In this document: positions 1-64,000 of the stretch, one piece after another
How positions within the stretch are numbered: the first letter of the stretch is position 1
Layout: the number at the start of each line of letters is the position of its first letter
Assembly (NCBI RefSeq): GCF_031128465.2
Contig: NZ_CP155618.1
Coordinates: forward strand, 1,435,501 to 1,499,500
Direction: 5' to 3'
From: Mariniflexile litorale
GTDB taxonomy: Bacteria; Bacteroidota; Bacteroidia; Flavobacteriales; Flavobacteriaceae
DNA length: 64,000 bases
Notes under the pieces: model-generated
What the model was told of the DNA's origin: nothing
Database searches by the model: none
Seen by the model: only the letters and a program-made list of their open reading frames with translations
Translations under genes and position numbers: made by a program

Positions 1-830
1 CGCAGTTTTTCAGCACAGCTTGTTGCAAAAGTTGAAATACGTTCTTTTATATTTTCAATATCTGAAAAAGTATATTCAAAACTTCGGGTTGTGGCAATAG
101 CTTGTTTTGTTTTAACTTCATCTAATTGCAAAGTGGGTATGCCTTCTAAATCCTTTTTAAGTTTCCACTCTACAATAGAGAAATTTTTACGCACCCAATC
201 GTCTGGAAGCAATACAAAATCTAATGCGGTAGTACATCCTTTTGCTTTCAATCGCTTTGTTAAGCCACGACCAATACCCCATACATCTTTAATTTTAATC
301 CATTTTAAGGCTTTAATACGTTTTTCTTCAGAATCGATAACATAAACGCCTTTGGTTTGGTTAGGAAACTTACGGGCAATTTTATTAGCGACTTTACTTA
401 ATGCCTTTGTTGGCGCCATACCCACACAGGTGGGAATGCCCGTCCATTTTAAAATACGGGTTCTAATTTGGCTTCCATACTCGTTAAAATTATAATTTTC
501 AAAGCCTTTAAATTGAATGAAAGCTTCATCAATGCTGTATACTTCAACATCGGGCGTGAATTGTTCTAAAATGGACATAACACGACCGCTCATGTCACCA
601 TAAAGCGGATAGTTAGATGAAAATACTTGTATGCCATTTTCTTTACAAAATCTGTCCCATTTAAAAATAGGCGCTCCCATAGGCAAACCAATAACTTTGG
701 CTTCATCACTGCGAGCTATAACACATCCATCGTTATTGCTTAAAATAGCCATCGGCTTATTTCGTAAATTAGGGTTGAAAGCGCGTTCGCAAGACGCATA
801 AAAATTGTTACAATCTACTAGGGCATACAT
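1..830 (-). CDS. umuC: Y-family DNA polymerase, UmuC-like (partial, 3' end outside window)
   Basis: This is the catalytic subunit of an error-prone translesion DNA polymerase (Pol V type). The minus-strand frame opens at an ATG at 828-830 and runs without a stop to the window edge, giving about 276 residues of a protein usually near 420. The N-terminus reads MYALVDCNNFYASCERAF, the Y-family palm motif with its first catalytic Asp. YSIDEAF, carrying the second acidic motif, follows near residue 100, and a helix-hairpin-helix-like segment (IKDVWGIGRGL) lies near residue 190. UmuC is normally paired with a LexA-like UmuD encoded just upstream. Here the upstream gene is an unrelated small exported protein, so any UmuD partner lies elsewhere. 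Family assignment is firm; SOS control is known for the family but no LexA box was identified here. Confidence 0.93.
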   Translation of the reverse strand, partial: MYALVDCNNFYASCERAFNPNLRNKPMAILSNNDGCVIARSDEAKVIGLPMGAPIFKWDRFCKENGIQVFSSNYPLYGDMSGRVMSILEQFTPDVEVYSIDEAFIQFKGFENYNFNEYGSQIRTRILKWTGIPTCVGMAPTKALSKVANKIARKFPNQTKGVYVIDSEEKRIKALKWIKIKDVWGIGRGLTKRLKAKGCTTALDFVLLPDDWVRKNFSIVEWKLKKDLEGIPTLQLDEVKTKQAIATTRSFEYTFSDIENIKERISTFATSCAEKL

Positions 831-863
831 AAGGGCAAAGGTACGTGAAATGCCTATATTTTT

Positions 864-1277
864 TTAGAAAAACTTCCCGCTTTGTATGATGGCATGTCCA
901 GTTCGCTTATAAGTAACCTTGGTACCATTTGCACAGAATTGATACACTGCTTTCACTTTTTGCTCCGAAACAGATAATAAAATAACATCGGCTACTTCAC
1001 AATCATAATCTTTAGCGACTTTCTTTTTTACATCATCCATGGTGGCGCGTCCCTTTTTCAATTGTGATTGAATTTTGGAATTCAACTTTGGCTCCTCAAA
1101 ATCTACTGCTAGGTTACATCTTTTATCGGGTGTTGATTTTTCTATATCAATATATTCCCAAGTATAATCGGATTTTAATAGTATTCGCCTTCCATCTTCG
1201 GTTTTTACAATGTGATTGTTTTGGGAGAAACCAACTAAGGTGATAAAAAACAGAAACATAAAAAGACACTTTTTCAT
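864..1277 (-). CDS. Small exported protein, DUF3157-like
   Basis: The 137-residue protein has a clear N-terminal signal peptide (about residues 1-18, MKKCLFMFLFFITLVGFSQ). A short motif follows, in which EDGRRILLKSDYTWEYID (about residues 27-44) resembles small exported proteins grouped as DUF3157. The mature part contains three Cys residues and no known catalytic motif. It is probably periplasmic or outer-membrane-associated; the function is unknown. It lies 33 bases upstream of umuC on the same strand, where umuD is often found, but it shows no LexA-like Ser/Lys peptidase features. Transcriptional linkage with umuC is possible but not shown. The DUF assignment rests on memory of the family motif. 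Confidence 0.7.
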   Translation of the reverse strand: MKKCLFMFLFFITLVGFSQNNHIVKTEDGRRILLKSDYTWEYIDIEKSTPDKRCNLAVDFEEPKLNSKIQSQLKKGRATMDDVKKKVAKDYDCEVADVILLSVSEQKVKAVYQFCANGTKVTYKRTGHAIIQSGKFF

Positions 1278-1328
1278 AGCAAGAGGGTGTATAATTGAAT
1301 TTCAAAAATACAATTTTTTCAAGTTAAA

Positions 1329-1535
1329 TTAATCTTCTACAAATTCTAAAATATCTGCGGGTTGACAGTCTAACGCTTTACAAATAGCCTCTAAAGTGGA
1401 AAAACGTACTGCTTTAGCTTTCCCTGATTTTAAAATGGAGAGGTTTGCTGTAGTAATTCCTATAATTTCAGCCAACTCATTGCTTCTCATTTTGCGTTTA
1501 GTAAGCATAATATCTAGATTTACTATTATAGGCAT
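1329..1535 (-). CDS. Short XRE/Cro-type helix-turn-helix regulator
   Basis: This 68-residue protein is essentially a single HTH_XRE domain of the YozG-like group. The helix pair MRSNELAEIIGITTANLSILKSG (about residues 16-38) is the DNA-binding turn, and it ends in the typical CQPADILEFVED tail. It is the last gene of a minus-strand set and starts only 3 bases after the stop of the DUF2975 membrane protein. DUF2975 genes are commonly paired with such a short XRE regulator, so the two probably act together as a membrane-linked regulatory module. The signal sensed is unknown. Confidence 0.9.
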   Translation of the reverse strand: MPIIVNLDIMLTKRKMRSNELAEIIGITTANLSILKSGKAKAVRFSTLEAICKALDCQPADILEFVED

Positions 1536-1538
1536 AAG

Positions 1539-2099
1539 TTATATAGTTAGTTCGTTTTCTTGTTTTAATATTCTTGAATTTTCAAAAATTTTACTAAATA
1601 GCAGAAAAAATAAGCCTATAACAATAGAAAAAATACTTTTCAAATCGATTGCAGCACTTGCTATACTTAAAATTTTAATAAAAATATCATCTTCTATTTT
1701 AATTGTATTTTTAAAATATAGCGCAAAAAACAACTGTACTATAATTGATGAAACTCCTATAAAAACAAAAAGACTTCCTACTATTTTAAAGTTTTTTATT
1801 ACTTGATTATTATAAAAATCGGACTGCATAAATAATGAAACGCTTTTTCTTAAAAATGAGATTGCAATTATAAATAATACGAAATTAACAGCTATTGTTA
1901 AAGGAATAAAAAACATTCTCCAGTTAAAAAATGTACTAAACAACATTTTGAATATGACTGAATTATTAGACATCGGTGCAAATAATAAATCTGTAAAAAA
2001 ATAAGCAATTCCCCAAAATAATAATTGAAGAATGGCAATTCCAATTAATATGAAAAATAAAATATCAATTAATGATTTTAATTTTTTTATTGTTTTCAT
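1539..2099 (-). CDS. DUF2975 four-helix membrane protein
   Basis: The 186-residue integral membrane protein has four predicted transmembrane stretches, around residues 10-35, 55-80, 108-130 and 145-170. Its C-terminal tail is RILKQENELTI. Architecture and tail match the DUF2975 family, whose function is unknown but which nearly always sits beside a short XRE regulator, as here (3-base gap). A second, frameshifted copy lies immediately upstream, its ancestral stop 2 bases before this start. The two genes share the tail motif K/RVLKQEN-LTI and so look like a tandem duplication. Expression is probably from a promoter upstream of the first copy. Confidence 0.85.
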   Translation of the reverse strand: MKTIKKLKSLIDILFFILIGIAILQLLFWGIAYFFTDLLFAPMSNNSVIFKMLFSTFFNWRMFFIPLTIAVNFVLFIIAISFLRKSVSLFMQSDFYNNQVIKNFKIVGSLFVFIGVSSIIVQLFFALYFKNTIKIEDDIFIKILSIASAAIDLKSIFSIVIGLFFLLFSKIFENSRILKQENELTI

Positions 2100-2101
2100 A
2101 G

Positions 2102-2597
2102 CTATATTGTTAAGTCGTTTTCTTGTTTTGCAACCCTCGCCTTTGAAAAGGCTTCACTTAAAAACATGAAAAACAATCCCATAATCACAGATATTATAAG
2201 GGAATGATCCATTCCAAAATTAACCTTATTTAAAAGGATTAGGCTTAAAATAAATATAAAAACCAATACTAAAAATCAAAAGTAGTTTTCCTGCTTTTTT
2301 AAAATTATTTATAACCAATTCTGAAAAATAGTTGCCATTGGATAAATCATTTAAACAATTTTTAAGTAAATAAATAACTCTAATAAAAACACTAATAAAC
2401 ATAAGTGATACTAGGATAATAAATAAGAATTTTCCAAAACTTAAATTTGAAATATCAAAATTATCTAGAAAATCAAAAGTACCATGTTTTCCTTTTTTGT
2501 ACTGAATTATTGGTATAATTGCTAACGTAATAAAAGAAATCACAAGTATGTAAAAATAAATATTGATTAACTTTTTTAAAATAGATAGAGCCTTCAT
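2102..2597 (-). pseudogene. DUF2975 membrane protein, broken by a +1 frameshift in a run of A/T
   Basis: The intact reading frame from the ATG at 2597 gives 123 residues and stops at 2226 in the middle of the third transmembrane helix. Reading on in the next frame restores a DUF2975-like end, including SLIISVIMGLFFMFLSEAF and the tail RVAKQENDLTI, with its stop at 2102-2104. That tail closely matches the intact neighbour downstream (RILKQENELTI). The switch falls at or near the five-A run at 2258-2262 (five Ts on the coding strand); one fewer base would restore about 165 codons. It is either a real homopolymer frameshift, a phase-variable site, or a sequencing error. Confidence 0.82.
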
Positions 2598-2730
2598 ATA
2601 GTAATTAATTATTGATTAACGATAACAAATATACACTAAATTATCGAAAAACAATAATTTCAAAAATATAAACGTGTTTGAAATATTTTAAAACAACATT
2701 TGTTAATTGGTTAGTTTTCAATAAACATGC

Positions 2731-4227
2731 TCAACCATTCAAAACCAAATTATAGGCCGCTCGTAATTTTTTTACTATAATTTCTATTTCTTCTTCGTTT
2801 AAATCTCCAAACCCAAAACGAATGCAACAGGTGTTTTTATCTTGGTAAAGAATTGTTTTTGGTAGAAATAAATCCATGTTTTGGGCTTGTTGCGCTAACT
2901 TAACTAAGGATATTTTTGGTTCAAAACGCAACCATAATGCTAAACCGCCTGAAGGTTTATCCCAAAACACGTGTTGCTTAAAATATTTGAAGAGACATTC
3001 GCATAAAAAATCACGTCTTTGCTTATAAATGATGATGTTTTTCTTAATTAATCGGTGTATTTCACCTTCATAAATAAGTTCAGATAGCATTTGTTCTTGA
3101 ATTAAATCCCCTTGTCTATCTAATATTCTTAAATAGTTTTTAGCTTCTGAAATTAAATTTTCTGGTGCAATAACAAATCCTGTTTGAAAACTAGGAAATA
3201 ACGATTGCCCTAGTTTTCCTAAATAAATAATAACGCCATGAGCATCAGAACTCGCCATAGGTAACATGGCAGAACCATCAAACTGAAAATCATAATCAAA
3301 ATCATCTTCAATAATAGCGAATTGATACTCTTTTGCAAGTTGCATTAATTGTAAACGGCGCTCTGCACTAAGCGCTCTCGTGGTGGGATAATGCCTATGT
3401 GCGCACACATAAATACAACGAACAGTGTTTTTTATAAAATGTTTTCTAATGTATTCTACATCGATACCGTCGTTATCTATGGGGATGGTTTTAATAGTTG
3501 CTCCAGACTGCTGAAAAATCATATTGGCAGCGTAGTTACTTAAATCACCAACCAAAACAATATCATTAGGTTTCAATAAAACCTGCGAAACAATATACAA
3601 ACTCATCTCTATGCTTCTTGTACTCATCAAGTTGTGAGACTTAATATGAAATCCACGCGTAGCATTTAAATAATTACATAATTGAATTTCGAAAGCAGAA
3701 TGAGACGATAGTGCTGTTTGATTCCATTTTGAAATTAACGATTTTCGTTTCATGGAGGCGCTATACCATTTTGAAAATTGATGCGTTGGGTGTAATCTCA
3801 AATCTGGTTGTCCATCATTTATACTATACTTTTTTTGATTCTGTTCGAGCGTAGAAGCTAAATTAAAGGAAGATTGAAAAGGAAAACCTGTGGTTTTTGC
3901 ATAGTCGTGAACTTGATCAATGCGCTGTGAAGTTGCTTTAATCGCTACTGTTTTTTCCTCTGGAACTAAAATACAAGTGCCCTTATTCGGTATAATTTCT
4001 ACCCAACCTTGCGAAGCTAATTCATCATAAATAGCTACAACCGTATTTCTATTAATTTTGAATAATTGACTAAAAGTACGCGTCCCAGGCAACCAATCGC
4101 CCTCCGTTAAGTAACCTCGTTGAATGGCATTAATTATTTGTTGCGCCGCTTGGATATAAACCGCTGTAGAATTTGATTTTTCAAGATGAATCAATTGCTT
4201 TAAAAGTTTGTTAACCGGACTATTCAT
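2731..4227 (-). CDS. MocR/PdxR-type regulator: GntR wHTH fused to aminotransferase-like domain
   Basis: The 498-residue protein has an N-terminal GntR winged-helix domain (about residues 15-80, with INRNTVVAIYDELASQGWVE as the recognition part) and a fold-type I aminotransferase domain (about 130-498). The family senses PLP or an amino-acid derivative and controls a neighbouring gene. IIEDDFDYDF is the PLP-ring Asp motif and CIRFGFG the C-terminal carboxylate-binding region. The normal motif GTFSK-T-L-x-P reads GKLGQSLFP here, so the Schiff-base Lys is Gln341, and the nearest Lys (338) is three residues early. The following conserved Arg is also Gln. The protein may bind ligand without an internal aldimine. 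It diverges from the TonB receptor across a 77-base gap containing a palindrome. Confidence 0.9.
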   Translation of the reverse strand: MNSPVNKLLKQLIHLEKSNSTAVYIQAAQQIINAIQRGYLTEGDWLPGTRTFSQLFKINRNTVVAIYDELASQGWVEIIPNKGTCILVPEEKTVAIKATSQRIDQVHDYAKTTGFPFQSSFNLASTLEQNQKKYSINDGQPDLRLHPTHQFSKWYSASMKRKSLISKWNQTALSSHSAFEIQLCNYLNATRGFHIKSHNLMSTRSIEMSLYIVSQVLLKPNDIVLVGDLSNYAANMIFQQSGATIKTIPIDNDGIDVEYIRKHFIKNTVRCIYVCAHRHYPTTRALSAERRLQLMQLAKEYQFAIIEDDFDYDFQFDGSAMLPMASSDAHGVIIYLGKLGQSLFPSFQTGFVIAPENLISEAKNYLRILDRQGDLIQEQMLSELIYEGEIHRLIKKNIIIYKQRRDFLCECLFKYFKQHVFWDKPSGGLALWLRFEPKISLVKLAQQAQNMDLFLPKTILYQDKNTCCIRFGFGDLNEEEIEIIVKKLRAAYNLVLNG

Positions 4228-4237
4228 TATTTTAAAA

Positions 4238-4259
4238 CTGGACTACTTAACTAGTCCAG
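4238..4259. promoter_or_regulatory. Perfect inverted repeat, candidate operator of the MocR-type regulator
   Basis: CTGGACTA and TAGTCCAG form perfect 8-base arms around a 6-base spacer, centred in the 77-base gap between the divergent regulator and TonB receptor genes. The position, just upstream of the receptor's likely promoter (a TTTTG at 4271-4275 before its start), suits either an activator or a repressor that controls both genes. Assignment to this regulator is inferred from location and symmetry. Confidence 0.65.
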
Positions 4260-4304
4260 AAAGTTACGAATTTTGCAGCGTAAAAAACACTTTCAATTTT
4301 TGTT

Positions 4305-6140
4305 ATGAAAAAAAAATATTATTTAGTTTTAATCTTATTAGTTTCTACTATTGTAAACGCTCAAAACGAACAAATTAAACAACAAGACACTACGGCGCTT
4401 AGTGAAGTGATAATCAACTCAACACGTATAGATTTACCCTTTAAAGAGAATTCAAGAACCATTTCTATAATTTCTTCAGAAGCTATTAAAAATAGTGCTG
4501 CAAATAATATTGCCGATTTATTACAACAAGTAGCCGGTTTAGACATTAGACGTCGTGGTACCGCAGGAAGTCAAGCCGATTTATATATTCGTGGTGGAGG
4601 TTTCGATCAAACCTTATTACTTATTGATGGCATAAAGATGGACGATGCACAAACAGGGCATCATACTATGAATGCCGCTTTACCTATCGAAGTTATTGAG
4701 CGCATTGAAATAATAAAAGGCCCAGCAGCCCGAGTTTTTGGGCAAAATGCATTTAATGGTGCTATCAATATTGTTACTAAAAAAGAATTGAACAATACGG
4801 TTTCTGCTAATATTGGAGCTGGTTCTTTTGGGCAATTAAATGCTGGTATTACTGTGGGTTCAGACTTAGAGAACTCATCACACATTGTACATGTAGATAA
4901 AATATCTTCTGAAGGTTACCGCTATAACACCGATTACGATAATAGCAATTATTTTGTAAAAAGTATTTTCAATAAAAACAAAAAAGCCATTGAAATGATT
5001 GCTACGTTCCAAGAGCGAAAATTTGGCGCAAACGGATTTTATGCCAGAGCAAGTGCTACTGATCAATATGAAGAAACTCAAAATAGTTTAATTGGATTTT
5101 CTACACAATTTAATACTGAAAAATTAACTATTAAACCACGTGTTTACTGGAAACGAAACCAAGATGAGTATGTCTACTTAAGAAATGACCCAACCGTTTA
5201 CAGAAATTTACATATTACTAACAAAATGGGAGCTGAAGTTAATGCCAGCTATAAATCGAAGACTGGAATAACTGGGTTTGGTGTCGATATATCTAAAGTT
5301 TATATTAAAAGTAACAATTTAGGAGACCGCAATAGATTTATGACCACATTGTTTTTGGAGCATAAATTTAAATTGCTAAATGACAAATTAGATATTACAC
5401 CTGGAGTGGCAGTCTCCTATTTTTCAGATTTTGATTTTTATGCCTTTCCAGGAATCGATTTGGGTTACAAAATTAACGACCAGTTAAAAGCTTACGGAAA
5501 CATTGGCTATACCTACAGAATACCAACTTACACCGATTTATTTTATAACGATTCCAGTACAACGGGAAACCCAGATTTAGAAGTTGAAGAAGCTTTCGCT
5601 CAAGAAATTGGTATTAAATATTTCTCGCCTAAATTTTCAGGGTCATTTGCCTTATACAATAGAGATGCACAAAACTTAATTGATTTTATTCGCTCAAATA
5701 CTACTCCAGAAGCCATTTATACAGCCACTAACATCACCGAGGTTAACACTAAAGGTTTCGAAATTGATGCTTCCTATCATTTTAAACTAAATGGCTTCAA
5801 CCAGACACTAGCTGTTGGATATAATTTTTTAGAAGATGATATTTTAAACCAAAATAAAGAACTATCTCGTTATTCCTTAAACACGCTTAAACACCATTTT
5901 ACAACACATTTGAACACACAGTTATTTAAAAATGTAAGTCAGAATATTATATACAAACACGCCGAACGTACTACAGGAAATAGTTATAATGTATGGGATG
6001 CTTCGTTAGCTGTAAACCTAAAACAATTAGAATTTACTCTAACAGCAAGTAATATTTTTGATGCAGACTATATTGAAGCTGGTTTTGTACCTATGCCACC
6101 AAGTAATTTATTATTTGGCTTAAGATATAATTTTAAATAA
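4305..6140 (+). CDS. TonB-dependent outer-membrane receptor, BtuB-like
   Basis: The 611-residue receptor has a signal peptide (residues 1-19, ending VNAQ), a TonB-box-like stretch followed by a plug domain (about 30-150, with NIADLLQQVAGLDIRRRG, LYIRGGGFDQTLLLIDG and IEIIKGPAA), and a 22-strand barrel ending in the aromatic RYNFK. It imports a scarce nutrient across the outer membrane. No N-terminal carboxypeptidase-like extension is present, and the length is that of the cobalamin/small-molecule receptors. The substrate is unknown. No cobalamin riboswitch is seen upstream. The divergent MocR-type regulator and the downstream bioB suggest a vitamin or amino-acid-like substrate, but this is inference. 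Confidence 0.9.
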   Translation: MKKKYYLVLILLVSTIVNAQNEQIKQQDTTALSEVIINSTRIDLPFKENSRTISIISSEAIKNSAANNIADLLQQVAGLDIRRRGTAGSQADLYIRGGGFDQTLLLIDGIKMDDAQTGHHTMNAALPIEVIERIEIIKGPAARVFGQNAFNGAINIVTKKELNNTVSANIGAGSFGQLNAGITVGSDLENSSHIVHVDKISSEGYRYNTDYDNSNYFVKSIFNKNKKAIEMIATFQERKFGANGFYARASATDQYEETQNSLIGFSTQFNTEKLTIKPRVYWKRNQDEYVYLRNDPTVYRNLHITNKMGAEVNASYKSKTGITGFGVDISKVYIKSNNLGDRNRFMTTLFLEHKFKLLNDKLDITPGVAVSYFSDFDFYAFPGIDLGYKINDQLKAYGNIGYTYRIPTYTDLFYNDSSTTGNPDLEVEEAFAQEIGIKYFSPKFSGSFALYNRDAQNLIDFIRSNTTPEAIYTATNITEVNTKGFEIDASYHFKLNGFNQTLAVGYNFLEDDILNQNKELSRYSLNTLKHHFTTHLNTQLFKNVSQNIIYKHAERTTGNSYNVWDASLAVNLKQLEFTLTASNIFDADYIEAGFVPMPPSNLLFGLRYNFK

Positions 6141-6153
6141 ATTTAATTTGATA

Positions 6154-6182
6154 AAAAAGGCCAGATAAAATTTGGTCTTTTT
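6154..6182 (+). terminator. Rho-independent terminator after TonB receptor
   Basis: AAAAAGGCCA and TGGTCTTTTT form a stem with a short loop, followed by further T/A bases. It lies 14 bases past the receptor stop and separates that transcript from bioB. Confidence 0.7.
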
Positions 6183-6281
6183 ATAATCCTTAAAATACTG
6201 ATTTAACGGTTAAAGTTCTGGTTATTTATACATAAGCTTTTATGTTAAATTACTTATTTTTAAGTCTGTTGAAATTACAAC

Positions 6282-6289
6282 TATTTTTG
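6282..6289 (+). promoter_or_regulatory. Putative -7 promoter element of bioB
   Basis: TATTTTTG fits the Bacteroidota -7 consensus TAnnTTTG, 17 bases before the bioB start. A clear -33 TTTG at ideal spacing is not seen. Confidence 0.45.
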
Positions 6290-6306
6290 TTTTAAATTAA
6301 TTTTAC

Positions 6307-7401
6307 ATGAACGAAACTAAACACAATTGGACCAAAGAAGAAATTCTAAACATATACAACAAACCTGTAATGGAATTGCTTTACGAAGCAGCTACAGTTC
6401 ATCGTATACACCATGATCCAAATACAGTTCAAGTAAGCACTTTGGTTTCTATTAAAACAGGAGGATGCTCAGAAGATTGCGGATACTGTCCGCAAGCAGC
6501 TCGTTATCATACCGATATTGAAGGAAATGATTTAATGAGTGTAAAACAAGTAAAAGCACAAGCATTACGAGCTAAATCTGGAGGAAGTTCGCGTGTTTGT
6601 ATGGGAGCCGCCTGGAGAAATGTAAAAGACGGAAAAGAATTTAATCAAGTTTTAGAAATGGTACGCACCATTAATAAGCTAGACATGGAAGTATGCTGTA
6701 CACTAGGTATGATTACCGAAAACCAAGCACAGCGATTAGCCGAGGCTGGTTTATATGCATACAATCATAATTTAGACTCCTCTGAAGAATATTATAAAGA
6801 AGTAATTTCTACACGTGGCTATCAAGATAGATTAGATACTATTAATAACGTTAGAAAAACCAATGTTACCGTTTGTTCTGGCGGAATTATTGGAATGGGA
6901 GAAAGCATTGATGATAGAGCTGGTATGTTAGTCGCATTATCAACCCTAAACCCACAACCAGAATCAACTCCAATAAATGCTTTGGTAGCAGTTGAAGGCA
7001 CACCACTTGAAAATCAAAAACCAATTTCTATTTGGGAAATGATTAGAATGGTTGCTACAACACGTATTGTAATGCCCGAAACACAAGTGCGTTTAAGTGC
7101 TGGAAGAACACAAATGTCGAGAGAAGGGCAAGCCATGTGTTTTTTTGCTGGTGCCAACTCTATTTTTGCAGGTGATAAATTATTAACTACCCCAAATCCT
7201 GATGTAAATGAAGACATGAAAATGTTTGAATTATTAGGGTTGAATCCGCAAAAAGCTTTTACTAAAAAAACACAACCAAAAACCGTTGAAGCTCCAGAAT
7301 CTCAATATGAAGCATTAGGTGAAAAACCAAAATGGACACGGCCAGAACATACTATAGAACGTAACGAAGCTGCCAAACAAAAAGCTAAAGTTATTAAGTA
7401 A
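6307..7401 (+). CDS. bioB: Biotin synthase
   Basis: Radical SAM enzyme that inserts sulfur into dethiobiotin to make biotin, the last step of the pathway. The 364-residue protein carries the radical SAM cluster motif CSEDCGYCPQ (about residues 55-64), a family signature. The [2Fe-2S] cluster ligands follow in VCMGAAWR and EVCCTLG, and in VTVCSGG near residue 190. RLSAGR is the conserved Arg segment. The C-terminal tail is Lys-rich and poorly conserved. No other bio genes are adjacent. A terminator lies between it and the upstream TonB receptor, so it is probably transcribed alone. Confidence 0.97.
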   Translation: MNETKHNWTKEEILNIYNKPVMELLYEAATVHRIHHDPNTVQVSTLVSIKTGGCSEDCGYCPQAARYHTDIEGNDLMSVKQVKAQALRAKSGGSSRVCMGAAWRNVKDGKEFNQVLEMVRTINKLDMEVCCTLGMITENQAQRLAEAGLYAYNHNLDSSEEYYKEVISTRGYQDRLDTINNVRKTNVTVCSGGIIGMGESIDDRAGMLVALSTLNPQPESTPINALVAVEGTPLENQKPISIWEMIRMVATTRIVMPETQVRLSAGRTQMSREGQAMCFFAGANSIFAGDKLLTTPNPDVNEDMKMFELLGLNPQKAFTKKTQPKTVEAPESQYEALGEKPKWTRPEHTIERNEAAKQKAKVIK

Positions 7402-7627
7402 TAATCGTTTCGACTGACAGAAAATCTGCTTATTATCTATTATTTTAAATGTCTTTCCAGATATACAGCAATCTGTTTGTTAACTATAAATTCAAAATAG
7501 AGAGACGAGAGCATCCTTTTTTGTATTCACAATAAAACCCAAATAAAACTGAGAAAAAAATATAGTAAAAGCCTGATTCTATTTTCTATATATAAAAAAT
7601 ACTATTTCTAGTTTCGTAACGTTTTCT

Positions 7628-7635
7628 TAACTTTG
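7628..7635 (+). promoter_or_regulatory. Putative -7 promoter element of the cupin-like gene
   Basis: TAACTTTG matches TAnnTTTG. It lies 21 bases before the TTG start, and TTTC at 7605-7608 is a weak -33 candidate at 19-base spacing. Confidence 0.5.
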
Positions 7636-7656
7636 ATATACTAAATTAATTAAACC

Positions 7657-8517
7657 TTGTCGTTGAACTTACAAGATATCCCTCGTGTAAAAACAATTAC
7701 TAAAGAGGATTTTTTAAAGCACTATTTTAAACCACAAAAACCTGTGGTTATTGAGCATTTTATAGACCATTGGCCTGCTTATAGTAAGTGGAATTTAGAT
7801 TATATGAAAACCATTGGTGGCGATATTACTATTCCATTATACGACGATAGACCTGTCCATTCTAAAGATAGTTTTAACGAGCCCCACGCCAAAATGAAGT
7901 TAGGTGATTATATCGATTTACTTAAACGTAAACCTACTAAATACCGCATTTTTTTGTGGAATGCCATTAAGGAAATTCCGTTATTACAAAACGATTTTTC
8001 ATTTCCTGATTTTGGTTTGCGTCTCATGAAAGGCATCCCCATGCTGTTTTTTGGTGGACGCAATTCATACACCTTTATGCATTACGATATTGATTTGGCT
8101 AATATTTTCCATTTTCATTTTGAAGGCATAAAACAAATTATTTTGTTCGACCAAAAGCAAAACAATTATTTATATAAAGTACCACACGCCTTAATTACTC
8201 GTGAAGATATTGATTTTGCCAACCCCGATTTTGAAAAATGGCCGCTGTTAAAAAAGGCACAAGGTTACCAAACCGAACTAAACCATGGCGAAGTGTTATA
8301 CATGCCCGAAGGTTATTGGCACTATATGCGTTATATAACACCTGGGTTTTCTATGAGTTTGCGTGCCATAGCTCGTAATCCTAAAAACTTTAGTAAAGCT
8401 ATTTACAATATTATTATCATGCGGAGTTTTGATAATGCCATGCGTCGCATAAAAGGTCAAAAATGGATCGATTGGAAAAACCAACAAGCCATTATAAAAA
8501 CCCATAAGAACTTATAA
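7657..8517 (+). CDS. Cupin-like (JmjC-type) domain protein
   Basis: The 286-residue protein belongs to the cupin_8/JmjC-like group of Fe(II)/2-oxoglutarate-type oxygenase folds. YTFMHYDIDLANIFHFHFEG (about residues 137-156) gives the HxD metal-binding pair, and GEVLYMPEGYWHYMRY (about 210-225) gives the distal His. PVVIEHF at the N-terminus is also typical. The start is almost certainly a TTG: an in-frame stop lies at 7651-7653 and the first in-frame ATG is more than 40 codons inside the conserved domain. TTG at 7657 or 7663 are both possible. Substrate (protein hydroxylation or small molecule) is unknown. It appears monocistronic. Confidence 0.88.
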   Translation: MSLNLQDIPRVKTITKEDFLKHYFKPQKPVVIEHFIDHWPAYSKWNLDYMKTIGGDITIPLYDDRPVHSKDSFNEPHAKMKLGDYIDLLKRKPTKYRIFLWNAIKEIPLLQNDFSFPDFGLRLMKGIPMLFFGGRNSYTFMHYDIDLANIFHFHFEGIKQIILFDQKQNNYLYKVPHALITREDIDFANPDFEKWPLLKKAQGYQTELNHGEVLYMPEGYWHYMRYITPGFSMSLRAIARNPKNFSKAIYNIIIMRSFDNAMRRIKGQKWIDWKNQQAIIKTHKNL

Positions 8518-8545
8518 ATAACCCTATTTTTCATCATAACTTATA

Positions 8546-8553
8546 TATCTTTG
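8546..8553 (+). promoter_or_regulatory. -7 promoter element of the small barrel gene
   Basis: TATCTTTG is a full match to TAnnTTTG, 25 bases before the ATG at 8579. Confidence 0.6.
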
Positions 8554-8578
8554 TCCCACTTAAATTTAAACAAAAATC

Positions 8579-9070
8579 ATGCGAAAAATAATTTTATTAG
8601 TAACCATTCTTAGTATAACTCTTGGTAATTCACAGGCTTTTATAGGGAGTGGTGACAACAAACTACAGTTAGGTACCAATTTGCAAGATAATGCAACCGG
8701 TGTTAATATAAGTTACGATTTTGGTTTAGGCGAAAACATATCTGTTGGTGTATCATCATCTTACGCTTTGGGTCTTAACGATAACATTTCTGCTAGTTTT
8801 GGCGACCGTTTCGATGTTAAAGGGCGCTTTAATGCTAACTTAGGAAACGTAGTTAATATTGATGATAATTTTGATATCTACCCAGGTTTAAACCTTAGCC
8901 TTAAAAACTTTGGAGGCCATTTAGGAATGCGTTACTTTTTTACAAATGGTTTTGGTGTTTACACCGAGTTTGCCGTACCTTTTGCAAAATACAATACAGA
9001 TACTTTAGATGCTGGCGAAAAATTACACAACCAGTTTACACTTAACTTAGGAGCTTCTTTTAATTTATAA
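8579..9070 (+). CDS. Small outer-membrane beta-barrel-like protein (DUF6646 type)
   Basis: The 163-residue protein has a signal peptide (residues 1-19, ending GNSQA) and then alternating hydrophobic strands (INISYDFGLG, ISVGVSSSYALGL, FGVYTEFAVPF) ending in FTLNLGASFNL. An aromatic or hydrophobic last strand like this is typical of outer-membrane barrels. It resembles a flavobacterial family of unknown function that I recall as DUF6646. About eight strands could be formed. It has its own promoter and a strong downstream terminator, so it is transcribed alone. Confidence 0.78.
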   Translation: MRKIILLVTILSITLGNSQAFIGSGDNKLQLGTNLQDNATGVNISYDFGLGENISVGVSSSYALGLNDNISASFGDRFDVKGRFNANLGNVVNIDDNFDIYPGLNLSLKNFGGHLGMRYFFTNGFGVYTEFAVPFAKYNTDTLDAGEKLHNQFTLNLGASFNL

Positions 9071-9090
9071 GAACGCATTTTACAATATTC

Positions 9091-9126
9091 AAAAAAGGCG
9101 GAAAATTTAGTTTTTCCGCCTTTTTT
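9091..9126. terminator. Strong bidirectional terminator
   Basis: AAAAAAGGCGGAAAA and TTTTTCCGCCTTTTTT pair around a short TTAG-type loop. The symmetric A/T flanks allow it to act on both strands, for the barrel gene and for transcripts from the opposite direction. Confidence 0.85.
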
Positions 9127-9177
9127 GTTTCCGTTATTGTTGTTTAACAAAGCAGTCTATTTATTGCTTAATTTAAA

Positions 9178-9215
9178 ATATGAGATTACTTCGGTCATAC
9201 TTCCCTAGTAATGAC
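9178..9215. repeat. Probable remnant of the CGTCATTG palindromic repeat family
   Basis: The stretch ends with GAGATTACTTCGGTCATAC, a few bases, then AATGACG. This resembles the right half of the repeat family found at 12259, 45641 and 48579 (GAGATTGCTTCG ... CAATGACG). Its left half is not recognisable, so it is a degraded or solo half. Confidence 0.45.
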
Positions 9216-9217
9216 GA

Positions 9218-9694
9218 TTATTTAATAAGTTCATGTGCCCTATCATATACCAAATGAGACTCCCAACCCCGGTATAAAAAGTAATCTATAAATTTCTTTC
9301 TTTTTTTAAAAACATTGGTTTCTTTAATTGAATGTGCCTTTTTTTCGGTTAAATCATTAAAAAGTCCGATATAATCCTCGTCAGAAATATCTGCAAGTGC
9401 TTGGTTTATATTAAATTTGCCAATGTCTTTTTTCTTTAATTCAAAAGTTAAACGGCGTCGACCCCAATTCTTAATTTTGAACTTACCGCTTACAAATGTT
9501 TTGGCAAAACGTTCTTCGTTTAGAAAGTTATGCTGTAACAGATGTACTATAATGACATCAATTGCTTCGGGTATCATATACATATCCGTTAATTTTTGCA
9601 CAACTTCTTTATGACAACGTTCTTGGTATGCGCAATAATGCTCCATTTTTTTGGTAGCTTCTTGTAGTGTATATGTTTTTTTAGTTTGCTGCAT
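9218..9694 (-). CDS. recX: Regulatory protein RecX
   Basis: Small all-helical modulator of the RecA filament. At 158 residues it has the usual RecX length and repeats of three-helix units. Family landmarks are YCAYQERCHKEV (about residues 19-30), LQHNFLNEERFAKTFVSGK (about 52-70), WGRRRLTFELKKKDI, and the last repeat RKKFIDYFLYRGWE. RecA itself is not in the window. It is divergent from the large secreted protein that begins at 9802. Assignment rests on the conserved NFLNEERFA and GRRRL segments. Confidence 0.92.
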   Translation of the reverse strand: MQQTKKTYTLQEATKKMEHYCAYQERCHKEVVQKLTDMYMIPEAIDVIIVHLLQHNFLNEERFAKTFVSGKFKIKNWGRRRLTFELKKKDIGKFNINQALADISDEDYIGLFNDLTEKKAHSIKETNVFKKRKKFIDYFLYRGWESHLVYDRAHELIK

Positions 9695-9801
9695 AGTACA
9701 CCAAAAATAACAATAGAAATAGAAACAATTAGTATAAAAATTATAAAAACCAAATCTGCTGTAATAACCTTGAGCGAAATACAGATTTTAAACTTAACAA
9801 T

Positions 9802-12261
9802 ATGAAAAAAAATACTCTTAAAAAATCTCTTACTTTTTTTATAATGCTTTTTTGTGCTGTAAACTTTGGGTTTGGGCAAATATTAACTTTTGATTTTGCT
9901 GGATTAGCTGGTAACGAATTTTCAGCAAATTCAAATTCAAATAACATATATCTTGAGCCCTCCTCAATAACCAGAGGTGCAGGATTGAATAGAGTCGCCA
10001 AAATGGATAGATTTAACGCTACTGGTTGGGCTTCAACAAGCATAGCTAATGCTGTAACAGGAAATGACTATATGGAGTTTACAATTTCTCCAATTTCTGG
10101 GTATCAGTTTGGTATTACTACAATGATTTTTAACATTCAAAGATCAGCAAGTGGACTTTCGGCAATTGCATTAAGAAGTTCTATTGATGGTTATGCTGCA
10201 AATATTGATGGTGTAAAGGCTATTATTGACAATGAACGCGTAACGGAAGTAATTACTTTTACAGTAAATCAAGCAATTAGTGCTACCGCAGTTACTTACA
10301 GAGTTTATGGTTATGCTGAAGCAGGGACTGGAACTGGCGGTTTTGAAGGCACAGGAAATGATATTATTGTAAACGGTTCTGTTTCGGCATTACCGCCATG
10401 TGGAGTAACGGCTACTACTTGGGATGGCACTTCTTGGAACAATGGTTTACCCAATATTTCTACTCCAGCTATTATTAGTGGGGACTATTACACAAGTAGC
10501 GGAGGAAACCAAATAAGTTTTAGTGCTTGTACTTTAACTGTAACAAATAATGCTTCTTTAAATATTGATAATAACGATTATATTGAAGTAGCAAATGAGT
10601 TAACTGTAGATGCAGGAAGCAGTATTTATGTAGAACCTTATGGTGCTTTTGTACAAAATAATGACGCTTCAATAAATAGTATTTCTGGAAATATTTCTGT
10701 TTCTAAAGAAACTGCCCCCATGAATACTTGGTATGAATACACCTATTGGAGCTCGCCTGTTGCTGGTGCTGAATTTCAGGTTGCTTTAGATCGTTCGCCT
10801 GTAGATAGACGTTTTAAATTTAATGGACAAAACTTTTTAGATCATTGTGCTGAAACAGGTAATAATAACATTTTAATATGCGATGACGGTTTTGGAAATG
10901 GCATTCAAGACAATATTGATGATGATAATAATGATTGGGTATGGCTTCCAGGCAATACAATCATGCAACCTGGTATAGGCTATGCCACCACACTAACAGA
11001 ATTTGCATACAACATAGCACCTGGAACTTCTAATAAGAAATTTAGATTTACTTTTGTAGGTCCTTTTAATAATGGCGAATACACGGTACCTATTTATAGA
11101 AATGATTCTGAACCAAACGATTATAACTGGAATTTTATAGGAAACCCATACCCTTCTGCTATTGATGCCGATTTATTCTTAGCTGCAAATAGTAATATAG
11201 CTACAGATATTTCAACACCTAAATCTTTAAATGGTGCTATATTTTTATGGTCTCAAAGCACGCCTCCTTCTAACACTACCAATGGGAATCAAGGTCTTAA
11301 TTTTTCTAGTGATGATTATGCTATTATTAATGCCGTTGGTGAAAGTGCTGGTGGTGACGGAGTGACGCCAAATAGATTGATTCCTTCTGGACAAGGTTTT
11401 CTTGTCTCTATGTCTAATGCTGCACCAGCATCTGTATTCTCAGGAGATGTTTACAAAGCAACAAATGATGTTGTTTTTAATAACTCCATGCGTGTAAAAG
11501 GCGCTACAGATAATAGTCAGTTTTTCAAAAACACCAAAACAAAAGGAAGATTGAATACGGCAGTTACCAATAAATTGTGGATTAATTTGACCTCCGACAA
11601 TGGTGTTTTCAACCAAATTTTAGTGGGCTATGTAAATGGAGCAACCAATGGTGACGATGGCGTTTCTTATGATACTCATAAGTACTCAGCAAAAGGCACC
11701 ATTTTATATTCAATTATAGAAGGTTCAACAAAAAAATTCGCCATTCAAGGTAAAGATGCAAATAGTATTAATGAAAATGAAGTTATTAAACTTGGATTTA
11801 AATCAAGTATAAAAGTAGCAACCTTATTTAAATTATCTATTGCTCAATTAGAAGGCAACTTTTTAAATAGTAATAATATTTATTTAAAAGATAATTTACT
11901 TAATAAAGTACATAATTTGTCAGCCTCTGATTATACGTTCACATCGGCTGTTGGTGAGTTTAACAACCGTTTTGAAATGGCATTTAGCAACCAAGCCTTA
12001 TCGCTAGAAGAGGTGCTTTTAAGCAAACATTCTCTTAAAATTGTTGAGTTAGAAAACGATAATGTACAGTTTAATACTTCAAATAATTTAAGTATTAAAT
12101 CAGTTCATATTTTAGATTTATTGGGCAGGCCTTTATATCATTTTACAGGGAATTCGGCTTCTGAAACATATAAGCTTTCAAACTTAAAAAGCTCTGTTTT
12201 TATTGCCAAAGTAGAACTGTCTAACGGAGGGGTTATTACTAAAAAGGCATTTAAAAAGTAA
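9802..12261 (+). CDS. Large secreted protein with T9SS type A sorting domain
   Basis: The 819-residue protein has a signal peptide (residues 1-24, ending FGFGQ) and an N-terminal beta-rich region that includes ISPISGYQFGITTMIFNIQR, a segment shared by many secreted flavobacterial proteins. An Asp/Asn-rich middle follows. The C-terminus is a type A sorting domain: SVHILDLLGRPLYHF, LSNLKSSVFIAKVELSNGG and the final KKAFKK. The sorting domain directs export by the type IX system, whose component PorZ is encoded about 3 kb downstream on the other strand. No enzymatic motif is seen; surface adhesin or matrix protein is plausible. Its stop codon lies within the first bases of a palindromic repeat. 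Confidence 0.88.
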   Translation: MKKNTLKKSLTFFIMLFCAVNFGFGQILTFDFAGLAGNEFSANSNSNNIYLEPSSITRGAGLNRVAKMDRFNATGWASTSIANAVTGNDYMEFTISPISGYQFGITTMIFNIQRSASGLSAIALRSSIDGYAANIDGVKAIIDNERVTEVITFTVNQAISATAVTYRVYGYAEAGTGTGGFEGTGNDIIVNGSVSALPPCGVTATTWDGTSWNNGLPNISTPAIISGDYYTSSGGNQISFSACTLTVTNNASLNIDNNDYIEVANELTVDAGSSIYVEPYGAFVQNNDASINSISGNISVSKETAPMNTWYEYTYWSSPVAGAEFQVALDRSPVDRRFKFNGQNFLDHCAETGNNNILICDDGFGNGIQDNIDDDNNDWVWLPGNTIMQPGIGYATTLTEFAYNIAPGTSNKKFRFTFVGPFNNGEYTVPIYRNDSEPNDYNWNFIGNPYPSAIDADLFLAANSNIATDISTPKSLNGAIFLWSQSTPPSNTTNGNQGLNFSSDDYAIINAVGESAGGDGVTPNRLIPSGQGFLVSMSNAAPASVFSGDVYKATNDVVFNNSMRVKGATDNSQFFKNTKTKGRLNTAVTNKLWINLTSDNGVFNQILVGYVNGATNGDDGVSYDTHKYSAKGTILYSIIEGSTKKFAIQGKDANSINENEVIKLGFKSSIKVATLFKLSIAQLEGNFLNSNNIYLKDNLLNKVHNLSASDYTFTSAVGEFNNRFEMAFSNQALSLEEVLLSKHSLKIVELENDNVQFNTSNNLSIKSVHILDLLGRPLYHFTGNSASETYKLSNLKSSVFIAKVELSNGGVITKKAFKK

Positions 12262-12370
12262 CGTCATTGCTAACAACACGAAGCAATCTGTTTAATTTTA
12301 GAATTAAACAGATTGCTTTGAAATAATAATCATAAGATTGTGCTTCATGCCATACCCTGCAATGACGTTA
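12259..12370. repeat. Palindromic repeat filling a convergent intergenic region
   Basis: Outer arms TAACGTCATTGC (12259-12270) and GCAATGACGTTA (12359-12370) are perfect inverted repeats. An inner perfect 17-base stem begins AAGCAATCTG (12281-12297) and pairs with 12302-12318 around a TTAG loop. The TAA at each end is the stop codon of the flanking convergent genes (plus-strand stop 12259-12261, minus-strand stop 12368-12370). The element therefore occupies the whole gap and could act as a bidirectional terminator. Confidence 0.88.
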
Positions 12371-14779
12371 TAAACTATACTTTAAAGATAGAATAAAGTT
12401 TCTTCCAGCAGCTGCAATGCCAGATGAATAGGTTTTATAGCGTTGGTCGGTAATATTCTCTAAACTGGCGGTTATGGTAGTCGATTCACTAACTTGATAT
12501 TGACTTCTAAAATTAAGCGTATACCACGACGGACTATACGGATTCCCGTTAATATCTTTGGCATAGATATAATCTTTTTCAATTTCAGAAGGTGCTAATT
12601 GGTAAAAAGACAATTCGTTATTATAAACGGTAAAGGCATCTAATTTTAAATTATTATGAGCCCAAACTAAATGAGTGTTACCAAAGTTAGGTGCAGCATG
12701 TCTAACAGGCATTTCTATACCATCTTCTTCCTCGGTGCCACCCACCACGCTGTATTGTGAAGTTAATTTCAATTGATTGGTTAAAGCCAATTTTAAGCCC
12801 ATTTCAAAACCATAAATCCATGCTTTTGAAGCGTTTTGTATAGCCTGTACGTTACTTAATTCACCATCATATATAATTTGTGTTTCGCCGTTTAAAGCAA
12901 AATCTCGGCGTACTAAAGCATTATCTAAATAAGTGTAATAACTACTTAAATCTAAAATAAATTTTTCATTAAAATTAAGTTTTAAACCGAGTTCGCCGCC
13001 ATAAGCGTATTCAGATTTTAAATTATTGTTAGGCACTACCACTGAGCCAGGTTCAGAGTCGAATACTTTACCTATATCATCAATATTTGGTGCTCTAAAC
13101 GCCGATGATGCATTTAATTTCCACTGAAGTATGCCGTTAGGCGACCAACGGATTCCTGCTGTTCCTGTAAGCGCAGAGGCTTCGTTATGAGAAGTATTAA
13201 ACGGTAAGTTTAGATATTGGTTGTTTTCTGAAAAATCTGCATGAGAAGTTATATAATTAAAACGTAACCCCGACTGAAACACAAATTTTAAATTAGGTTT
13301 GTACTTAATACTTGTATAAGCTGCCGCCGATTCCCAGCTAGACCCATTAGGGTATCTTGAAACAGTTGGAATAATGCTCTTGGTATTTATATTTTCTTCT
13401 TCACCGTGAGAGCTCACCTTGTTATAAACGTATTCTAAGCCATAAAAAAGGCGGGTTTTCAACGCTAGGGTTTTTTCAAAATCTAAATTAAAAGAATAGG
13501 CATCAACAGCTTCATCCCTTAAATTTCTTGTAGTAGATTGAAAATCTCTATCCATTCTACTTTCTTGTGAGTTTTGATAAGCTATGGTGGCTTTTATTTT
13601 ATCATACAAATTGGAATTGCTACTTAATTTAGTGATTTGCAAATTAGACATAAACCAGTTTTGTGGGCCATAATTCCATTCTGCTGAACGTAATACGCCT
13701 TTTTTGTAACGAATCAATCGGTCGTATCTGGAATAATCGGAAGTGGTAGTGTAAAACAATCCTAAATCGAAACTTAAATTGTCTTGAGCTTTATAGTGTA
13801 CCTTCTGTAATAAATTTAATTGTTGGTAACCTGTTGTTTTTTGAATTAATGGATTGTTATTTTGCATAATAATATCACCATTATTGGTTGCTAAGGCAAA
13901 TTCAGGTCGTAAGTATTCAGTAGGCCCATGTTTACCCATACGTAAATCGCCAAAATCATTATAACTAATATTTGTTAAAAATGCCCATTTTTTGTAGCCC
14001 AAGTTAAAATCAAGATGTCCTGTTTTTTCATCACTCGCTGTGGCGTATCTTGTTATAGTATTTGCTTTAAAAAGCAACGAATCGGTTAACGATGTTTGTG
14101 GTTGTTGGGTATAAAAACTCATAACACCACCAATAGCATCGCTTCCATAAATTACAGAACCAGATCCCAAAGTTACTTCGGTGTTTTGTATGGAAAAAGG
14201 ATCGATGGAAATAACGTTTTGCAAATTACCCCCTCTAAAAATGGCATTGTTCATTCTTACGCCGTCAACCGTAATGAGTAATCGGTTTGTTGAAAAACCT
14301 CTAATCATAGGACTTCCGCCTCCCAATTGACTTTTCTGTATATACACTTGTCCTGTACTTTCTAACAAATCGGCACTGGTTTGTGGGTTTACAAATTGAA
14401 TAGCCTCCGCATTGATATTAATTATTTTTTGAGGTATGTCGCGTTTATTTTGTTCGAACTTAGATGCCGATATTACAATCTCACCTAAACCTTCTGTGTT
14501 CGACACTAAGTAAACTCGATTTGATTGCCCTAACCCCCGCTTCGTTATCTCTTTTAGCACATGTGATAAGTGCTTAAAATAAATGATTTCGGTATTTGAA
14601 AACGCGTTTAAAGACGCTTCTCCTAAAAAGTTAGTAACGGTACTTTTAGATTTATCTATATTGTAAATGGCCACCCCAAAAACAGGCTCCCTGGTAAGAC
14701 TATTTAGAACCTTAATGTTTTGAGCACTTATTTGTATGGACGCAAATAATGAGAATGTAATAGCAAAAAAAAACTTCAT
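12368..14779 (-). CDS. TonB-dependent receptor with carboxypeptidase-like N-terminal domain
   Basis: The 803-residue outer-membrane receptor has a signal peptide (1-19, ending ISAQ), a carboxypeptidase-regulatory-like beta domain (about 22-100), a plug domain (about 110-225, with PQTSADLLESTGQVYIQKS, SPMIRGFSTNRLLITVDG and YGSDAIGGVMSFYT) and a barrel ending NFILSLKYSL. The last part (ITDQRYKTYSSGIAAAGRNF) resembles the haemin/haemoglobin receptor group, so iron or haem uptake is possible but not proven. It starts 3 bases after recO and is the last gene of a porZ-recO-receptor run. Its stop lies in the palindromic repeat at 12259-12370. Confidence 0.88.
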   Translation of the reverse strand: MKFFFAITFSLFASIQISAQNIKVLNSLTREPVFGVAIYNIDKSKSTVTNFLGEASLNAFSNTEIIYFKHLSHVLKEITKRGLGQSNRVYLVSNTEGLGEIVISASKFEQNKRDIPQKIININAEAIQFVNPQTSADLLESTGQVYIQKSQLGGGSPMIRGFSTNRLLITVDGVRMNNAIFRGGNLQNVISIDPFSIQNTEVTLGSGSVIYGSDAIGGVMSFYTQQPQTSLTDSLLFKANTITRYATASDEKTGHLDFNLGYKKWAFLTNISYNDFGDLRMGKHGPTEYLRPEFALATNNGDIIMQNNNPLIQKTTGYQQLNLLQKVHYKAQDNLSFDLGLFYTTTSDYSRYDRLIRYKKGVLRSAEWNYGPQNWFMSNLQITKLSSNSNLYDKIKATIAYQNSQESRMDRDFQSTTRNLRDEAVDAYSFNLDFEKTLALKTRLFYGLEYVYNKVSSHGEEENINTKSIIPTVSRYPNGSSWESAAAYTSIKYKPNLKFVFQSGLRFNYITSHADFSENNQYLNLPFNTSHNEASALTGTAGIRWSPNGILQWKLNASSAFRAPNIDDIGKVFDSEPGSVVVPNNNLKSEYAYGGELGLKLNFNEKFILDLSSYYTYLDNALVRRDFALNGETQIIYDGELSNVQAIQNASKAWIYGFEMGLKLALTNQLKLTSQYSVVGGTEEEDGIEMPVRHAAPNFGNTHLVWAHNNLKLDAFTVYNNELSFYQLAPSEIEKDYIYAKDINGNPYSPSWYTLNFRSQYQVSESTTITASLENITDQRYKTYSSGIAAAGRNFILSLKYSL

Positions 14780-14782
14780 GGT

Positions 14783-15502
14783 TTAATTAAAAACTTGATT
14801 AAATATTTGCAGTGATTTTGGGGGTTTAAAACTTCCCAAATGTAATTCAAAATAAAGCAACATCATATTTAAAAACGATTGGCGTTGTTTAGAATTTATC
14901 TTTACTGCTGGTAATGCATCAAATGTTGTGCCTAACAACTGTTTTAAAAGTGTTAAATTTTCACCCGAAATAGTATAATTGTCGTATTGATTCATTTCAA
15001 ACTTGCCTTCTTTCAAACTAAAATAAGCATATTCCAAATGAGTTGTGTCTGGATAGAACCCTAGATATTTAGATAAACTTAATAAAAATAATAAATGAAA
15101 ATTTGAATATTCAGATTGTTCATCCAGCCATAACAGCGTAGTTTCAATATAACTAAACAACGCTTCGTTAGGCTCTTCTTCTTTTAAAGTACTTGATAAT
15201 ACTTCAGATAAAAACATGACAACTGCACTTTTTAAAACATGAGTATGTAAACTACTATACACATGATTCATTTTAGTGTCGCTAACACCCTGCAACGACC
15301 TATTCTCTTTATAATTAATACTTAACTGTAATTGTGAAAGCGGTTGAAAATAAGCTGCCTTGGTATTGGATTTTTTGTTTTTTAAAATACCCCGTAACAG
15401 AAAACTAACAACACCTAAATGTTGAGTATAACACTTTACAATTAAATCGTTGTCTTTGTATTTTAATTTTGAAAGCACGATAGCGTTTGTAGTAATAAGC
15501 AT
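14783..15502 (-). CDS. recO: DNA repair protein RecO
   Basis: RecO loads RecA on gapped DNA with RecR. The 239-residue protein has the N-terminal OB fold (about residues 1-80, with TNAIVLSKLKYKDNDLIVKCYT and GVVSFLLRGI) and the helical C-terminal domain. The four-Cys zinc site of many RecO proteins is absent, as is usual in this phylum. Its ATG overlaps the porZ stop by one base (TAATG), and the TonB receptor follows after 3 bases, so these three genes are translationally coupled. Confidence 0.94.
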   Translation of the reverse strand: MLITTNAIVLSKLKYKDNDLIVKCYTQHLGVVSFLLRGILKNKKSNTKAAYFQPLSQLQLSINYKENRSLQGVSDTKMNHVYSSLHTHVLKSAVVMFLSEVLSSTLKEEEPNEALFSYIETTLLWLDEQSEYSNFHLLFLLSLSKYLGFYPDTTHLEYAYFSLKEGKFEMNQYDNYTISGENLTLLKQLLGTTFDALPAVKINSKQRQSFLNMMLLYFELHLGSFKPPKSLQIFNQVFN

Positions 15503-17847
15503 TATCTAACCACCATTAATTTTAAAACTTTAGTTTCGTAAGTATCTAAATCTGAAAGCATTACCAAATACACCCCCGAAGCAACCACTCTATTGGCCAA
15601 GTTTTTACCGTTCCAATAGGCAGTTCCCCCATCAATTTCAAGATTATAACCACTGTATCGTTGGTTGGTTCTAGATTGGGCTTCGGCTACCAAATTACCT
15701 TCAATATCGGTTATTTTTATGTTAACATTTTCTGAAATGTCTTTAATCTTTACTTTTTGATCTACAATATTAAAGTTGGGTCTTACTGGGTTTGGATAGG
15801 CATAGGCATTCTCTAGAGTTTCAAAAGCATTTGACCCACCAGAACGAAAAGACACCAACCCTTTACTGGTTGCTATGTAAACAATACCATTATTATTATC
15901 TATAGAAACATCATTAATAGTATTTGAAGGTAAAGGTGAGTTATTTTTAGTGAAATGATAGATGGTTTTTTGCCCATCTGAAGACAAATAAAACAGTCCG
16001 GAATCGGCCGTACCAATCCATTTATTATTAGATCCATCCACTTCAATATCTGTAATAAACTGTTGAAACAATAATTCTTTCGCAATGCCATCTTCTTCTA
16101 TAATAATTTCATCTACGGTAATATTGTCTTCAAAAAAACCAGAGGTATTATATAGAATACGCAAACCTCTATAAGTTCCTATCCAAAGTTGATTTCGCGC
16201 ATCCAAAGCAAGTGCGGTCGCAAATACGGTAGGCATATTTTCATCTTCCTTGTAAACACCTTTAATTTTTGGTTTACCGCCGTTTTCATTAAAACCGATA
16301 AGACCATAATTATAACTCGCCACCCACTTTGTGTTACTATTGTCAATAACTAAATCAGCAAATCCCAAATTAGATCCATAAGCAGATGGAATTACCGCGT
16401 CGAAGTTATATGATTTCCATTGTTTATTAGTTACATGATATGATTTTAAAGGATTATTTGCCAAACTTGTTGTAGACCACAAAAGCCCGTTATTATCAAA
16501 AGCAGACGCACCGACCCGAATATCAATATAATTAGGATCGTTCGGTAAAGCTAAAGATTCTAGCCCGCTATTGGTTTGATTATACAGTATTTCGGGGATC
16601 TCATTATTAACTTCTAATAATCCATTGAAAAAAGAACTGATAAAAACTTGATTATTATTGGATGGATTTATAGATATCGTATTTAAGCATTTAGCCTCCA
16701 AAACCTCTTCAAAAGGTGTGTTAAGCCATTCATCATTTTTAAAATGGCTGAACCCTCTACTGTTCAAAGGATATGGATTAAAAAATAGATCATATTCCCC
16801 AAAAGTAACCCAAACACCACCAGATTCTGCCTGTACAGAAAATGGATTATTTAAAAGCGGCCCATCGGGATGAATTTCCTCAAAATTGGAAGTTGCTGAA
16901 AGCGCCGTTTTTAAAACCCCGTAACTAGTTGTTCCTATGTAGATAGCAGTAGCGTCTATAGTAGCTGAAGTATACTGCGTTGTAAAATCTGAATTTATTG
17001 AAACTTCTGAAATAACATTAAAATTTGCATCATATACATACACATTATCTGAAATTGTTATTATCAAATTACTTCCTACATGTGAGACATTTAATGGTAC
17101 TGTATTGTATTGAAATAAGGGGTTCAATACATCGTTTACGACACTAAATATTTGCCTGTTTGTGTTTACGACATAAAGCTTATCATCTACCGCTTCAATC
17201 GCTGTGAAATCTCCCGGAATGACCGTTTGCCAGTTTTGATAATCTATTAAATTAGGACTGGTTACCAGAGCTTTTCTTATACCGTTCCCACCAAAGCAAC
17301 TTGCATAGATATTATTTCCTAAAACGGCCGTTTGGTTTACTTGTATTTGCCCACCTCCGTTACCTATAAAATAGGTATCTCCAAACTCTAAGCGGTCAAG
17401 ATTAAAAACTGAAATGCCATAATTTGTAGAAATGTAAACCAAATTGTTATAGGCATTAAAGTGGTTTATTCGTTTTTGAACCGCAGGAATGGTTGGCTTT
17501 TCAACAATATCAACAACTGATAAAATTTCATCATCGTTCTCAAAAGCAATTTCAATGAGTCCGCTTTCATAACCAATGATTAATAACTCATAAATATCGC
17601 TATAATAAATAGTTGAAATGGTTTCGCCCGATAATCCATTAACAGTATTAAGTTCCTTAATTGCCTTTGTTTGAATATTATAACTAAAAACGGCGTTTTC
17701 GGATGCAGCATAGATTTTACTATTACCTTGGACTACTTGTTTGACGTTATAATATGAAAAATGTCCTTTCCAAAGTGCAGAAAAACCTTGACCATGTTGA
17801 ATTAGAGGTGCTAAACAAATTATGAATACTAGGAGTCTTTTAAGCAT
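15502..17847 (-). CDS. porZ: Type IX secretion outer-surface protein PorZ
   Basis: PorZ belongs to the attachment complex that receives T9SS cargo at the cell surface and hands over anionic lipopolysaccharide. The protein is about 781 residues, close to the known family length. It has a signal peptide (MLKRLLVFIICLAPLIQHGQG), two seven-bladed beta-propellers with repeated NxxGLLWSTT / NxxWIGTYRGLRIL / NNKWIGTADSGLF motifs, and a C-terminal T9SS-type sorting domain (AYPNPVRPNFN, then TKVLKLMVVR). The ATG at 17845-17847 is preferred to a TTG seven codons upstream because the signal peptide begins there. porZ next to recO is a common flavobacterial arrangement. Confidence 0.9.
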   Translation of the reverse strand: MLKRLLVFIICLAPLIQHGQGFSALWKGHFSYYNVKQVVQGNSKIYAASENAVFSYNIQTKAIKELNTVNGLSGETISTIYYSDIYELLIIGYESGLIEIAFENDDEILSVVDIVEKPTIPAVQKRINHFNAYNNLVYISTNYGISVFNLDRLEFGDTYFIGNGGGQIQVNQTAVLGNNIYASCFGGNGIRKALVTSPNLIDYQNWQTVIPGDFTAIEAVDDKLYVVNTNRQIFSVVNDVLNPLFQYNTVPLNVSHVGSNLIITISDNVYVYDANFNVISEVSINSDFTTQYTSATIDATAIYIGTTSYGVLKTALSATSNFEEIHPDGPLLNNPFSVQAESGGVWVTFGEYDLFFNPYPLNSRGFSHFKNDEWLNTPFEEVLEAKCLNTISINPSNNNQVFISSFFNGLLEVNNEIPEILYNQTNSGLESLALPNDPNYIDIRVGASAFDNNGLLWSTTSLANNPLKSYHVTNKQWKSYNFDAVIPSAYGSNLGFADLVIDNSNTKWVASYNYGLIGFNENGGKPKIKGVYKEDENMPTVFATALALDARNQLWIGTYRGLRILYNTSGFFEDNITVDEIIIEEDGIAKELLFQQFITDIEVDGSNNKWIGTADSGLFYLSSDGQKTIYHFTKNNSPLPSNTINDVSIDNNNGIVYIATSKGLVSFRSGGSNAFETLENAYAYPNPVRPNFNIVDQKVKIKDISENVNIKITDIEGNLVAEAQSRTNQRYSGYNLEIDGGTAYWNGKNLANRVVASGVYLVMLSDLDTYETKVLKLMVVR

Positions 17848-17914
17848 TTTCAAATTTTCAATATCCAAATATATTTATAACTAATGAGTTTTACTTTAAA
17901 ATAATATATAATAA

Positions 17915-17947
17915 AACAAAAAAGCTTCCCATTTTACTAGGAAGCCT
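17915..17947 (-). terminator. Rho-independent terminator of gdhA
   Basis: On the minus strand AGGCTTCC and GGAAGCTT form a stem followed by a run of Ts, 24 bases past the gdhA stop. It separates gdhA from porZ. Confidence 0.8.
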
Positions 17948-17970
17948 ATCATTCTTATTTACTTTAGTTT

Positions 17971-19314
17971 CTATACAATGCCCTGTGCTAACATAGCATC
18001 TGCAACTTTTACAAAACCAGCAATGTTAGCCCCTTTAACATAGTCTATATAACCATCTTCGGTTTTGCCATATTTGATGCAAGAATCATGAATATTAGCC
18101 ATAATTTCTTTAAGCTTCAAATCGACCTCATCTCTGGTCCAATTAAAACGTAATGAATTTTGAGTCATTTCTAAGCCAGAAGTTGCAACACCTCCTGCAT
18201 TCGATGCTTTTCCTGGTGCATATAAAATTTTTGCTTTATGAAATTCACGAACGGCCTTAATAGTAGACGGCATATTAGCCCCTTCACTAACACAGATACA
18301 ACCATTTTTTAAAAGTACTTTTGCATCTTCATCATTTAACTCATTTTGTGTTGCACAAGGTAGCGCAATATCACATTTTACCTCCCAAGGTGTTTTTGCT
18401 TTAATAAATTTGGAGTTCGGATATGTTTTTATATACTCGCTTATTCTTGCTCTTTTAACATTTTTAAGTTCCATGATAAGTGCTAATTTTTCAGTATTTA
18501 TACCTTCATTATCATAAATATAGCCTGATGAATCGGACATGGTTAATACTTTAGCCCCTAATTGAATACATTTTTCAACAGCATATTGTGCCACATTACC
18601 AGAACCAGAGACAACCACGTGTTTGCCTTCTAAATCTTGACCTTTAGTTTCTAACATTTTTTGAGCAAAATAAACGGTTCCGTAACCTGTTGCTTCTGGT
18701 CTGATTAAAGAGCCGCCCCAAGACAACCCTTTACCCGTTAAAACACCAGTAAATTCATTTTTTAATTTTTTATACATCCCAAATAAAAAGCCTATTTCTC
18801 TAGCTCCTACACCCATATCACCAGCAGGCACATCTGTATTAGGTCCAATATGTCTGAATAGTTCACTCATAAAAGCATGGCAAAAACGCATAATTTCACC
18901 ATCGCTCTTTCCTTTAGGGTCAAAATCACTACCCCCTTTTCCACCACCCATTGGCAGAGTCGTTAAACTGTTTTTGAATACTTGTTCAAAAGCCAAAAAC
19001 TTTAAAATACTCATATTAACAGTAGGGTGAAAACGCAAACCTCCTTTATAAGGGCCAATAGCCGAATTCATTTGAATTCTGTATCCTCTATTTACCTGAA
19101 TTTCACCAGCATCGTTTACCCAACAAACTCGAAATGTTATTACGCGTTCCGGTTCTACCATTCTTAGTAAAATACTTTTTCCATTATATATTTCGTGTTC
19201 AACAATGTAAGGAATAACAGTTTCTGCAACTTCCTCTACTGCCTGCAAAAACTCTGGTTCGTTATTATTTCTTTCTTTTACAAGATTTAAAAAAGCTTCA
19301 ATATTACTTTTCAT
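17971..19314 (-). CDS. gdhA: NADP-type glutamate dehydrogenase
   Basis: Catalyses reversible amination of 2-oxoglutarate to glutamate in ammonium assimilation. The 447-residue length is that of the hexameric bacterial NADP-dependent class. GPYKGGLRFHP (about residues 88-98) and LPMGGGKGGSDFDPKG (about 121-136) contain the substrate-binding and catalytic lysines. VVSGSGNVAQYAVEK (about 236-250) is the dinucleotide-binding turn. A single-gene unit is suggested by the downstream terminator and the long AT-rich upstream region. NADP specificity is inferred from length and class only. Confidence 0.96.
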   Translation of the reverse strand: MKSNIEAFLNLVKERNNNEPEFLQAVEEVAETVIPYIVEHEIYNGKSILLRMVEPERVITFRVCWVNDAGEIQVNRGYRIQMNSAIGPYKGGLRFHPTVNMSILKFLAFEQVFKNSLTTLPMGGGKGGSDFDPKGKSDGEIMRFCHAFMSELFRHIGPNTDVPAGDMGVGAREIGFLFGMYKKLKNEFTGVLTGKGLSWGGSLIRPEATGYGTVYFAQKMLETKGQDLEGKHVVVSGSGNVAQYAVEKCIQLGAKVLTMSDSSGYIYDNEGINTEKLALIMELKNVKRARISEYIKTYPNSKFIKAKTPWEVKCDIALPCATQNELNDEDAKVLLKNGCICVSEGANMPSTIKAVREFHKAKILYAPGKASNAGGVATSGLEMTQNSLRFNWTRDEVDLKLKEIMANIHDSCIKYGKTEDGYIDYVKGANIAGFVKVADAMLAQGIV

Positions 19315-19679
19315 TAGTTTATTTTTATTGTTTTAAAATTGAGATATTATCTCGAAAATAACCATTCACCTATATAATTGGAAGCTAATTAATTATTAGC
19401 TCCATCTACTAAAAATGGTTTCATTGTTAAATATAACTGTTTAAATGACTCCAATTATTTTTTATTTGTAATTAAATAATTTATTTTAAAATGCGTTAAA
19501 TTTATTAAATAAGCAGTTTTTGGGTGCAAATATACATTATCTTTAAAAATAATGATGTATTATTTTTAAATTCGCAATAAATAATTTCACACTTAAAGCA
19601 TCAGATTATAAATATTTGTTTCTTTATTGAGTTTTTATATATTTGTTCTTATTAATGCCTCAAAAAACGGAATCATATT
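19315..19679. other. AT-rich divergent promoter region between gdhA and an outer-membrane protein gene
   Basis: No ORF or RNA gene is visible. A minus-strand TATATTTG (19527-19534) is a plausible gdhA -7 element with a leader of about 200 bases. The plus-strand promoter is listed separately. No riboswitch-like structure was recognised. Confidence 0.5.
19616..19645 (+). promoter_or_regulatory. Bacteroidota-type promoter of the following outer-membrane protein gene
   Basis: TTTG at 19616-19619 and TATATTTG at 19638-19645 are separated by 18 bases, a near-consensus -33/-7 pair, 34 bases before the ATG. Confidence 0.7.
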
Positions 19680-20483
19680 ATGCTTAACTTTAAACGTTTA
19701 GCCTTTTTTTTATGTTTGTTAGCATTCTCTCAAACATCATTCTCTCAATTAGGCTTTTCCCATGAAATAGGCGTTATCGCTGGCCCCGTGCAGTTTAGAT
19801 CGGATTTTGGGAATCGAGATAACTCAGAAACCAACTTTGGAAATTCTGGAATTGGAATTGGAATTGTTCATTTTATAAATTTCTCATATAGAGCTGATTG
19901 TAATTGCTACACCACCGACAATTATTTTAATGACCATTTTAAAATACGGAATGAAATCTCTTGGAATAAAACCAATTTAGATCATTTTGGAAAATGGTTA
20001 GACCCAAGTAAGAATAGTGTAGAAGCCAATCAACTGAGAGGTCATAAAGGTGTTGCAAAAAATTTAGATATTGGTACTCAACTAGAGTATTTTCCTTTAA
20101 GTATACGATCATTTCAATCTTTTGGGTATAAGTTTTCTCCTTTTGCGAGTTTAGGAGTGCACTACACTTCGTTTAACCCAGAAGTTAGCACCACCTATGC
20201 AAATCCAAACCCAACAGCGGTTGGAGATGTAACAGACCCAAGTAACTTTTATTCATTTTGGGCGCCAGGTTCTGTAGACGCTTCTGGAGGAGGTGCTTGG
20301 TCTGTAGTAAGTAGTGTGGGGGTTAGATATAAATTAAGTAAGCTTGCCGATTTAATGTTAGATTTAAGATTTCAATATTATTTTAACGATTGGGTGGATG
20401 GACTTAACCACCAATTAGAGTATAATAAAAAAAACGATGGGCTTGTATGGCTTAATGTAGGTTATATTTATTATTTAAATTAA
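19680..20483 (+). CDS. Outer-membrane protein, THC0290_0291-like family
   Basis: The 267-residue exported protein has a signal peptide (1-22, ending TSFSQ). Its beta-strand-rich body includes LGFSHEIGVIAGPVQFRSDF, the cysteine segment YRADCNCYTTDNYFNDHFK, and a C-terminal strand ending VGYIYYLN. It matches a family of uncharacterised flavobacterial outer-membrane proteins that I recall under the name THC0290_0291. Barrel topology is likely. Function unknown. It stands alone with its own promoter. Confidence 0.78.
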   Translation: MLNFKRLAFFLCLLAFSQTSFSQLGFSHEIGVIAGPVQFRSDFGNRDNSETNFGNSGIGIGIVHFINFSYRADCNCYTTDNYFNDHFKIRNEISWNKTNLDHFGKWLDPSKNSVEANQLRGHKGVAKNLDIGTQLEYFPLSIRSFQSFGYKFSPFASLGVHYTSFNPEVSTTYANPNPTAVGDVTDPSNFYSFWAPGSVDASGGGAWSVVSSVGVRYKLSKLADLMLDLRFQYYFNDWVDGLNHQLEYNKKNDGLVWLNVGYIYYLN

Positions 20484-20562
20484 AAATCTATAAACTACTC
20501 TTCTTTTATTCGGTGTATTTGAATGCAATAATTGCCTTTAAACAAGACTAATAATTTTATAC

Positions 20563-21282
20563 ATGCATACTAAAAAATTATTCTTATTTATCTGTTCATT
20601 ATGCTTCATACTCTCTTGTAATGAAAAAGCGAAAACGACATTTTCAGACATAAATATTACTACTAAAAACAATAAATTAGTTGAAGTAAACCTGCCAAAG
20701 GCCATTGGAAATAATTCGATTACTACCCAAATAAATACCGAAATAAGCAAAGTAGTTATCGCTGCATTGCAAATTGGGGAACAAGACACCATTACATTTA
20801 AAACTATTGAAGAAAGTATTACGTTATTCAATAATGAATATCGTGCTTTTAATACCGATTTTCCAGATGTTTCTCAACCTTGGGAAGCTCAAATTGATGG
20901 TGAAGTTATGCATCAATCGCTCGAAATTATAAGTATTGCCATAACTTCTTATGTAAATACGGGTGGTGCTCATGGCAATACCAATATTTCTTTTTTAAAT
21001 TTTGACGCATCTACTGGAAAGCGAATTAAAAATAAGGACTTAATTAAAGATTTAAACGCTTTTAAAAATGTCGCAAAATCTTATTTAAAAAATGCTCTTA
21101 ATCATGAGGATGTACTTTTTGAACCTAATGATTTTAAATTACCTGCTAACATAGGTTTTAACGAAGAAGCTGTTATTCTGCTCTACAACACCTATGAAAT
21201 AGCACCTTATTCAACAGGAATTATAGAGTTTACAATTCCTATTGAAAAAGTGAATGACTTTTTAGTCTTTAATGGCTCTTAA
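20563..21282 (+). CDS. Lipoprotein with DUF4163/DUF3298 (RsiV/PdaC-like) domains
   Basis: The 239-residue protein has a lipoprotein signal with lipobox near residues 16-20 (CFILSC). The N-terminal half is DUF4163-like. The C-terminal half is DUF3298-like, with SYVNTGGAHGNTNISFLNFD and the pattern FNEEAVILLYNTYEIAPYS. These domains occur in the extracytoplasmic part of the anti-sigma factor RsiV and in the deacetylase PdaC, where they bind lysozyme or glycan. No anti-sigma cytoplasmic domain is present here, so it is probably a periplasm-facing glycan- or ligand-binding lipoprotein. The last 21 bases overlap the convergent DinB-like gene. Confidence 0.8.
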   Translation: MHTKKLFLFICSLCFILSCNEKAKTTFSDINITTKNNKLVEVNLPKAIGNNSITTQINTEISKVVIAALQIGEQDTITFKTIEESITLFNNEYRAFNTDFPDVSQPWEAQIDGEVMHQSLEIISIAITSYVNTGGAHGNTNISFLNFDASTGKRIKNKDLIKDLNAFKNVAKSYLKNALNHEDVLFEPNDFKLPANIGFNEEAVILLYNTYEIAPYSTGIIEFTIPIEKVNDFLVFNGS

Positions 21283-21726
21283 TAAAGCCATTACATAACC
21301 TAAATGCATACCTTCGTGAAATAGTATAAATTGAAAAGCTTCATCTATATTGGTTAATGTATTTCCAGTTGTTGTAACCGTATATTCTTGATAATTTTCA
21401 AACAGTCCATTGCTATAATCTTCTTTTGTTTTTTCAACGGTAGAAAAAAGTAAAGCTTTTAATTCATCAACTTCTGATTGAGTTACATCGCCTTCTGGTT
21501 TTGAGTCTTTTCTGTATTTTCCAACCAACTTATCGTCTATCATCATTTGTAACCCCGATAGTTTATAAGCTAATAATTGCTGAGTCACTACTATATGCCC
21601 AATATTCCAAATAATGTTATTGTTAAACCCCTTTGGTATTTTGTTTAAGTCTTCTAACAACACGTTTTCTAAATATTTTTTAAAAAATCGTCTGGTATTG
21701 GGGAGTACTTCTAATGTAAAATGCAT
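21262..21726 (-). CDS. DinB/YfiT-like four-helix metal-binding protein
   Basis: The 154-residue protein is a DinB-like four-helix bundle. The three metal-ligand histidines are seen in IIWNIGHIVVTQQLL (about residues 40-54) and in FILFHEGMHLGYVMALLR (about 133-150), a typical H...HxxxH arrangement. The family includes thiol transferases and uncharacterised hydrolases; no specific substrate can be named. It converges on and overlaps the DUF4163/DUF3298 gene by 21 bases. Confidence 0.85.
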   Translation of the reverse strand: MHFTLEVLPNTRRFFKKYLENVLLEDLNKIPKGFNNNIIWNIGHIVVTQQLLAYKLSGLQMMIDDKLVGKYRKDSKPEGDVTQSEVDELKALLFSTVEKTKEDYSNGLFENYQEYTVTTTGNTLTNIDEAFQFILFHEGMHLGYVMALLRAIKD

Positions 21727-21784
21727 GTGTTATTTTTTTTTATAAATATATCTTACTTATTTTGGTTATAAATATATGATAAAT

Positions 21785-22135
21785 ATGAAAAAGGTATACT
21801 ATTTAAAAACGTGTAGTACGTGTGTTAGAATTTTAAAGGAATTGAATTTGTCATCAGAATTCATTTTGCAGGACATTAAAACTGAAGAAATTACCGTAAA
21901 GCAACTTGAAGAAATGAAAATGCTGGCAGGAAGCTATGAAGCGCTTTTTAGCAAACGTTCTAAACTTTACAAGGAAATGGGTTTAAAAAATCAAAAACTT
22001 GAAGAGCGCGACTATAAACACTATATATTAGAACATTATACTTTTTTAAGCAGACCCGTAATAATTGTTGAGGATACTATTTTTATTGGAAATTCTAAAA
22101 GTGTGGTTGAAGCTGCAAAATCAGCTCTTCAATAA
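21785..22135 (+). CDS. ArsC/Spx-like thioredoxin-fold protein
   Basis: The protein is 116 residues from the preferred ATG at 21785; an ATG three codons upstream also exists. The start KKVYYLKTCSTCVRILKEL carries a CxxC active-site pair in a thioredoxin fold. The arsenate-reductase landmarks follow: LFSKRSKLYK near the middle and LSRPVIIVEDTIFIG (about 90-104). In arsenate reductases RP-VI contains the conserved Arg. True arsenate reduction cannot be concluded, since Spx-type and YffB-type relatives share these motifs. No ars genes are nearby. Confidence 0.85.
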   Translation: MKKVYYLKTCSTCVRILKELNLSSEFILQDIKTEEITVKQLEEMKMLAGSYEALFSKRSKLYKEMGLKNQKLEERDYKHYILEHYTFLSRPVIIVEDTIFIGNSKSVVEAAKSALQ

Positions 22136-22154
22136 AACTACTATATAAAAAATG

Positions 22155-22200
22155 AAAAACCCATGCAAACGTGTAATTAATACATTTTACATGGGTTTTT
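22155..22200. terminator. Bidirectional terminator between the ArsC-like gene and susD
   Basis: AAAAACCCATG (22155-22165) and CATGGGTTTTT (22190-22200) are perfect inverted repeats with A/T flanks, suitable for both converging transcripts. Confidence 0.8.
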
Positions 22201-22232
22201 GCTAAAAACAACTAAACAAACTAAACTAAACT

Positions 22233-24140
22233 TTAATATCCATTTGTGCCATATTCATCTGCATTACCTATAGCATCAAGAAAAGGCTGAGGAATTGGTC
22301 TTACTGTATGTTTTCCATCCACAAAGGCTGTGATATCTGGATTTGTTATATTTAGATAAGCATTTGTAAGCTTACCAAATCGTTTTAAATCTTCCCAACG
22401 TACTTGCTCCCCAGTTAACTCACGGGCACGTTCTGCTAAAATAAAATCAAGAGTAACTTGACCAGCACTAACTGTCATTTCATTTTCACGACTTGTTATT
22501 GCTGCACGTTTACGTAATGTATTAACATACCCAGCAGCAGTTGCTTGGTCATTATTTTTACGTAGTGCTGCCTCAGCTGCAATTAAATAAACATCACCCA
22601 AGCGAAGAATAGGCACATCTCCCATCCATCTTTGATTGTTATAAATCCAATGAATGGAAGATAATTTATTAAAAGAAGGATAGCAATTACTATACTCAGC
22701 TCCTAAACCTCCTGATGCTGCTGTAACCCATTTACCGTTTGCATCAAATTGTTCATCTGGAGTTACCACAAGAAATGGCAATGTACTTTTCTGTAATGCT
22801 GTCATTGGGTAATTTGGTGTAAATACAGAAATACCGTCTAAATAACCATCAGAATTATTATCAACCATATTAACATTCCCAGAAGCATTAACACCATAAT
22901 AATTTGTTCTTCCTGCATAGTAAGTACTACCTTTTACATAGGTACCCGCCGTATTTTTAATAACACGATTTACTAAAGATTGATCTTTACCATATTTAGT
23001 TACTAGAGGCTGCTTAATTGTAAAGTCTGACCATGTAGAATTATAATACTCTGAAAAGAATGTGTTTTCAAAACGTGTATCAGCAGGATTTGCTACTGGA
23101 GAAAAGATTTCTGTTAATAAGTATTTCGTTGGTTTGAAACCTCTGTCGTTGGCTCGTCCATACCAAGCACAATTTTTCTCGGTGGTTCCCCATTCTGCTC
23201 CAACAGATTTTAAATCCATTTCGTAATATTGACGTGTACGGCCTCTATTACCTCCATCAGGATTGAAAAAGGTTTCAGCATCAACCGCTTCTATAAATAA
23301 GAATTCTTTATTGGCTTTATTATTAACCCCGTCCCATAATTGAGCATACCCAGACTTTGTAGCCGTACTTGTATATAGCTCACAGCCATATGCTGATGAA
23401 TTATCAATAAGATCTTTAGCAGTGGCCAACGCTTTTCCAGCATATAATGCTTCGTCTCCTAAACGTGTTCTTTGTAAGTATGCTTTAGCAAGCATTCCTA
23501 AAGCACCTTTTTTAGAAATACGTCCACGATCAGGGCCTTGACTGATTGGTAGATGTTGGCTAGCAAACTCTAAATCACTTAGTATTAGCTCATAAATAGC
23601 TTCTTCACTACTACGTACCGGGAAATTATCAACATCGGCCGTTGCTAAAATAGAAGGTTTTGTAGTAAGTGTGACACCACCATATTGTTCTACAAGTTGT
23701 AAATAACTCCACCCTCTTAAAAAATGGGCTTCAGCTACTTTTGCGTTTCTTTGTGCATCCGTATAACCTTCAACTTTATCGGCGAAATAGATAGCCGAAT
23801 TTGCATAATTGATAGTAGCATAAAAACCTTGCCAAAAGACATTATTTTGACCTTGTTCTGTATTTAAATCGCCATTGTATTGTGTGTATGCCGTATATTT
23901 TGATTCAGACCACCATAAGTCTGTACCCATTTCTTGCGCTCCAATACCATCAATTTTACCATAATAGTAATATAAGGCATCATAGCCATAATTTATTAAA
24001 CTTTCAAAGCCTTCAGGACTTGTGTAGGCGATCTCAGTATCGGCAGTTGAATAATTGACCTCATCCAAGTTACACGATACCATTAAAAATATCAGTAATG
24101 CTACTGGTAATGTTGTTTTTAAATTTAGTATTTTTTTCAT
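22233..24140 (-). CDS. SusD/RagB-family nutrient-binding outer-membrane lipoprotein
   Basis: The 635-residue surface lipoprotein captures the substrate for its SusC partner. It has a lipoprotein signal with lipobox LMVSC (Cys about residue 23), SusD N-terminal helices with TPR-like repeats (VAEAHFLRGWSYLQLVEQYG about 131-150), and the C-terminal SusD segment IYNNQRWMGDVPILRLGDVYLIAAEAALRKN followed by ILAERARELTGEQVRWEDLKRFG. It begins 12 bases after susC and ends the operon at a terminator. The glycan or peptide recognised cannot be deduced, and no carbohydrate-active enzyme is linked. Confidence 0.95.
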   Translation of the reverse strand: MKKILNLKTTLPVALLIFLMVSCNLDEVNYSTADTEIAYTSPEGFESLINYGYDALYYYYGKIDGIGAQEMGTDLWWSESKYTAYTQYNGDLNTEQGQNNVFWQGFYATINYANSAIYFADKVEGYTDAQRNAKVAEAHFLRGWSYLQLVEQYGGVTLTTKPSILATADVDNFPVRSSEEAIYELILSDLEFASQHLPISQGPDRGRISKKGALGMLAKAYLQRTRLGDEALYAGKALATAKDLIDNSSAYGCELYTSTATKSGYAQLWDGVNNKANKEFLFIEAVDAETFFNPDGGNRGRTRQYYEMDLKSVGAEWGTTEKNCAWYGRANDRGFKPTKYLLTEIFSPVANPADTRFENTFFSEYYNSTWSDFTIKQPLVTKYGKDQSLVNRVIKNTAGTYVKGSTYYAGRTNYYGVNASGNVNMVDNNSDGYLDGISVFTPNYPMTALQKSTLPFLVVTPDEQFDANGKWVTAASGGLGAEYSNCYPSFNKLSSIHWIYNNQRWMGDVPILRLGDVYLIAAEAALRKNNDQATAAGYVNTLRKRAAITSRENEMTVSAGQVTLDFILAERARELTGEQVRWEDLKRFGKLTNAYLNITNPDITAFVDGKHTVRPIPQPFLDAIGNADEYGTNGY

Positions 24141-24152
24141 CTTTTCCTTTTT

Positions 24153-27100
24153 TTAAAATGACATATTTAAACCAAAAACCATTTGTTTATATAACGGGAA
24201 CGTATCAGAAGCACTAGTTTCTGGATCTAACCCATCCAATAAATGACTTTTAGTAATAACTAAAGCATTGTATAGTGTGCCATAAAGTCTGAAACTTGTT
24301 GCACCAATACTAGTTGCAAATCTTTCAGGTAATGAATACCCAAGAGTTATGTTATTAATTTTGATGTAAGAAGCATCAACATAGCTAAGACCTACGGTTG
24401 GAGAAGAAACTGTACTTCTTGATGATGCATAAGGTCTTGGATAATCATTTGTTGGATTTGTTGGTGTCCAATAATCATAATTGTCTGGAATGTTAATAAC
24501 ACCTTGTTTAAAATACCCTAATAACTCTCCATTAATGGTTTGACCATATCGAGCTGTAGCAAATATGTTTAAATCGAAACTTTTGTATTTAAAAGTATTT
24601 TGAAAACCAGCTGTCCATGTAGGTCTTTCTTGACCAATAATTTGTTGGTCATCAGTTGCATTTATTGTATATGCATTACTTGCTGTGTATTGTTCTTCAA
24701 CAGCGTTTCCAGAACCGTCAATTATGGTTCTTCCCCATACTCCATCTGATATTTTTGTTAAGCTGGATTCAATTTTCACATCACCAGGTAAGAGACCAAA
24801 AACAGCTGCATCAGCTTCTTCTCCTAATTGCCAAATACCAATTTTTTTATAATCATAATATACATCTCTTGGAGACCCTATAAATAACCCTTCACTTTTT
24901 AAATCATTAAGCGATACATCATCACTTAAATTAATAGATTTAATTTCTTCCCAGTTTCTAGCAAAAGTTAAGGTTGAGCTCCATTGAAAATTTTTTGTAC
25001 GAATATTCGTGCTGTTCAATGTTAATTCAATACCATTATTATTCATTTCGGCTATATTACCGTATTGAGCATATGATACTTTTGGGCTAAAACTTCCTAT
25101 TGTAGTTGGTAGTTTACGCTCATATATTACATCCTTGGTATCAGTATTATACCATTCTACGGAAGCATCAATTCTATTACGTAATAGTCCAAAATCAAGA
25201 CCTATATTTAAATTATAAGATTTCTCCCATGACAATTGTTTATAACCAATGAATTCAGTAGGAATGGTTGTTAATACTTCGCCTGATCCAAAATTTAAGG
25301 AATCATCACCATTTGTAGTTTCTGATTTTGTAACATATGCATCTATATTTGTGTTACCTGAAACACCATACCCAGCACGTAATTTTAAGTTACTTAACCA
25401 ATTTTTGGAACCATCCATAAAACCTTCATCTGAGATTCTCCAAGCAATCGCACCTGCAGGAAACACATCCCATGTATTATCAGCTAGTTGCGACGCTCCA
25501 TCATATCTAACTGAACCCGTTAGTAAATATTTGCCTTTGAAACTGTAGTTTAGTCTACCAGCATAAGACATCCGTTTTTTAGCAGAATAAGAAGAAGAAA
25601 CATTTTGGTTTAGACCAGCACCAATATTATAAAACGAGAAATCGTCATATAAAAATCCTTCACTATATCCATATTCTCCTTCATTTTGGCTTTCAGCATA
25701 TGATGTTATAAAAGTCGCTCCTAAATCATGATTTTCATTAATAGTTGTTTTATAATTCAAGATATTTTCTAAAGTATAATTATATGCTAACTTAGTTTCG
25801 TACGAACCACTTCTAACAGCGTTTTCACTACCTGTAAGCATCAGATATGTGTGATCACTTTTAAATTCTCCTGCACGACTGTTAGATACAGATACACCCA
25901 AAATAGATTTAAGAGATAAACCTGTTGCAAGTGAAAATTCAGCATATGGGTTTGCAGTTATGTTGTAAGACTTATTATTTTTTTTGTAGGTTCCAGGTAT
26001 ATCATTAGCGAGCACGCTAACTAAACCTACTACCTCTCCCATAGGATATTTGTTTATATCTCCATTTTCATCATAAGCATCTCCTAAAGGCATGATACCA
26101 AAAGATTTACTAATACGACTTCTATTATATTCTTGGTCTTTCAATACTAATCCTGTTGTAATTCCAAATTTTGCCCAAGGAGTAGCATTAATATTTAAAT
26201 CGGAACGCATGGTATATACGTTTAATTTATCACCTTTATAAATACCTTCTGTTTTATTGTGGCCTAATGAAAAACTTGCTTGAACTTTTTCGTTCCCACC
26301 ACGAATAGATAATGTGTTATTGGTTTGGATACCTCTTTGAAATGTTTCATCAACCCAATCAACATATTTTCCGTTTTCGATATATTCATTAATTTCTGGT
26401 AGTGTTAAATTATAAGCAGAAAGTAGATCAACTCCATTAGCAGGTGTTACACCGAAAGAAGCGATATAACCTTCTCTTAAATAATCTAACCAAGCATCTC
26501 CCTTTAAAGGACTCGGGTAAGATGGATTGTCATTAATACTTATATAAGAATTGAAATCTACTTGTATTTTACCCTCTTCAGCTTTTTTTGTTGTGATAAT
26601 AATTACACCATTTGCACCAGCAGACCCATAAATTGCCGTAGATGAAGCATCTTTTAAGACATCTATAGAAGCAATATCATTAGGATTTAAGTTGTCAGGG
26701 CTTCCCTGAATCCCATCAATAATATAAATAGGGTCGCTATTTGCAGTTAATGAGCGCGTTCCACGAAGCAAGATGTTAAACCCAGAGCCAGTACGTCCAT
26801 CATTACGAGTAATTTCTAGACCAGCAACTCTACCTTGAATAGCTTCTATAGGGCTAACTACGGGAGCCATACCTATTTCTTCGCTTTTTACTGAAGAAAC
26901 AGCTCCAGTTAAATCACGCTTTTTAACAGTACCGTATCCAATAACTATAACTTCATCAAGCTTATTTTCGCTTTCCAATAAAGCTACATTTACGTCTTTT
27001 TGGTTATTAATTGCAACCTCCTTAGTAAAAAACCCAACATAAGAAACAACTATTGTGGCATTTGGATTTGATACTTTTAATGAGAAAGTACCGTCAAAAT

Positions 27101-27614
27101 CAGATTGGGCACCATTCATAGTCCCTTTTTCTATAATATTGGCACCTGCTAGAGGTTGGCCATTAGCATCTGTAATAGTCCCGTTTATTGCATATGATTG
27201 TATAATATCATAAACTGGATTTATAGTGTATGCTTTTATAGTCGAGGATGTTACTTTTTTTAATGTTAATAAAATTTGACGATCACTTGTTTTATATTCA
27301 ATGTTCGTTTGACCAAATAATATTTCTAAAATATCGCCTATTTTTTTCTTTTGAACATCTATAGTTACCTTGCGGTTTAAATCAATCTTATCACTTTCAA
27401 ATAAAAATCTAAATTCAGACATCGATTCTATTTGATTAAAAACATATCCTACAGTAACATCTTTAACAGTTAATGTAAGTTTTGTGTTTTGTGAATAAGT
27501 ATTTGCTTGAACCTTAAATAACGAAACAATAAGTAAAATAGTGGTTAGTTTCATCTTTAAATTAATTTTTGGGAAGTACGGACCTGCCAAATTCCTCTTA
27601 ATTATTTTTTTCAT
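24153..27614 (-). CDS. SusC/RagA TonB-linked outer-membrane transporter with STN domain
   Basis: The 1153-residue transporter has an extended signal region (about 1-42, ending TYSQ), and an STN/secretin-like domain (about 45-115, with GYVFNQIESMSEFRFLFES) that signals to an anti-sigma factor. A carboxypeptidase-like domain follows (about 142-215, GQPLAGANIIEKGTMNG). The plug (about 220-345) has VIVIGYGTVKKRDLTGAVSS, and a large barrel ends in FGLNMSF. The STN domain fits the adjacent FecR/ECF sigma pair: substrate binding would signal through FecR to release the sigma factor. The substrate is unknown. Confidence 0.96.
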   Translation of the reverse strand: MKKIIKRNLAGPYFPKINLKMKLTTILLIVSLFKVQANTYSQNTKLTLTVKDVTVGYVFNQIESMSEFRFLFESDKIDLNRKVTIDVQKKKIGDILEILFGQTNIEYKTSDRQILLTLKKVTSSTIKAYTINPVYDIIQSYAINGTITDANGQPLAGANIIEKGTMNGAQSDFDGTFSLKVSNPNATIVVSYVGFFTKEVAINNQKDVNVALLESENKLDEVIVIGYGTVKKRDLTGAVSSVKSEEIGMAPVVSPIEAIQGRVAGLEITRNDGRTGSGFNILLRGTRSLTANSDPIYIIDGIQGSPDNLNPNDIASIDVLKDASSTAIYGSAGANGVIIITTKKAEEGKIQVDFNSYISINDNPSYPSPLKGDAWLDYLREGYIASFGVTPANGVDLLSAYNLTLPEINEYIENGKYVDWVDETFQRGIQTNNTLSIRGGNEKVQASFSLGHNKTEGIYKGDKLNVYTMRSDLNINATPWAKFGITTGLVLKDQEYNRSRISKSFGIMPLGDAYDENGDINKYPMGEVVGLVSVLANDIPGTYKKNNKSYNITANPYAEFSLATGLSLKSILGVSVSNSRAGEFKSDHTYLMLTGSENAVRSGSYETKLAYNYTLENILNYKTTINENHDLGATFITSYAESQNEGEYGYSEGFLYDDFSFYNIGAGLNQNVSSSYSAKKRMSYAGRLNYSFKGKYLLTGSVRYDGASQLADNTWDVFPAGAIAWRISDEGFMDGSKNWLSNLKLRAGYGVSGNTNIDAYVTKSETTNGDDSLNFGSGEVLTTIPTEFIGYKQLSWEKSYNLNIGLDFGLLRNRIDASVEWYNTDTKDVIYERKLPTTIGSFSPKVSYAQYGNIAEMNNNGIELTLNSTNIRTKNFQWSSTLTFARNWEEIKSINLSDDVSLNDLKSEGLFIGSPRDVYYDYKKIGIWQLGEEADAAVFGLLPGDVKIESSLTKISDGVWGRTIIDGSGNAVEEQYTASNAYTINATDDQQIIGQERPTWTAGFQNTFKYKSFDLNIFATARYGQTINGELLGYFKQGVINIPDNYDYWTPTNPTNDYPRPYASSRSTVSSPTVGLSYVDASYIKINNITLGYSLPERFATSIGATSFRLYGTLYNALVITKSHLLDGLDPETSASDTFPLYKQMVFGLNMSF

Positions 27615-27756
27615 AATTTTGATTGGTTTTAAATGATTAATTAGTCTTCGTTTAATCCACTTAGTGAATCGGGAAATATTGATACTATTTTCCGATTTTT
27701 TTTTAAGTGAACTTAATTAATAATGTTTGCTACTTTCATTTCATTGGCTTAAGTAT

Positions 27757-28902
27757 TTAGTTAGTTATTGTTATAGTATTGTTATTTATTTTATATACAA
27801 AAGGTTGAACTTCACTTAAAGACTTCATAATGTTTTCTATACTTTCTATATTTACATTAAAAGACCCATTAAACTTTAAAGTGTTCAATAATTTATTATT
27901 GTTTATTATTTTAACATCATAACTACGTTCTAATTTTTTCACCATATCTATAAATGATGATTTTCTAAAAAGTAAATCTCCATTTATCCAACCCGTGTAT
28001 AAATCAGTATTTACTTTCTCTAAAACAATATCAGAATCTAAATTAGATTTGTTTAAAACACCTTTATAGCCTGGTGTTAAAACAGACTCATTATTAGGGT
28101 TTGAATCGTTAGATAAACTAACAGACCCTTCTACCAATACGGTACTTATTTCAACATCATTTTTGTATGAAGACACATTAAACTTTGTTCCTAAAACTTT
28201 CACATTCATATCGCTAGCATTTACTAAAAAAGGATGCAACGCATCTTTACTAACCTCAAAATAAGCCTCGCCTTCTAAAAACACTTCTCTTTGCATGCCT
28301 TTTAAAAATTTTACAGGATACTTTAAACTGGAACCTGAATTTAAGTACACCTTTGTCCCGTCTGATAATGTAATATTAAATGTTTTTCCGTTTGGAATTT
28401 TAAGTTGGTTATATGCCAATTTATCTACATTAGAATTTATACTGTAGTCTATTTTTGAGCCTTTTTGGGAACCTATTACTTGACCATTTTTAGATATAAT
28501 TTGACTTTCTCCGTTAGACGAAATTATTAGCACCTTACCATTATCCATAATAAGCTCAATAGAATCGGAAGCTATTTTATTTTCTGGCGCATCGTTTGCT
28601 GTTTTTTGATAAAAGAAAACAAGCCCAATAACACCTATAAAAACCGCTGCATATTTATACGCCTTTTTCCATAAAGGGGTTGTTGTATCATGTTGTTTCA
28701 ATTTCGCTTCAACTTCTCGCCAACTTTCTTCACTATTTAATGAATTGGCAAAAACTAATGCCTGCTTAACTAAGTCATTATTATAAATATTTTCAATCAG
28801 TTCCTTTTCTTCTAAGCTCAATTCTTCTAAATCGCTAGAATCAATATTTCCTGTACTATTTATCTTTTTTAAAATCTCGATTATATTAAAGTCAGCTTTC
28901 AT
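27757..28902 (-). CDS. FecR-family anti-sigma factor
   Basis: The 381-residue inner-membrane protein has a cytoplasmic N-terminal sigma-binding part (1-78) and one transmembrane helix (about 80-100, YKYAAVFIGVIGLVFFY). The periplasmic FecR domain follows (about 165-270, with LPNGKTFNITLSDGTKVYLN-type strands and REVFLEGEAYFEVSKD), then a C-terminal DUF4974 domain (about 310-380). It contacts the STN domain of the adjacent SusC and controls the divergently encoded ECF sigma factor. The 143-base gap to susC may carry the sigma-dependent promoter. Confidence 0.94.
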   Translation of the reverse strand: MKADFNIIEILKKINSTGNIDSSDLEELSLEEKELIENIYNNDLVKQALVFANSLNSEESWREVEAKLKQHDTTTPLWKKAYKYAAVFIGVIGLVFFYQKTANDAPENKIASDSIELIMDNGKVLIISSNGESQIISKNGQVIGSQKGSKIDYSINSNVDKLAYNQLKIPNGKTFNITLSDGTKVYLNSGSSLKYPVKFLKGMQREVFLEGEAYFEVSKDALHPFLVNASDMNVKVLGTKFNVSSYKNDVEISTVLVEGSVSLSNDSNPNNESVLTPGYKGVLNKSNLDSDIVLEKVNTDLYTGWINGDLLFRKSSFIDMVKKLERSYDVKIINNNKLLNTLKFNGSFNVNIESIENIMKSLSEVQPFVYKINNNTITITN

Positions 28903-29049
28903 AAAACAATATGTTTATTATAAAGGTTCTCATAATGTTAATTTAGGGTGACAATAATTTTGAAAAAAAATATTAAATACATTATTTATATGTGTATTTT
29001 TTATTATATATGCAAACCCTAACTACTTTTTTAACCTAATTATTAATTT

Positions 29050-29601
29050 ATGAAAATGTCTTATCAAAAAGATATAAATGAGTTTGAAACCCTATACAAA
29101 GAATACTTTGTGTTTTTGTCTTTAGTTTCTTTTCAAATAACGAAAGACATGGACGCTGCTAAAGATATAGCGCAAGATTTCTTTGTTTACTTATGGAATA
29201 AAAATGATGCCCTAATTTTTAATACCTCGTTTAGAGCCTATGCGAATAAAGCAGTTAAAAATTTAAGCCTAAAGCATATTGAAAAAACAAAAAAAAATGT
29301 TTTAGAAAAAGAGAACCTATCAATATCAGACTATGAAGAAGATCCTATAAACTTTGAAAAAGTTGATGATAGTAAAATTAGCAATGTTCTTAGTTTATTA
29401 AGTAAACTTCCTGAGGCAAGAAAGAAAATATTTATTTCTCATGTCATAGACGGTTTAAGCTACAATGATATTGCCAAAACTCAAAACATTTCTATAAATA
29501 CTGTAAAAACTCAAATGAAACGTGTTTATTCTTTTATACGAGGGGAGATGAGTAACACTTCATGGGTTTGGTTGTTTTTTATTGCTTTTATGAAAAAATA
29601 A
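29050..29601 (+). CDS. ECF RNA polymerase sigma factor, FecI/Bacteroidota type
   Basis: The 183-residue sigma-70-family ECF factor has region 2 (about residues 15-85, with AKDIAQDFFVYLWNKND as the core) and region 4 (about 115-170, SYNDIAKTQNISINTVKTQM as the helix-turn-helix). Its C-terminus is hydrophobic (SWVWLFFIAFMKK), as in many FecI-like factors of this phylum. It is divergent from the FecR-type anti-sigma gene and is expected to direct transcription of the susCD pair. An ATG at 29056 is an alternative start two codons later. Confidence 0.94.
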   Translation: MKMSYQKDINEFETLYKEYFVFLSLVSFQITKDMDAAKDIAQDFFVYLWNKNDALIFNTSFRAYANKAVKNLSLKHIEKTKKNVLEKENLSISDYEEDPINFEKVDDSKISNVLSLLSKLPEARKKIFISHVIDGLSYNDIAKTQNISINTVKTQMKRVYSFIRGEMSNTSWVWLFFIAFMKK

Positions 29602-29681
29602 ATTTTTTTAAATTAAAACTATTGTCTGCAAGTGTTTAATAATAGTCCGGAAATCATTTTTTTTGGTAAAGAAAAATGAGG

Positions 29682-29713
29682 CAAAAAAAAAGTGAGCCAC
29701 CACAGCTCACTTT
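29682..29713 (-). terminator. Rho-independent terminator with no upstream gene on its strand
   Basis: On the minus strand AAAGTGAGC and GCTCACTTT pair around a 7-base loop and are followed by nine Ts. Only the minus strand has the T-tract, and no minus-strand ORF precedes it. Confidence 0.82.
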
Positions 29714-29853
29714 ACCAACTAAACTAAATAAGACATTAAACTAACTATTAATGAATATTGTGACCTCTTTGTTATCAGAGTTATTTTATATAGTATCTAA
29801 CTTTTTTTATTTTTCTTGTTGAATTATTAACCCTTTGGTTTATACGCTTTCAA
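29682..29853 (-). ncRNA. Candidate small RNA of about 170 nt with its own promoter and terminator
   Basis: No ORF over a few codons exists on either strand here. On the minus strand a near-consensus promoter (29859-29889) is followed by potential hairpins and a strong Rho-independent terminator (29682-29713). Near the 5' end GTTGAA pairs with TTCAAC around a nested AACC/GGTT hairpin, and CTCT/AGAG forms a small middle hairpin. TTTAGTTTAGTTGG precedes the terminator and resembles the sequence just after the nearby susD stop. It could be a trans-acting regulator, a 6S-type RNA, or the relic 3' end of a lost gene. Inferred only from signals. Confidence 0.5.
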
Positions 29854-29858
29854 CGATA

Positions 29859-29889
29859 CAAAGATACGTTAGTATAAAGGCTATCAAAA
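29859..29889 (-). promoter_or_regulatory. Near-consensus promoter of the candidate small RNA
   Basis: On the minus strand TTTTG (29885-29889) and TATCTTTG (29859-29866) are 18 bases apart, matching the TTTG/TAnnTTTG housekeeping promoter. Confidence 0.62.
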
Positions 29890-30033
29890 CATCAAATTTG
29901 ACCACTTTATATGCTATATTAACTGTTAATTAAATGTTAAATGAATGTAAAGTTAAAATAACACACAATACAGTTAATCAAAGTTATGTTTGCAAAATAA
30001 TATATTGTAATTTTGCTCTAAATAAAATTTGTT

Positions 30034-30906
30034 ATGATTAATAAAAAACCAACTTTTAGAAAACTTACCCCAAGTTTCGGAAGTTCTATATTAGTTAAAC
30101 AACATGTAGAAACCATTGATAAAGACGGCGCATACTGGCATTTTCATCCAGAATTAGAGCTTATTTATATAAATAAAGGGCAGGGTAAAACACATATAGG
30201 AAATCATTTATCCTATTTTAATAATAGTCAATTAATACTTATTGGGTCTAATTTACCGCATAATGGTTTTACCGATAGACTAACCGCTAATGGAACAGAA
30301 ACTACGGTACAGTTTAAATCCAATTTTTTAGGTGATGATTTTCTCAATGTTCCAGAAATGGCTGCCATTGTATCATTGTTTGAAAGAGCCAAACAAGGCA
30401 TTCGATTTAAAGTTGAAACTAAAAAAGTTATAGGACCTAAAATTGATAAACTGTTAGAACATCAAGGCTTAAAACGTGTTTTAAAATTTTTAGATATTTT
30501 AAACTATTTGGCAACCACCGAAGATTATACATTGTTAAATGCCGATGGTTTTGCTTTTGAAGCGGAACCACAAGACAGTGGCAAAATTGATGTTATTTTT
30601 AAATATGTTAATAAAAATTTTCAAAACCACATTACTTTAGATGAAATAGCCGATGAGGTAAGTATGACAGTTCCAGCGTTTTGTAGGTATTTTAAAAAAG
30701 CAACAGGAAAAACATTTACGCAATTGGTAAATGAATATCGCGTGGTACATGCTACCAAACTACTTAACGAAAGCCAAAAAAGTATAGCCGATATTTGCTT
30801 TGAATGCGGATTTAACAATTTCTCGCATTTTAACAAGCAATTTAATGAGGTTACGGGTAAAAGTGCCTCAAATTATAGAAAAGAAATTAAGTTGATTATT
30901 CAGTAA
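30034..30906 (+). CDS. AraC-family transcriptional regulator with cupin domain
   Basis: The 290-residue regulator has an N-terminal cupin sensor domain (about 20-110, YWHFHPELELIYINKGQGKTHIG) and a C-terminal AraC double helix-turn-helix (about 190-288). The helices include TLDEIADEVSMTVPAFCRYF and IADICFECGFNNFSHFNKQF, with the family signature running to TGKSASNYRKE. Targets are unknown. It stands alone between the candidate RNA and a convergent HD-domain gene; a sugar or small-molecule inducer is the usual case for this architecture. Confidence 0.93.
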   Translation: MINKKPTFRKLTPSFGSSILVKQHVETIDKDGAYWHFHPELELIYINKGQGKTHIGNHLSYFNNSQLILIGSNLPHNGFTDRLTANGTETTVQFKSNFLGDDFLNVPEMAAIVSLFERAKQGIRFKVETKKVIGPKIDKLLEHQGLKRVLKFLDILNYLATTEDYTLLNADGFAFEAEPQDSGKIDVIFKYVNKNFQNHITLDEIADEVSMTVPAFCRYFKKATGKTFTQLVNEYRVVHATKLLNESQKSIADICFECGFNNFSHFNKQFNEVTGKSASNYRKEIKLIIQ

Positions 30907-30953
30907 CATATATTAAATTATACCTGGCGACAACAAAATTTTCCAAAGGGGAA

Positions 30954-31607
30954 TTATTTTCTACCCTCCCATTCAGCATAAAACTGCTCTAAAAACTGTT
31001 CCATATATTTGTGTCTTTCTAGAGCAATTTTTTTTCCTGTTGCTGTATTCATTTTATTTTTTAAAAGCAGCAATTTTTCATAAAAATGATTGATTGTTGG
31101 TGCATTTGATGATTTATATTCCTCTTTAGTCATTCTAAGATTTGGCTTTATTTCTGGATTATATAGGGCTCTATTTTTAAAACCACCATAATTAAAGCAT
31201 CTCGCTATACCAATGGCCCCAATAGCGTCCAATCTATCGGCGTCTTGAACAACATCTAGTTCTGCCGATTGGAACTTTTGAGCCTCGTTTCCACCCTTAA
31301 AAGAGATGTTTTCAATAATTTTTACAACATGCTCAATCACTTTTGAGTCTACATTTATGTTGAATAAAAACTGACGTGCTTTGTCAGGGCCAACAGTTTC
31401 GTCTCCGTTATGAAATTTACTATCAGCAATATCATGTAATAACGCACTAAGTGACACAGTAAAGACATCTACCTTTTCTTTTTTAGCGATGAGTAACGCA
31501 TTATTATACACCCTCAAGATGTGAAACCAATCGTGCCCACCTTCAGCGTTTATAAGTGTTTCTTTTACAAAATCGATGGTTTTATTTATTATTTCTTTTG
31601 AAGTCAT
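30954..31607 (-). CDS. HD-domain phosphohydrolase
   Basis: The 217-residue protein is of the YedJ-like HD superfamily. The metal-binding HD motifs are visible: GGHDWFHILRVYNNALLIA (His at about residue 20 and 24), ALLHDIADSKFH (the HD pair at about 53-54), and DVVQDADRLDAIGAIG with the final Asp at about 125. The family hydrolyses phosphate esters of nucleotides or similar; the substrate is not known. It starts 18 bases downstream of a terminator that ends the acyl-ACP desaturase transcript. Confidence 0.9.
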   Translation of the reverse strand: MTSKEIINKTIDFVKETLINAEGGHDWFHILRVYNNALLIAKKEKVDVFTVSLSALLHDIADSKFHNGDETVGPDKARQFLFNINVDSKVIEHVVKIIENISFKGGNEAQKFQSAELDVVQDADRLDAIGAIGIARCFNYGGFKNRALYNPEIKPNLRMTKEEYKSSNAPTINHFYEKLLLLKNKMNTATGKKIALERHKYMEQFLEQFYAEWEGRK

Positions 31608-31624
31608 ATGCGTATAAAAATAAA

Positions 31625-31652
31625 AAAATCCTTTCGGTTTAGAAAGGATTTT
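31625..31652 (-). terminator. Terminator of the acyl-ACP desaturase transcript
   Basis: AAAATCCTTTC and GAAAGGATTTT form a perfect 11-base stem with a six-base loop, followed on the minus strand by a T-rich tail. Confidence 0.82.
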
Positions 31653-31676
31653 AATTATGATATATAAATTGATATA

Positions 31677-32666
31677 CTATTTAATAAGAGCAGGCTCTAC
31701 CCATTTAAATTGAAATGAGTTTTGAGGTATTTTAATACGTTCAGATAAACGATACATTCTAGCAGGAAGTTTCATTAAATAGTCTCTGGCTTTCTCAGCT
31801 TCATCTGTAAGTCCTGTAATTTTATCTATTTCCCAGCGTTTAATTAATTTATCTAAAATATCAACATAATCAGTTGATGTGTAAACACCTATACGTTGCG
31901 CCGTATTAGAAAATTCTTCAAAAGCCGAACTAATTTGATTACCCGATTCTCTTAAAAAATGTGCTGGCATGGTTATTTTAAGCTTCATCATATCATGAAA
32001 AGCCATCATCATTTGGCTTGGGTCGACTTTAAAAATACGGTCTACAAATTCCGAATATGCATGGTGATGCCTCATTTCGTCTCCAGAAATAATTTGACAC
32101 ATTTTAGCTAACTGCTTATTACCACTTTTTTTAGCTATTTTGGCAACACGATTATGTGAAACATAAGTAGCTAGCTCTTGAAAACTGGTATAAACAAAGT
32201 TTTTATATGGGTCTCTATCCGTACCAATATCAAAACCGTCGGCAATTAAATATTGAGTTGTTTTTTCAATTTCTTTCATGTTTACACGACCAGAAAGGTA
32301 TAAATACTTATTAAGTACATCGCCATGACGATTTTCTTCACCAGTCCAGTGGCGTACCCATTTAGACCATCCATTGCGCTCTACCTGTCCAACACCTTCA
32401 ACATCCATTAACCACGATTCGTAAGTAGGTAAAGCTTCTTCGGTAATCATATCACCTACTAAAACTACCCAAAAATCATAAGGTAATTCTTTTGAAAGTT
32501 CTCTTATTTCACGTACTTCTTCAAAAAAAGTATCACTTTCAGAATTTGGTAAAAAATCTGTTGGTTGCCATATGCTGTCTATCGGAATTAAATACTTCTG
32601 TATTAAAGATTCAACGTCCTTTTCCAAAAACTGCATTACTTCGAGTCTTACATTCTTTAACGACAT
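31677..32666 (-). CDS. Acyl-ACP desaturase (soluble di-iron stearoyl-ACP desaturase type)
   Basis: The 329-residue soluble di-iron enzyme introduces a double bond into acyl-ACP. Both ligand motifs are seen: EENRHGDVL (about residues 110-118) and DEMRHHHAY (about 196-204), the paired ExxH pattern of the plant-type family. The length fits bacterial members. It follows the PlsC acyltransferase gene after 12 bases, so the pair forms a membrane-lipid operon. Positional specificity of the desaturation cannot be read from the sequence. Confidence 0.93.
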   Translation of the reverse strand: MSLKNVRLEVMQFLEKDVESLIQKYLIPIDSIWQPTDFLPNSESDTFFEEVREIRELSKELPYDFWVVLVGDMITEEALPTYESWLMDVEGVGQVERNGWSKWVRHWTGEENRHGDVLNKYLYLSGRVNMKEIEKTTQYLIADGFDIGTDRDPYKNFVYTSFQELATYVSHNRVAKIAKKSGNKQLAKMCQIISGDEMRHHHAYSEFVDRIFKVDPSQMMMAFHDMMKLKITMPAHFLRESGNQISSAFEEFSNTAQRIGVYTSTDYVDILDKLIKRWEIDKITGLTDEAEKARDYLMKLPARMYRLSERIKIPQNSFQFKWVEPALIK

Positions 32667-32678
32667 CTTTATAATTTT

Positions 32679-33416
32679 TTAATAATTTATATTGTTTTTA
32701 ATAGTAGTTTCAATACTATTAAGTAGTTCTTCTTTGTTTACAAAGGTACTAACTTTTAAAGGCTTATGCACGGTAAAAGTAATATGAGTGCCTAAACCCA
32801 TAGGGAATTTGCCGTATTTTAACATTTTCCATGAGTTGTTTATAGTAATGGGTACTACAACCGCCGAAGGTATTTTTTTAAATAGTATTTCTAACCCTTT
32901 GGTTTGAAAGGGTTTTGGTTCACCATTTTTACTTCTAGTCCCTTCGGGAAAAATTACTGCAGTTCTATTATTGGTTTCAATATATTCACCAAATTTCATA
33001 AGCGCAGGTAATGATTGTCGAGGATTTTTTCTATCAATTAAAGCAGCTCCACCGTGCCTCAAATTGTAAGAGACACTTGGAATACCTTTGCCTAATTCTA
33101 TTTTGCTAATAAATTTAGGGTGGTGTTTCCGCATATACCACGTTATGGGATAAATGTCGTGCAAACTTTGGTGGTTGGCAACAATTATTAAAGGTTGATT
33201 GGTATCTATGTTATATGTATTGGTAAATGTAAAACGTGTGCCTAATATATTAGCACAACGCATAAGGCAAAATTGCAAAGCATCAACGCTTTTTTTATGA
33301 GCCTGATAACCAAAAACATTAAAACAAAACCATTGAATAGGATGAAATATAATAAGTGTTAAAAAAAAAAATAAATAATAAATAACACTTAAAGGATATG
33401 ATATTAATTTTTGCAT
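32679..33416 (-). CDS. plsC: 1-acyl-sn-glycerol-3-phosphate acyltransferase, PlsC type
   Basis: The 245-residue membrane-associated acyltransferase makes phosphatidic acid from lysophosphatidic acid. The N-terminal membrane stretch (about residues 8-35) is followed by catalytic HX4D in NHQSLHDIYP (about 83-92) and by FPEGTRSKNG (about 158-167), the phosphate-binding motif. PSAVVVPITINNSW is the last conserved block. It is 12 bases upstream of the acyl-ACP desaturase and 26 bases downstream of a small lipoprotein gene on the same strand. Confidence 0.92.
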   Translation of the reverse strand: MQKLISYPLSVIYYLFFFLTLIIFHPIQWFCFNVFGYQAHKKSVDALQFCLMRCANILGTRFTFTNTYNIDTNQPLIIVANHQSLHDIYPITWYMRKHHPKFISKIELGKGIPSVSYNLRHGGAALIDRKNPRQSLPALMKFGEYIETNNRTAVIFPEGTRSKNGEPKPFQTKGLEILFKKIPSAVVVPITINNSWKMLKYGKFPMGLGTHITFTVHKPLKVSTFVNKEELLNSIETTIKNNINY

Positions 33417-33442
33417 ACCCCAAAAATAAACAAAAACAGGTT

Positions 33443-33832
33443 TTAATAAACAGCTACGCAGGTGTTATTTTCACAATTTACTTTAGTTGGAGGCATGAGA
33501 TACATACAATCTGAAGCAACACCCCATTTTTTATTAAAATCGGATTCTTTTTTATTGTAATTTAATACCATATTCTCTAGTTTTTCAATGTTTACAGAAG
33601 TAGAATAAACTAGATAACCCCAGGGACCACCACAAGGTTTGCTTCCTAAAGCAATAAATTTACAGGTGAAGGTTTCGTTACATATAGAAGTTGCCGCTAA
33701 ATCTTCAATCGCTTTTTTAGAAACACTTAAATCTTGTTGTTGACTTTCTTTTGTAGAAGCAGTATCATCTTCACATTGAAATGCCATAAAAATTAAACAG
33801 GTAGTAAGTAGAATTAAGTGTAGCTTTTTCAT
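33443..33832 (-). CDS. Small Cys-rich lipoprotein of unknown function
   Basis: The 129-residue protein has a lipoprotein signal (MKKLHLILLTTCLIFMAFQC, acylated Cys at about residue 20). The mature part has paired Cys residues in SICNETFTCKFIALGSKPCG and SDCMYLMPPTKVNCENNTCV, six in all, suggesting disulfides in the periplasm or at the surface. I do not recognise a named family. It lies upstream of plsC on the same strand (26-base gap) and downstream of a strong terminator. Confidence 0.75.
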   Translation of the reverse strand: MKKLHLILLTTCLIFMAFQCEDDTASTKESQQQDLSVSKKAIEDLAATSICNETFTCKFIALGSKPCGGPWGYLVYSTSVNIEKLENMVLNYNKKESDFNKKWGVASDCMYLMPPTKVNCENNTCVAVY

Positions 33833-33881
33833 GTTGTCATTTTTTTATTAGATACTATCTTCGGTAAAAGGTTGCGTTATA

Positions 33882-33920
33882 AAATAAAAAACCCACGATT
33901 ACATCATGGGTTTTTTATTT
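33882..33920. terminator. Strong bidirectional terminator
   Basis: A perfect 14-base stem (33882-33895 with 33907-33920) with ACCCA/TGGGT core and AT-rich ends. It lies between the bacilliredoxin and the small lipoprotein genes, ending the former's transcript. Confidence 0.85.
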
Positions 33921-33942
33921 ACTTCGTACTAGAGATCATCTT

Positions 33943-34353
33943 TTAGCAATACTCGTTATAAGCATCGGTAAGATTTTCTGCAATTAATTCCGCAGGTCTG
34001 CCTTCAATATGGTGACGCTCTAACATGTGAACCAATTCACCATCTTTAAATAAAGCCATACATGGAGAACTTGGAGGAAATGGCACCATATAACCTCGAG
34101 CTGCATCAACAGCTTCTTTATCAACACCTGCAAAAACCGTAACAATATGGTCTGGTCGTTTCGCATTTTGTAAACTCGTTCTAGCACCTGGGCGTGCATT
34201 CGCAGCTGCACAACCGCAAACCGAATTAACTACTACTAATGTAGTTCCTTCTTTTGCTAAAGCAGCATCAACAGCCTCGGCAGTATGTAATTCTTCAAAA
34301 CCAACTTTTGTTAAATCTTCTCGCATTGGTTTTACTAATTCTGCTGGATACAT
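33943..34353 (-). CDS. Bacilliredoxin, BrxA/BrxB (YphP/YqiW) family
   Basis: The 136-residue thioredoxin-fold protein reverses bacillithiol mixed disulfides on proteins. The signature CGCAAANARPG (about residues 52-62) holds the characteristic C-G-C active site, preceded by LVVVNSVC. The C-terminus has MLERHHIEGRPAEL, also family-typical. Bacteroidota are known to use bacillithiol, so the role fits. It is transcribed alone, ending at the terminator at 33882-33920. Confidence 0.93.
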   Translation of the reverse strand: MYPAELVKPMREDLTKVGFEELHTAEAVDAALAKEGTTLVVVNSVCGCAAANARPGARTSLQNAKRPDHIVTVFAGVDKEAVDAARGYMVPFPPSSPCMALFKDGELVHMLERHHIEGRPAELIAENLTDAYNEYC

Positions 34354-34421
34354 ATTTTTAAATTTTAATATTAGTATATATAATGTACAAAGTTAATCAA
34401 AAATCATGCAATAATTAATAT

Positions 34422-34523
34422 GGCGTTCCCTTATAACACTTATGGTGTCATAAGGTCAGGCTATCGCTACTCGCTTCCCAATAAAATTGGGAGAGCTCAA
34501 ACAGGACGCTCTATCCTTAACGC
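34422..34523. repeat. Structured intergenic element closed by GCGTT/AACGC
   Basis: GCGTT (34423-34427) and AACGC (34519-34523) close a region with two perfect internal hairpins: CTTATG/CATAAG (34439-34454) and TCCCAAT/ATTGGGA (34476-34492). I recall similar GGGCGTTCCC ... TCCTTAACGC elements scattered through flavobacterial genomes. No ORF is present. The rest of 34354-34710 shows nothing else recognisable. Confidence 0.6.
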
Positions 34524-34710
34524 AGTCCTCACCTATGGTGATTTTCAAAAACATACCATAATTTTTTTCCTTAATAATAAATTGAATAGGTTGTAACAAT
34601 TAGGTGCTAAGCACAACAAATATGAAAAGCATCTATATAACCACATTTCTTCTTTTAAAAGAATGAATTTATATGTAGGTTTGAAACTATTTTTAAAGCA
34701 AATAAAAAAC

Positions 34711-35445
34711 ATGAGTTTTTCAAAGTGGATTGGAGCAGCCTTGGGCTGGTCATTTGGAGGCCCTATTGGGGCTATATTAGGGTTAGCATTAGGTAGTGTT
34801 ATAGATGGCATGTCTAAAGAAACCGTTGTTTATACTGATGACGCACAACCAAGATCTCAAACTCAATCTGGCGATTTTGAAGTAAGTTTACTCATTTTAG
34901 CATCAATCGTTATAAAAGCCGATGGAAAACAAGACCAGCGTGAATTAGATTTTGTACGTCTACAGTTTGTAAATATGTATGGAAAGGAACGTGCAAATCA
35001 TGCTTTTAAGTTGTTTAAAGAGATAAATAAGCAACAACATATTTCAACGAGACAAGTCTGTTTACAAATTAGACAAATGATGCAACATGCATCGCGTTTA
35101 CAACTTATTCACTTTTTATTTGGCATTGCAAATGCAGATGGTATGGTAACCGAAGATGAAGTTTCTCAAATACACACAATTGCGGGTTATTTAGGGATAA
35201 GCCACAATGATTATGAGAGTATCAAAGCCATGTTTTATAAAAGTACAGATAGTGCTTACAAGATTTTAGAAATTGATAAAACGGCCACTACCGATGAAAT
35301 TAAAAAAGCCTACCGCACTATGGCTAAAAAATACCATCCAGATAAAGTTATTCATTTAGGCGCAGAACATCAAAAAGGTGCTGAGGAAAAGTTTAAGCAA
35401 GTTCAACACGCCTATGAACAGTTGCAAAAAGAGCGCGGATTTTAA
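34711..35445 (+). CDS. TerB-like domain plus C-terminal DnaJ domain protein (DjlA-like)
   Basis: The protein is 244 residues from the preferred ATG at 34711; an upstream ATG at 34663 would add 16 unrelated residues. It has an N-terminal glycine-rich hydrophobic segment (about 3-30, [17 protein letters not shown]) and a TerB-like helical domain (about 50-160, [20 protein letters not shown] and [11 protein letters not shown]). A C-terminal J domain (about 180-244) carries the HPD motif in KKYHPDKV. The plan is that of DjlA, a co-chaperone that stimulates DnaK at the membrane. It abuts the convergent small membrane protein. Confidence 0.88.
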
Positions 35446-35619
35446 TTATTCAACATTAAAATAAATACTAGAAAATACAACCGCAGCAATTAATAATACT
35501 AATACAATAATAACAAACAAACTTGTCTTTTTTGTGATACCGTCTTTTTGGAAAATGTAGTTTTTTTTATTGTTTCCTGGCTCTTTTACAAGTTCAAAAT
35601 CTTCTTTTTCTTTTTGCAT
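35446..35619 (-). CDS. Small single-pass membrane protein of unknown function
   Basis: The protein is 57 residues from the preferred ATG at 35617-35619; a longer frame opens 12 codons upstream. It has a charged N-terminal part (MQKEKEDFELVKEPGNNKK) and one transmembrane helix (TSLFVIIVLVLLIAAVVFSS) near the C-terminus. No family is recognised. It is immediately adjacent to, and convergent with, the TerB-DnaJ gene (no gap). Confidence 0.6.
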   Translation of the reverse strand: MQKEKEDFELVKEPGNNKKNYIFQKDGITKKTSLFVIIVLVLLIAAVVFSSIYFNVE

Positions 35620-35950
35620 GACATTAGTTTTGTACAAAGATGAAACTCTTTTCATTCATGTATTTTATAACATTTTTTATATTTATTACAGTATTTTCAC
35701 TTTATTGTTCTCCATTAGAGTAAATCAAACAAAAAAGCAACTCAACTGTTATATACATTGTTTACTATTTTCAACATCTAATAGACATTTATGTAGTTTG
35801 AATCTGAAAATTTAAACCATAAACGGATAATATCATCCTTCTTTATAATTTGTAAAGGTCTTTTTAAAGCAGGTTTTTTTTGTTAGTTATTTAATTATCA
35901 AAATAAATAGAATCTCTTTAATTACATTTACTACCAAAATAGGATCAAAA
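35620..35950. other. AT-rich intergenic region
   Basis: About 330 bases between two divergent genes. No convincing ORF, RNA gene or repeat is visible. It presumably holds promoters for both neighbours. Confidence 0.4.
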
Positions 35951-37360
35951 ATGGTTAAATATGTTTCGGTTTTTTTTGTATTTATGTACCTCATTATTAA
36001 TACGTCGTGTGCGTCAAAACAGCAGCTCATGACACTAAAACCAGAACCTGAAGAAACCATGCCTTTGGTATTAAATCACGTGCCGTCGTTTATAAATGTT
36101 CCCGTTAGTGTAAAGTTAAAAGACATTGAAAATCAAATAAATGTTATTTTAAAAGGTTTGATTTATGAAGACAAAACCATCGAAGACGATAACATTGAAA
36201 TAAAAGTATGGAAACAAGCACCTATTACTATTCGAAATGATAGAGTTTCTACCAGCGAACGAATTAAAACAACTCTTCCCCTAAAAGCAGTTATAAAATA
36301 CCGAATAGGTACCCACACCATGGGTGTTAATCTATATAAAACTAGCGAATTCAACTTAAATGGCATTGTAACATTAACTAGTGATATAGGTTTGTCTAAC
36401 TGGAAATTAAAATCTAAAACACACATAACCAATTTAGAATGGAAAGAAAGCCCGTCTATGGTTGTTTATGGTAAAAATTTACCTGTAACCTATTTGGTAA
36501 ACCCTGCCATAAAAATATTTAGGGCTGATATTGAAAAAAGCATTGACAACGCCATTGAAGAATCAATGGATTTTAAACCCAATGTGCTTGCTGCTATCGA
36601 AAAATTAGCGATACCATTTAAAATGAACGATGATTACGAAAGTTGGCTTAGATTAGTGCCTATTGAAATTTATAGTACTGATGCAAAGTTGAAAAATGAT
36701 CTAGTGCTGTTAGATATGGGCATGAAATGTTATATGGAAACTGTAATTGGAAAACAACCTGAGTCTAAATTCGATGCTAAAAACATCGTTTTAAAACCGG
36801 TAAATAAAATGCCAAATCATGTTACGTCAAACATCATTGCTATTTCAACTTACCAAGATGCATCAAAAATTATAACCAAAAATTTTTCTGGGCAAGAGTT
36901 TGGTTCGGGTTCAAAAAAAGTAACGGTTAAAAAAGTAGATATTTGGCACAAAGAAGGTAAAATGGTTATTGCTTTAGATTTGCAAGGCTCTGTAAACGGC
37001 ATTATATATCTAGAAGGTATGCCGCAATATGATGTTTTAAAAAAAGAAATTTATTTTGATGATCTAGATTATGTGTTAGATACCAAAAGTAAATTGTTGC
37101 GTACCGCCAATTGGTTAGCAAAAGGATTGATCCTTAAAAGAATTCAAGAGAATTGTCGCTATTCCGTTCAATCTAACTTAGATGAAGGCAAAAAAACCAT
37201 GCTAACTTACCTTAATAATTACACCCCAATTACAGGTGTTTTTGTAAATGGAACGATGGAAGACATCGATTTTCAGAAAATAGAATTAACCAACAATGCT
37301 ATTTTAGCCTTTTTAAAAGTGAAAGGAACCATAAGTGTAACGGTTGATGGCTTAAAATAA
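35951..37360 (+). CDS. DUF4403-family lipoprotein
   Basis: The 469-residue protein has a lipoprotein signal with lipobox NTSC (Cys at about residue 20) and the DUF4403 architecture of two related lipid-binding-like beta/alpha repeats. Recognisable parts are PSFINVPVSVKLKDIENQIN (about 40-59), WKQAPITIRN, and the C-terminal GIIYLEGMPQYDVLKKEIYF and LLRTANWLAKG. The function of the family is unknown; the fold suggests lipid or hydrophobic-ligand handling in the envelope. It converges on the LD-carboxypeptidase gene with a one-base gap. Confidence 0.85.
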   Translation: MVKYVSVFFVFMYLIINTSCASKQQLMTLKPEPEETMPLVLNHVPSFINVPVSVKLKDIENQINVILKGLIYEDKTIEDDNIEIKVWKQAPITIRNDRVSTSERIKTTLPLKAVIKYRIGTHTMGVNLYKTSEFNLNGIVTLTSDIGLSNWKLKSKTHITNLEWKESPSMVVYGKNLPVTYLVNPAIKIFRADIEKSIDNAIEESMDFKPNVLAAIEKLAIPFKMNDDYESWLRLVPIEIYSTDAKLKNDLVLLDMGMKCYMETVIGKQPESKFDAKNIVLKPVNKMPNHVTSNIIAISTYQDASKIITKNFSGQEFGSGSKKVTVKKVDIWHKEGKMVIALDLQGSVNGIIYLEGMPQYDVLKKEIYFDDLDYVLDTKSKLLRTANWLAKGLILKRIQENCRYSVQSNLDEGKKTMLTYLNNYTPITGVFVNGTMEDIDFQKIELTNNAILAFLKVKGTISVTVDGLK

Positions 37361-37361
37361 T

Positions 37362-38378
37362 TTATTTTTGAAAAACAACTAAAGACTGATCACCAGTCAC
37401 AGTTAACTGAACGTTTCTTCCCAAAATTAACGCACGATTATCTTTTTCATGTCCTGCGGGCATATTAAATGCCACAGGAAAATTGTATTCCGCAAAAACA
37501 TCTAAAATAAGTTGCTCTATAGATACTCCCCAAGCCGTGGTGTTCCTTCTCACTTTAGTAATATCGCCTACCAAAACACCTTTGCAATTATCAAAATAAC
37601 CTGCGCGTTTTAAACTTTGAAGCATGCGGTCTATATGGTACTCATATTCTCCAATTTCTTCAATAAATAAAATTTTTCCAGAGGTGTCAATACTCGTTTT
37701 AGAACCTAACATCGTATGCAAAATCGTTAAATTACCACCAACTAACTGTCCTGATGTAGTGCCAATTTTATTGTATTTTGAACCTTCTAAAGTATAAATT
37801 AAAGGGGTTCCGAAAAGCGCATCTTTTAAGGTTGATATAGTTTCTTTAATAGTCTCAGTATTATCTTGTAAACTTGTGCACATCATAGCGTGTAAGCTTT
37901 CAAAACCTTGGTTATGCACTTGATTATGTAGTGCCGTTATATCAGAATACCCAATAACCCATTTAGGGTGTTTCTTAAATTTTGTATAATCTAATTTATC
38001 TAAAATTCGCACGGTACCATAACCACCACGAGCGCACCAAATGGCACTTACTTTTGGGTCGTCCATCACTTTTTGTAAATCTTCACGACGTTCTTCATCT
38101 GTTCCCGCAAAGTGATAGTTTTGGTTAAATACCTTTTCACCAACAATAACTTTTAAACCCCAATTTTGAAGTAGACTTTTAGCTTGTTCAACTTCAGCAG
38201 TTCGGTTTCTTAAAATGCCCGATGGTGCAACAATGGCAACGGTATCGCCTGTTTTTAAATAAGGTGGACGTATCAAAGTAGTAGTTTTATTAAGGATTGT
38301 ATTTTGAGCTGAAATAGTTGTATTTCCGCAGAAAAAAATAGAACAAAGTAGGATTGTTATTAATGTAATTCTAGACAT
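37362..38378 (-). CDS. LD-carboxypeptidase (S66 family), exported
   Basis: Removes the terminal D-Ala from muropeptide tetrapeptides in peptidoglycan recycling. The protein is about 338 residues from ATG 38378, preferred to a start five codons upstream. It has a signal peptide ending TISAQ and S66 motifs: GDTVAIVAPSG (about 43-53), WCARGGYGTVRIL, and VIGYSDITALHN, which carries the nucleophile Ser. LFIEEIGEYEYHIDRML provides the catalytic Glu and PAGHEKDNRAL the His. A signal peptide on an S66 enzyme is less common than the cytoplasmic LdcA form, so it probably acts in the periplasm. Confidence 0.92.
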   Translation of the reverse strand: MSRITLITILLCSIFFCGNTTISAQNTILNKTTTLIRPPYLKTGDTVAIVAPSGILRNRTAEVEQAKSLLQNWGLKVIVGEKVFNQNYHFAGTDEERREDLQKVMDDPKVSAIWCARGGYGTVRILDKLDYTKFKKHPKWVIGYSDITALHNQVHNQGFESLHAMMCTSLQDNTETIKETISTLKDALFGTPLIYTLEGSKYNKIGTTSGQLVGGNLTILHTMLGSKTSIDTSGKILFIEEIGEYEYHIDRMLQSLKRAGYFDNCKGVLVGDITKVRRNTTAWGVSIEQLILDVFAEYNFPVAFNMPAGHEKDNRALILGRNVQLTVTGDQSLVVFQK

Positions 38379-38446
38379 AATGTAAATGTACATTTTTTTT
38401 CTAATTCGCTGTCAAAATGTGTACTTTTACCGCTTCAAAATGATAT

Positions 38447-38530
38447 GTCATTCCGAGTGAAGCGTTGGAATCAATTGAATTTAAACTTTTGTTCATGAGA
38501 TTGCCACAGTTGTGCCTCCTTCGCAATGAC
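38447..38530. repeat. Palindromic repeat upstream of metG
   Basis: GTCATT (38447-38452) and AATGAC (38525-38530) close the element, whose right half reads GAGATTGCCACAG ... CCTCCTTCGCAATGACG. This matches the right half of the family described at 12259, 45641 and 48579. The final AATGACG supplies an ATG in frame with metG at 38526, which is not the true start. Confidence 0.7.
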
Positions 38531-38552
38531 GCAAAATTTACTTTACAAAAAG

Positions 38553-40652
38553 ATGAACAAACCAAAAAGATATACCATTACTTCGGCATTACCTTATACT
38601 AATGGACCAATTCATATAGGTCATTTAGCAGGTGTTTATGTGCCAGCCGATATTTATGCACGTTATTTACGCTTAACAGGAAATGACGTGATTTTTATAG
38701 GGGGGAGTGATGAACACGGGGTGCCAATTACTATTAAAGCAAAAAACGAAGGGGTGTCTCCACAAGATATAGTTGATAAATATCACGCTATTATCAAACA
38801 GTCTTTTGAAGAATTTGGGATCACGTTTGATAATTATTCACGTACTTCAGCTAAAATTCATCATGAAACAGCATCAGAATTTTTTAAAACGTTATATGAT
38901 AAAGGTGAGTTTATTGAAGAAACTACCGAGCAATTGTACGATGAAAAAGCGAATCAGTTTTTAGCGGATAGATTCGTAACAGGAACCTGCCCAAAATGCG
39001 GGAATGAAGAAGCTTATGGAGATCAATGTGAAAAATGCGGTACGAGTTTAAATGCTACGGATTTAATCAATCCAAAATCGGCATTAACAGGCAACGTTCC
39101 AACATTAAAAGAAACAAAACACTGGTTTTTGCCTTTAGATAAGCACGAAGCTTTTTTACGAAACTGGATTTTAGAAGGACATAAAAAGGATTGGAAGCCC
39201 AATGTGTACGGGCAAGTAAAATCGTGGATAGACGATGGGTTACGCCCGCGCGCCGTAACTCGCGATTTAGATTGGGGTATTCCTGTGCCTGTTGAAGGAG
39301 GAGAAGGAAAAGTGTTATATGTGTGGTTTGATGCACCTATTGGATATATTTCTTCAACCAAAGAATGGGCAAAACGCGAAGGGAAAGATTGGGAACCTTA
39401 TTGGAAGAGTGATGATACAAAATTGGTGCATTTTATAGGGAAAGATAATATTGTGTTCCATTGTATTATATTTCCAGCCATGTTAAAAGCGGAAGGCAGT
39501 TATATTTTACCAGAAAATGTACCAGCAAACGAGTTTTTAAATTTAGAAGGCAATAAACTATCCACTTCAAAAAATTGGGCGGTTTGGTTACCCGATTATT
39601 TAAAAGAATTTCCAGGGCAGCAAGACGTACTGCGTTATGCATTAACGGCAAGTGCCCCAGAAACAAAGGATAATGATTTTACTTGGAAAGAATTTCAAGC
39701 AAGAAACAATAATGAACTGGTCGCTATTTTTGGAAATTTTATTAACCGTGTAGTGGTACTAACCAATAAATATTATAACGGGATTGTACCTGTTCCTAAT
39801 GAATTTTCCCAAGTTGACGAAGAGACTTTAGCTGCTGTAAAAGCATATCCAGAAGTGATTTCAAGTTCTATTGAACGCTATCGTTTTAGAGAAGCCCAAC
39901 AAGAGCTTATGAATTTAGCACGACTTGGTAACAAGTATTTAGCGGACGAAGAACCTTGGAAAGTGGTGAAAGTGGATGAAGCACGTACACAAATTATTAT
40001 GTATGTAGCGCTTCAAATAGCATCAGCTTTAGCTACGTTAAGTGAGCCATTTTTGCCGTTTACTTCTGAAAAACTGAAAAGCATTCTTAATTTGAAACTC
40101 AATCACAATAATAGAAATGCTAGTCATGTAGAGCTTGTTGAAGCATCTCAATGGAATGACGTTTCAGTAAAAGAAGTTTTAATTCCAACAGGTCACCAAA
40201 TAGGTGAAGCAGAATTATTGTTTTCTAAAATTGAAGATGAAACCATTCAATTTCAATTAGATAAATTAGAAGCGAGTAAAAAAGCAAATGAAGTTGCTAA
40301 TAAAACAGTAGAACCACAAAAAGACACTATTTCATTTGACGATTTTACAAAATTAGATTTACGTGTAGGAACTATTTTAGAAGCTGAAAAAATGCCGAAA
40401 GCTAAAAAACTTTTAGTTTTAAAAGTAGATACAGGTATTGACGTACGCACCATTGTTTCCGGAATTGCCGAAAGTTTTACTCCTGAAGAAATAGTTGGTA
40501 AACAAGTAACGGTTTTAGTAAACTTAGCTCCAAGGGAATTACGCGGTGTAGAAAGTCAAGGTATGATTTTAATGACTGAAACCGCTGAAGGTAAATTGGT
40601 GTTTGTAAATCCAGATGATGCTAGTGTTGCAAATGGATTGCAGATAAGTTAA
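38553..40652 (+). CDS. metG: Methionyl-tRNA synthetase with C-terminal tRNA-binding domain
   Basis: Charges tRNA(Met). The protein is about 699 residues from ATG 38553, where the family sequence [25 protein letters not shown] begins; an upstream ATG lies in a repeat and is rejected. GPIHIGHL (about 17-24) is the HIGH motif and [10 protein letters not shown] (about 332-341) the KMSKS equivalent. Two CxxC zinc pairs occur in [18 protein letters not shown]. The C-terminal EMAP/Trbp111-like domain starts at about residue 595. An insertion of about 19 residues (about 515-533) between ILNL and WNDVS is made of repeat-family sequence (see separate entry). Confidence 0.97.
40123..40160. repeat. Palindromic repeat fragment inside the metG coding sequence
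   Basis: GTCAT (40123-40127) and ATGAC (40156-40160) close a segment containing GAGCTTGTTGAAGCATCTC, which resembles a common flavobacterial repeat (GTCATGTTGAGCTTGTCGAA...). It encodes [10 protein letters not shown] in frame, within a stretch not expected from the metG family. Conclusion is from pattern recognition. Confidence 0.6.
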
Positions 40653-40737
40653 AATTTAAAACATAGACATAGTTATTCTTTTAAGCCGACTTTGAATGCC
40701 TTAAAGAATTCCTTAACTTTACAAAAAACCTAAAAAT

Positions 40738-41256
40738 ATGTTATCGAAAAATATAGAAAAAGCACTTAATAATCAGATTAAAATTGAAGCTGAATCTTCA
40801 CAAATTTATCTAGCAATGGCTTGTTGGGCAGAAGTGAAAGGTTTAGAAGGTGTTGCTGGTTTTATGTATAAACAATCTCAAGAAGAGCGTGACCATATGC
40901 TTAAGCTTGTAAAATATGTAAACGAACGCGGAGGGCATGCGCAAATATCTGCTCTTGCGGCACCAAACGTAACGTTTAAATCGTTTAAAGAAATGTTTGA
41001 AGAACTTTATAAGCATGAGGTTTTTGTTTCAGAAAGCATAAATGAATTAGTCCATATCAGTTTACAAGAAAAAGATTATTCAACCCATAACTTTTTACAA
41101 TGGTATGTTGCCGAACAAATAGAAGAAGAAGCTATGGCACGTACTATATTAGATAAGATAAATTTAATTGGAGATGATAAAGGTGGCCTGTATTTATTTG
41201 ATAGAGATATCGTTAACTTAACGGTAAGTTCGGCATCGACTTCAGGTCTTCAATAA
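40738..41256 (+). CDS. ftnA: Ferritin
   Basis: The 172-residue non-haem ferritin stores iron as ferric mineral in a 24-mer cage. Four-helix bundle ferroxidase ligands are seen in IEAESSQIYLAMACWAE (Glu17-type), SQEERDHMLKLVKYVNERG (ExxH) and YVAEQIEEEAMARTI. Length and the absence of a haem-binding Met distinguish it from bacterioferritin. A small Cys-rich protein is encoded just downstream. Iron-linked control is likely for the family, but no operator is obvious in the upstream 85 bases. Confidence 0.94.
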   Translation: MLSKNIEKALNNQIKIEAESSQIYLAMACWAEVKGLEGVAGFMYKQSQEERDHMLKLVKYVNERGGHAQISALAAPNVTFKSFKEMFEELYKHEVFVSESINELVHISLQEKDYSTHNFLQWYVAEQIEEEAMARTILDKINLIGDDKGGLYLFDRDIVNLTVSSASTSGLQ

Positions 41257-41330
41257 TTTTAACAATTAATCTTATTTAGATTTAATAAAAATAGTTATTT
41301 TTGCTCGACATTTATTTACAAATAAGTCTC

Positions 41331-41492
41331 TTGGGCAAAAAGAAACAAAAAAAGGCACTTAAAAAACTTGAAAAGGCTGGAATTAAACTTCCTAGCAAAG
41401 TAAAGAGTAGCTGCTGCGAAAAATATAAGAAAGGTGAGAATAAGCGCTGTGGAAAATGCCCCTGCTTCGACTTAATTAAAAAAGTGGCTTAG
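41331..41492 (+). CDS. Small Lys- and Cys-rich protein, probable metal binder
   Basis: The likely start is a TTG at 41331 (GKKKQKKALKKLEKAGIKLP...), giving 53 residues. An alternative TTG at 41301 overlaps a promoter-like TATTTTTG (41296-41303) and is rejected. The C-terminal half holds five Cys in CCEKYKKGENKRCGKCPC, resembling a zinc or iron-sulfur knuckle. The N-terminal half is Lys-rich, suggesting nucleic-acid contact. It is 74 bases after ferritin on the same strand and has a terminator downstream. No family is known to me. Confidence 0.65.
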   Translation: MGKKKQKKALKKLEKAGIKLPSKVKSSCCEKYKKGENKRCGKCPCFDLIKKVA

Positions 41493-41528
41493 TTTTCAAA
41501 AAGAAAAATCAAACTCATAATAATTTAT

Positions 41529-41566
41529 AAAAAGCAGATTTCATTTCAAAAAATGGTCTGCTTTTT
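41529..41566 (+). terminator. Rho-independent terminator after the Cys-rich gene
   Basis: AAAAAGCAGA (41529-41538) and TCTGCTTTTT (41557-41566) form a stem followed by further Ts, 37 bases past the stop. Confidence 0.8.
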
Positions 41567-41599
41567 GTCTATATCAAAAAAATCTTAATTAAATATATT

Positions 41600-42064
41600 A
41601 TGAAATTAATTGCCTTAAATACTTTTGTTGTACTAGTGCTATTTACAAGTTGTAATTCGTCTAAAAAAACAAACCAAATCAATTCTAAAGATCAAACACC
41701 TGAAATAAACATAACAAAAAAATCTGTTACTCTAGAAAACACAAAGTGGAAATTAGTAACACTTATGGGACAAGATGTTAGCGATAAAAATGCATTCATT
41801 AGGTTTTCAAATGAAGATGATGAGGTTTATGGAAATGGCAGTTGTAATAATTTCAGTGGCACTTACCAAATTAAAGAAGGGAACCGAATAACGCTATCTA
41901 AAATAGTAGCGACTTTAATGGCATGTGTAGATATGAAAGTTGAAAATCAATTTATGGCTATTTTAGAAAAAACGGATAACTATTCACTTAATGGAAATAA
42001 AATGACTTTAAATAAAGCAAGAATGGTTCCTTTAGCTGTTTTTGAGGTAGTTGAAACTAAATAA
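41600..42064 (+). CDS. META-domain lipoprotein (HslJ-like)
   Basis: The 154-residue protein has a lipoprotein signal (lipobox FTSC, Cys about residue 18) and a META domain covering about residues 45-150. LENTKWKLVTLMGQDV and the pattern YGNGSCNNFSGTYQI are the family hallmarks, followed by KIVATLMACVDMKVENQFM. HslJ-type proteins are envelope proteins linked to heat-shock and drug tolerance, but the mechanism is unknown. It lies upstream of two further lipoprotein-like genes on the same strand. Confidence 0.88.
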   Translation: MKLIALNTFVVLVLFTSCNSSKKTNQINSKDQTPEINITKKSVTLENTKWKLVTLMGQDVSDKNAFIRFSNEDDEVYGNGSCNNFSGTYQIKEGNRITLSKIVATLMACVDMKVENQFMAILEKTDNYSLNGNKMTLNKARMVPLAVFEVVETK

Positions 42065-42234
42065 ATTTTAAGCAAGTTGAAAACAATTGTGTCGTTTATA
42101 TTATCATGAAAAAGGTTTTCTTTATCGACAATCGACTAAAAATGGAAATATTGTAATCAAAATACAATATGATATAACGTAAATGTAATAACAGATTCGC
42201 ATCTTTGTAGAGTTAATCAAATGAAACATCTATT

Positions 42235-42705
42235 ATGAAAAAATTAATTTTATTATGCGTTGCTATAAGCTTATTAAGTTGTGGGGCTTCAAAAACTGTA
42301 AGGGTTTCAAAAAAAGTTATTAAAGGTGATTGGGTGTTAAACTCTATTACATATAACAAAGCAGGCACTTATAATGCTACTTTATTAAACGATGCATCTA
42401 AAGCATGTTTTGAAGGCAGTACATGGCAATTCGTTCCTAATAACAATACAGGAATTTATACTATTAACGGCGCCAATTGTGCTACGGGTGAAAGACATTT
42501 TATATTCACTATTCAAGAAGTAGATGCAGAAACAGGCTTATACGATTTCCTCCTTAAACCTACAAATGAGAAGCATAAATCGGAAACCAATCAGGGGTTC
42601 AGATTAAAACTTTCAGCGTTGTCCGATAGTGATATGCAATGGCAACAAACTGTAAATGTAGCAGGTAATTCATTAACTATTAACATGAATTTTTCTAAGC
42701 AATAA
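42235..42705 (+). CDS. Lipocalin-like lipoprotein
   Basis: The 156-residue protein has a lipoprotein signal (MKKLILLCVAISLLSCG, acylated Cys about residue 16). The mature part KVIKGDWVLNSITYNKAGTY opens a small beta-barrel typical of lipocalin-like lipoproteins in flavobacteria, and the body has SKACFEGSTWQFVPNNNTGI. No binding specificity can be inferred. It is 12 bases upstream of the OmpA-family gene on the same strand, so they probably form an operon. Confidence 0.78.
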   Translation: MKKLILLCVAISLLSCGASKTVRVSKKVIKGDWVLNSITYNKAGTYNATLLNDASKACFEGSTWQFVPNNNTGIYTINGANCATGERHFIFTIQEVDAETGLYDFLLKPTNEKHKSETNQGFRLKLSALSDSDMQWQQTVNVAGNSLTINMNFSKQ

Positions 42706-42717
42706 AAAAACAATCAT

Positions 42718-43422
42718 ATGAAAACAATTATAAATAAAACAGGAATATTACTTCTTACAATCGTTTTGACTTTAAGTTTAACAAATTGTAAAGCGGTACA
42801 AAATGCAAATAACAAACAAAAAGGTGGTGTTATAGGTGCCACGGGTGGAGCTATTTTAGGAGCAATTATAGGTAATAATGTTGGCAAAGGTGGTAATGGC
42901 GAATTAGGAGCTGTTATTGGTGGCGTTATTGGTGGTGGTGCTGGAGTTCTTATTGGAAACAAAATGGATAAGCAAGCTCAAAAAATTGAAGAAGAAATAC
43001 CTGGCGCACAAGTAGAACGTGTTGATGATGGTATTGTAGTTACCTTTGACGAGGGTAGTGGCGTGAATTTTGACACTAATAAATACAACATTAATGCAAC
43101 ATCTCAACAAAATTTAAACAAGCTAATCAGTGTTTTTCAAGATTATCCAGATACCAATTTATTAGTTGTAGGACATACTGATAGTCAAGGCGCTGAAGAT
43201 TATAATATGACGCTGTCTAAAAATAGAGCGAATGCGGTAACCAATTATTTAAAACAAAAAGGGGTTTCTAGTGGAAGACTTACAACCAATTGGTTTGGTG
43301 AAACTCAACCATTACATGATAATTCAACAGCAGAAGGAAGAGCAAAAAACAGACGTGTAAATATTGCTATTTTGCCTAATGAAAAAATGATACAAGACGC
43401 TAAAACACAATCAGGAAATTAA
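42718..43422 (+). CDS. OmpA-family lipoprotein with glycine-zipper segment
   Basis: The 234-residue protein has a lipoprotein signal (lipobox LTNC, Cys about residue 23). A Gly-rich zipper segment at about 38-84 contains GGVIGATGGAILGAIIG and VIGGVIGGGAGVLIG. A C-terminal OmpA peptidoglycan-binding domain at about 110-220 has VVGHTDSQGAEDYNMTLSKN and GRAKNRRVNIAI. It tethers the outer membrane to peptidoglycan, and the zipper may insert in the membrane. It follows the lipocalin-like gene by 12 bases and ends at a strong terminator. Confidence 0.93.
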   Translation: MKTIINKTGILLLTIVLTLSLTNCKAVQNANNKQKGGVIGATGGAILGAIIGNNVGKGGNGELGAVIGGVIGGGAGVLIGNKMDKQAQKIEEEIPGAQVERVDDGIVVTFDEGSGVNFDTNKYNINATSQQNLNKLISVFQDYPDTNLLVVGHTDSQGAEDYNMTLSKNRANAVTNYLKQKGVSSGRLTTNWFGETQPLHDNSTAEGRAKNRRVNIAILPNEKMIQDAKTQSGN

Positions 43423-43444
43423 AAAACAATAATTATATTTGTAT

Positions 43445-43481
43445 AAATCTCGTTTTCAATGTTATTTTGAAAACGAGATTT
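43445..43481 (+). terminator. Strong terminator after the OmpA-family gene
   Basis: A perfect 15-base stem (43445-43459 with 43467-43481; core TCTCGTTTTC/GAAAACGAGA) followed by Ts. Confidence 0.85.
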
Positions 43482-43500
43482 TTTATTTAAAACCAACCCA

Positions 43501-45627
43501 ATGAACCAACTACTAAATTTTATAAAAGTACACACACAACTTCCAGAAGTTTCCATAAAAAACACTGTTGAATTATTAAACGAAGACTGTACAATCCCTT
43601 TCATTTCCCGCTATAGAAAAGAACGTACTGGTAATTTAGATGAGGTTCAAATTGGTGATATTGTAAAATTTAAAGAACAGTTTGAAGCTTTAGAAAAACG
43701 AAAAGTTGCTATTTTAAAAGCTTTGGAAGAACAAGGCGTTTTAACTTCGGAATTAAAACAAAAAATAGAAACGACCCAAGATTTAACGACACTTGAAGAT
43801 TTATATCTCCCATTTAAAAAAAGCCGAAAAACGAAAGCAGAAACCGCCAGAAAAAACGGTTTAGAACCTTTGGCTAAAATTATTATGAGCCAAAACGCTA
43901 ATGATGTTGAATCAATTGCTTTTAAATATGTAAAAGGAGATATAAACACTGTTGAAGAAGCTTTAGAAGGTGCACGCCATATTATTTCAGAATGGATTAA
44001 TGAACGTACCGATGTTAGAAACAACATCCGTCAACAATTAGAACGTTTTGCAATGATTTCTACAAAAGTGGTGAAATCCAAAATAGATGATGAAAAAGCT
44101 CAAAAATTTCGAGATTATTTTGAATGGGAAGAATCTTTAAGTCGCATTCCTTCTCACAGATTACTCGCCATGTTAAGAGCGGAGAGCGAAGGGGTTATTA
44201 AGGCAAAAATTGACATTGACGATGAAAAAGCTTTGAATAAGATTGAAGATAGAATTATTCGTTCTAGTAATGAATGTGCAGAACAAATACAAATAGCTAT
44301 TAAAGATGCTTATAAACGTTTATTATTACCGTCATTAAGCAACGAAGCTCTGCAAATTGCAAAAGCTAAAGCCGATGAAGCCGCTATTTCAGTTTTTGCA
44401 AAAAATTTAAAACAACTTTTGTTAGGGTCTCCTTTGGGTGAAAAACGGGTTTTGGCAATTGATCCTGGTTTTGTTAGTGGTTGTAAAGTGGTGTGTTTGG
44501 ATGCGCAAGGTCAATTAAAATATAACGAAACTATTTATCCGCACCCACCAAAAAACGATGTTATTGGTGCTATGAAAAAAATTAGTTCGCTTACCGAAGC
44601 ATATCAAATTGAAGCGATTGCCATTGGAAACGGAACAGCATCTCGAGAAACGGAAGCTTTTATAAGAAAAATTCATTTTAAAAATGATATTCAGGTATTT
44701 GTAGTAAGTGAAGCAGGAGCCAGTATTTATTCGGCTTCTAAAATAGCCAGAGAAGAATTTCCTAATTATGATGTAACGGTTCGTGGTTCAGTATCTATTG
44801 GTCGGCGTTTACAAGATCCTTTAGCCGAATTGGTAAAGATTGACGCTAAATCCATTGGTGTTGGTCAATATCAGCATGATGTAGACCAAACAAATCTTCA
44901 GAAGTCATTAGATTTTGTGGTTGAAAACTGCGTAAATGCAGTTGGAGTAAACATTAATACAGCAAGCAAGAGTTTATTAAGTTATGTGTCGGGAATTGGA
45001 CCCAAACTAGCTGAAAATATTGTGGCTTATCGTGATGAAACAGGTGCGTTTACCTCAAGAAATGCTATAAAAAAAGTGCCTCGTTTAGGAGGAAAAGCCT
45101 TTGAGCAAGGTGCTGGGTTTTTAAGAATTAAATTTGCTTCAAATCCGTTAGACGATTCGGCGGTTCATCCAGAACGTTACGATTTGGTTAAACAAATGGC
45201 TAAAGATTTAGATAAAAGTGTTCAAGATTTAATTGGAAATAAAGAACAACTTCAAAAAATAGATTTAAAAAAATATTGCACAGATACTGTTGGGTTACCA
45301 ACACTTCAAGACATTATAAGTGAACTAGAAAAGCCAGGTTTGGACATTCGCGAGCAAGCCAAAGTGTTTACTTTCAATCAAAATATAAAAACTATTAACG
45401 ATTTACAAGAAGGGCAACTTCTTCCTGGAATTGTGAATAATATTACCAACTTTGGTTGTTTTGTTGATGTGGGCATTAAAGAAAGTGGACTCATTCATGT
45501 ATCAAATTTATCAGATAGTTTTGTTAGTGATGTAAACGCACATGTAAGCTTGCATCAACAAATAATTGTTAAAGTTTTAGAGGTTGATATTCCGCGAAAG
45601 CGTATCCAACTAAAGCTACATAAATAA
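43501..45627 (+). CDS. tex: Tex-family RNA-binding protein
   Basis: The 708-residue protein is a putative transcription/RNA factor. The Tex N-terminal domain (about 1-190) includes PFISRYRKERTGNLDEVQI. A YqgF/RNase H-like domain (about 320-440) includes KRVLAIDPGFVSGCKVVC. Two helix-hairpin-helix units (about 480-560) include NINTASKSLLSYVSGIGPKL. The C-terminal S1 domain (about 635-708) includes LLPGIVNNITNFGCFVDVGI. Its role in bacteria is not well defined. It is followed by a palindromic repeat and then convergent genes. Confidence 0.95.
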   Translation: MNQLLNFIKVHTQLPEVSIKNTVELLNEDCTIPFISRYRKERTGNLDEVQIGDIVKFKEQFEALEKRKVAILKALEEQGVLTSELKQKIETTQDLTTLEDLYLPFKKSRKTKAETARKNGLEPLAKIIMSQNANDVESIAFKYVKGDINTVEEALEGARHIISEWINERTDVRNNIRQQLERFAMISTKVVKSKIDDEKAQKFRDYFEWEESLSRIPSHRLLAMLRAESEGVIKAKIDIDDEKALNKIEDRIIRSSNECAEQIQIAIKDAYKRLLLPSLSNEALQIAKAKADEAAISVFAKNLKQLLLGSPLGEKRVLAIDPGFVSGCKVVCLDAQGQLKYNETIYPHPPKNDVIGAMKKISSLTEAYQIEAIAIGNGTASRETEAFIRKIHFKNDIQVFVVSEAGASIYSASKIAREEFPNYDVTVRGSVSIGRRLQDPLAELVKIDAKSIGVGQYQHDVDQTNLQKSLDFVVENCVNAVGVNINTASKSLLSYVSGIGPKLAENIVAYRDETGAFTSRNAIKKVPRLGGKAFEQGAGFLRIKFASNPLDDSAVHPERYDLVKQMAKDLDKSVQDLIGNKEQLQKIDLKKYCTDTVGLPTLQDIISELEKPGLDIREQAKVFTFNQNIKTINDLQEGQLLPGIVNNITNFGCFVDVGIKESGLIHVSNLSDSFVSDVNAHVSLHQQIIVKVLEVDIPRKRIQLKLHK

Positions 45628-45640
45628 AAAGTTAAATTAA

Positions 45641-45734
45641 CGTCATTGGCGAGGTACGAAGCAATCTCTTAACCAAACTAAAAAAGGTTTCGTATATATT
45701 AAGAGGTTACGTCGTACCTCCCTTGCAATGAGGT
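45641..45734. repeat. Palindromic repeat downstream of tex
   Basis: GAGGTACG (45651-45658) pairs with CGTACCTC (45713-45720), and CATTG (45644-45648) with CAATG (45726-45730). An inner CTCTTA/TAAGAG pair lies at 45666-45671 and 45700-45705. It is a member of the CGTCATTG family and may serve as the tex terminator. Confidence 0.85.
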
Positions 45735-45753
45735 AATACATTTTCTATATTAA

Positions 45754-46257
45754 TTAAGAAGCCATTTTAACAATTAGAGGTTCTGAAATAGCGCTTTTAA
45801 TCAATGTGTGCCATTTTTCAATACGTTGTAATTCAAAATCTTCACTTAAATCGTCATCAATATTAAAAAAATTAAGGATCAGATTGGGCTTTGCTGATGA
45901 TTTATAAACAAATTCTAAGTCTAAACTTTTTAAGAACAGCGATTTATTTGATCCATTATTATAGTTTTTAAGAATGTTACATTGCTTAACTTCATTTAAG
46001 TTAACATCGTTAATAACATGAGATTTATCTGAATTAAATTTTATGTATGTTAAAGTGTTGTTTTTAGTGCTAATGCCAATAAAATTTTTGCGCCAAACTT
46101 CTTTAAGGCTGTATAACAACCCATTATTTTTTACTAAGGCATTGGCTTGTTTTTTTATACTCACTGTGTTTTTTGTTCCATTATAAATGAATAGAAAAAA
46201 AGGAAGGAACACGCTTAAAACCAAAAGCGTAGAAATAAATATTAATGAAATTTTCAT
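45754..46257 (-). CDS. Hypothetical single-pass membrane protein
   Basis: The 167-residue protein has one N-terminal transmembrane helix (about 3-27, ISLIFISTLLVLSVFLPFFLF). A soluble part of mixed beta/alpha character follows (residues 40-165), for example YSLKEVWRKNFIGISTKNNT and NLNEVKQCNILKNYN. No known domain is recognised; a PH-like fold is a guess. It and its small upstream neighbour lie between the tex-linked repeat and a TerB gene, on the minus strand. Confidence 0.6.
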   Translation of the reverse strand: MKISLIFISTLLVLSVFLPFFLFIYNGTKNTVSIKKQANALVKNNGLLYSLKEVWRKNFIGISTKNNTLTYIKFNSDKSHVINDVNLNEVKQCNILKNYNNGSNKSLFLKSLDLEFVYKSSAKPNLILNFFNIDDDLSEDFELQRIEKWHTLIKSAISEPLIVKMAS

Positions 46258-46345
46258 CTTATATGTTTTAAATTAATTTTTTTGAATAGGTAAATAAGCC
46301 AGTAAAATACTTTATGGCTATGGGTCAATTCACTAAAATTAATGG

Positions 46346-46690
46346 CTACAAGAACGAATGGAACGGGTAAATAATACTCCGGGTCGTTAAATTTAAATCG
46401 ATAAAGTCGCAAACCTTTAAATACTGCAATTCATTTTCAAAAACCGTTTTATTTGAAGTGTTTTTGGTGTAAAAACGATTTTCGGTGGGTGGTTCTTTGT
46501 CCTTCTCAAAACTTACTAATTCTTGAAAAGAATTATTGGTGGTAATGGCTAAGGCATTGAAAGAATGATCAATTTTAACATCATGTGTCGTTGGAATTTT
46601 TTTTATAGCTAAATCGCCTCCCGTTTCAGAAAGAAACAAGGAGAATAAACTTAACGCAAGCGTTAAAAGTAAACTGTTAAACTTTAGCAT
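46346..46690 (-). CDS. Hypothetical small exported protein
   Basis: The 114-residue protein has a hydrophobic N-terminal signal (MLKFNSLLLTLALSLFSLFLS) and a short mature part without known motifs (about 24-114); the single Cys is in LQYLKVCDFIDLNL. It precedes the 167-residue membrane protein on the same strand (gap 88 bases). I recognise no family and cannot exclude a chance ORF, though the signal peptide and codon use look genuine. Confidence 0.5.
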   Translation of the reverse strand: MLKFNSLLLTLALSLFSLFLSETGGDLAIKKIPTTHDVKIDHSFNALAITTNNSFQELVSFEKDKEPPTENRFYTKNTSNKTVFENELQYLKVCDFIDLNLTTRSIIYPFHSFL

Positions 46691-46759
46691 TTAATAAAAA
46701 TTACAAAGTGTAAATGTATAAATAAAGCTTGTTAAAAAATTAATAAAATTTTATAAATA

Positions 46760-46790
46760 AAAAATGCGAACCTTTTAGGGTCGCATTTTA
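46760..46790. terminator. Terminator between the TerB gene and the small exported protein
   Basis: AAAATGCGA and TCGCATTTT pair around a short loop with an internal CC/GG, with A/T flanks on both sides. It suits the minus-strand terB-like gene just upstream. Confidence 0.75.
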
Positions 46791-46810
46791 TTTTATAAAA
46801 CAAGTGTAAA

Positions 46811-47242
46811 TTACTTGTTCATGTTTTTCATTTCATTAGTAAAAGTATCTAAATCGACAGCATTACTTACTAATGTTAAGGCTTTATCAACAATATATTT
46901 TACATTTTCTGGATGAAATCCTAAACCAACACTAATTTTCCTAAGTAAAACTTCTTCATTATCACCTTTTATATGGTCTACATAAACCATACGTGCTAAA
47001 TCGTATAAACGCTCTAAACGTCTATCATAATCATGTGGTGGATTAATAGGATGTGATTTATAATCTTGTAAAATAATTTTATAATCTCCTTCACTAATAT
47101 CTAAATTACGGGCTAATCGGTCTAAAAACGCTTTTTCTTCCTCAGAAATCACACCGTCATCCATCGCAACACGTACAATAGACGCAAAATGGTCTTCATT
47201 ACGCTTTTTAAATCCACTATCAAATAAATCTGAAAACGACAT
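46811..47242 (-). CDS. TerB-family protein
   Basis: The 143-residue all-helical protein is of the TerB family. VAMDDGVISEEEKAFLDRLA (about residues 25-44) carries the acidic motif seen in TerB, where it binds metal, and NLDISEGDYKIILQDY follows. TerB proteins are associated with tellurite and stress resistance, but isolated TerB genes also occur in many genomes with unknown roles. No other ter genes are adjacent. A related TerB domain is fused to a J domain about 12 kb away in this window (34711-35445). Confidence 0.85.
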   Translation of the reverse strand: MSFSDLFDSGFKKRNEDHFASIVRVAMDDGVISEEEKAFLDRLARNLDISEGDYKIILQDYKSHPINPPHDYDRRLERLYDLARMVYVDHIKGDNEEVLLRKISVGLGFHPENVKYIVDKALTLVSNAVDLDTFTNEMKNMNK

Positions 47243-47625
47243 ATCTTTTTTGTTTTAAGTGTGCAAACCTACATATTTTTTTCGTTTTTTTTATACTTGT
47301 TAAAGTGAAAAAAATATTAAAATAATTCCTTTAATGTAAGTTATTCAATAGAAATCATTTTAAAAAAAATATCAAAGTACTTTTTTTAGTATTTTCCACG
47401 AAGGTGAGTTACATTTTCTATTATACCTTTTTAAAAAGGATGAAGCTACCAATACAGAGCATTTTCGTTTTTTTATTTGAAAATACTGATACTAAAATTG
47501 CTAATGTGTGCGCCATATAAAATAATAACATTTTAACAAAGTAAAAAACATTTGCGAATTTTTAGCAAAACATTTTTAAAATAATTCTAAACCGTATATT
47601 TGCAGTCTTAAAACCCTATTGTTAG
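47243..47625. other. AT-rich intergenic region upstream of mfd
   Basis: About 380 bases between the divergent terB-like and mfd genes. Apart from the mfd -7 element (47595-47602) nothing is recognised: no ORF, RNA gene or repeat. Confidence 0.5.
47595..47602 (+). promoter_or_regulatory. -7 promoter element of mfd
   Basis: TATATTTG is a full TAnnTTTG match, 23 bases before the GTG start. The -33 element is weak. Confidence 0.55.
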
Positions 47626-50600
47626 GTGAGTAAAACCATATTATCTCAAACCTATGTACAGACTTTGCAAATGCAAAATCTGCAAAATTCTATTACCCAA
47701 ACTAAAAGTAGAGTTCATTTAAAAGGACTTGTCGGTTCATCATTTTCCTTTGTAATTGCCAGTATTTTTAACCAAAACGACTTGCCTTTTTTATTGGTTT
47801 TTAACGATAAAGAAGAAGCCGCTTTCTATTTAAATGACCTAGAGCAACTTTGTAGTGATAAAGATGTATTGTTTTATCCAGGCAGTTACCGTAGGCCTTA
47901 TCAAATAGAAGAAACCGACAATGCTAATGTGTTATTGCGTGCTGAGGTATTGAATCGTATAAATTCACGTAAAAAACCGGCGATTATTGTTACTTACCCC
48001 GATGCGCTTTTCGAGCAAGTGGTTACTAGAAAAGAATTAGAACGTAACACTTTAAAAGTATCGGTAAAGGATAAACTATCTATCGATTTTGTAAATGAAG
48101 TCCTGTTTGAATACCAATTTAAACGCGTTGATTTTGTTACCGAACCAGGAGAGTTTTCTGTTCGTGGGGGTATTGTTGATGTGTTTTCATTTGCAAATGA
48201 TACGCCTTATCGTATTGAATTTTTTGGAGATGAAGTTGATAGCATTCGAACTTTTGATGTCGAAACCCAACTTTCTATAGAACAAACCAATAAAATTAAT
48301 ATCATTCCCAACGTAGCTAATAAGCTACTGCAAGAAAGTCGCCAGAGTTTTTTGCAATACATGGCTCAAAAAACAGTGGTTTGTTTTAAAAATGTCGATT
48401 TATTCTTTTCAAGAATAGATGATTTTTACAGTAAAGCCGAAGATGCTTTTAAAACCTTGTCTTCAGAAATAAAACATGCACCACCAGAAGAGTTATTTTG
48501 TAATTCAACCATATTAAAAAGACAATTACTTGATTTTTCAATAATCGAATTTGGAACAACAACATTTATTAATAGTACCGTCATTGCAAGAGAAACGAAG
48601 CAACCTGTTTCTAATGGAGAGATTGCTTCGTCGAAAGCCACTCACAATGACGAAATAGTTTTTAATACAACACCACAACCTTCTTTTAATAAACAATTTG
48701 ATTTGTTAATTGAAGATTTAAATACGAATCACGATAAAGGATATACCAATTATATTGCCTGCGTAAGTGAGCAACAAGCCAAACGATTCCACGATATTTT
48801 TGATGATTCGCATCTAGAAGTAAAACCTTACAAGGCTATAGTACTCTCGTTACATCAAGGTTTTATAGATCACGATAATCAAATAGTTTGTTATACCGAT
48901 CATCAAATTTTTGAACGTTACCATAAGTTTCATGTAAAAAATGGCTATGCCAAAAAACAAGCCATCACTTTAAAAGAACTTACCAATTTAGATATTGGCG
49001 ATTATGTTACGCATATCGATCATGGTATTGGACGTTTTGGTGGCCTTCAAAAAATAGATGTTGAAGGTAAAAAACAAGAAGCCATTAAATTAGTTTATGG
49101 AGAGCGCGATGTACTTTATTTAAGCATACACTCGTTACATAAAATAACTAAGTTTAATGGTAAAGACGGAAAACCTCCAAAAATTTATAAACTTGGTAGT
49201 ACCGCTTGGAAAACGCTTAAAGAAAAAACAAAATCAAGAGTAAAGCATATTGCGTTCAATCTTATAAAATTATACGCCAAACGTAAAACTGAAAAAGGTT
49301 ATCAATACAACCCCGATAGTTATATGCAACACGAGTTGGAGGCCTCTTTTATTTATGAAGATACACCCGATCAAAGTACGGCTACCGCCGATATTAAAGC
49401 CGATATGGAAAGTGAACGCCCCATGGATCGTTTAATTTGTGGTGATGTAGGCTTTGGCAAAACAGAAGTTGCCATTCGTGCAGCATTTAAAGCGGTTGAT
49501 AATGGCAAACAAGTAGCCGTTTTAGTACCAACAACTATTTTGGCGTATCAACATTCTAGAACTTTTGCAGAACGTTTAAAAGATTTCCCAGTAACGGTAG
49601 ATTATGTAAACCGTTTTAGAACCGCTAAAGAAAAACGCGAAACACTTGAAAAATTAGAAAATGGTAGCGTCGATATTATTATTGGAACGCATCAACTGGT
49701 AAATAAATCTGTGAAATTTAAGGATCTAGGATTGCTTATTGTTGATGAAGAACAAAAGTTCGGCGTAGCAGTAAAAGAAAAACTAAAAACACTAAAAGAC
49801 AATGTAGATGTGTTAACACTAACGGCTACACCTATACCTAGAACACTTCAGTTTAGTTTAATGGCGGCACGTGATTTATCCGTTATCACAACACCGCCAC
49901 CAAACCGCTACCCTATTGAAAGTCATGTGATTCGTTTTAACGAAGAAGACATTCGGGATGCGGTGAGTTATGAAATTGAACGCGGCGGACAAATTTTCTT
50001 CATTCATAACCGTATAGAAAATATCAAAGAAGTGGCAGGCTTGATTCAACGGTTGGTACCCGATGCTAAAATTGGTATTGGGCACGGACAATTGGATGGC
50101 AAAAAGTTAGAAGAACTCATGCTCTCTTTTATGAATGGGGCTTTTGATGTTCTGGTAAGTACCACCATTGTTGAAAGTGGCTTAGATGTTCCAAACGCCA
50201 ACACCATTTTCATCAACAATGCTAATAATTTCGGTTTGAGTGATTTGCATCAAATGCGTGGTCGTGTAGGGCGTAGTAACAAAAAAGCATTTTGTTATTT
50301 TATAACTCCAGAGTATTCAGCAATGACTGATGATGCTCGAAAACGTATCACAGCATTAGAGCAATTTACTGAGCTTGGAAGTGGTTTTAATATTGCGATG
50401 AAAGATTTAGAAATTCGTGGTGCAGGCGATTTATTGGGCGGTGAACAAAGCGGGTTTATAAACGAAATAGGCTTCGATACGTATCAAAAAATATTAAACG
50501 AAGCCATTGAAGAACTCAAAGAAAATGAGTTTAAAGATTTATATGAAGATAATGCTATCGAAAAAGTATATGTAAAAGATGTAACAATTGATTCGGATTT

Positions 50601-51036
50601 TGAGTTGCTGTTCCCAGACGATTATGTGAATAATATAGCCGAACGATTAAGCTTGTATACTAAACTTAACGATATAAAAACGGAAGCCGAATTACAAAAA
50701 TTTGAAGCCGAATTAATCGATCGTTTTGGTGAATTACCGAAACAAGTAATCGGTTTACTAAATAGTGTTCAAATAAAATGGATTGCCACCAAAGCAGGCT
50801 TTGAAAAAATTGTAATGAAACAAGGTAAACTCATTGGTTATTTTATAAACGACCAACAAAGCAGTTTCTACCAAAGCACTAATTTTACACGGGTGCTTCA
50901 GTTTGTTCAATCAAATTCAAGCATCTGTAAAATGAAAGAGAAACAAACTCGAAACGGTTTGCGCTTAATGCTAACATTTGAAAATATTAAATCGGTAAAA
51001 CAAGCGTTAAATGTATTACAACCCATTGCGGTGTAA
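47626..51036 (+). CDS. mfd: Transcription-repair coupling factor Mfd
   Basis: Displaces stalled RNA polymerase and recruits UvrABC. It is 1136 residues long. The start is GTG (47626) because an in-frame stop lies just before it. The UvrB-like region covers about 1-310 (EPGEFSVRGGIVDVFSF). The RNA-polymerase-interaction domain is at about 450-515 (LDIGDYVTHIDHGIGRFGGL). Helicase motifs include GDVGFGKTEVA (about 606-616) and VDEEQKFGV (about 706-714). The TRG motif region includes LHQMRGRVGRSNK. A repeat-derived in-frame insertion sits at about residues 318-343, in the linker after the UvrB-like part. The catalytic motifs are intact. Confidence 0.97.
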   Translation: MSKTILSQTYVQTLQMQNLQNSITQTKSRVHLKGLVGSSFSFVIASIFNQNDLPFLLVFNDKEEAAFYLNDLEQLCSDKDVLFYPGSYRRPYQIEETDNANVLLRAEVLNRINSRKKPAIIVTYPDALFEQVVTRKELERNTLKVSVKDKLSIDFVNEVLFEYQFKRVDFVTEPGEFSVRGGIVDVFSFANDTPYRIEFFGDEVDSIRTFDVETQLSIEQTNKINIIPNVANKLLQESRQSFLQYMAQKTVVCFKNVDLFFSRIDDFYSKAEDAFKTLSSEIKHAPPEELFCNSTILKRQLLDFSIIEFGTTTFINSTVIARETKQPVSNGEIASSKATHNDEIVFNTTPQPSFNKQFDLLIEDLNTNHDKGYTNYIACVSEQQAKRFHDIFDDSHLEVKPYKAIVLSLHQGFIDHDNQIVCYTDHQIFERYHKFHVKNGYAKKQAITLKELTNLDIGDYVTHIDHGIGRFGGLQKIDVEGKKQEAIKLVYGERDVLYLSIHSLHKITKFNGKDGKPPKIYKLGSTAWKTLKEKTKSRVKHIAFNLIKLYAKRKTEKGYQYNPDSYMQHELEASFIYEDTPDQSTATADIKADMESERPMDRLICGDVGFGKTEVAIRAAFKAVDNGKQVAVLVPTTILAYQHSRTFAERLKDFPVTVDYVNRFRTAKEKRETLEKLENGSVDIIIGTHQLVNKSVKFKDLGLLIVDEEQKFGVAVKEKLKTLKDNVDVLTLTATPIPRTLQFSLMAARDLSVITTPPPNRYPIESHVIRFNEEDIRDAVSYEIERGGQIFFIHNRIENIKEVAGLIQRLVPDAKIGIGHGQLDGKKLEELMLSFMNGAFDVLVSTTIVESGLDVPNANTIFINNANNFGLSDLHQMRGRVGRSNKKAFCYFITPEYSAMTDDARKRITALEQFTELGSGFNIAMKDLEIRGAGDLLGGEQSGFINEIGFDTYQKILNEAIEELKENEFKDLYEDNAIEKVYVKDVTIDSDFELLFPDDYVNNIAERLSLYTKLNDIKTEAELQKFEAELIDRFGELPKQVIGLLNSVQIKWIATKAGFEKIVMKQGKLIGYFINDQQSSFYQSTNFTRVLQFVQSNSSICKMKEKQTRNGLRLMLTFENIKSVKQALNVLQPIAV
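48579..48652. repeat. Palindromic repeat inserted in frame in the mfd coding sequence
   Basis: CGTCATTG (48579-48586) and CAATGACG (48645-48652) are perfect outer arms; CGAAGCAA (48596-48603) and TTGCTTCG (48623-48630) are perfect inner arms. The layout is the same as the intergenic copies at 12259 and 45641. It encodes about 25 residues (VIARETKQPVSNGEIASSKA...) with no stop, so mfd stays open. Confidence 0.85.
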
Positions 51037-51099
51037 TTATTGTGCTTATATAAAAACCTTAAGCTCGGATGCTTTTGAAACTTTGAAACTTTGAAAAAC

Positions 51100-52425
51100 A
51101 TGTTATTTAAGATTGTTGCATTATTAATACTATTACCACAAATACTTTTGGCTCAACACACCATTAAAGGTGTGTTTTCGCCAGCAAATGATTATAAAGT
51201 GGTTTTATTGTATAAAGTAACGCCAACCGTGTCAGAATACATTACAAATGCAGAGATTCAAAAAGACGGTAGCTTTCAATTTCAATTAGACACTTCTGCT
51301 AAAACGGGTATATACAGAATTGTTTATGCGGTTCCACAAGAAGACTTTAATTTTGATGTTATTTACAACGGAAAGGAAGATATTGCGCTTACTTTTAATA
51401 CTGAAACTGGCATTTTGTTTAAATCATCAACCGAAAATAAATTACTATCATCTTATACAAGCAGTATGTCTGCTATTACCCAAAGTATCAACAACTATTT
51501 TAGAGAAGGCCGTAAAGATACTTTGGCTTTGAGGGCTATTTTTAAAACACAACGTGAAACACAAATTCGCTACGAAAAACAGGCAGAAAACACCATAGCA
51601 TTACATTTTATAAAAGCAAATAAACCATATATTCCTAAAAAGTATGAAGATGTTAAAACCTATGTAAAAAATTTAAAAAACCGTTATTTTGACAATATAG
51701 ATTTTAATAATAAAACACTTCAAAGTTCTAGTTTTTTACAGGAAAGAATGCTTAATTATGTCTTTGGAATATCGACTGAAGGTAAAGACGAGATTACCAA
51801 TTATAAAAATAATATTGACGTATTCTATAGTGCTATAAAAACCATACCAGCCAGCATTAAGCGTATTCTATTGGTAGACTTATGGCAAGAAATGGTAGAT
51901 TTAAGATTAGAACCAGTTGCAAATCATATCTCTAAAAATTATTTATTAAACATTGCTAATCTTTTAAAAGATAAAGAACTAGTTGACACTTTAACACGAT
52001 ACAGTAATTTGTCTATTGGTCATAAAGCACCTGATTTCCCCATTTTAATAGAAAGCAATAACAAGAAAGAAATAATAAGACTAAGTGAATTAAATAATGC
52101 AGAAAAATACATTATTGTTTTTTGGAGCAGTACCTGTTCACATTGTTTAGAAGAAATTCCGCAGTTACATACGTTTGTTAAATCGCGTATAAAAAGTAAA
52201 TTAAAGGTTATCGCCATCGGTTTAGAAGACGATAATAAAGCTTGGAAAGAAAAGATTAAAAATTACCCAGAGTTTCTTCACGTACTTGGGTTGGGTAAAT
52301 GGGATAATAAGATAGGAAACGATTATGATGTAACGGCTACTCCAGCTTATTTTGTGCTCGATAAAAACAAAAATATTATTGAAAAGCCTGATAGTTTTGA
52401 AGCTTTAAAAATATCTTTTAAGTAA
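51100..52425 (+). CDS. TlpA-like thioredoxin-family protein
   Basis: The protein is about 441 residues from ATG 51100; the frame also opens at a TTG at 51091. It has a signal peptide (about 1-18, ending LLAQ) and an N-terminal beta-sandwich domain (about 20-110, HTIKGVFSPANDYKVVLLYKV) of the type found before TlpA domains in this phylum. A C-terminal thioredoxin-fold domain (about 305-440) has the active site WSSTCSHCLEEIPQ (CxxC). It is likely a periplasmic thiol-disulfide reductase for cytochrome or protein maturation. It follows mfd on the same strand by 63 bases. Confidence 0.9.
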   Translation: MLFKIVALLILLPQILLAQHTIKGVFSPANDYKVVLLYKVTPTVSEYITNAEIQKDGSFQFQLDTSAKTGIYRIVYAVPQEDFNFDVIYNGKEDIALTFNTETGILFKSSTENKLLSSYTSSMSAITQSINNYFREGRKDTLALRAIFKTQRETQIRYEKQAENTIALHFIKANKPYIPKKYEDVKTYVKNLKNRYFDNIDFNNKTLQSSSFLQERMLNYVFGISTEGKDEITNYKNNIDVFYSAIKTIPASIKRILLVDLWQEMVDLRLEPVANHISKNYLLNIANLLKDKELVDTLTRYSNLSIGHKAPDFPILIESNNKKEIIRLSELNNAEKYIIVFWSSTCSHCLEEIPQLHTFVKSRIKSKLKVIAIGLEDDNKAWKEKIKNYPEFLHVLGLGKWDNKIGNDYDVTATPAYFVLDKNKNIIEKPDSFEALKISFK

Positions 52426-52548
52426 AATTAAATCGATTAAACGCACATAAATCAGTCTAAATTCACTTTTTTTTAACTTTAAGTTAAAAAAACATTAGGT
52501 TATAAGTTTTGAATTTATATATTCGCAGCTAACCAATACATTATTAAA

Positions 52549-53079
52549 ATGAAAAGAATTACTCAATTAAGCTGTTTATTATTTGTATCTCTATTTATTA
52601 TTTCATGTTCTAAAGATGATGATGACAAAAAAAGCGAAGTTTTTTCTAATACCATGGAATACGATGGTGTTACATCTGTTATAAATGAGGCTTTGATAGA
52701 AGATTATGGTGATAATGGAGAAGGTTATTATAACTATGATTTCATTTTAACTGGTACAACAACTGAAGGTGCTGTTTTTTATTTTTATGTAGAATTATAT
52801 TCTAAAGGTATTGAATCATTTAAAATAGGTACTTTTGAATATTATAACAATGGCGAAGAAACTACAGAGGAGTTACCAAATTATTACTACACCTATGCAG
52901 ATTTTGCTGATGAGGATAATGATGAATATTATCAAGTAGAAACTGGAAACATAAAAGTTTCTGGAAGTGGTACTAATTTCTCTATAAGTGGAGATTTGAC
53001 TTTGGATAATGGTGAAGTCGTGAAAATTAGTTATAAAGGTGAATTTTCTATTGAAGATGAAACGGACAATGAATTTTAA
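52549..53079 (+). CDS. Hypothetical Asp-rich lipoprotein
   Basis: The 176-residue protein has a lipoprotein signal (CLLFVSLFIISC, acylated Cys about residue 20) directly followed by an acidic KDDDDKK tail, a common surface-export signal for lipoproteins in this phylum. The mature region is rich in Tyr, Glu and Asp with beta-strand character (about 30-170). No named family is recognised. It stands alone with a terminator downstream, shared with the convergent YraN gene. Confidence 0.72.
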   Translation: MKRITQLSCLLFVSLFIISCSKDDDDKKSEVFSNTMEYDGVTSVINEALIEDYGDNGEGYYNYDFILTGTTTEGAVFYFYVELYSKGIESFKIGTFEYYNNGEETTEELPNYYYTYADFADEDNDEYYQVETGNIKVSGSGTNFSISGDLTLDNGEVVKISYKGEFSIEDETDNEF

Positions 53080-53109
53080 GTCATATTTAAAATTTGACTA
53101 ATAATAATT

Positions 53110-53136
53110 AAAACCTCTTATTTATAAGGGGTTTTT
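53110..53136. terminator. Terminator between the lipoprotein and yraN
   Basis: AAAACCTCTTA and TAAGGGGTTTT form a stem with one mismatch-type wobble, followed by Ts on the plus strand. Confidence 0.7.
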
Positions 53137-53152
53137 TATATTCTAATACCTG

Positions 53153-53512
53153 TTAAAAATGATAAAAAGCATTTTCTAAATGCTCAATTTGAAATGCTTT
53201 TCCTTGTTTTACAATCGCAATAATATCAAAACGCACCTCCACTTCTAGCCCGTTTACAATGACGTATTCATCAACCGCTTTAACCAAGCGTTGTATTTGC
53301 TTTGGTTTAACAAAGTCTTGCGGATTTCCAAAATCAATAGTCGAACGTGTTTTTACTTCAATTATGGCTAGTATATTGCCTTTCTTAGCAATAATATCAA
53401 CTTCCGCTTTATCAAATCTATAATTTCTTTCAACAATATCGTAAGCGTTTTTCAATAGAAAATCGACGGCTAGTTCTTCTCCTTTTTTGCCAAGTTCATT
53501 GTGTTTTGCCAT
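53153..53512 (-). CDS. YraN-family (UPF0102) endonuclease-like protein
   Basis: The 119-residue protein is of the UPF0102 family, related to restriction-endonuclease-fold nucleases. GEELAVDFLLKNAYDIVERN (about residues 11-30) and DKAEVDIIAKKGNILAIIEVKTRS (about 34-57) carry the D-E-x-K nuclease motif. The C-terminal VEVRFDIIAIV is also conserved. The substrate in vivo is not known; a Holliday-junction or DNA-uptake role has been suggested for relatives. It is divergent from the DtxR gene. Confidence 0.9.
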   Translation of the reverse strand: MAKHNELGKKGEELAVDFLLKNAYDIVERNYRFDKAEVDIIAKKGNILAIIEVKTRSTIDFGNPQDFVKPKQIQRLVKAVDEYVIVNGLEVEVRFDIIAIVKQGKAFQIEHLENAFYHF

Positions 53513-53607
53513 ACTTTGTTTCCTAATAATTCAGGAATCTAAATTTTAAAAACTAAAGTACATAAAAATTAATTTACTTTCTATTTTTAGTCTTGTCTAA
53601 AAAAATA

Positions 53608-53637
53608 TTTACTTTTAAGTAAAATTTATTATATTTG
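53608..53637 (+). promoter_or_regulatory. Promoter with overlapping palindrome upstream of the DtxR gene
   Basis: TTTACTT (53608-53614) and AAGTAAA (53617-53623) are perfect inverted repeats around TT. TATATTTG at 53630-53637 is the -7 element, 17 bases before the ATG. A palindrome placed over the promoter core suits autorepression by a metal-dependent repressor of the DtxR family. Confidence 0.62.
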
Positions 53638-53654
53638 TAGCCTAAAGTTAAAAC

Positions 53655-54308
53655 ATGATCACATTATCTGAAGAAAATTATTTAAAAGCTATTTACCATT
53701 TAGGTAAACAAGGTGTAGCAGCTGTAAGTACTAATGCTATAGCCGAAAAGATAGAGTCTAAAGCATCTTCGGTAACCGATATGGTAAAAAAACTAGCCGA
53801 TAAAAATTTAGCGCATTACATAAAATATCAAGGAGTTAGTTTAACTAAAGATGGCCGTTTGGCTGCCGCTTTAGTGGTTAGAAAGCATAGGCTTTGGGAG
53901 GTTTTTTTAGTTGAAAAGCTCAATTTTTCTTGGGATGAGGTACATGATGTCGCAGAACAGTTAGAACATATCAAATCCTTAAAATTGGTAAATGAATTGG
54001 ATGCCTTTTTAGGATTTCCAACTCACGACCCACATGGCGATCCTATTCCGGATAAAGAAGGAAATTATGCACCAACCAAAAGTATTAACATTCTAGATAT
54101 AGAAGTTGGTGCTGAAGGTGTTTTGGCGCTTGTTAAAGATTCATCGGATGTGTTTTTAAAATATTTAAATAAAAATAATTTGGCTTTGGGCGATGTTATC
54201 AAAGTTTTAGAATTTGAACCTTTTGACGATTCGGTTACCATTCAAACTAAAAGCAAACAAATTATTATCTCTAAAGAAGTTGCTAAAAATTTATACTTAA
54301 GTCAATAA
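53655..54308 (+). CDS. DtxR/MntR-family metal-dependent repressor
   Basis: The 217-residue repressor has an N-terminal winged helix (about 3-62, EENYLKAIYHLGKQ and TDMVKKLADKNLAHY). The metal-binding dimerisation domain (about 65-140) has RKHRLWEVFLVEKLNF, VAEQLEHI and PTHDPHGDPIP. A C-terminal FeoA/SH3-like domain (about 150-217) ends KNLYLSQ. It represses iron or manganese uptake when the metal is bound. It is the first gene of a run (1-base gap, then membrane fusion protein, split FeoB) and likely controls it. Fe versus Mn preference is not decided here. Confidence 0.94.
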   Translation: MITLSEENYLKAIYHLGKQGVAAVSTNAIAEKIESKASSVTDMVKKLADKNLAHYIKYQGVSLTKDGRLAAALVVRKHRLWEVFLVEKLNFSWDEVHDVAEQLEHIKSLKLVNELDAFLGFPTHDPHGDPIPDKEGNYAPTKSINILDIEVGAEGVLALVKDSSDVFLKYLNKNNLALGDVIKVLEFEPFDDSVTIQTKSKQIIISKEVAKNLYLSQ

Positions 54309-54309
54309 T

Positions 54310-55329
54310 ATGAATTACAACCCTATACACGCACTCGTATTGTTTTTTATAATAGTGGGTGTTTTATATGTGTTATTTCGACCTACAAAAGGTTGGTTTT
54401 GGATTATATATAACAACTTTAAAAGTAACGAAAAAGTTGTTATTGAAGATATTCTAAAACAACTCTATCATTTCGAAAATTCAGGAAATAAAGTCGATAC
54501 CAAAACTTTGGTTGATGTATTAAAGTTCAATAACAATCAAATTATTGAAGTCATAAAAAAAATGACCATTAATGATTTGATTTATTTTGAATCAGACGTA
54601 CTCAAATTAACCAGTGCTGGTAGAGATTATGCACTTAGAATTGTTAGAATACATAGGCTTTGGGAGCGGTATTTAGCCGATAAAACGGGTTTTAGTAAAG
54701 AAGAATGGCACGACAGGGCAGAACTAATGGAGCATAAATTAAGTCATGATGAAACCAACACCTTGGCAGCCCATTTAGGAAACCCGAAGTTTGACCCACA
54801 TGGCGACCCCATTCCAACAAAAACAGGTAAAATGGCAAAAGTTAATGGGGTTGAATTACCCCTATTGCCCGTAAACACAGTTGGAAAAATTACGCATATT
54901 GAAGATGAGCCCGAGATAATTTACAAGCAAATTTTAGCTGAAAAAATTCATATTGGGTCGCTTATACGAATCATTGAAAATAACGCAACCCGCATCGTTT
55001 TTCTATCTGAAGGGGAAGAATTTAGATTAGCCCCCATTGTAGCTGCAAATTTAACCGTAGCAGCGATTGAAAAAGAAGTTGTTATTGAAGAGAATATTGC
55101 ACGATTATCAAGTTTGAAAGCACATGAAACATCTAAAATAATAGGTATTTCAAAAGAAAGTAGAGGAGAAAGTAGACGTCGTTTATTAGATTTAGGTTTT
55201 GTGAAAGGAGCCAGTATAAAAATAGATTTAACAAATCCTTTAGGAGATCCACATGCTTATCTTATTAAAGGAACCTCTATTGCTTTAAGGAAAGATCAAG
55301 CAGCAAAAATTCTTATTAAAAAAGATTAA
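54310..55329 (+). CDS. Membrane-anchored DtxR-like protein fused to two FeoA domains
   Basis: The 339-residue protein has an unusual order. An N-terminal transmembrane helix (about 6-24, IHALVLFFIIVGVLYVLF) is followed by a DtxR-type winged-helix and dimerisation region (about 40-150; RIHRLWERYLADKTG, AELMEHKLSHDE, FDPHGDPIPT). Two FeoA/SH3-like domains then follow (about 165-250 and 265-339, the latter with RRRLLDLGFVKGASI). It may bind DNA only if cleaved or membrane-proximal, or may have lost DNA binding and act as a FeoA partner of the split FeoB that follows after 3 bases. It starts one base after the DtxR stop. Confidence 0.85.
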   Translation: MNYNPIHALVLFFIIVGVLYVLFRPTKGWFWIIYNNFKSNEKVVIEDILKQLYHFENSGNKVDTKTLVDVLKFNNNQIIEVIKKMTINDLIYFESDVLKLTSAGRDYALRIVRIHRLWERYLADKTGFSKEEWHDRAELMEHKLSHDETNTLAAHLGNPKFDPHGDPIPTKTGKMAKVNGVELPLLPVNTVGKITHIEDEPEIIYKQILAEKIHIGSLIRIIENNATRIVFLSEGEEFRLAPIVAANLTVAAIEKEVVIEENIARLSSLKAHETSKIIGISKESRGESRRRLLDLGFVKGASIKIDLTNPLGDPHAYLIKGTSIALRKDQAAKILIKKD

Positions 55330-55332
55330 CTT

Positions 55333-56097
55333 ATGGAAACTAAAGTAAAAAGTGCCTGCGAAACCTGTCCTCAATTTAATGCTGATGGCTTAAAAAAGTT
55401 GGGTATTAATACAACGAATGTCGATTTTGTTGTGGCATTAGCAGGTAACCCCAATACAGGAAAAAGCACCGTATTTAATGCGTTAACAGGTTTACGTCAA
55501 CATACTGGTAATTGGCCAGGGAAAACGGTAACAAGAGCCGAAGGAGGTTTTGAATACAACAATCAAAAGTTCAAGTTGGTCGATTTACCAGGCACGTATT
55601 CATTGCTTTCAACCTCCGATGATGAAGCTGCAGCCCGTGATTTTATCCTTTTCGGAAAACCAAATGTTACCGTTATTGTTGCCGATGCGAATAGACTAGA
55701 GCGCAATTTAAATTTAGTTCTTCAAATCTTAGAAATCACAGATAAAGCTGTTTTGTGTTTGAATTTAATGGACGAAGCCAAACGTAACCATATAACCATA
55801 GACGAGAGAGTTTTAGCGCGCGATTTAGGCATTCCTGTAGTTGCTACAAGCGCCAGATTTAGTGAAGGTATTCCTGAATTAATTCATACAATTAGTGAAA
55901 TAGCTAACGGCCATATTATTTGTAAACCACACCGTATTAAAAATGTACCAAGTAATATTGAAAATGCAGTTAAAACCCTTTCTGCTGAAATTGAAAAAGA
56001 ATTTCCAAACATTCCAAATAGCAGATGGATTGCTTTCAGATTATTAGAAGGCGATACACAAATTATTAATGCTCTAAAATCAGGTGAATTACTTTAA
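55333..56097 (+). CDS. feoB-N: FeoB GTPase (N-terminal) half of split ferrous iron transporter
   Basis: The 254-residue protein contains only the FeoB G domain and start of the GDI region. An N-terminal CETC pair (about residues 9-12) may bind metal. G1 is [16 protein letters not shown] (about 38-53), G3 is DLPGTYSLL (about 81-89) and G4 is NLMDEAKR (about 138-145). [13 protein letters not shown] near the end is the normal link to the permease. The stop TAA at 56095 is followed three codons later by an in-frame ATG of the permease half. FeoB is normally one chain. Confidence 0.92.
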
Positions 56098-56106
56098 AAC
56101 ATTACC

Positions 56107-57525
56107 ATGGAAAATAAAAATATAGATCACATATTAGAGCTTTCAAACGAGTTGCGTTGGCAAATTGGCGACGATTTCCATGATAATTTAACAGAAGGTA
56201 TTTATGCTGATGCCGCTCAAATAGTTGCCGATACTGTACAGGTTGATAATCAAAAAAAACGTTTCCGGCTAGACAGACAAATAGATAAAATAGTAACGAG
56301 TAAAACCTTTGGATTTCCTATCATGTTTTTAATCTTAGCTACCGTGCTATGGTTGACTATTATTGGAGCCAATTACCCATCATCATTATTAGCAGAGTTA
56401 TTATTAGATAATGTTCATCCCATTTTAAAAAGTGGTGCAGCAGCTATCAACATGCCTTGGTGGCTTGACGGTTTTTTAATTGATGGCGTCTATTTAGCCG
56501 TGGCTTGGGTTATAGCTGTTATGCTACCTCCTATGGCCATATTTTTTCCCATGTTTACACTTTTAGAAGATTTTGGTTATTTACCTCGTGTTGCTTTTAA
56601 TTTAGATAGTCTGTTTAGAAAATCTGGCGCCCATGGGAAACAAGCTTTAACCATGACTATGGGTTTTGGCTGTAATGCAGCAGGTGTAGTGGCTACCCGT
56701 ATCATAGACAGTCCCAGAGAACGCTTAATTGCTATTATTACTAATAACTTTTCACTTTGTAATGGCCGTTGGCCTACTCAAATTTTAATTGCAACCATAT
56801 TTATAGGTGCCGTAGTACCATCTGCTTTTTCAAGTTTAATATCCTTATTGGCGGTTATTGGCATAGCAGTTTTAGGAATGGCTTTTATGTTTGGCACATC
56901 GTGGGCATTATCAAAAACGCTATTAAAAGGGCAGGTGTCTACTTTTAATTTAGAATTACCCCCTTACCGTCCCCCACGCTTTTGGAAAACCATATACACC
57001 TCGTTAATTGATAGAACCATGATTGTTTTATGGCGTGCTATTGTATTTGCTGCACCAGCAGGTGCTGTAATTTGGTTGATTTCAAACATTTACATTGGCA
57101 ATGAAAGTGTTGCTGCCTGGACTATAGATTCATTAGATGGTTTTGGATTCTTATTAGGCCTAAACGGCGTTATTTTGTTAGCCTATATTGTAGCCATTCC
57201 TGCTAATGAAATAGTTATTCCTACCATATTAATGCTTACAGTGTTAGTAACAGGAATGGCTGGAGGTGCAGGTGCTGGTGTGATGTTTGAATTGGATTCA
57301 GCAAATGCCACAGGTGATATTTTAAGAGCTGGAGGTTGGACGTTGTTAACAGCCATTAACCTGATGCTTTTTAGTTTGTTGCATAACCCATGTAGTACAA
57401 CCATTTACACCATTTACAAAGAAACTAAAAGTGTTAAATGGACTGTGTTTGCTTCGATTATGCCTGTAATACTAGGTTTTATAGTCACTTTTTTAGTAGC
57501 TCAAATTTGGCGAATTATTTTTTAG
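56107..57525 (+). CDS. feoB-C: FeoB permease (C-terminal) half of split ferrous iron transporter
   Basis: The 472-residue membrane protein carries the FeoB transmembrane core with two Gate (nucleoside-recognition-like) domains and about nine helices from residue 65. [20 protein letters not shown] and [20 protein letters not shown] contain the conserved Cys of the ion path. A second Gate block includes [17 protein letters not shown]. Residues 1-60 ([20 protein letters not shown]) equal the end of the GDI region. It lies in the same reading frame as the GTPase half, separated by one stop and three codons. Confidence 0.92.
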
Positions 57526-57572
57526 CTATTAAAGTAAAATCTCATTATTCAAAAAGAAATTAATATACATAG

Positions 57573-58334
57573 ATGAACAAAGTAAATTATATAGCTTTAA
57601 CGCTATGCTTAGCAGGGTGTTCGGTATTTTCACAAACCATTATAACAGATAGACCCGACCAAACCGAAAGCTCTTCAACAATAGAAAAAGGAAGTTTACA
57701 AATAGAAACAGGTGTTTTATTGGGTTTTACTGAAGATGATTTTAGCTCGGAAAGACAACTTTTAGCACCATCGACTTTATTTCGGTATGGTATTACAAAT
57801 GGGATAGAATTACGTGTGTTAAGTCAGTTTGAAAGTTTAAAAGATCAAAATTCATCACAAAAAATAAATGGCATGAGCGATTTAGAGATTGGAACTAAAA
57901 TTCAGCTATTCAAAAAAGAAAATATAAATACTGAAATGGCATTTTTGTCACATCTTATTCTTTCAACGGGTTCAAAGTATTTAAGTAATAACGCATTCGG
58001 AACCATAAATAAACTTTCCATTTCTCATGAATTGAGTGATGTTTTAGGCTTAGGATATAATGTAGGTTATGATTATTTTGGTGAAGGGTCAGGAAATTTA
58101 ACCTATTCAGTTGCTTTAGGTATTTCAGTAACTGAAACCTTTGGTGTTTATATAGAACCTTATGGAAATTTTGTTGAGTTTGATACCCACGAAGCTAGTT
58201 TTGATGCAGGAATTGCTTATTTATTAAAAGATAATTGCCAATTGGATTTCTCTTTCGGAACAGGTATCAATCATACCATGAATTATTTATCTCTAGGATG
58301 CAGCATCAATATAGCGAAAGCTAAAAGCAATTAA
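57573..58334 (+). CDS. Outer-membrane barrel protein, transporter-like (phenol-MetA type)
   Basis: The 253-residue protein has a signal peptide (about 1-21, ending CSVFSQ). It opens TDRPDQTESSSTIEKGSLQI, the hallmark of a barrel family often annotated as 'transporter' and related to MetA-type phenol proteins. Strands continue to FSFGTGINHTMNYLSLG. It may pass metal or small solutes across the outer membrane. It follows the split FeoB by 47 bases on the same strand and overlaps the convergent small Cys-rich gene by 4 bases, so a role in the metal system is plausible but unproven. Confidence 0.82.
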   Translation: MNKVNYIALTLCLAGCSVFSQTIITDRPDQTESSSTIEKGSLQIETGVLLGFTEDDFSSERQLLAPSTLFRYGITNGIELRVLSQFESLKDQNSSQKINGMSDLEIGTKIQLFKKENINTEMAFLSHLILSTGSKYLSNNAFGTINKLSISHELSDVLGLGYNVGYDYFGEGSGNLTYSVALGISVTETFGVYIEPYGNFVEFDTHEASFDAGIAYLLKDNCQLDFSFGTGINHTMNYLSLGCSINIAKAKSN

Positions 58335-58468
58335 TGGCAACCACAACCATCATCTCCACCGCAAGATTTTTTAGAAGCAGGTTTTTTCCAAATGAATTTT
58401 TTAATCAAGAAGATTAAAGCAAATCCAATAGCAATAAAAACTAATATGTTTTGAATGATGGTATTCAT
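58331..58468 (-). CDS. FeoB-associated Cys-rich membrane protein
   Basis: This 45-residue protein is shorter than most ORF cut-offs. It has one transmembrane helix (about 5-22, IQNILVFIAIGFALIFL) and a basic stretch. It ends SCGGDDGCGCH, with three Cys and a His that can bind iron. Such proteins follow FeoB in many bacteria and are thought to help in ferrous iron handling. It lies 62 bases after the canonical feoB on the same strand. Its end overlaps by 4 bases the convergent barrel gene. Confidence 0.9.
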   Translation of the reverse strand: MNTIIQNILVFIAIGFALIFLIKKFIWKKPASKKSCGGDDGCGCH

Positions 58469-58530
58469 GTTTAGTTTGTCGAGTTTACTTTGGTTTCATT
58501 TCAAAATATTTCTGCTTTCACAGGAATTTG

Positions 58531-60630
58531 CTATTTCAAAAATTGATAAGCTATTAAAGCAACAACATAAGCAAAAGCACTCATAATTACTAATTGTAAG
58601 GTAGGCCATTTCCAACTATTTGTTTCCCGTTTTACAACCGCAAGCGTACTCATACATTGCATGGCAAAAGCATAAAAAAGCAGCAACGAAATTCCTGAGG
58701 CAAAGTTAAATAAAGGGCCTCCTAGAATGGGATTTACTTCGGCAGCCATTCTGTTTTTTATAGTGGCTTCATCATCATTCCCCACACTGTAAATGGTTGC
58801 CAGAGTTCCAACAAATACCTCACGGGCAGCAAAACTACTTACAATAGCAATACCTATTTTCCAATCGTAACCCAGAGGTCTAATAATAGGTTCAATTGCG
58901 TGACCTGTAATACCTATATATGAATGCTCTAATTTATATGAGGAAATGTGTTGACTTATTTCTTCCTCAGATAACTGTTGTGAAGCGTATTGTGTTTTAA
59001 CAATAGTTTCGGCATTATTAAAATCATCACCTGGGCCATACGATGCTAAAAACCAAAGAATAATAGATATAGCTAGAATGATTTTACCTGCACCAAACAC
59101 AAATGATTTTGTTTTTTCTAATACAGTCAACGCTACATTTTTAAGCATGGGTAGCTTATAGTTTGGCATTTCAACCACAAAAAATGTTTTGCTTTTTATC
59201 TTTAAAACCTTATTTAAAATATGGGCAGAAAGCACAGCTGTAGCGAAACCTAAAAAGTATAAAAGCATTAAAGTTAAAGCTTGATAACCCAATCCTAAAA
59301 AGCGCCCTTCGGGAATTATTAATGATATAATAATTAAGTAAACAGGTAATCTGGCAGAACAGGTTGTAAAAGGTGTAACTAAAATAGTGATTAAACGTTC
59401 TTTCCAACTTTCAATATTCCGAGTTGCCATAATTGCAGGAATAGCACAGGCAGTACCAGATATTAAGGGCACAACACTTTTTCCACTCAAACCGAAACGA
59501 CGCATAATGCGATCCATTAAAAATACCACACGACTCATGTAGCCACTTTCTTCAAGTACCGAAATAAATAAGAATAAAAAGGCGATTTGTGGAATAAAAA
59601 TAACAATCCCACCAAGCCCTGGGATAATACCTTCTGCCAATAAATCAGTAAAAGCACCTTGGGGCAATTGGTTTTTAGTCCATTCGCTTAAAAAAGCAAA
59701 AGTACTATCTATAAAATCCATTGGTACACTGGACCAATCATAAATAGCTTGGAAAATGGTTAGTAAAATGACAAAGAAAATAACATAGCCCCAAACCTTA
59801 TGAGTTAAAATACGGTCTAATTTAGAACGTAAATCTTTGGCTTGAGAAATATCAATAGTTTGTCCTTCTTTAAGCACATGGTTTATAAACTGGTAACGTT
59901 TTATGGTTTCTTTTTGCTGAAGTCGTTTTAAATCGGCTTTACTTTTAGTTTTAAAATTAGCAACAGCGTCAATCTCTTTTCGATCTGTTTTTCCAAAATT
60001 AACATCTTGAGTTATAACAAGCCATAATTTATATAAAAGTTGGTTTGGGAATGCTTTTTGTAAATTTTCAAAGTATTCTTTATCAATATCTGAAGCTTTA
60101 ATACATGGCGTTACAGAGACTTCTTTATAATTAGCTATAAGCTGTTTTAAATTGTCAATACCTTCTTTTTTTCTGGTACTAATTAAAGCGATTTTAGTTT
60201 GAAGTTGCGTTTCTAAATATTCTATATCTAAAGAAATGCCCTTATAACGCATTCTATCAGACATATTAATGACTAATAAAGTGGGGATTTCTAAATCTTT
60301 AATTTGAGTAAAAAGTAATAGGTTTCGTTTTAAATTTTCAACATCGGTTACTACAACAGCAATATCTGGAAAATCTTTATCATTTTTATTTAAAAGCAAT
60401 TCTATGACTACACTTTCATCTAAGGACGATGCGTTTAAACTATAAGTACCTGGTAAATCTATAATATGTGCCTTAACACCACGTGGTAGTTTGCAAATAC
60501 CTTCTTTTTTTTCAACAGTAATACCAGGATAATTTCCAACTTTTTGGTTTAAGCCGGTTAGTGCATTAAAAACAGAGGTTTTTCCTGTGTTGGGATTACC
60601 TATTAAGGCTACATTTATTTGCTTACTCAT
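58531..60630 (-). CDS. feoB: Ferrous iron transport protein B (canonical, full length)
   Basis: The 699-residue ferrous iron permease has an N-terminal GTPase (G1 GNPNTGKTSVFNALTG about residues 11-26, G3 [11 protein letters not shown]4 NMSDRMRY) and two Gate domains in the membrane part (from about residue 275). The conserved Cys segment is LISGTACAIPAIMATRN. AREVFVGTLATIYSVG is a second-Gate motif. Its ATG overlaps the feoA stop by four bases (60627-60630). It is distinct in sequence and organisation from the split FeoB encoded a few hundred bases away on the opposite strand. Confidence 0.96.
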   Translation of the reverse strand: MSKQINVALIGNPNTGKTSVFNALTGLNQKVGNYPGITVEKKEGICKLPRGVKAHIIDLPGTYSLNASSLDESVVIELLLNKNDKDFPDIAVVVTDVENLKRNLLLFTQIKDLEIPTLLVINMSDRMRYKGISLDIEYLETQLQTKIALISTRKKEGIDNLKQLIANYKEVSVTPCIKASDIDKEYFENLQKAFPNQLLYKLWLVITQDVNFGKTDRKEIDAVANFKTKSKADLKRLQQKETIKRYQFINHVLKEGQTIDISQAKDLRSKLDRILTHKVWGYVIFFVILLTIFQAIYDWSSVPMDFIDSTFAFLSEWTKNQLPQGAFTDLLAEGIIPGLGGIVIFIPQIAFLFLFISVLEESGYMSRVVFLMDRIMRRFGLSGKSVVPLISGTACAIPAIMATRNIESWKERLITILVTPFTTCSARLPVYLIIISLIIPEGRFLGLGYQALTLMLLYFLGFATAVLSAHILNKVLKIKSKTFFVVEMPNYKLPMLKNVALTVLEKTKSFVFGAGKIILAISIILWFLASYGPGDDFNNAETIVKTQYASQQLSEEEISQHISSYKLEHSYIGITGHAIEPIIRPLGYDWKIGIAIVSSFAAREVFVGTLATIYSVGNDDEATIKNRMAAEVNPILGGPLFNFASGISLLLFYAFAMQCMSTLAVVKRETNSWKWPTLQLVIMSAFAYVVALIAYQFLK

Positions 60631-60857
60631 ATTTCTTTTTCAATTAAAATATGACTAGCAGTTTCCTTTCTAATTGCTAAATGGGTGCCGTTAATATTTA
60701 AATACATAGGGTCTTTAAATGGTGCCAATTGAACAAGTTCTACCAAATTACCAGGTAAACAGCCCATTTCTAAAAGTTTTAATGGAACATGAATGGACGA
60801 TACATCTACGATAATAGCGCGTTCTCCTCGTTTTAATTCGGCTAATGTGTTTTGCAA
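60627..60857 (-). CDS. feoA: Ferrous iron transport protein A
   Basis: The 76-residue SH3-like protein modulates FeoB. GERAIIVDVSSIHVPLKLLEMGCLPGNLVELVQ spans the core, where LLEMGCLPG is the FeoA motif. HLAIRKETASHILIEKEI ends the domain. Its stop overlaps the feoB start (ATGA), so the two are translationally coupled, with the 45-residue Cys-rich protein as the third gene. The sequence resembles the C-terminal FeoA domain of the membrane fusion protein across the island. Confidence 0.94.
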   Translation of the reverse strand: MQNTLAELKRGERAIIVDVSSIHVPLKLLEMGCLPGNLVELVQLAPFKDPMYLNINGTHLAIRKETASHILIEKEI

Positions 60858-61002
60858 ACTTATTTAGATTGATTTTAAAGAAGCAAAAGTAAGGGAAAAG
60901 TTTTAGAGTTACAAAGTTTCAGAGATGCAAAGTTTTTTTAAGGGAGTTTTGAGTTGCAGCCAACGTTTTTACAAGGTTTTTCTAACAGCTAAACAACAAA
61001 TC

Positions 61003-61671
61003 CTATTTCTCTTCTTTCAGAATCTCAATGTCTTCAAGAAGTTTTTGTATGGCTTCAGAATCGGTGCCATCATAAAACCCACGGATTTGGCGTTTTTTAT
61101 CAATAAGCATGAAATTTTCGGTGTGTATCATATCAAAATCGCCACCATCACCAAAATCTTTTACAGCTAAATAACTCTTTCTAGCCAATTCATAAATTTG
61201 TTTTTTATCTCCAGTAACTAAGTTCCATTTGGCATCATCAACACCTTTTTCCAATGCATAACGTTTTAGTTGTGCTACCGTATCTATTTTTGGAGTTACA
61301 GTATGTGAAAGCAAAAGTACTTCATCATCATTAAGAATCTCTTTTTGTATTTGCGCCATATGGTTTGTCATAATAGGGCATATGGTTTGGCAGGTTGTAA
61401 AAAAGAAATCGGCAACATAAATTTTATTTTTATAGTCGTTTTGGGTAATGGTTTTTCCGTTTTGATTGATAAGTTTAAAATCGGCTATTTTATGATACTT
61501 TTTTTGATATTGGATGGTGCTATCTACCAATTCTGTACTTACCATAGCTGGTTGATAAATAGGTAATGGCTGGTATACATTTAAAGTATTGTAAATAATA
61601 GAGACAATAATTATTGAAATAGCAATAAAAACAAAAGCAAAGGTTTTATAATCTTTAAAAAATGATAGCAT
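61003..61671 (-). CDS. SCO1/SenC-family protein
   Basis: The 222-residue membrane-anchored thioredoxin-fold protein is of the SCO family. It has an N-terminal transmembrane helix (about 9-31) and the copper-binding CxxxC motif in FFTTCQTICPIM (about 90-101). The conserved His is in DFDMIHTENFMLID (about 181-194). SCO proteins deliver copper to, or reduce, the CuA site of cytochrome oxidase. It lies 145 bases upstream of feoA on the same strand, but the gap argues for separate transcription. Confidence 0.93.
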   Translation of the reverse strand: MLSFFKDYKTFAFVFIAISIIIVSIIYNTLNVYQPLPIYQPAMVSTELVDSTIQYQKKYHKIADFKLINQNGKTITQNDYKNKIYVADFFFTTCQTICPIMTNHMAQIQKEILNDDEVLLLSHTVTPKIDTVAQLKRYALEKGVDDAKWNLVTGDKKQIYELARKSYLAVKDFGDGGDFDMIHTENFMLIDKKRQIRGFYDGTDSEAIQKLLEDIEILKEEK

Positions 61672-61804
61672 TTCGCAAAAAAAGTAAATTAAACTTCTTC
61701 AAAAATACAATCAAAATTCAATAGATTCTGTTTTATGAACCCTTAAATTCATGTTAAAAACTATGGCATTCCACAATAGTCTTTTTAAAGTTGGTTTAAA
61801 AGCT

Positions 61805-61812
61805 TACTTTTG
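61805..61812 (+). promoter_or_regulatory. -7 promoter element of rseP
   Basis: TACTTTTG matches TAnnTTTG. It overlaps an upstream TTG (61810) that might be mistaken for the start and supports the ATG at 61837. Confidence 0.55.
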
Positions 61813-61836
61813 TCCGATTATAAAAAAAAATATTAC

Positions 61837-63168
61837 ATGCCAGAATTTTTAATAAAAGGAGCTCAACTATTGTTAAGCCTTTCTATACTAGTTGTTTTAC
61901 ACGAATTGGGACATTTTATCCCAGCAAAATTATTCAAAACCAGAGTAGAAAAATTCTACTTATTTTTTGACGTTAAGTTTTCACTATTCAAAAAGAAAAT
62001 AGGTGATACGGTTTATGGTATTGGCTGGTTGCCTTTAGGTGGCTATGTTAAAATAGCAGGGATGATAGATGAAAGCATGGATACTGAGCAAATGGCACTA
62101 CCACCCCAACCATGGGAATTTCGTTCAAAACCTGCATGGCAGCGGTTAATTATTATGCTTGGAGGAGTTACGGTTAATTTTATTCTTGCATTCTTTTTAT
62201 TTATGATGATGTTACTGGTTTGGGGAACAAATTACTCAACAAAAGATGATATTAAATACGGTTTTGGAATTGCAAAAACTTTAGAGTCTTACGGTTTTCA
62301 GCAAGGAGATAGAATTATATCTGTTGATGGAAAGCCATATAAAGACCTTTCAATAGACATTAATAAATACATAATGTTTAGAGAAGTTGGGAATATTAAA
62401 GTGGAACACCCTGACGGAACAGTCGCTGATATACAACTTCCTGAAGATATTGGTACAAAACTTTTTGAAGCAGGAGATATACCAGCTATAGCACCCCGTT
62501 ACCCTTTCCAATTAGATTCAGTGTCTAAAGATTCACCAGCAGATAAATCTGGATTGAAAGCAATGGACAAAATCATTTCTGTTAATGGACAACCAATAAC
62601 ATATTATTCCGATTTAACTTATCAAATTAAAAATAATACTAAGGAAAATTTAGTTTTAGAAGTTGAACGTAATAATGAAATTAAAAATTTGACTATTACT
62701 CAAAATGAAGATAAAACGATAGGGATAGTTTCTACAATAGCCGATTTAGACTATATTAAGTTAAACAAAAGAGAATATACTTTTTCAGAAAGTATAACAG
62801 GAGGGTTAAGCCAGGGTTATTGGGAAGTTAAAGACTACTTAGCTCAGTTTAAATATATTTTCACCAAAAAAGGGGCGTCTCAAATTGGTGGGTTTGCAGC
62901 TATTGGCAACATGTTCCCAGCAACTTGGAATTGGCATGCCTTTTGGTATTTAACAGCTTTTTTATCTATTATGCTAGGTGTTTTAAATTTATTACCCATA
63001 CCTGCTTTAGATGGCGGCCATGTGATGTTCTTACTTTATGAGATGGTGTCTGGAAGAAAACCTGGAGACAAGTTTATGGAGTATGCACAAATGGTAGGAT
63101 TCTTTATATTAATAGCTTTAGTTTTATTTGCGAATGGTAACGATATTTTTAAGGCAATTTTTAATTAA
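61837..63168 (+). CDS. rseP: Site-2 intramembrane protease RseP
   Basis: The zinc metalloprotease cleaves transmembrane anti-sigma factors and signal-peptide remnants. It is 443 residues from ATG 61837; an upstream TTG at 61810 lies in the promoter. VVLHELGHFIPAK (about 19-31) holds the HExxH site, and NLLPIPALDGGHVM (about 387-400) the LDG motif. In between are two PDZ-like domains (about 150-220 and 225-300), with SPADKSGLKAMDKIISVNG. The family acts with FecI/FecR-type and RpoE-type sigma pathways, such as the one at 27757-29601 in this window. Confidence 0.96.
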   Translation: MPEFLIKGAQLLLSLSILVVLHELGHFIPAKLFKTRVEKFYLFFDVKFSLFKKKIGDTVYGIGWLPLGGYVKIAGMIDESMDTEQMALPPQPWEFRSKPAWQRLIIMLGGVTVNFILAFFLFMMMLLVWGTNYSTKDDIKYGFGIAKTLESYGFQQGDRIISVDGKPYKDLSIDINKYIMFREVGNIKVEHPDGTVADIQLPEDIGTKLFEAGDIPAIAPRYPFQLDSVSKDSPADKSGLKAMDKIISVNGQPITYYSDLTYQIKNNTKENLVLEVERNNEIKNLTITQNEDKTIGIVSTIADLDYIKLNKREYTFSESITGGLSQGYWEVKDYLAQFKYIFTKKGASQIGGFAAIGNMFPATWNWHAFWYLTAFLSIMLGVLNLLPIPALDGGHVMFLLYEMVSGRKPGDKFMEYAQMVGFFILIALVLFANGNDIFKAIFN

Positions 63169-63185
63169 AATTTTTTGAAAAAATG

Positions 63186-63216
63186 TTTGCAGTAACTAAA
63201 AAGATATATATATTTG
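63186..63216 (+). promoter_or_regulatory. Consensus promoter of tRNA-Asn
   Basis: TTTG (63186-63189) and TATATTTG (63209-63216) are spaced by 19 bases, matching the Bacteroidota consensus fully, 26 bases before the tRNA. Confidence 0.8.
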
Positions 63217-63242
63217 CGCTCGCTTAGGCGAAAAACAAACAC

Positions 63243-63316
63243 TCCTCCTTAGCTCAGTTGGTTAGAGCATTTGACTGTTAATCAAAGGGTCCTTGGTTCG
63301 AGCCCAAGAGGGGGAG
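63243..63316 (+). tRNA. trnN-GTT: tRNA-Asn (anticodon GTT)
   Basis: The 74-nt tRNA folds as a cloverleaf. The acceptor TCCTCCT pairs with AGGGGGA, with G as discriminator base. The D stem is GCTC/GAGC. The anticodon stem TTTGA/TCAAA surrounds loop CTGTTAA, giving anticodon GTT. The variable loop is GGGTC, and the T stem CTTGG/CCAAG carries TTCGAGC. CCA is not encoded. It has a consensus promoter and a terminator, so it is a single-gene unit. Confidence 0.97.
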
Positions 63317-63327
63317 CAAACAACAAG

Positions 63328-63360
63328 AAAAAGACTTTACAGAAATGTAAGGTCTTTTTT
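63328..63360 (+). terminator. Terminator of tRNA-Asn
   Basis: AAAAAGACTTTACA (63328-63341) pairs with TGTAAGGTCTTTTT (63346-63359) around a GAAA loop, with one wobble pair, and ends in a T run. Confidence 0.82.
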
Positions 63361-63455
63361 GGTTTTATACGGTATCAACAAGGGATTTGCTGTATTCTCA
63401 ACATTAACTACATTTTCTATTAAATGCCAACTTGCCAAGTTTTTTTGTGGAAAAA

Positions 63456-63497
63456 GTGCCTATATAGGTGCCTAATGATTTTTAAAAGGTGCCTAAT
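63456..63497. repeat. Direct repeats of GTGCCTA downstream of tRNA-Asn
   Basis: GTGCCTA occurs at 63456-63462, 63468-63474 and 63489-63495. The last two copies extend to AGGTGCCTAAT with 21-base spacing. They lie between the tRNA terminator and an unrecognised gene. Such short iterated sites can be recombinase-arm sites, but no integrase is visible in the window. Confidence 0.5.
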
Positions 63498-63506
63498 CGA
63501 TTTAAA

Positions 63507-64000
63507 TTAATTATTTAGTAAGTAGTTTAAATTTTCCTTCCATTTGATGAATCCTTCTTTATTGCTGGAGTGTCTAATGAGATTAAATCTTGCTGAATCT
63601 GGGAGGATATTGTTTTTTTTATTCACCTCATTTTTAAATTCCTGTCTACCAATTTTGCTTATTAAATTTATATTTTCTTCTACAATTTCAATAGAATTAT
63701 TAAAATTATTAGAAATACTCCAAAGATAAGTGGCATGTGAATTTAAAAGTTCCCAACAATAATGAATTTTTTTATCACTTATTATAGTAAATAAGAATCC
63801 AAAATTTGGTTTTAGTGTAAATTTAATTTTATTATTATCATTTTGTTTTAAACCCGATAAGTAAACAAGTTGTCGCTTGTTTTTAATATGCTTATCTTTT
63901 ACAAAGAAGCCTATTAACTCCTGTTCATTTTCGTTAAATAAACTGTTTATTGGGTTAATATCTAATTTGTCAAAAAGCTCATCAAGGTTAAGAAGCTGTT
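63507..64000 (-). CDS. Unrecognised protein (partial, 5' end outside window)
   Basis: A minus-strand frame is open from the window edge to a stop at 63507-63509, giving the last 163 or so residues. The sequence begins QLLNLDELFDKLDINPINSL and contains FTLKPNFGFLFTIIS, YCWELLNSHATYLWSI and an acidic/hydrophobic coil-like stretch, and ends KWKENLNYLLNN. Codon use and continuous frame look genuine. No domain is recognised. Its position just past a tRNA and the short direct repeats is compatible with an accessory gene of an integrated element. Confidence 0.7.
   Translation of the reverse strand, partial: QLLNLDELFDKLDINPINSLFNENEQELIGFFVKDKHIKNKRQLVYLSGLKQNDNNKIKFTLKPNFGFLFTIISDKKIHYCWELLNSHATYLWSISNNFNNSIEIVEENINLISKIGRQEFKNEVNKKNNILPDSARFNLIRHSSNKEGFIKWKENLNYLLNN

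Follow-up and report, generated by a model that had tools for sequence, protein, structure and literature searches.

A membrane-anchored DtxR-like protein fused to FeoA and encoded with a split FeoB in Mariniflexile litorale, a candidate post-translational metal sensor

In Mariniflexile litorale (Flavobacteriaceae), the gene of a membrane-anchored DtxR-like protein lies between that of a soluble DtxR/MntR-type repressor and those of a FeoB transporter split into two halves. This raises the question of what a second DtxR-like protein does in such an operon, and whether it acts on DNA or on the transporter. The answer bears on the role of FeoA and on the regulation of FeoB transport by its cargo. 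We analyzed a window of 64,000 nucleotides (the whole stretch from position 1,435,501 to 1,499,500 of contig NZ_CP155618.1, forward strand, RefSeq assembly GCF_031128465.2). A sequence-only reading had described a chain in the order transmembrane (TM) helix, DtxR winged helix and metal-binding domain, FeoA, FeoA, which it considered unusual, and had suggested a metal sensor directly attached to the transporter, gating FeoB by cytoplasmic metal rather than by transcription.

Layout of the locus and spread of the arrangement

The operon comprises the following features, with coordinates given in the window.

53584-53603, no strand assigned: palindromic DtxR box TTTTTAGTCTTGTCTAAAAA preceding dtxR, probably the operator of the operon
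53655-54308, + strand: gene of the soluble DtxR/MntR-type repressor, 217 aa (Pfam Fe_dep_repress, E = 3.5e-14; Fe_dep_repr_C, E = 3.6e-30), with a conserved recognition helix
54310-55329, + strand: gene of the anchored DtxR-like putative sensor fused to FeoA, 339 aa, ATG start
55333-56097, + strand: FeoB GTPase half, 254 aa, with an N-terminal CxxC (Pfam FeoB_N, E = 8.4e-59)
56107-57525, + strand: FeoB membrane half, 472 aa, with the gate motif GFGCNAAG (Pfam Gate and FeoB_C)

The gaps between the four genes are 1, 3 and 9 bases, in this order, so that the position first read for the anchored protein, between a DtxR repressor and a split FeoB with gaps of 1 to 3 bases, was correct. A DtxR metal domain is encoded in this genome only by the anchored protein gene and by its soluble neighbour, whose winged helix is intact and which is the probable transcriptional regulator of the operon.

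Two further observations concern the surroundings. The FeoB membrane half is followed by a gene for an outer-membrane-type protein of the Phenol_MetA_deg family (PF13557; 57573-58334, + strand). Eight other loci (L054, L056, L073, L074, L076, L081, L084 and L097) have distant homologues of it close to the same operon, and in view of this recurrence the protein may be a linked outer-membrane metal channel. A canonical FeoB (58531-60630, - strand) with its own stand-alone FeoA (about 60627-60865, - strand) stands back to back with the split system, and the genome thus has two Feo-type importers side by side.

Far from being unusual, the arrangement is common, full-length copies of the anchored protein being present in 41 of the 395 genomes sampled from the phylum. 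Among its close relatives are proteins of Mariniflexile (86-91%), Formosa, Tamlana, Pontimicrobium and several metagenome-assembled genomes. In all complete loci among about 58 examined, the gene lies directly 5' of FeoB, and this FeoB is split except for the fused FeoB of loci L089 and L092. The family of the split-FeoB membrane half is sharply delimited: 45/395 genomes have a match above 600 bits, to which a single fragment at the edge of a contig is added, and the next full match reaches 151 bits. The anchored protein is present in 41 of these 45 genomes.

Domains, metal sites and the DNA-binding region

Five segments were distinguished in the anchored protein.

54322-54378, + strand: TM helix, residues 5-23, then P-x-[KR]-G and a basic linker; orientation N-out/C-in
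54439-54609, + strand: winged helix in degenerate form, residues 44-100, with its fold kept but neither recognition helix (residues 73-86) nor wing conserved
54610-54819, + strand: DtxR metal-binding/dimerisation domain, residues 101-170; ligands H115, E119, H134, E138, E141, H142, D162 and H164
54847-55068, + strand: DtxR-type SH3-like domain, residues 180-253, with invariant H196-I-E198-D199-E200-P201
55099-55326, + strand: bona fide FeoA domain, residues 264-339

Pfam searches with the 339-aa protein detected Fe_dep_repr_C over residues 101-170 (E = 1.9e-25) and FeoA over residues 265-337 (E = 2e-17). The AlphaFold2 model (mean pLDDT 87, pTM 0.77) consists of the TM helix 5-23, a winged helix, the metal/dimer domain and two SH3/FeoA barrels. 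Its residues 44-253 superpose on Mn-bound MntR 5zr6 (Z 21.7, 2.0 Å), which, together with the Fe_dep_repr_C domain and its ligands, places the protein in the DtxR/MntR family by fold and metal core. Residues 264-339 match the Bacteroides fragilis FeoA 7r7b (Z 13.3, 38% identity). In a tree of small barrels the second barrel joins the true FeoAs, apart from DtxR SH3 domains (support 96), and the first barrel falls outside the FeoAs. The domain order that had been read from the sequence is therefore retained, but with one FeoA instead of two; the first 'FeoA' (about residues 180-253) was rejected as such and is an ordinary DtxR/MntR SH3-like domain. Likewise, the winged helix of that order is present as a fold in the model, whereas its DNA-binding signature is not, the N-terminal DtxR DNA-binding Pfam model scoring E = 0.09 (below the cut-off) against 3.5e-14 in the soluble DtxR.

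The membrane anchor is a constant property of the family. A strongly hydrophobic N-terminal helix was found in 59/59 orthologues and in 0/52 paired soluble DtxRs, and the charge pattern corresponds to an N-out topology with a cytoplasmic C-terminal side in 57/57 orthologues. Since the start codon is the sole ATG before residue 85 of the open reading frame, no ATG-initiated soluble isoform would carry the whole DtxR core.

The DtxR metal ligands had appeared preserved in the single sequence, and this holds for the whole family: H115, E119, H134, E141, H142, H196, E198, D199 and E200 are invariant in 57/57 orthologues, and E138 (55 E, 2 D) and D47 (53 D, 4 N), which lies in the first helix and adds to the ligands of the metal domain, are nearly so. 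According to the published ligand lists (PMC4805248, PMC10317159), the primary site made of D47, E138, E141 and H142 (D/E/E/H) is of the MntR type; iron-type DtxR proteins use Met/Cys at this site (PMC4805248, PMC10317159). D199 aligns with D160 of ScaR, an SH3-domain ligand of the secondary Mn site (PMC4805248).

Mn(II) is a likelier candidate than Fe(II) for the metal sensed, as suggested by the MntR-type ligands and by the link of the related PgMntR to the Mn transporter FB2 (PMC4805248). The rarity of strong MntH in genomes with the anchored protein was counted in the same direction. Strong Nramp/MntH matches (best E < 1e-100, a cut-off chosen after seeing the table) occur in 2/41 genomes with the anchored protein versus approximately 145/354 without it (Fisher p = 7e-7, from a hand count ignoring kinship) and, within four families, in 2/35 with it versus 9/11 without it among the genomes listed. 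The canonical FeoA-FeoB pair of the window would cover Fe(II).

A protein that is anchored next to a transporter and has several conserved metal sites might also be a metal chaperone or acceptor, the DtxR sites taking over the ion that leaves FeoB and handing it on without any gating; indeed, each monomer of PgMntR binds three Mn(II) ions very tightly (PMC4805248). However, sites of sensor affinity in a DtxR geometry suit sensing better than transfer, and the fusion to FeoA points to the GTPase, so that we regard this explanation as very unlikely.

The DNA-binding region has evolved quite differently from the metal sites. The metal domain is equally conserved in both groups: its pairwise identity is 0.64 in the anchored proteins versus 0.60 in the paired soluble DtxRs, and that of the recognition helix (73-86) is 0.26 versus 0.54 in the soluble DtxRs of the same loci. 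The latter contrast holds within three clades or families (0.51 versus 0.86 in Flavobacteriaceae), which argues that the drift of this helix does not merely reflect lineage-specific operators. The mean net charge of the winged helix is -0.7 in the anchored proteins versus +2.3 in the soluble DtxRs, and is lower in the anchored protein for 41 of 50 pairs (Wilcoxon p = 5e-7). The conserved recognition helix and basic wing of a DtxR repressor are thus lacking, and with a TM helix in 59/59 orthologues the protein is apparently not a soluble DNA-binding protein of the PgMntR type either. Judged from sequence, it has apparently lost its ability to bind DNA; what has gone is one consensus signature, and its loss may still be compatible with DNA binding of another kind.

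The distribution of the operator was examined across loci. A TTWRG-N4/6-CYWAA box lies upstream of the soluble dtxR in 50/52 loci (about 0.5 expected per spacing from shuffled sequences). The M. litorale genome contains two perfect matches, one being the box at 53584-53603; the other was dropped as an operator, being inside a coding gene. Seven loci have the anchored protein without an adjacent soluble dtxR, and a box upstream of their operon was found in 0-1 of them: six have none, and in the seventh there is a weak candidate that lies far off and differs in spacing. Among five genomes checked that lack an adjacent soluble dtxR, four hold no other DtxR-family gene and keep the anchored protein with FeoB. 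Four loci have a stand-alone feoA in its place and a soluble dtxR nearby; in three of them an exact copy of the box lies upstream of feoA, and in the remaining one the copy has a single mismatch. This pattern indicates that the box tracks the soluble DtxR, not the anchored protein.

These data bear on a repressor held at the membrane like that of YtgC-YtgR, the DtxR part of which would be cut free to repress the operon. There are precedents for it: cleavage of a permease-DtxR fusion releases YtgR, which binds DNA in the presence of Fe(II) (PMC5599777), and the related soluble PgMntR binds the promoter of its own operon. Against it stand the drift of the recognition helix and wing beside invariant metal sites, also within single families, the negative mean net charge of the DNA-binding domain, the lack of an operator where the anchored protein is the only DtxR-family gene, and the presence of a soluble DtxR in the operon. 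A cleaved repressor therefore appears quite improbable.

The FeoA domain, the FeoB partner and the proposed mechanism

The strongest hint that the C-terminal domain acts as the FeoA of the split FeoB comes from the four split-FeoB genomes (of 45) without the anchored protein. Each of them has a stand-alone FeoA of 77-81 aa in exactly the same slot 5' of the GTPase half. Like a FeoA, the C-terminal domain is a FeoA-type barrel encoded together with FeoB. The FeoA of B. fragilis binds the GTPase of FeoB in a nucleotide-dependent manner, stabilises its GTP form and slows GTP hydrolysis (PMC8980893). Of the five residues named there as its hydrophobic clamp, four are kept as hydrophobic residues in the anchored protein (L292, L295, I324 and L326), and the fifth position is S/Q288.

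Given that FeoB is split in nearly all these operons and that the FeoA domain could bind the GTPase half, the protein might serve as a constitutive adaptor, its TM helix tethering the detached GTPase to the membrane half and its DtxR part acting as a dimeriser without sensing. However, four split FeoBs pair with a soluble stand-alone FeoA, the fused FeoBs of L089 and L092 still come with the anchored protein, and all metal ligands, including the HIEDEP of the SH3-like domain, are invariant, which a mere scaffold would not need. We therefore hold such an adaptor to be improbable.

Instead, we consider it fairly probable that the protein works as a FeoA with a membrane anchor and a metal sensor, likely for Mn(II), and regulates FeoB post-translationally. 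The proposal of a transporter-attached, non-transcriptional sensor is supported in so far as invariant ligands coexist with a drifting recognition helix, the operator follows the soluble DtxR, the gene constantly adjoins the split FeoB and a stand-alone FeoA replaces it in its slot in relatives. In the mechanism that we propose, the DtxR core (metal sites, dimer domain and SH3-like domain) would read the cytoplasmic divalent metal, most likely Mn(II), and the C-terminal FeoA domain would dock on the FeoB GTPase, which is encoded by a gene of its own. The binding of metal, together with the clamping of the SH3-like domain that it entails, would reposition FeoA on the GTPase, FeoA being moved or immobilised relative to the membrane-bound dimer. 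Such a shift is suggested by the invariant ligand motif of the SH3-like domain and by the short linker that joins FeoA to it; in IdeR, the SH3 domain is locked onto the core once metal occupies the ancillary site (PMC10317159). Through the contact of FeoA with the GTPase, metal occupancy would set the GTPase and gate activities of FeoB, most plausibly slowing import. This sign appears the likelier one by analogy with CorA and ModABC, for which feedback inhibition by the substrate is described in a review (PMC10710835). The anchored protein would thus provide a fast post-translational feedback, and the soluble DtxR a slower transcriptional one via the box at 53584-53603.

Some features of the FeoB halves deserve mention. 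The short N-terminal extension of the GTPase half with its CxxC (55333-55420) is kept in 52/55 orthologues and is missing in three of the four relatives with a stand-alone FeoA (L093-L095). The gate motif GFGCNAAG is found in nearly all split-FeoB membrane halves, and the canonical FeoB of the window has GTACAIPAIMAT at this place; this difference may mark a different metal specificity. The FeoB membrane half had no sequence match among solved structures.

Relation to known systems and to ABC permease fusions

The nearest characterised relative of the anchored protein is PgMntR (PG1044) of Porphyromonas gingivalis, a DtxR-family protein with twin C-terminal FeoA domains encoded in the operon of the Mn transporter FB2 (PMC4805248). 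The two share the order DtxR, SH3, FeoA, the HxxDE motif of the SH3 domain and the genetic link to a FeoB, that of PgMntR being an Mn transporter. With a constant offset of 30, the putative metal positions H85, E89, H104, D132, H134, H166, D169 and E170 of PgMntR, as listed in PMC4805248, correspond to H115, E119, H134, D162, H164, H196, D199 and E200; PgMntR has C108 where the anchored protein has E138. Unlike the anchored protein, PgMntR begins about 28 residues later and has no TM helix. In gel shifts it bound the promoter of its own operon, which counts against the explanation that we favour, although the binding was seen at 700-1000 nM and also without metal (PMC4805248). The anchored protein differs here in its degenerated recognition helix, the separate soluble DtxR of its operon and its split FeoB. 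No soluble twin-FeoA form of the PgMntR type was seen in the selected sampled genomes.

In B. fragilis FeoAB, FeoA is likewise built in as a permanent partner of the GTPase (PMC8980893), but it is fused to FeoB itself, with neither metal sensor nor membrane anchor. The proposed logic, a cytoplasmic sensor of the substrate turning the importer down, resembles that of CorA, MgtE, ModABC and MetNI as presented in the review (PMC10710835); there is no homology with these systems, the sensor here being a DtxR-family repressor core set on FeoA. In the consulted parts of this 2023 review, FeoC-dependent proteolysis is the only regulation given for FeoB (PMC10710835).

The profile of the anchored protein family also gave matches in ABC-3 metal permeases that carry a DtxR core at their C-terminus. 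Of 17 fusions of this kind, all keep the H/E/H/E/H ligands, and their recognition helix is as variable as that of the anchored protein (identity 0.23). An HMM built from residues 1-43 alone, comprising the TM helix, P-x-[KR]-G and basic linker, had its best match at the last permease TM helix in 17/17 fusions. Four of them scored between E = 2e-6 and 4e-5 and most others more weakly; 16/17 surpassed the best decoy (E = 0.46) among reversed and FeoBC sequences. The junction of TM helix, P-x-[KR]-G, basic linker and DtxR core is common to the anchored protein, to YtgC-YtgR of Chlamydia and to the Bacteroidota ABC-3 fusions (such as L101 and L103), the latter also having, as here, kept metal ligands and a poorly conserved winged helix. 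Unlike these permease fusions, the anchored protein has a single TM helix, no ABC-3 domain and a C-terminal FeoA serving FeoB, and unlike YtgR it would neither be cut off nor bind DNA.

A tree of DtxR cores (86 columns) separates the FeoA-linked, permease-fused and soluble groups, without giving their sister order. From these comparisons the two tethered forms likely share an origin, and the common junction suggests a descent of the FeoB-linked sensor from an ABC-permease fusion. The permease fusions keep a positive charge, and DNA binding is therefore less clearly excluded for them. A more general reading, which we advance only tentatively, is that DtxR cores devoid of DNA binding form a membrane-tethered allosteric metal-sensing gate, used on ABC-3 permeases through their last TM helix and on FeoB through FeoA. 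If true, this would define a non-transcriptional branch of the DtxR family, a repressor family recycled as a transporter part, and the first known substrate-sensing regulator of a FeoB-type transporter.

Soluble twin-barrel proteins (PgMntR, 2016) and the permease-DtxR fusions of Chlamydia were already known. What appears to be new is the anchored, seemingly non-DNA-binding form that takes the place of FeoA, and a candidate sensor module common to two classes of transporters; we found no description of either in the open-licence papers searched. With FeoA naturally fused to a metal sensor whose chemistry is known, and with relatives providing natural controls (stand-alone FeoA, fused FeoB, loss of the soluble DtxR), the role of FeoA and the metal feedback on FeoB can be tested directly.

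Two observations concern the permeases themselves. Locus L101 (748-2229) encodes an ABC-3 permease followed by a DtxR core and an SH3/FeoA-like barrel, the permease counterpart of the three-domain sensor. In loci L149-L158, many ABC-3 metal permeases (370-405 aa) have at their C-terminus a short wHTH-like tail that lacks the DtxR metal domain; this may be the permease-DtxR fusion at a more advanced stage of erosion.
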